Positions 1-20,553 of a stretch of DNA of 20,553 nucleotides are shown here, in pieces; positions within the stretch are counted from its first letter, which is position 1; the number at the start of each line of letters is the position of its first letter. The stretch covers positions 1 through 20,553 of IMG/VR virus record IMGVR_UViG_3300046170_000067, one strand, 5' to 3'. The notes beneath the pieces were generated by a model. The model worked only from the letters and a program-made list of their open reading frames with translations, did no database searches and was not told the DNA's origin. The position numbers were made by a program, and so were the translations under genes. This DNA comes from a virus.

Positions 1-1
1 A

Positions 2-168
2 GAAAACTATTTAGACAAACGACCTTTGTTAGGCACACCTGCCTGGTTTAAAGGTGTTAAGTTGACAAAAATTAAAAAATAGTCTATACATTAGGCTTGC
101 AGGGGGATGATCCACCACAGATTCCCTCTGCTTTAAAACCTATTGAAATCACTCACAATCTGATATAA
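2..168 (+). CDS. C-terminal end of an unidentified upstream gene, probably frameshifted
   Basis: The gene enters from the left edge. From base 2 an open frame reads ENYLDKRPLLGTPAWFKGVK and continues to a TAG at 80-82. Just before that stop there is a run of six A (74-79). If one A has been lost there, the frame continues as IVYTLGLQGDDPPQIPSALK and on to a TAA at 166-168, which reads like ordinary protein. I therefore give one feature ending at 168 and treat the TAG as probably false. I do not recognise the product. Lying directly before a stabilisation-type virion gene, it is presumably another structural protein (inference). If there is no indel, the gene simply ends at 82. Confidence 0.45.
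62..90 (+). promoter_or_regulatory. Possible sigma70-like promoter before the stabilisation gene
   Basis: A perfect TTGACA (62-67) is followed after exactly 17 bases by TATACA (85-90), four of six matches to the -10 consensus. It lies inside the end of the upstream gene and would start transcription near base 97, about 95 bases before the ATG at 192. The DNA is AT-rich, so a chance match is quite possible. It has the same -35 and the same spacing as the much stronger pair at 13824-13857. Confidence 0.25.
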
Positions 169-191
169 CACCTAATAAACAGGTTTTTTAT

Positions 192-2413
192 ATGCTACAA
201 AAATTAGGGTTTTTACCAGGATTCAACAAACAAGTTACATCAACAGGTGCCGAGTCTCAATGGACTGATGGTGAAAATGTTCGTTTTAGATATGGCACGC
301 CTGAAAAAATAGGTGGTTGGAATCAATTAGGTGAATCAAAACTTACAGGGGGTTGCAAGAGGTTTGCATCACTTTGTTAATAAAGCATCTACTAAATTTT
401 CAGCCATAGGCACAAACCGTATTTTATATGTATACTCTGGAGGAGTGTACTACGACATACACCCACTAGTTAACCCATCAGGCACAACTATATCAAATTG
501 TTTTACAACAACCTAATGGATCTCCAACAGTTACTATTACTTTTCCAGGAACACATACGTTTGTAGCAGGAGACATTATAACATTTAGTAATTTTTCAGC
601 TGCAACTAATTCTAATTACGCAGCAGCAGATTTTAATGATGTAAAATATATGGTAACAAGTGTACCATCTCCTACAACTTTAACTATCACTATGGATAAT
701 AATGAGTCAGGTTCTGGTGCAACTACATCAGGTAGTGTTAAATACTATCAATATTATCATGTAGGACCTGCTGAACAAATAGGAGCTTTTGGTTGGGGTA
801 TATCATTGTGGGGTGGTAATATTTTAGGATCATTAACTACAACTTTAAGTGGTGCATTAGCAGATGATACAAATGGTAATAACAGTTCGGCTACAGAAAT
901 TACTTTAGCTAGTACTGCTGGTTTTCCAAGTTCCGGTACAAACTACGTTCAGATAGGTTTAGAAGAAATATCATACACAGGAATTACAGGCAGTAAATTA
1001 ACTGGTATAACAAGAGCAGTCAGAGGATCAACTAGATCCTCACATTTAAATGGTGCAACAGTTACTAACTCATCTAGCTGGACTGGTTGGGGTTCAGCTG
1101 CAGCTAACACTGACCAAGTAACAGATCCTGGTCTATGGTCTTTGGACAATTTAGGATCAACATTAATAGCGTTGATACATAACGGAGAGTGTTTTGAATG
1201 GGATGGTGATGCAACAAATGCAACAGCAACAAGAGCAACAATTATATCAGGTGCACCAACAGCGTCACGTGATATGTTAGTATCTACTCCCGATCGTCAC
1301 TTAGTATTTTTTGGAACAGAAACAACTATTGGAGATAAAACTACACAAGACGATATGTTTATAAGATTTTCTTCTCAAGAAGATATTACAGACTATACAC
1401 CAACAGCAGAAAATAGTGCTGGTACACAAAGACTAGGCCGCCGGATCACGGATCATGGGTGGTAAACTAGGTAGAAATGCAATTTATATTTGGACAGATA
1501 CATCGTTATTTACTATGCGTTTTGTAGGAACTCCTTTTACATTTGCTTTTGAACAGGTAGGGTACTAACTGTGGATTAATTGGAATGAATGCAGCTGTTG
1601 AAGTTGATGGTGCTGCGTACTGGATGTCAGAAAATGGTTTTTTCAGATTTACCTGGTAAACTAGAATCCATGGACTGTTTGGTTGAAGATTATGTTTATG
1701 ATGATCTTAACACCACGTCTAATCAATTAGTGTATTGTGGTATTAATAACTTGTTTGGAGAAATTACTTGGTTCTATCCAACATCAACATCTAACGTAGT
1801 TAACAGAGCTGTAACATATAGTTACTTAGATTCAACAGCTAAACGACCTATATGGTTTACAAATGCAAGTAGTTTATTTCCTAGAACAACATGGGAAGAT
1901 TCTTCTGTGTTTGGTTTACCACATGGAACTAAATATAATGCAGGACGTTGATACATCGTTTGATGTTAAAGGAAATACAGATGGTACTACAATTTATTTT
2001 GAACATGAAACAGGAGTCAATCAACAAGAAGCTGCAACAGCAGCTGTTGCAATTCCTGCTAATATTACATCAGGTGATTATGACATTACACAAAAAGTAG
2101 TAAGAGGCGCTGCAACTAATTTAGGTGACCTTAGAGGTGATGGTGAAAACATTATGAGAGTTAGTAGAATTATACCTGACTTTATATCACAACAAGGTAG
2201 TGCTATTATACAATTAGATTTAAGAAACTATTCTAATAACACAGCATCAAGCTCATCATTAGGTCCATTTACTGTAACAACAAGTACACAGATAAAGTAG
2301 ACACACGAGCTAGAGCAAGAGCTATAGCTCTTACAATATCTAATACTGCAGTAGATACCAGTTGGAAATTAGGGACTTTTAGGTTAGATATACATGCTGG
2401 AGGAAGAAGATAA
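192..2413 (+). CDS. Phage stabilisation-type (P22 gp10-like) virion protein, broken by about seven indels
   Basis: The protein begins MLQKLGFLPGFNKQVTSTGA, then ESQWTDGENVRFRYGTPEKI, and ends with VDTSWKLGTFRLDIHAGGRR. This is the pattern I associate with phage stabilisation proteins that close the head-tail connector in short-tailed phages. The assignment is from memory of marine relatives. The open frame is interrupted but consecutive pieces join into one sensible protein of about 738 residues. The breaks are an extra G in the run 348-352, extra T near 514, extra G near 1436, extra G at 1560-1562, extra C near 1652, extra C near 1946, and a missing base near 2288. Bases 892-1070 encode a module (ITLASTAGFPSSGTNYVQIG, then GITRAVRGSTRSSHLNGATV) of a type that recurs in phage beta-rich surface proteins. 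It is followed by a one-base stop/start overlap into the next gene. Confidence 0.7.
2399..2403 (+). promoter_or_regulatory. Strong ribosome binding site that fixes the start at 2413
   Basis: GGAGG followed by AAGAAGATA lies 9 bases before the ATG at 2413. It sits inside the last codons of the stabilisation gene. It supports 2413, rather than the internal ATG at 2444, as the start of the Ser/Asn-rich protein. Confidence 0.7.
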
Positions 2414-3250
2414 TGATAGATAAAAGAATAAATTTTAGGGGCGGTGGAGCATATCAAGGGGGCAGTGGAGCACCGGGGTAGTGCTGAATCTTCTGGTAAT
2501 AAAAGTAATAGTAATAGTAATAGTAGTAATAATAGTAATAATAACGATGGACCTCAACACAGTCCTCACACTAAATCTGGTTATACAGGACCCACTAATT
2601 ATGGTCCACAACAACCTCCCCAAGAAATTATAGGTGGTAAATCTTTTAATGTGACACCAGAAACAAGGGATGACAGAGAAAGAGCAAGAGTTAAACAATC
2701 AATATTAGACGCACCTATTCCAAATATAACAGATAAAGGTATAAGTTTTTTTAAAGATGGAAATTTGTTAACTAATTCTTTTATGGCTGGTGACAATCCT
2801 TTAAGTAAACCAAAATTTAATATGGGAAATTTAATGTTTAACGCAGCTTTGTTTGCAATTAATCCTGCATTGGCTGCAAAATATAGACAAGCAAAATCTT
2901 TATACACAGGAGCGAAATATGCAACAAATCTTCTTTCTGATATTACAGGAAAAAATGTTAGTAAACCATTTGATGTTGTGGAAGATTTAACTAAAAAAAT
3001 AGGAATTAAAGATAAAAATGTTATAGGGTCTTTTAAAGATTCTTTAACAAGTAATTTAACTTCTAAACCTAAACGTAAACCTATTATTAATACAAATGCA
3101 AGCAATGATGGAGATGGAATAAATTCATTAGAAAATGCAAATGCATTGCAAGATGAATACACAATATTATTACAAAAATTACAAACAGGAAATATCAGTG
3201 ATGCAGAACAAGCTAGATATGCTATGTTAAAAAATATGTTAGGTTTATAA
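2413..3250 (+). CDS. Ser/Asn-rich hypothetical virion-module protein (one frameshift)
   Basis: From the ATG at 2413, overlapping the previous TAA by one base and preceded by GGAGG, the frame reads MIDKRINFRGGGAYQGGSGA. It is then broken by one extra G in the run at 2475-2478. Removing it joins the frame to SAESSGNKSNSNSN and onward to the TAA at 3248-3250, about 278 residues in all. The first 25 residues are Gly-rich. A low-complexity Ser/Asn tract follows, then a polar linker with TGPTNYGPQQPPQ. The second half is a more ordinary mixed helical region with a hydrophobic patch (LMFNAALFAINPALAA). The C-terminal segment LQDEYTILLQKLQTGNISDA looks helical. I do not recognise a family. Position inside the virion module suggests a structural or assembly role (inference). 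Confidence 0.7.
2504..2545 (+). repeat. AGTAAT-type trinucleotide tract coding Ser/Asn
   Basis: Fourteen codons made almost only of AGT and AAT (AGTAAT three times, then AGT AGT AAT AAT AGT AAT AAT AAC) encode SNSNSNSSNNSNNN. The tract is in frame inside the 2413-3250 gene. It is a place where replication slippage could change linker length in steps of one residue without breaking the frame. Confidence 0.85.
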
Positions 3251-3414
3251 TGGCAAAGATAGTACAAACATTAACTAGAGCAAGCTCAGAGTATGAAGAA
3301 GATGTAGCACAGTCTTTAGTTAGAGATTTAGATGCGGTGTTAGAGAAATTAAACACAACGTTTCAAGAAGAATTAAAACAAGAGATAGAAGCTAGAAGCT
3401 TCTTTTTAGATTAA
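3250..3414 (+). CDS. Small 54-residue conserved-looking phage protein
   Basis: The ATG at 3250 shares its A with the previous TAA, and the gene's own TAA shares an A with the next ATG at 3414, so it fits exactly between two genes with one-base overlaps. The protein starts MAKIVQTLTRASSEYEEDVA and ends EARSFFLD. It is acidic and almost certainly helical throughout, with heptad-like spacing of L and V (VRDLDAVLEKLNTTFQEEL). I do not know its function. Proteins of this size and sequence style occur at this position in related marine phage genomes as I remember them. The tight fit between neighbours is the main reason to accept it. Confidence 0.75.
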   Translation: MAKIVQTLTRASSEYEEDVAQSLVRDLDAVLEKLNTTFQEELKQEIEARSFFLD

Positions 3415-3749
3415 TGGCAGTAGTAAACCAATATAAATTTGCAGGTATAGATAATAGTACAAGTGGTGCTGCTCTTACACCTTTAGGTGCTAGTGTTCCT
3501 GCAGTTAATGAAACTGTAGTTATTAAATCTATACTTGTTACATCAGCTGGTACACCCAGTGTAACTGTTCTTAACAATAGTATTACAGCTATTAAATCAG
3601 CAGCATTGACAGCGAATGTTACAACAGAATTATTAACACAGCCACTAATAATAGAAGGTGGTAAAACTTTTACAGTGCAATCAAGCACATCAGACTCGTT
3701 TGACGTAGCTATTAGCTATCTAAACATTAAGAAAGAGGTAACAACATAA
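3414..3749 (+). CDS. Small beta-rich virion protein candidate (111 residues)
   Basis: The intact 111-residue frame starts MAVVNQYKFAGIDNSTSGAA. It is rich in T, S, V and A, nearly lacks charged residues in its middle, and alternates hydrophobic and polar residues (ETVVIKSILVTSAGTPSVTV), as expected for a small beta sandwich. There is no signal peptide or membrane segment. Composition and place in the virion module suggest a decoration, spike-base or head-fibre type subunit, but that is inference. Start and stop overlap the neighbouring genes by one base each, so translation is probably coupled. No named family recognised. Confidence 0.75.
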   Translation: MAVVNQYKFAGIDNSTSGAALTPLGASVPAVNETVVIKSILVTSAGTPSVTVLNNSITAIKSAALTANVTTELLTQPLIIEGGKTFTVQSSTSDSFDVAISYLNIKKEVTT

Positions 3750-3916
3750 TGAAAGTATATGACGCTAAAGTAGAGGAAACCTACAGACACAAAGAAACTG
3801 GAGAGGTTTTTAAGACAAGAAAAGACTGGGAAATTAAAGGGTACAAAGCAGAAGAGATGGCGCAAGACGTAAAAGTTATTATGCCTCCTCTTGATTTGTT
3901 CAGTAAAACAAAGTAA
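3749..3916 (+). CDS. Small 55-residue hypothetical protein
   Basis: The gene starts at an ATG overlapping the previous TAA by one base and ends with TAA at 3914-3916. The 55-residue protein begins MKVYDAKVEETYRHKETGEV and ends VIMPPLDLFSKTK. It is highly charged, with a likely short beta hairpin (TYRHKETGEVFKTRKDWEIK) and a helical middle (KAEEMAQDVKV). I recognise no family. The one-base overlap and lack of any better reading in this interval support it as a gene. A 12-base gap follows before the next ATG. Confidence 0.7.
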   Translation: MKVYDAKVEETYRHKETGEVFKTRKDWEIKGYKAEEMAQDVKVIMPPLDLFSKTK

Positions 3917-3928
3917 ACTAGTAAAACC

Positions 3929-5284
3929 ATGGGAATAGAAGATATACAAATTTCAGAAGAACTAGAGACTAACGCACCATCTATAAAATATAGTGGTAAT
4001 GAAGGTCCTAAATCTCCTCAACAAATGCAGGAGATGATGATCGCTCAATTAGAAGAAGAGTACTCTAGATATCTTGATGACATGATGGAACAAGGATTAG
4101 ATCCTATGTCCTTTGAACAATTTTTACAACAAGCTTTAGCTGAAAGTGACATGGCTGGTGGTCAACCTTTACCTAATGATCCTACAAAACCAGTAAATCC
4201 TTTTGCACCTAAACCTACAGGACCAACTTTACCTGACAGACAGATGGCAGCGTATGGTGGTATCATGGGTGTTGATGGTAGAAAACAATATGGTATTGGA
4301 TCATGGTTTCAAAAAGCAAAAGACAAAGTTGTAGATGATTTAATTCCTAATGAAATAAAAGAAAACCCATTACTAACAGCTGCTATTGTAGCTGGTGGTG
4401 ATCAATTATTAACTGGGGGTGCTGGACGAAAAAAAATATTAGAACAACTAGGCACAGTAAAAGATTATGTTGTTGATAAATCTAAACCTTTTACAGATCA
4501 ATTAAAAAAAGTTACAGATATTGAAACAGGTGAAGATAGAACTTTAGGTGGTGACATATTAGGATCAATAGCTAAAAACATTGTACCAATAGTCGGTGGT
4601 ATTGGAGCAGGTTTATTTACTAAAAATACAGAGTCAGACACACCGGGTATACCTAATGACAACACAGCATTAAACTTAGCAGAGTATAAAAAAGCTGCAA
4701 ACTTACTAGATCAAAAACAAGGACTAGCAGCAGACATGAATTTTTTACCCGCTGTAGCAGCTAGAAAATTTAAACCAGAAGAAATGGCTATTACATATGC
4801 ACAAGCAGCTAACGGTGGGAGAATAGGATACAACGAAGGTAATGCAGTAATTGATTATGAAAGTGATCCTAATTACCAAGGTTGGAAAATGATATATGAA
4901 GCAAATCCTGATGCAGCTTCTATGAATGAAAATCATAAAACATATGAAAACTATTACATGAGTAAACAAAACATGAAAGCCGAAGGTGGAATCATGGACC
5001 TTGGTGGTATGGAAAAAGATTACAGAGCTGAAGGTGGATTTGTACCTATTGGAAGAGAAGAAAAAGCAGATGATGTACCTGCAAGATTAAGTGTAAATGA
5101 GTTTGTATTTACTGCAGATGCTGTTAGAAACGCAGGTGGTGGAGATATAGATCAGGGAGCAAAAGTTATGGAAAACATGATGAAACATTTAGAAGCAGGT
5201 GGACAAGTATCAGAAGAGTCACAAGGTTTAGGTGGCGCTAGAGAAATGTTTGAAACTTCAGAGAGATTAAGCGAGGTTATATAA
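3929..5284 (+). CDS. Virion-associated protein with repeated Gly-Gly motifs (451 residues)
   Basis: The intact 451-residue frame begins MGIEDIQISEELETNAPSIK. Residues 31-73 are an acidic Gln/Met-rich helical stretch and residues 76-104 a Pro-rich linker. Short Gly-rich motifs recur: AAYGGIMGVDGR (107-118), NGGRIGYNEG (295-304), AEGGIMDLGG (351-360) and AEGGF (367-371). A small hydrophobic Gly patch (IVPIVGGIGAGLF, 218-230) could contact membrane or other subunits. The C-terminal block with ADDVPARLSVNEFVFTADAV (380-399) and the following AGGGDIDQGAKVM is a signature I remember from structural proteins of many marine phages. No enzymatic motif is visible. There is little ribosome binding signal before the ATG at 3929. 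Its TAA overlaps the next ATG by one base. Virion role is inferred from context and remembered similarity. Confidence 0.75.
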   Translation: MGIEDIQISEELETNAPSIKYSGNEGPKSPQQMQEMMIAQLEEEYSRYLDDMMEQGLDPMSFEQFLQQALAESDMAGGQPLPNDPTKPVNPFAPKPTGPTLPDRQMAAYGGIMGVDGRKQYGIGSWFQKAKDKVVDDLIPNEIKENPLLTAAIVAGGDQLLTGGAGRKKILEQLGTVKDYVVDKSKPFTDQLKKVTDIETGEDRTLGGDILGSIAKNIVPIVGGIGAGLFTKNTESDTPGIPNDNTALNLAEYKKAANLLDQKQGLAADMNFLPAVAARKFKPEEMAITYAQAANGGRIGYNEGNAVIDYESDPNYQGWKMIYEANPDAASMNENHKTYENYYMSKQNMKAEGGIMDLGGMEKDYRAEGGFVPIGREEKADDVPARLSVNEFVFTADAVRNAGGGDIDQGAKVMENMMKHLEAGGQVSEESQGLGGAREMFETSERLSEVI

Positions 5285-6114
5285 TGGCAATAGAACAAGT
5301 ACAAAATTTACCACAACAATACGTAACAGACCTTGGTGTTGATTACGGAAAACAATTAGCAGGTCTTACATCTATACCATTAGATACAGCTAGACTTGCA
5401 CCACAAGTAGCAGCGCAAGATGCATTACAAACACAAGCATATAATTTAGCAGGATCAGGGTGTTGGAGCATATCAACCTTATCTTACACAACAAGCAGCA
5501 CTTTCAGGACCACAAGGTTATCAAAGTTTTATGTCTCCGTATCAACAAGATGTAATTGATGCAACACTATCAGAATTTGACAAACAAACTCAAGCAGGTC
5601 TGACAGGTATTGGACAGAAAGCAGCGATGTCTGGAAACTTAGGCGGAGGACGTGAAGGTGTGATGAGAGCAAATTACATGTCTGATCAAGACGCTAACAG
5701 AGCATTACTACAATCAAAATTATTACAACAAGGATTTAACCAAGCTAACTTAAATGCACAGACAGCATTTAATCAACAAGGACAATTAGGTCAGAAACAT
5801 ACAAGATTTTCCAAACAGCAGATATTAACCAGTTGGGTCGATTGGGCGGTCTACAACAAGCACAAACACAAGCAGGACTTGATGCAGTAAGAGAAGCAAA
5901 TAGATTAGAAGCATACGAACCTTATGAAAGATTAGGTACATATGGTTCTGGAGTTGCAAGTCTATTCTCTGGTAATGCACCGTTCGGTAATCAGTCAACT
6001 ATAACACCTAATCCAACACCATTACAAACGGCTCTTGGAACAGCTAGTGTTCTAAGTGGTATTTTTGGTGGAGGTAATCAAGATAGAAGTAACGCGCTAC
6101 AATACGTAAGGTAA
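5284..6114 (+). CDS. Gln/Ala-rich virion-module protein, two frameshifts (about 276 residues)
   Basis: Three consecutive open pieces form one protein. It starts MAIEQVQNLPQQYVTDLGVD at an ATG overlapping the previous stop by one base. An extra G at 5458-5460 breaks the frame. Removing it gives the joint GSGVGAYQPYLTQQAALSGP, leading into MSPYQQDVIDATLSEFDKQT. A missing base near 5790 breaks it again, after which the frame runs through ADINQLGRLGGLQQAQTQAG to the TAA at 6112-6114. The middle is Gln/Ala/Asn-rich and predicted helical (NRALLQSKLLQQGFNQANLN). The C-terminus is Gly/Ser/Thr-rich (SVLSGIFGGGNQ). It contains GGGREGVMRA, similar in style to the Gly motifs of its neighbours. No named family recognised; probably structural or ejected with DNA (inference). 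Confidence 0.7.
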
Positions 6115-6116
6115 AT

Positions 6117-7187
6117 ATGAACAGAATAATGCGAAGACCTATGTTTAGAAAAGGTGGTAGTGCCGGTGAAGGTATTACATCTGGACTAAGACAAGGTTAT
6201 AAAGATCCTGCAGGAAGTGTTGAACAAAATGATCTTTCTAAAATAGATATTAGAAACATGAACATGCAGCAGTTGAGAGATCTTGCAGAGCAAGTATCTT
6301 ACAAAGCGCCACCAATGCCAAGAGACAGATCGTTAGATGATTTTAAAATAGACTTTGGTTTAGATTTAATTGGTAGACCTGCAGCAGGAAACATATTTCA
6401 AACCGCAGCGCTATCGGCTAAAGAACCATTTTCTAATTTTAGATCAAGCAGAGCAGCCTACAACAAAGGCATAAGTGATAGAGCTATAAATAAATACAAT
6501 AGCGAAGCAGACATGTTTAAAACATTAATTGGCGCGCAGTCTGACATACTTGGATCAGAAACAGGTGGTAAAACATATAGAGATTTAGAAATAGCTAGAC
6601 AACTAGAACAAATTATTCCTAAAATTTATGAATTAGAAGCAAAAGTAACAGACGGCACAGCATCACAAGAAGATGTCATACAATTAGATATATTAAAAAC
6701 TCAAAAAAATAACTACACTAAAAGCAATCCAGTAACAGAGGGTGCCATAGAATTATTTATTAAATCATCTCAAGGTCAAACATTATTTGCATCAATTACA
6801 GAACAATTATTTGATGATAACCCAACAGGTTATGAAAATGAAAACGATCCACAATTATATATTGATGCTATTGAACAAATTAAAAAAATACTTGGTCAGT
6901 TCTCCGGTGGTGGTAGAGCAGGCTACGCGAATGGTGAGATGGTTGAAGAACAAGTTACTGAAACAGAGACCATGGCCCCCGGACCAATGGGTGACGCATC
7001 TAATAATTTAATTAGTTACGATCAACTAAGAGCAAGATTACCAGCAGAGATTACAGATGATATTGTAGAGCTTATGTCAAACAGTGCAGAAGCATTAGAA
7101 GACTTTGCTATGATTTCAACACAAGCAGATGTAGATCAATTCAATAGAAAATATAGCGTTAATTTAGTACTACCAGCGGAGGCGTAA
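6117..7187 (+). CDS. Virion-module protein with N-terminal Met/Arg motif and Gly motif (356 residues)
   Basis: The intact 356-residue frame starts two bases after the previous stop. The N-terminus MNRIMRRPMFRKGGSAGEGI is basic with an RPMFRKGG motif followed by ITSGLR, a start I associate with marine phage virion proteins. Residues 34-165 are mostly polar helical. An Asp/Glu/Gln-rich central section follows. At residues 264-275 it carries GGGRAGYANGEM, closely similar to NGGRIGYNEG in the 3929-5284 protein. The C-terminal quarter (SYDQLRARLPAEITDDIVEL and on) looks like a compact helical domain. No catalytic motif or membrane segment is visible. Only one base separates its TAA from the next ATG. 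Function unknown; structural or internal virion role inferred from context. Confidence 0.72.
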   Translation: MNRIMRRPMFRKGGSAGEGITSGLRQGYKDPAGSVEQNDLSKIDIRNMNMQQLRDLAEQVSYKAPPMPRDRSLDDFKIDFGLDLIGRPAAGNIFQTAALSAKEPFSNFRSSRAAYNKGISDRAINKYNSEADMFKTLIGAQSDILGSETGGKTYRDLEIARQLEQIIPKIYELEAKVTDGTASQEDVIQLDILKTQKNNYTKSNPVTEGAIELFIKSSQGQTLFASITEQLFDDNPTGYENENDPQLYIDAIEQIKKILGQFSGGGRAGYANGEMVEEQVTETETMAPGPMGDASNNLISYDQLRARLPAEITDDIVELMSNSAEALEDFAMISTQADVDQFNRKYSVNLVLPAEA

Positions 7188-7188
7188 C

Positions 7189-10100
7189 ATGGCCGATACA
7201 GCCTACGAACGATTTCTAAAAGATCCGGACAAGGAAGAAGCTGTTGAAGTTGATATAAAAAATCAACAACCATTAGACTTGGACCAAGTCAAACTTAAAA
7301 TACAAGAAGAACTTTCATCACAAACTAAACCTAAAAGACCTGTGAAGTGGTTGGCTATGCCTGATCCTAAAAACATCATGAGTTTGTACTATCAATTAAA
7401 TCCTGCTAAAAGAGCAATTGATTCATATTTTATGGATCCAAAACTTAAAGAAATATCTCCTGATATTAAACAAGTTGTTAAAGCATTACCTGAAGCAAAA
7501 GCACCTAGTTTTAAAATTAATAACAAAGAGATTACACAAGAAAGAGATTACACAACAGGTCTAGATGAAATAGCAAAAGGAATAGATTCAGGTATTCATG
7601 ATCTTCAACATAGTTTAGGATCATTATTATTTGCAGGCACAGATCTTGCAGCCAACACAGATTTTTTATCCAAGTTTCAAAAAGTAATGGAAGAGAATGA
7701 ACCTACTCGTCCTGAAACATGGAGAGGAGAACTTACATCTATCTTAACACAATTTGGTATACCGGGTGTTACAATCGCTAAAATTGTAGGGAGAATACCT
7801 GGTGTTGTTAAAATAAAAAAAGCAGCGGATGCTGTTAAAGGTGGTAAGCTTAGAAAAACAAGTCAGATAGCAACACGAATGGTTGAGGGTTCCGCTATTG
7901 TAGGAGCTACAGATTTTTTAGCATCAGAACCTGGAAGAGAGTCTTTGTTTTTTAAACCTGAAGATACAAAAGGTTTAAGTGGTAGAGAAAAAGCAGGAGC
8001 AGAATTTAGAAACAGAATTAAGTATGGTATGGAAGGAATGACAGTTGGTGGTGGTTTTCCATTAGTTGGTAAAGCAACACAGCTAGGATACAAATATGGT
8101 TTATCTCCATTATTATCTAACAGATTTGGTATAGGTGCAGCACAATTAGGTGCAAAAGGAATTAACACAGTTGTAGTTAAACCTGTAGAATGTTACTAGG
8201 TAATAAATTAGTAGCACCTCTAACAAAAGCAGGATCAGAAACATTACAAAAAGGCAGGAAAGTTTACTGTAAGTAAAGTAGTAGCACCTTTGTTGGTGTC
8301 AGGTATGTCAGGGTAAAGTTGTAAGACAACTACCGCCGTTTGACAAATGGAGACTACAATCAGTAACATCACCTAACAGAGTAAATAGAAATATTAAAAG
8401 AATAGATAATTTTTTATCATGGTTTAGATCTTATGGTAAACAACCAAAAGACATTGAAGGTGTAAGTGAACAAGTTACATTGTACATTAAAAGTAGAGCT
8501 AGAAAAATAGATAGAACCTACGAAGGTTTAGAAAAATCTGCATACAATTTAGCTAAAAAATTTCAAGATGACTACAATGCTAAAACCACATCACCTGCTA
8601 TTCAAAGATACTATGCAGATGAAATAAAAGAAATAGCTAACAATCTTTTAAAAGATGCAGACGCAGTAGTAAAAGGCGAAAGAAAATTAAATGATTTACC
8701 ACCAGAACTTCAAGCACTAACAAAAGATTTAACTAATGATATTAAAAAAATTATAACAGAATTTAAAAAAGTATTACCTAAAGGTAAAGATGCAGATGAG
8801 TTAGCAAAAGACTTAGCTACGGTTGAAGTAAATAACGTTGGTAAATATTTAGTAAGATCATTTCAAACTTTTAGAAACCCTGAGTATGTTCCACCAAAAG
8901 ATGTTATGGACAAAGCAGTTAGTTATTTAGTTAACAATGTAATTAAAAAAAATACAAACCTAAAAGAATCTGCAAGAAATACTTTTCCAAAACTAGATGC
9001 AGAAAAAGCTTACATTGAGTCTGCTAAAATGCATGCAGAAGATATACTAAGAATGGGTAAAGCTGAAGACAAAGCACCACTAACTCAGTTAAAAGAAATA
9101 GGAACTCGTGTATTACAAAACGATAAATTTAAGTTTTTAAAAACAGGAGAAGAGTTACCTGATGCAATAAAAAATTTATTGGGTCCTGAAAGAAATTTAA
9201 AAGCATCTGTAGCTTATACAACTGCAGAGGCTATCTCTTCCATGGCTAACAAAAGAGCAGCAGACTATATTGCAAACTCTGGATTAAAAAATGGTTGGTT
9301 GTTTAATACTTTAGAAGATGCAACTAACGCAGGTTTTATAGGAGCACAACAAATTAAAAGTGTACCGAGACTTGGTATAATGAAATCAAATTTATTAAAC
9401 AAATGGGCATCACCTGAATATGTAGAAGCGTTTGCAGGTGTTGGTGGTTCTTTAGATAAACTTGTAGAAAATGCAGTGTATCGTTTTTTCTTACAATCTA
9501 AAGTTGGTGTACAGATTGGTAAAACATTGTACTCACCACAAACACAAGTTAGAAACGTAACATCAGCTTCTTTCTTTGCGCTGATGAATGGCCACATAGG
9601 TGGTAGAGCCAGTGTTACAGATGCCATGCAGATTGTTGCAAGAGATATATTTAAAGCTGGTGGTAACAAAATTGATGAAGTAGAGTTTAATGACTACGTA
9701 GAAAAATTAGTACGTCTTGGTGTATGGGATGAAAACGTTGTAGCTGCAGAATTAAAATCTGTATTACAAGATATAAAAGGCAACGTTATAAATACTACAG
9801 ATAAATTATTTGATAGACTAATGAAAATGGCACCTACAGATAAAGTTGCAAGACTATATGCAGGTGGTGATAACTTATGGAAAGGTTATGGTTTTGAATT
9901 TGGTAAGTCACAATTGTATCAAGCATTAAAAAATTTAGATGATGTTAAAGAATGGTTTAAATATATGGGTAAAGAATTTGATCCTATCAATACAGTTACA
10001 GGTCAGAAAAAAACATTTGATGATGCGATAGAAGAAGCGTCAGCGTTTTTGTTAAGAGATACATATCCAACATACAGTAAAGTACCACCTATTATTCAAC

Positions 10101-11680
10101 AATTAAGAAAGCTACCACTTGGAAACTTTATATCTTTCCCTGCAGAAATACTTAGAACAGGTGCAAACATTATTAGTACAGGTTTAAAAGAAGCTGCACA
10201 CCCTAATAATGCCATAAAACAAATGGGTATAAGAAGATTAACAGGTGCTTTCTTAACTAGTTACGCTGTTGGAAAAGGATTTAATGAATTATCACAGGCA
10301 TTAACTAACTCTACAAACTCACAGTGGAACGCATACAAAAGATCGTCAGCTGCATCATGGGATGCGACATCAAACTTGTTAGCCGTTAAAGGTTGGAAGA
10401 ATGGTGAAAGCGCTGCAATTAATTTTTCATACTTCAGTCCTTACGATAGTTTATATCAACCATTAGATGCAGCAATTGCACAAGCACAACAACAAAATTT
10501 AAACCCACAAGAAACAGAACAATTTGTAATGAATTTAATGTTTGGAGAAGACGGACCTGTATCTAAATTTTTAGAACCGTTTGTATCAGAGCCATTAGGA
10601 TTTGATAGATTTATAGATGTAACTACAAGAAACGGTAGAAAAGATGGTGGTGGATCTGTGTACACACAATCAGATGACCTTGGAGATAAATTTTTAAAAT
10701 CATTAGTGCATGTATTAGATGGTGTTAAACCTGGTGTACTTACAAGTGGTGAAAAAATAGGTGATGCATTATCAAAAGACTTAACTAAAGGTGGTAAACC
10801 AGTTAACTTGTCTGATGAATTACTAGCCTTGTTTACTGGAACACGGATCATTAGAATTGATGTTAAGAAAGACCTTAGATATTTTACATCTACAATGAAC
10901 AGATTATTAAGAGCCGTTGATGAAACAGAAAAATTTTATAGCGTACAAGATTTTGCACAGAAAACACCAACCGATATGGTTAACACTTTTAATGAAATGC
11001 AATTAGAAGCATTTAGAATACAAAAAGATATGTACATTAGAATTAAAGACTTAGAGTTATTAGATTTAAAAAAATCTAAAATATATGAAATAATGTTAAA
11101 ACAGGGTGCATCTAGACAGTTGATTAATAATTTATTGTCTGGAAGATTTACACCAGTTAACTATTCTAAACCTAGATTTGAAAGTAAAGTTAAAGCAGTA
11201 AAAGATCAAATGAGAAGTTTAACTAAAGATAACGAGGAGTTTAGATACAGAGCAAACAGATCTTTTTTATTTCCACAAGTAGAGTTAGATAAAGTTAAAG
11301 GAAAATATAATGGTATAAAATTTTTTCCTAAAATATTAAATGAAGAAACAGGAACATTAGAAGGTGGCTATAATCCTGACGAAGAAAACTACAAAGTAGA
11401 TGACAAGGGTAGATTGATGTTAGATGAAAACAAAAACCCTATTAAAGAAGATAGTTTTATTATGGATAAAATTAAAAAAGTGCCTAGCATGATAAAAGAT
11501 TTAGTGTTGCCTGGTTCACCTGGATTTACAAGTAAACCACAAACACCACCATTAGGTGATACACCTATGCCTGTGAAAATGGCTAGTAATACGTTACAAA
11601 AGGACCCACAAACTAACTTGACACGTAACGAAGAAGCGTTACTATCACCAACAGAAAAGGTAATAGCGAGTAGAACATAA
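7189..11680 (+). CDS. Giant virion protein, probably internal/ejected (about 1,496 residues; three indels near 8.2 kb)
   Basis: Two long open frames, 7189-8199 and a frame open from 8312 to 11680, belong to one gene. Between them a missing base near 8188, an extra G near 8253 and an extra G at 8311-8313 account for the break; corrected, the joint reads LLGNKLVAPLTKAGSETLQK, then GKFTVSKVVAPLLVSGMSGK and VVRQLPPFDKWRLQSVTSPN. The apparent TTG start at 8480 is internal. The protein begins MADTAYERFLKDPDKEEAVE. It has Gly/hydrophobic segments near residues 280-330 (GMTVGGGFPLVGKATQLGYK), long Lys-rich helical regions, and a Pro-rich tail with TPPLGDTPMP and ending LLSPTEKVIASRT. I see no transglycosylase or protease active-site motif. 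Size and position just before the lysis genes resemble large ejection proteins such as T7 gp16, but there is no clear sequence match. Its TAA overlaps the next ATG by one base. Confidence 0.75.
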
Positions 11681-11859
11681 TGGCTAAAAAATCAGCATTA
11701 CAAAAAATAGAATCACATGAAAAGCTTTGCAGAATTATGCAAAAACAAACGTTTGAGCAGATAAAAGAAATGCAAGAACGTATCAAAAGATTAGAATATT
11801 GGATAGTCGGTGGTATGGGAGCCGTGCTATTAATTTTACTTTCAGATATTACAAAATAA
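11680..11859 (+). CDS. Small one-helix membrane protein, holin or holin-accessory (XhlA-like) candidate
   Basis: The 59-residue gene starts in a TAATG overlap with the giant protein gene. Residues 1-40 are a charged helix (ESHEKLCRIMQKQTFEQIKE, then MQERIKRLEY) with heptad-like spacing, suggesting a coiled coil. Residues 41-56 (WIVGGMGAVLLILLSD) form one short hydrophobic membrane segment, followed only by ITK. A soluble N-terminal helix with a single C-terminal membrane helix is the architecture of XhlA-type haemolysin/holin-associated proteins. The next gene, five bases on, is a cell-wall peptidase, so a lysis cassette is a good reading. The holin role is inferred from topology and neighbourhood, not from a recognised family motif. 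Confidence 0.7.
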   Translation: MAKKSALQKIESHEKLCRIMQKQTFEQIKEMQERIKRLEYWIVGGMGAVLLILLSDITK

Positions 11860-11864
11860 AATAT

Positions 11865-12341
11865 ATGCAATTATCGCGAAATTTTTCTCTTCAAGAGCTT
11901 ACTAAATCAGACACAGCTATACGTAAGGGTATCGATAACGAACCTAACGCAGATCAAATAGATAAGTTAAAAGCATTGTGTGAAAATATTTTACAGCCAG
12001 TACGTGATCAATTTGGCAGAGTAAAGGTGACCAGCGGCTATCGTAGCCCTGAGCTGTGTGTAGCCATAGGATCGAGTTTGACCAGTCAGCATTCAAAAGC
12101 TGAGGCGGTTGATTTTGAATGTCTTGGAGTCGACAACGCTGAAATAGCAGATTGGGTTAAAATGAATTGTGAGGTAGATCAATTGATCCTCGAGTACTAC
12201 ACGCCTGGAGAACCTAACTCGGGGTGGATCCACGCAAGTTACATACCTTTTAATCCTAGACATCAATATTTACGAGCATATCGTGAAGATAAAAAAACTA
12301 AATACAAACCAATTATTGGAAAAGCAGTCGACCTGGTTTAA
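11865..12341 (+). CDS. M15-type zinc peptidase, probable endolysin (158 residues)
   Basis: I start the protein at the ATG at 11865 (MQLSRNFSLQELTKSDTAIR) because it gives the usual N-terminus of this family and lies just after the previous stop; the frame is open further upstream only inside the preceding gene. Residues 55-83 contain VTSGYRSPELCVAIGSSLTS followed by QHSKAEAVDF. H76 and D83 form the HX6D zinc motif, and H123 in GWIHASY is the third ligand. E110 is a possible catalytic acid. This is the Peptidase_M15_3 layout of D-Ala-D-Ala carboxypeptidase-like enzymes, which in phages cut peptidoglycan stem peptides at lysis. There is no signal peptide, so export would depend on a holin such as the preceding protein. 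By hand count the catalytic stretch is markedly GC-richer than its surroundings. The gene ends 33 bases from the convergent helicase. Confidence 0.88.
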   Translation: MQLSRNFSLQELTKSDTAIRKGIDNEPNADQIDKLKALCENILQPVRDQFGRVKVTSGYRSPELCVAIGSSLTSQHSKAEAVDFECLGVDNAEIADWVKMNCEVDQLILEYYTPGEPNSGWIHASYIPFNPRHQYLRAYREDKKTKYKPIIGKAVDLV

Positions 12342-12374
12342 AAAAATTCCAGCGCTCGTCGCGTATATATCCTA

Positions 12375-13805
12375 TTAAATCCATGACCTTAATTCTTCTC
12401 CTAAAACTTCTGATGCTATATTTATTTTTTTGCGTAGAGCTAGCACGATTTTTTCATCCACTGTATCGTCCGCCATTAAATCGACATAAGTTACCGATTT
12501 TTTTTGGCCGATCCTGTGTGCTCTGTCTTCTGATTGTAATCGCTTTTCTAAGTCATAACCATTAGAATAGTAAATTACGGTGTTTGCAGCTGTCAAAGTA
12601 ATGCCATAGCCGCCCGTAGAAGGCGTTCCAACAATAAACCGGCACTTAGGGTCATCTTGAAATTTCTTAATATTAGGTTGTCTTTGTTCTTGTGGTGTTA
12701 ATCCATAATAGTCGACAATGGACCCCGGACCATACTCTTTAGTAACAGCATCTATGATAGCTGTAATATCGTACTGATAGTGTGCCCAGATAATTGCCTT
12801 ACCTTCTGTTTCTTCTAATACATTCATCAATTCTGTAATTCTATTGTTAGCAATAGGTTGAACTGCACCATCGTCAGCTGTAAAATGACCACAAGTAATT
12901 TGTTGTAGTCGCATTAGTTGTGTCAAAGTATTTACAGTAGTAGATTGTTTGCCTTTTAATATAGCAATAGCTTCTTTCTTCATCTGTTCGTACAATTTAC
13001 GTTGATCTGGTGACAATTGTATTTGACGTTTAATAAATATTTTATCAGGAAGATCTAAACAATCCTCTTTTAATACACGATAAGAAAAATCTTTTAGTTT
13101 ATCAGATAACTCACCTAAGTTTTTAAAACCATTTACAACTTGTATCTGTCTACCATGCATGTGTAATGTTTTCATTTCTGCATATCTATTTCTGAACGCA
13201 TAATAAGATGTAAAGTTTAACAACCAGGGACTTAAAAAATCACACTGTGTAAATAAATCTAGTGGATTTTTAGTTACAGGAGAACCTGTCATAATTCTTC
13301 TATACTTAGCAGACTCACCTAGTTTAAGAATATTTTTTGTACGTTTAGCAGTAGGTGTTTTAATAGTAGTAGACTCATCAATAGCTACCATAGTTTCATG
13401 ACAAGATAAAAATTTTTTAGCAAACTCCATACCTTTAGTTGTACTAAAAGCTTCTACATTCATAATAAGAATGTGTAGTGATTCTTCTACTTCAAACAAA
13501 GATTCTAATTTTTCTTTTTGTTTTTTAGTAATATTAGATTGCCATAATACAGTTATATTTTCTATATGATTTGGTAAGTGTGTAGGTAGTTCGTTATTAT
13601 ACCAAGTACCAACCACACCTTTTGGTGCAATAATAAGAGCACCATTAACTTTACCTTTATCGTAAAGCATGGCAAGATTGTCTATTAATACTTTTGTTTT
13701 ACCTGTACCCATTTCCATAAAATAAGCAAAAGTTTCTCTGTTCCATGACTTTTCTAATGCAGTCATTTGATGTGCATACGGTTTTGTTTTAAATTTATAG
13801 TTCAT
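12375..13805 (-). CDS. SNF2-type DEAD/DEAH helicase (476 residues)
   Basis: I take the start at 13805 (MNYKFKTKPYAHQMTALEKS) with the purine-rich AGAAAGAAGAAAA just upstream. An alternative start 11 codons earlier would overlap the promoter. Motif I is MEMGTGKT (residues 30-37). Motif II is DEST (143-146) where DEAH or DEGH is usual. Motif III is TGSP (173-176). A motif V-like GTPSTGGYGITLTAANTV spans 393-410. Motif VI is QSEDRAHRIGQ (424-434). The RAHRIGQ block is typical of SNF2-family ATPases, which move along double-stranded DNA, and phages carry short forms of them. The frame is intact over 1.4 kb. It is the only leftward gene and faces the lysis genes with a 33-base gap. Transcription probably starts at the shared divergent promoter near 13822. 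Substrate and role (replication, recombination or host-defence interference) are not shown by the sequence. Confidence 0.92.
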   Translation of the reverse strand: MNYKFKTKPYAHQMTALEKSWNRETFAYFMEMGTGKTKVLIDNLAMLYDKGKVNGALIIAPKGVVGTWYNNELPTHLPNHIENITVLWQSNITKKQKEKLESLFEVEESLHILIMNVEAFSTTKGMEFAKKFLSCHETMVAIDESTTIKTPTAKRTKNILKLGESAKYRRIMTGSPVTKNPLDLFTQCDFLSPWLLNFTSYYAFRNRYAEMKTLHMHGRQIQVVNGFKNLGELSDKLKDFSYRVLKEDCLDLPDKIFIKRQIQLSPDQRKLYEQMKKEAIAILKGKQSTTVNTLTQLMRLQQITCGHFTADDGAVQPIANNRITELMNVLEETEGKAIIWAHYQYDITAIIDAVTKEYGPGSIVDYYGLTPQEQRQPNIKKFQDDPKCRFIVGTPSTGGYGITLTAANTVIYYSNGYDLEKRLQSEDRAHRIGQKKSVTYVDLMADDTVDEKIVLALRKKINIASEVLGEELRSWI

Positions 13806-13823
13806 AATTTTTCTTCTTTCTAC

Positions 13824-13852
13824 TTGACAAGATAACAACTCGAACCTATATT
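13824..13852 (+). promoter_or_regulatory. Sigma70-like promoter for the rightward replication module
   Basis: TTGACA (13824-13829), a 17-base spacer, and TATATT (13847-13852) match the consensus at six of six and five of six positions. The predicted transcription start is about 13858-13860, on or next to the A of the ATG at 13860. There is no Shine-Dalgarno sequence before that ATG. It is the only strong promoter ahead of the replication genes. Confidence 0.75.
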
Positions 13853-13857
13853 GTCAA
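13829..13857 (-). promoter_or_regulatory. Sigma70-like promoter for the leftward helicase
   Basis: On the minus strand TTGACA (plus-strand 13852-13857) is followed after 17 bases by TATCTT (plus-strand 13829-13834), six of six and four of six matches. Transcription would begin near 13822, giving a leader of roughly 17 bases with a purine-rich ribosome binding site before the helicase ATG at 13805. It overlaps the rightward promoter almost completely. Confidence 0.6.
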
Positions 13858-13859
13858 GC

Positions 13860-14254
13860 ATGAAAGAAAAAATTATTAGATACGGAGATATTAAAAATTC
13901 AGACCAACCTGTTGTACATGTTATTCAACATATTCCTGGAACAGCAGAAGGTAGACCTAAAATAAATATAATGGGTGCAGCGGAGTATGGAAAATTTAAA
14001 TTTTTACTTCCAGAACTTTCACAAATTATTTTTTCACCTGGTCCACTTATTTTTAAATTAAGAAAAGAATTAGCTAACTATAAAAAACAAGATTATTTAT
14101 TATTAACAGGTGATCCTGCAATTATTGGTGTAGCTTGTTCTATAGTTTCTGATATAACTAACGGCAAATACAACTATTAAAATGGGATAAACAAGAAAGA
14201 AAATATTATACCATTGCAATAGACTTATATGAAAGAGGAAAGATAGATGAGTAA
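13860..14254 (+). CDS. Hypothetical protein, first gene of the replication module (about 131 residues, one frameshift)
   Basis: The ATG at 13860 gives MKEKIIRYGDIKNSDQPVVH. The TTG nine bases earlier is rejected because it lies in the -10 region. The frame stops at 14180 after NGKYNY, but the next frame continues LKWDKQERKYYTIAIDLYER and GKIDE to a TAA at 14252-14254. One base missing near 14175 explains this and gives about 131 residues. The protein is mixed alpha/beta, with a hydrophobic segment IIFSPGPLIFKLRKEL and a LLLTGDPAIIGVACSIVSDI segment that reads like a buried strand-helix, not a membrane helix. I recognise no family. Being first under the promoter and apparently leaderless, it is probably an early protein. 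It overlaps the next gene by eight bases. Confidence 0.65.
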
Positions 14255-14801
14255 TATTGACTTTGAAAAAGACCAACAAGACCTTGTAGATAAAACTGCA
14301 AGTATACAATCTCTAGCAGATCAAATACAAATGTTAGAAGGATTAAATACTAGAATAGAAAAAAGTGAAAACAATCTAAAAGATTTAAAAAAAGAACATG
14401 ACCGATTATCTGGTGAGGTAATTCCAACTATGATGGCAGAGATGGGATTAGCTCATCTTAAATTATCAGATGGTTCTACGGTAGATGTTAAACCGAATTA
14501 TAGTGCAAGTATCTCTATTGCAAATAGAGAAAAAGCATTTACATGGCTTCGTGAAAATGGCTTGGGTGATATAATCAAAAATGAGATATCCGTATCATTC
14601 GGTCGTAACGAGGATAACAAGGCAGCTGATTATGCTGCTCTTGCAGAAGAGCGTGGGTATCAACCAACACAAAAGTTGAAGGTTGAGCCCATGACTCTCA
14701 AAGCGCTAGTCCGTGAGCGTTTAGAGGCAGGTAAATCAATGCCAACGGAAATTTTCAACGTGTTTGTTGGAAATAAGACAACAATAAAAAGGAACAAATA
14801 A
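14247..14801 (+). CDS. Coiled-coil hypothetical protein of the replication module (184 residues)
   Basis: The ATG at 14247 is preceded by GAAAGAGGAAAG, a good ribosome binding site lying in the end of the previous gene. Residues 1-60 are a long charged helix (LADQIQMLEGLNTRIEKSEN, then NLKDLKKEHDRLSGEVIPTM), very likely a coiled coil. Residues 65-120 form a compact beta-alpha region (MAEMGLAHLKLSDGSTVDVK, then REKAFTWLRENGLGDIIKNE). The C-terminal part is helical and basic (MTLKALVRERLEAGKSMPTE). I recognise no named family. The layout recalls Gp157-like phage recombination-associated proteins, and the next gene looks like an ssDNA-binding factor, so a role in recombination or replication is plausible but unproven. 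The frame is intact, and only two bases separate its stop from the next ATG. Confidence 0.75.
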   Translation: MSNIDFEKDQQDLVDKTASIQSLADQIQMLEGLNTRIEKSENNLKDLKKEHDRLSGEVIPTMMAEMGLAHLKLSDGSTVDVKPNYSASISIANREKAFTWLRENGLGDIIKNEISVSFGRNEDNKAADYAALAEERGYQPTQKLKVEPMTLKALVRERLEAGKSMPTEIFNVFVGNKTTIKRNK

Positions 14802-14803
14802 AC

Positions 14804-15553
14804 ATGAACCAAGTAGCAGAAAAAAAGAATAGTGCACTAGCAACATTTGATATGGAAGCTGATGCACAACAAGGCACTCAAAATATATCGCAAGAAGATC
14901 TTGCGTTACCATTCTTAAAAATTTTGGGTCAACTATCTCCAGAGGTAAACAAAAGAGATGGTAAGTATGTCGAAGGCGCAGAGCCTGGCAAAATAATCAA
15001 CACAGTTACAAACGAATTGTTTGATAAAATTAGTGTTGTACCTTGTCACTACAAAAGACAATACATTGAATGGCAAGACAGAGGCACAAGTTCTGGTGCA
15101 CCTGTAGCAATTCATGACGCTGACAGTGATATCGTTAGTCAAACCACTAGAGGTAAAGACTACAAAGACAGATTACCAAATGGTAATTATCTTGATAATA
15201 CTGCAAGTCACTTTGTATTGACTCTTGGTGATACTCCATCAACAGCTTTGATTTCTATGAAGTCTACTCAACTTAAAGTTAGTAGAAAATGGAATTCATT
15301 AATGATGGGTTTAAAACTACAAGGTAAAAATGGTTTGTTTACACCGCCAACTTATAGCCACATTTATAACTTATCAACCGTGCAGATGTCTAACGACAAA
15401 GGAACATGGTTTGGTTGGGAAGTTGAAAAGATGGGACCAGTTACAGATAAAGGAATCTATGACATGGCTAAATCTTTTGCAATGAGTGTTGGTAAAGGTG
15501 AAGTGGAAGCTAAACACGGATCAGAAGATACTAAAGACTCAACACCATACTAA
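14804..15553 (+). CDS. Probable ssDNA-binding/replication-accessory protein (249 residues)
   Basis: The intact 249-residue frame starts MNQVAEKKNSALATFDMEAD, with AAAAAGGAAC 9 or more bases before the ATG. The segment EDLALPFLKILGQLSPEVNK at residues 31-50 and the following GAEPGKIINTVT plus VVPCHYKRQYIEWQDRG match a family I remember from marine phages, usually annotated as a putative ssDNA-binding protein. The middle is beta-rich with conserved-looking aromatic residues. The C-terminal tail GEVEAKHGSEDTKDSTPY is mildly acidic, as in many ssDNA-binding proteins, but weaker than T7 gp2.5. Location between a coiled-coil protein and the primase fits a replication-fork role. The functional name is tentative. 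Confidence 0.65.
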   Translation: MNQVAEKKNSALATFDMEADAQQGTQNISQEDLALPFLKILGQLSPEVNKRDGKYVEGAEPGKIINTVTNELFDKISVVPCHYKRQYIEWQDRGTSSGAPVAIHDADSDIVSQTTRGKDYKDRLPNGNYLDNTASHFVLTLGDTPSTALISMKSTQLKVSRKWNSLMMGLKLQGKNGLFTPPTYSHIYNLSTVQMSNDKGTWFGWEVEKMGPVTDKGIYDMAKSFAMSVGKGEVEAKHGSEDTKDSTPY

Positions 15554-15563
15554 ATAAAATCCT

Positions 15564-15610
15564 AGGAGTGGGCGTGGAAGCGAGAGTGGAAACGCCCATT
15601 AAAAATTATG
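15564..15610 (+). promoter_or_regulatory. Hairpin leader of the primase gene, with a Shine-Dalgarno before the stem
   Basis: AGGAG (15564-15568) directly precedes a hairpin with arms TGGGCGT (15569-15575) and ACGCCCA (15592-15598), extendable by a G-U and an A-U pair to nine pairs. The 16-base loop is almost all purine and repeats GTGGAA of the left side. Nine bases (TTAAAAATT) follow before the ATG at 15608, and no other ribosome binding site is near. If the stem folds without the two extension pairs, the AGGAG is brought to nine bases from the ATG, an optimal distance. There is no U-run after the stem, so a terminator is unlikely. Confidence 0.55.
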
Positions 15611-17101
15611 TTTGAAAAAATATTTAAAGGATTGGAACGTGCGCATGGTTGTACCAAGGTTACAGCACCAGCAGTAAATGGTGTTAAACTAAAAGGGACA
15701 ATCATTCGTAGTACGTCAACCAGTTACACGAGAACTGTGGAAGATGCACCTAGATGGTACGCAAAGTCTGGGCATCATACCTATTAACGAAGAAAATCAA
15801 TGTGTGTGGGGTTGTGTAGACATAGATTCTTACGCAGGGTTTGATCACAAAAAATTAATAGATAAGATAAAACAATTTAAACTGCCTTTGGCTGTGTGTA
15901 GGTCAAAGAGCGGAGGAGCACACGTCTTTCTCTTCTCCGAACAACCGGTAGCAGCAGAAAGAATGAGAGACAAACTAACGGAAATAAAAACACTACTAGG
16001 ATACGGCGGATCAGAAGTCTTTCCAAAACAAATACAATTAAAATCAGCAGATGACACAGGTAACTTTTTAAACCTACCATACTTTGGTGGTGAAGCAAAC
16101 AACACGTTATGCATTTAGAGAAGATGGAGAAGCTGCAACACTAGAAGAATTTTACACTACAGTACAGAGAGAATAAAACAATACAGACCTTGATTTTGTA
16201 AAAATAGAAAGACCACAATCAGAATACTCTGATGCACCACCGTGCATAGAACTTATGGCTATGAATAAAATACCAGAAGGTGGTCGTAACAATTCTATGT
16301 TTCATTTTGGTGTGTACGCTAAAAAGAAATGGCCTGCAGAATGGAAAAGTAAGATGACTTTGTTTAATGCAACAGCATCTACTGTACCACTAAGTGAGTC
16401 TGAAGTAGAAATAATTAAACGTCAACACGATAAAAAAGAATGGGGTTACAAAGTGTAATGATACGCCGATGTGTAACCTGTGTGATAAAAAATTATGTAG
16501 AGAAAGAAAGTTTGGTATTGGTGAAGAGATAGTGTTTCCTGCACTGACTGACTTACAAAAAATTAAATTAGAAAAACCATATTATTATCTTAACGTAGAT
16601 GGTGAACGACTACACCTGGAGAACGTAAAATTTTTAAAACAACAAAGTTTATTCCAGGAAGCATGCATGGAACAGTTGGATTTTAAACCACCAACAGTCA
16701 AACCAAAAGATTGGGACATGATAATAAACCCACTGATGAAGAACCACGAACCAATAGATCCACCAGAAGGTGTGACTACGCAGGATCAATTACAAAATCA
16801 TTTAGAAGAGTATTGTTTAAATAGGCAAGTATCTACAGATAAAAACGATCTTAAAAAAGGTGGTGTGTGGACCAGTGAAGGCAACCATCATTTTGTGTTT
16901 GATAGATTTTACAATCAGTTTTTAATTAGAAAACGTTGGGATGTACCATACTCACGTACAGCACAAATGTTAAAAGAAACATGTAACTGTGATGACAAAC
17001 GTATTGGTAGAGAAAGAATTTCTGTGTTTGTTGTAAAACAGTTTGACAAAAAAGAAGATGACTACAATCAAAAAGAATTAAAACCAAAGGATATATTTTG
17101 A
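15608..17101 (+). CDS. Archaeo-eukaryotic-type (AEP) primase, broken by several indels (about 496 residues)
   Basis: The gene begins MFEKIFKGLERAHGCTKVTA. Pieces join after removing an extra G at 15695-15697 (joint GQSFVVRQPVTRELWKMHLD), an extra T near 16107 (NNTYAFREDGEAATLEEFYT) and an extra G near 16453. An in-frame TAA at 16174 probably marks a small compensated error. AEP primase signatures are visible: motif I DID in GCVDIDSY (D71, D73), motif II SKSGGAHVFLF (S101-H105 as SGGAH), and GNFLNLP near residue 151. Downstream, C-x5-C-x2-C-x4-C (CNDTPMCNLCDKKLC, about 16454-16498) is a likely zinc site. The C-terminal 200 residues look like an accessory helical domain. The enzyme would lay primers for the PolA encoded 2 kb later. 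The stop overlaps the next gene's TTG. The metal-binding and SGGxH motifs make the family call firm; the exact subfamily is less sure. Confidence 0.8.
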
Positions 17102-18590
17102 GAACGATTGTACTAGGACCACCAGGTACAGGTAAGACTACAACTTTGTTAAACAAAGTAGATGACTATCTAAAACAAACAGACCCTGACAAGATAGGTT
17201 ACTTTGCATTTACACAGAAAGCTGCACACGAAGCAAGAGACAGAGCAATTAAAAAATTTAATTTAACAGAAGATGATCTACCATACTTTAGAACACTACA
17301 CTCACTAGCATTTAGAAAGTTAGGATTAAAAAAAGATCAAGTGATGCAGCCCAGACACTACAAAGATCTAGGTAAGAAGTTAGGTTTTCCTGTAACGTAC
17401 GCTGACTATCAAGAAGACCAAGGGTGGTATCTTTACATCAGACAGTGAGTATCTAAGAATCATACAACTAGCACAGCTACGAAACATTACACCAGAACAA
17501 CAGTTTGATTTACAAGAACACACACAAGACCTGGAGAGAGATCAACTTAGAATTATACACAACGAGTTAGCAAGATATAAAAAAGAATATAACTTAATAG
17601 ATTTTAATGACATGATTACAGAGTTTACAAAGTCAGATAAGTCTCCAAAGTTTGATGTAGTATTTATAGATGAAGCTCAGGATCTATCATTAATGCAATG
17701 GGACATGACACGATCTATTTGGAATAAAACAAAAGATTCTTTTATTGCAGGTGATGATGACCAAGCAATATTTAGATGGGCTGGTGCAGACGTAGATTCT
17801 TTTATAGCATTAGAAGGACAATACCTACCACTAACACAGTCTTACAGAATACCTGCTAAGGTACATGGACTAGCGATGGGTATAATAAATAAAATTAGAA
17901 ACAGAATAGATAAAGTCATGGCAACCTAGAGTTAGTCAAGGAAACTACACAGACATTTTGATATAGAAAGTATTGATATGTCAACAGGTGATTGGCTAGT
18001 ATTAAGTAGAACAAGACACATGCTGACAGACATAGAAGAATCTTTGTATAGACAAGGATTGTATTATGAAAACAGATACAAACGAAGCAGTGAAAAAGAA
18101 TTACACCAGGCAGCTACATCGTGGGAACATTTACGACAAGGACAGTTAGTGTCTTACAAAGAAATAGAAAACATGATTAAGTTTATAGGACCAAAACATT
18201 GGCACGCTAAAAAAATAAAAGGTATGGCTAAAGGATCTTTTTATGGAATAGATCAACTTGTAAAAGATTATGGTCTACAAGTTAAGACAGTTTGGTATGA
18301 AGCATTTGACAACGCAGGGCAGACTAAGGTAAACTACTAGCGTAAGATGAGAAAGAATGGTGAAAAACTAAACGAGAAAACCTAGAATTGAATTATCTAC
18401 TATACATGCAGCTAAAGGTGGTGAAGCAACTAACGTTGTACTATTAACAGATCTTACAGAAAATACTATGCGAAGTTATGAAAGAAATCCAGACGATGAG
18501 AATAGATTATTTTATGTAGGTGCAACAAGAACAAAAGAAAACTTACATATAATAGAACCAAAGAAATACGAAAAAGGATACTTACTATGA
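17098..18590 (+). CDS. UvrD/Rep-like SF1 DNA helicase, broken by several indels (about 496 residues)
   Basis: The start is a TTG at 17098 overlapping the primase TGA, followed at once by RTIVLGPPGTGKTTTLLNKV, so motif I (GPPGTGKT) lies almost at the N-terminus. Broken pieces join after removing an extra G at 17422-17424 (GGIFTSDSEYLRIIQLAQLR), an extra G near 17915, restoring a base near 17952, and removing an extra A at 18377-18380. An in-frame TAG stands at 18338. Further SF1A motifs are Q-like FTQKAA, II VVFIDEAQD, III GDDDQAIFRWAGAD, IV LTQSYRIP, V LSTIHAAKGGEATNV and VI LFYVGATRTKENLHI. The order and spacing are those of 3'-5' UvrD/PcrA-type helicases, but at about 500 residues it lacks most of their large accessory subdomains. 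It would unwind DNA for the primase and PolA. Its TGA overlaps the next ATG in an ATGA. Confidence 0.85.
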
Positions 18591-18832
18591 CACATAAAGA
18601 CATGTTTAAAAAATCACACTACAATTCTCTAGAAGACCAGATAGGCGGGAAACATTACCGCGATATGAAGATACAACCTGCAGAATTTATAAACGAAAAC
18701 AAGTTATTATTTGCAGAAGGCAACGCTATAAAATATATTTGCAGACACCAGTCAAAAGGAAAGGCAGAAGATATAGAAAAAGCAATGCATTATTTAGAAA
18801 TGATATTAGAAAGAGACTACGATGCCGGCTAA
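18587..18832 (+). CDS. DUF3310 family protein (81 residues)
   Basis: The gene starts in an ATGA overlap with the helicase stop. The core DQIGGKHYRDMKIQPAEFIN (18-37), LFAEGNAIKYICRH (41-54) and EDIEKAMHYLEMIL (61-74) is the DUF3310 pattern: IGGxHY, IQPxEFI, GNxIKYIxRH and a final KAxxYLexil helix. DUF3310 domains are widespread in phages, alone or as part of nucleotide-metabolism proteins such as T7 gp1.7. Their single-domain role is not established. Location within the replication module agrees with nucleotide supply or replication. The frame is intact and overlaps the next gene by 11 bases. Confidence 0.85.
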   Translation: MTHKDMFKKSHYNSLEDQIGGKHYRDMKIQPAEFINENKLLFAEGNAIKYICRHQSKGKAEDIEKAMHYLEMILERDYDAG

Positions 18833-19016
18833 ATCTGTAATTAAAAAAACAATAGAAGTTAACAAACATATGTTTGAATTAGAAATATATCCGAGAATAG
18901 TTTCCTGGGAAGTATTTCCAAGAAATTATGATGCAGCTTTGTATGCATTTAGTAACAAAGACAAATTAAATAAAACAATAGAAGATAACCACATATACGA
19001 GAAAAGGAAAAAATAA
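18822..19016 (+). CDS. Small hypothetical protein (64 residues)
   Basis: The ATG at 18822 lies 11 bases inside the DUF3310 gene, behind GAAAGAGACTACG. The protein reads MPAKSVIKKTIEVNKHMFEL to a Lys-rich end YEKRKK. It looks like a small beta sheet with a helix (EIYPRIVSWEVFPRNYDAAL) and is strongly basic at both ends. I do not recognise a family. The TAA at 19014-19016 is followed one base later by the polymerase ATG. Tight spacing on both sides supports it as real. Confidence 0.7.
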   Translation: MPAKSVIKKTIEVNKHMFELEIYPRIVSWEVFPRNYDAALYAFSNKDKLNKTIEDNHIYEKRKK

Positions 19017-19017
19017 C

Positions 19018-20553
19018 ATGCAGATACCTTTGTTCAAACCGCAGACTGAATGGTTACCACCAGAAAATTTTCCAGACTTATCTAAGTATGATGAGATAGC
19101 AATTGACTTAGAAACTAAAGACCCAGACTTAATGAAGATGGGATCAGGTTCTGTTGTTGGTAAAGGTGATGTTGTAGGAATAGCTGTAGCTGTAAAAGGT
19201 TGGTCAGGTTATTATCCAATTGCTCACGAAGGTGGTGGTAACATGAGTCGAGCAAAAGTTTTAAAATGGTTTCAAGGTGTACTAAGTACACCCGCAGATA
19301 AAATCTTTCACAACGCCATGTATGACGTGTGTTGGATTAAAGCGCTCAGTCTAAGTGTCAGCGGTCGTATTGTGGACACGATGATTGCATCGGCCCTTGT
19401 TGATGAAAATCAAATGCGCTATGACTTAAACAACTGTGCTAAACGATACACCGGTAAAACAAAAAATGAAAGTGATTTATATGCAGCTGCAAAAGATTGG
19501 GGTGTTGACGCCAAGGCAGAAATGTATAAACTACCTGCCATTTATGTAGGTGCATACGCAGAAAAAGATGCAGAGATAACTTTAGAGTTATGGCAAGAAC
19601 TTAAAAAAGAAATACTTCACCAAGATATAGAATCTATTTTTGATATGGAGACTGAGTTGTTTCCTTGTTTGGTCGATATGCGTTTCCTAGGGGTGAAGGT
19701 AGACGTGACAGCAGCGAATCAATTAAAAAAAGAACTGACCAGAAAAGAAGAATCATTACTACACCAAGTGAAAAAAGAAACAGGAGTAGACACTCAGATA
19801 TGGGCTGCACGATCAATCGCACAAGTTTTTGATAAACTGAAACTAGACTATGATAAAACTGAGAAAACATCTGCACCTTCCTTTACTAAAAATTTTTTAC
19901 AGAATCACCCCCACCCACTAGTGAAACGAATCGCCCAGGCCCGTGAAATAAACAAGGCCCATACCACTTTTATTGATACCATACTGAAACATTCACACAA
20001 GGGTAGAATTCATGCTGATATAAACCAATTAAGATCAGATAATGGCGGAACTGTGACAGGCAGATTCTCGTACTCAAACCCAAATTTACAGCAAATTCCA
20101 GCTAGGAACAAGGACCTCGGACCTTTGATTAGGGCCTTATTTGTGCCCGAGGAGGGCCATACATGGGGTTGTTTTGACTATTCTCAGCAAGAGCCTAGGC
20201 TGGTAGTGCATTATGCAGCTTTACAGAATCTCTATGGAGTGGACGATGTATTGGAGGCGTATCGTGAGGGAGACGCTGATTTTCATACGATCGTTGCTGA
20301 TATGGCAGAGATACCTAGATCGCAGGCTAAGACCATAAATCTTGGCCTGTTCTATGGTATGGGTAAGAATAAATTACAAGCAGAACTAGGTGTATCTAAA
20401 GATGTATCTGATAGTTTGTTTAGACAATACCACAACAGAGTACCATTTGTTAAACAACTGATGGACAATGTCATGCAACGTGCGCAGGAGTCCGGTAAGA
20501 TTAGAACACTGCTGGGTAGACTGTGTCGTTTCCATTTGTGGGAGCCTAATCAA
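19018..20553 (+). CDS. polA: Family A DNA polymerase with 3'-5' exonuclease (partial, truncated by window end)
   Basis: The frame is open for 512 codons from the ATG at 19018 (ribosome site GAAAAGGAAAA just upstream) to the last base. The exonuclease domain shows Exo I DLET (D30, E32), Exo II HNAMYD (D103) and Exo III YAEKD (Y180, D184), so proofreading is probably active. The polymerase domain has TGRFSYSNPNLQQIP (347-361), motif A FDYSQQEPR (D387, E392), motif B RSQAKTINLGLFYG (R434, K438, Y446) and RTLLGR (496-501). Motif C (HDE) lies beyond the window. There is no 5'-3' exonuclease domain, as in T7-like phage enzymes. The residue matching Phe762 of E. coli Pol I is Leu442. No indels occur in 1.5 kb. 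Hand counts show about 50% GC over 20101-20280, above the local average. Confidence 0.95.
   Translation, partial: MQIPLFKPQTEWLPPENFPDLSKYDEIAIDLETKDPDLMKMGSGSVVGKGDVVGIAVAVKGWSGYYPIAHEGGGNMSRAKVLKWFQGVLSTPADKIFHNAMYDVCWIKALSLSVSGRIVDTMIASALVDENQMRYDLNNCAKRYTGKTKNESDLYAAAKDWGVDAKAEMYKLPAIYVGAYAEKDAEITLELWQELKKEILHQDIESIFDMETELFPCLVDMRFLGVKVDVTAANQLKKELTRKEESLLHQVKKETGVDTQIWAARSIAQVFDKLKLDYDKTEKTSAPSFTKNFLQNHPHPLVKRIAQAREINKAHTTFIDTILKHSHKGRIHADINQLRSDNGGTVTGRFSYSNPNLQQIPARNKDLGPLIRALFVPEEGHTWGCFDYSQQEPRLVVHYAALQNLYGVDDVLEAYREGDADFHTIVADMAEIPRSQAKTINLGLFYGMGKNKLQAELGVSKDVSDSLFRQYHNRVPFVKQLMDNVMQRAQESGKIRTLLGRLCRFHLWEPNQ

Follow-up and report, generated by a model that had tools for sequence, protein, structure and literature searches.

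Predicted opposed sigma70-type promoters interlocked in a short conserved palindrome between divergent genes of SAR11 phages

Divergent promoters lying in a short inverted repeat are familiar from bioA/bioB, tetA/tetR and argE/argCBH, where the repeats are repressor operators with extended symmetry. The first of these is counted among the bidirectional promoters (PMC12825309), a class described by Warman, Grainger and co-workers in which a pseudo-symmetric sigma70 element gives rise to divergent RNAs (PMC12825309, PMC10268837). Such elements often lie between divergent genes and share one central -10 box with the -35 boxes outside it; their starts are 7-25 bp apart (18 bp being the commonest distance), opposed polymerases exclude each other, and basal activity is low in those that were tested. 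Overlapping divergent core promoters that RNA polymerase cannot use together are also found in the control regions of the EcoRV and CfrBI restriction-modification systems, where the overlap is partial and a C protein exerts control (PMC5333194). In the CvkR/cas12k pair, two divergent genes are likely both translated from leaderless mRNAs; 82 nt separate their start codons, and a repressor of the MerR type binds in between (PMC9938897). For pelagiphages, a published time course of HTVC027P infection reports temporal clusters and no promoters (PMC12753301), and our literature search found no paper on pelagiphage promoters or leaderless mRNAs.

Here we describe an element of this general kind in a viral DNA of 20,553 nucleotides (IMG/VR record IMGVR_UViG_3300046170_000067; the whole stretch is hereafter the window), whose nearest phages are the cultured SAR11 phages of the HTVC023P type and phage 023Pt_psg01. 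At the junction between the helicase gene and the replication genes, a 34-base mirror-image element appears to hold two complete promoters in interlocked form (Table 1). It resembles the Warman/Grainger promoters in its pseudo-symmetry, its position between divergent genes and the exclusion expected of opposed polymerases, but in place of a shared -10 it has two separate near-consensus -10 boxes, each abutting the -35 of the other promoter, with predicted starts about 36-40 bp apart (39 bp in the window) and a predicted leaderless mRNA. Overlapping and bidirectional promoters being already known, the novelty lies in the separate interlocked -10 boxes, this distance between predicted starts and start codons at +1. 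As in the EcoRV and CfrBI regions, overlapping -35/-10 sets occupy both strands, firmly so where the arms span 33-34 bp and with a weaker leftward set at 35-38 bp; here, however, the overlap extends to 24 of the 29 bp of the core promoters, the arrangement is palindromic, and no regulator was found at the helicase locus, where the core is unconserved and the model of the adjacent first rightward product lacks a helix-turn-helix; one may be encoded elsewhere in the phage. A pair of leaderless mRNAs, as in CvkR/cas12k, is predicted only at a second locus, next to the terminase small subunit, and the start codons of the pelagiphage genes are closer together, at about 37-54 bp.

Table 1. Features of the helicase/replication junction in the window
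Feature	Position	Strand	Basis or remark
Interlocked inverted repeat	13823..13858	none	Extent in the original prediction; conserved part TTGACA...TGTCAA, 13824-13857
Rightward -35 hexamer TTGACA	13824..13829	+	Sequence and relatives
Rightward -10 hexamer TATATT	13847..13852	+	Spacer 17; invariant in 64/71 non-redundant relatives with arm spacing 33-34
Leftward -35 hexamer TTGACA	13852..13857	-	Sequence and relatives
Leftward -10 hexamer TATCTT	13829..13834	-	Spacer 17
Leftward extended -10 TGT	13835..13837	-	Restricted, among relatives, to elements with a suboptimal leftward -10
Predicted leftward transcription start, A	13821..13821	-	Geometry; 39 bp from the rightward start
Predicted rightward transcription start, A of start codon	13860..13860	+	Geometry; TTGACA begins 36 nt upstream
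SNF2-family helicase gene	12375..13805	-	ATG at 13805-13803
AGAAAG box, 5' end of predicted helicase leader	13816..13821	-	Shine-Dalgarno-like; leader 16 nt
First rightward gene, Pfam PF23992, Pam3_gp32-like, phrog_5888	13860..14180	+	No Shine-Dalgarno; 106 aa
Second rightward gene, PF23984 DUF7307, Pam3 gp33-like	14247..14801	+	With Shine-Dalgarno

Re-reading the sequence confirmed the inverted repeat of the original prediction, with arms CTTGACAA (13823-13830) and TTGTCAAG (13851-13858) around a 20-bp core, together with its face-to-face sigma70-type promoters, TTGACA-17-TATATT on the plus strand and TTGACA-17-TATCTT on the minus strand. The predicted overlap of the boxes amounts to exactly one base common to each -10 and the opposite-strand -35 (13829 and 13852). 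The plus-strand promoter matches the consensus at 11/12 positions and the minus-strand promoter at 10/12, the latter with the extended -10 in addition. A 7-nt discriminator follows each -10: GTCAAGC and then A13860 of the rightward ATG on the plus strand, GTCAAGT and then A13821, the leader AGAAAGAAGAAAAATT and the helicase ATG on the minus strand.

Within the window alone, the element is only marginally unlikely by chance. TTGACA-N18-28-TGTCAA occurs once against 0.05 expected, a fully overlapping opposed promoter pair of equal quality occurs once against a mean of 0.067 in Markov shuffles, and the promoter-like sites listed for the window number 85, where 78 would be expected. A fortuitous likeness in AT-rich DNA would agree with such figures, and the case is therefore carried by the relatives; with these added, conservation across about 200 related phage sequences and at several loci goes far beyond chance and rules this explanation out for practical purposes.

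Using the products of the helicase gene and of the first rightward gene as protein queries, together with one motif search, we assembled 331 upstream sequences from relatives, 205 of them non-redundant. A subset of 103 non-redundant sequences was fetched by the helicase protein alone and is hence unbiased for the motif. TTGAC and GTCAA are both exact in 97 of these 103, compared with 14 of 10250 Markov shuffles, and the remaining relatives mostly have inserted or different sequence at the arm site. Measured across both arms, the element is 33-38 bp long, most often 34 or 37, and the helicase tree shows 12 changes of this spacing class, at least 9 of them on well-supported branches. At spacing 34 the core carries 0.1-1.4 bits of information per position versus about 2.0 for the hexamers and evidently drifts. 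The alignment of related phages that had been proposed as a check thus found both arms, the hexamers and the spacers conserved. At the helicase locus, TTGAC arms are absent in cultured HTVC027P and HTVC023P, and the freshwater phage DSL-LC04 (53% in the helicase) has no element. The HTVC027P sequence at this locus, although without TTGAC arms, keeps CTTTCTA..TATAAT..GAAAG, and an interlocked TTGAT/ATCAA version is present at the gp30/gp31 junction of the same phage (L082:15944-15983).

The -10 boxes follow the arms on both strands, with unequal strength. For elements with spacing 33-34, a spacer of 16-17 bp gives the best -10 in 44/51 cases on the forward strand and in 39/51 on the reverse. 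Scored with an E. coli matrix, from which the SAR11 consensus may differ, 86% of forward and 39% of reverse -10 boxes in this class exceed 4 versus 9% in core shuffles, while at spacing 35-38 support persists for the forward -10 (44% score well versus 10% in shuffles) and the reverse one reaches 17% versus 10%, often with a best spacing of 19. At least 11 of 12 consensus positions are matched on both strands in 40 elements, and in three contigs (L298, L305 and L332) each strand has a 12/12 promoter with a spacer of 17 bp. The leftward promoter is further marked by its extended -10: TGn precedes 24 of the 26 leftward -10 boxes that differ from TATATT (TATCTT, TATGTT, TATTTT and others), and none of the 33 that are TATATT. 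The suboptimal group comprises six different hexamers, nearly all with TG, as would be expected of a functional extended -10. This state changes 11 times on the helicase tree, and 6/6 independent pairs on supported branches agree (sign test p 0.031), an independence that is approximate because intergenic cassettes may recombine and exchange of whole cassettes could inflate the TGn association. Such compensation speaks for a functional leftward promoter in the class to which the window belongs. On these sequence signals the leftward promoter is convincing only in that class and some others, being weaker at spacing 35-38.

This asymmetry raises the question of whether the rightward promoter alone is real, the right arm being kept for other reasons, such as a role as the start region of a leaderless mRNA, with the helicase expressed in some other way. 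The forward -10 is indeed supported in every class, the reverse one is weak at spacing 35-38, and the ATG lies inside the right arm in many relatives (TTGTCAATG). We nevertheless regard this as rather doubtful, given the reverse -10 at 17 bp and its TGn compensation at spacing 33-34, the perfect reverse promoters of the three contigs and the terminase locus, where both genes start at the predicted +1; moreover, hardly any sequence remains between the start codons for a separate helicase promoter.

The relatives also define where the symmetry ends. The 8-bp arms are present in the window, but their outermost C:G is not a conserved pair, the base just outside the TTGAC/GTCAA arms being complementary in only 34/97 relatives, which indicates that the palindrome consists of the promoter boxes. 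This bears on the further suggestion that the repeat is a natural operator for a dimeric repressor. On that account a phage or host regulator would bind TTGAC/GTCAA half-sites and repress both genes, the promoter likeness being secondary; it could explain why conservation is highest in these half-sites, including in elements with a weak leftward -10, and a conserved core at the terminase locus would suit a regulator there. Against it, half-site spacing is variable rather than fixed, the repeat has no symmetry of its own past the hexamers, the core is free to vary at the helicase locus, start codons track the forward -35 and not the palindrome, extended -10 compensation is a promoter property, and the first rightward product has no helix-turn-helix in its model. 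Variable spacing and symmetry confined to the promoter hexamers also separate the element from bioA/bioB, tetA/tetR and argE/argCBH, and on these two grounds we reject an operator as the primary reading and consider it unlikely. The observation behind the original prediction is real, and its interpretation is partly supported.

The position of the rightward start codon, exactly at the predicted +1, was overlooked in the original prediction. Among the helicase-fetched relatives with an ATG near the right arm, the distance from this ATG to the forward -35 is 36 nt in 47/60 and 34-37 nt in 58/60, even though as many as five bases separate the shortest arm spacing from the longest; the offset of the ATG from the arm is correlated with arm spacing at -0.90 (sd 0.73 versus 2.25 permuted). 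The constancy of this distance despite the changes in spacing indicates that the gene start tracks the forward promoter, at +1. The start codon accordingly lies about 7 nt past the -10, and no Shine-Dalgarno sequence precedes it: pairing energy with a 16S tail is -0.8 kcal/mol, whereas the helicase gene and the two rightward genes that follow have values of -6.2 to -8.5. By this geometry the rightward mRNA should be leaderless. Short mRNA leaders are implied for the 023Pt_psg01 clade and for some others, in which the rightward start is displaced downstream by at least 10 nt.

Conserved boxes flank the arms on the outside, CTTTC directly left of the left arm in 94/97 relatives (expected 1) and GAAAG directly right of the right arm in 63/97 (expected 3). 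Since the outer box lengthens to AAAGGAGG in other contexts, it would most simply be read as a Shine-Dalgarno sequence. The GAAAG on the right (13862-13866 in the window) falls within the first rightward codons and is read in different frames between relatives; as a Shine-Dalgarno inside the rightward gene it makes no obvious sense.

Among the flanking genes, the helicase had been taken as the only leftward gene, which holds inside the window, but complete relatives have others, such as the terminase small subunit. The first rightward product is shortened relative to the 118-135 aa of relatives, and one base seems to be missing at about 14173-14180, toward the end of its gene. Split open reading frames also occur at 192-2300, 15744-17101 and 17098-18340, and the window may be an indel-rich assembly. 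In more distant phages the second rightward gene stands first behind the element. An AlphaFold model of the first rightward product (window 13860-14180; relative L007:5554-5946) is an alpha/beta domain in which no helix-turn-helix was found, and an autorepressor role for this gene was discarded for that reason. In fold the model weakly resembles the CBASS Cap5 SAVED domain (E 3e-3, TM 0.50 on query) and CARF proteins; the product is a possible cyclic-nucleotide-binding counter-defence protein.

The same layout recurs elsewhere. Where a small gene diverges from that of the terminase small subunit, an interlocked element lies between the two in 56/57 distinct sequences (IMG/VR loci L457-L461 and L465-L544), always 34 bp long and with both ATGs 1-3 nt outside the arms, at the predicted +1. 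Its core is strongly conserved (TAGGATAGTTCCCTTAAA), unlike that at the helicase locus, so a regulator may bind at this locus. A further 15 distinct elements separate small divergent gene pairs in 29 contigs, several with Shine-Dalgarno sequences on both sides and two in contigs that also code for a helicase 64-65% identical to that of the window. These small-gene contexts (L142, L401, L416, L426, L446 and others) include unrelated proteins (..FVVLKIEE../..FIATWTPETINGQENMQ..), for which no relatives were found among 50,697 phage records. A DNA-processing site, whether recombinase core, origin or packaging site, would also place 6-8 bp arms around a variable core, superficially as here, and the element does abut replication genes. 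It is nonetheless very improbable that the element is such a site and no promoter: there are several per genome, lying in all contexts inspected where two genes diverge, spacing is variable, start codons are locked to promoter geometry, and neither -10 hexamers nor an extended -10 would be predicted.

As to the host, one phage contig in a Pelagibacteraceae single-cell assembly carries the helicase with its element and, in addition, a second such element, a direct host hint; both of the assembly's TTGACA-N21-26-TGTCAA matches lie on that contig. Use of the same design by SAR11 itself was discarded, as this pattern shows no enrichment in 60 Pelagibacteraceae genomes (18 forward matches, fewer than with a reversed-pattern control). 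In 257 Gb of genome contigs the motif has 35 matches, 34 of them without a helicase, which represents chance background.

Taken together, we favor mutually exclusive, interlocked divergent sigma70-type promoters as the best reading, with a probability of roughly 0.8. Each TTGACA would serve as the -35 of one promoter from within the discriminator just downstream of the other's -10. The host sigma70 polymerase is the likely user, given that the complete relative HTVC027P has no annotated RNA polymerase gene, which fits the earlier suggestion of a phage without its own enzyme, and that its time course was contrasted with that of a polymerase-encoding pelagiphage (PMC12753301). Opposed polymerases cannot occupy overlapping core promoters together (PMC12825309), and from these sterics and the 24-bp overlap we infer that simultaneous binding is excluded: polymerase would dock in one orientation at a time, and melting for one start would unwind the -35 of the other promoter. 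Rightward initiation at 13860 would yield the leaderless mRNA of the replication operon, and leftward initiation at about 13821 the helicase mRNA with its short leader. The palindrome would then be a by-product of packing two near-consensus promoters into 34-38 bp, and only secondarily, if at all, an operator for a repressor. At weak bidirectional promoters of E. coli no competition was found, but competition appears once one direction is strongly activated (PMC12825309), and the near-consensus boxes here lead us to predict it. A role as a balanced divider or regulatory switch is conjecture.

The element amounts to a promoter architecture that is defined at the level of sequence and whose start sites can be predicted; early mRNAs without leaders and strong competition between polymerases would be expected from it. 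In this it contrasts naturally with the bidirectional promoters of E. coli, in which the basal activity, where tested, does not suffice for competition. The motif could be used for promoter annotation and start-codon correction in uncultured pelagiphages. More tentatively, HTVC023P-type pelagiphages may possess, in interlocked promoters with zero or near-zero leaders, a phage-specific regulatory part placed at the helicase/replication, terminase small subunit and small-gene junctions. The whole intergenic space would in that case be one 34-38 bp either/or docking site that divides host polymerase between gene sets and times infection with no need of a repressor, leaderless translation being part of the design.
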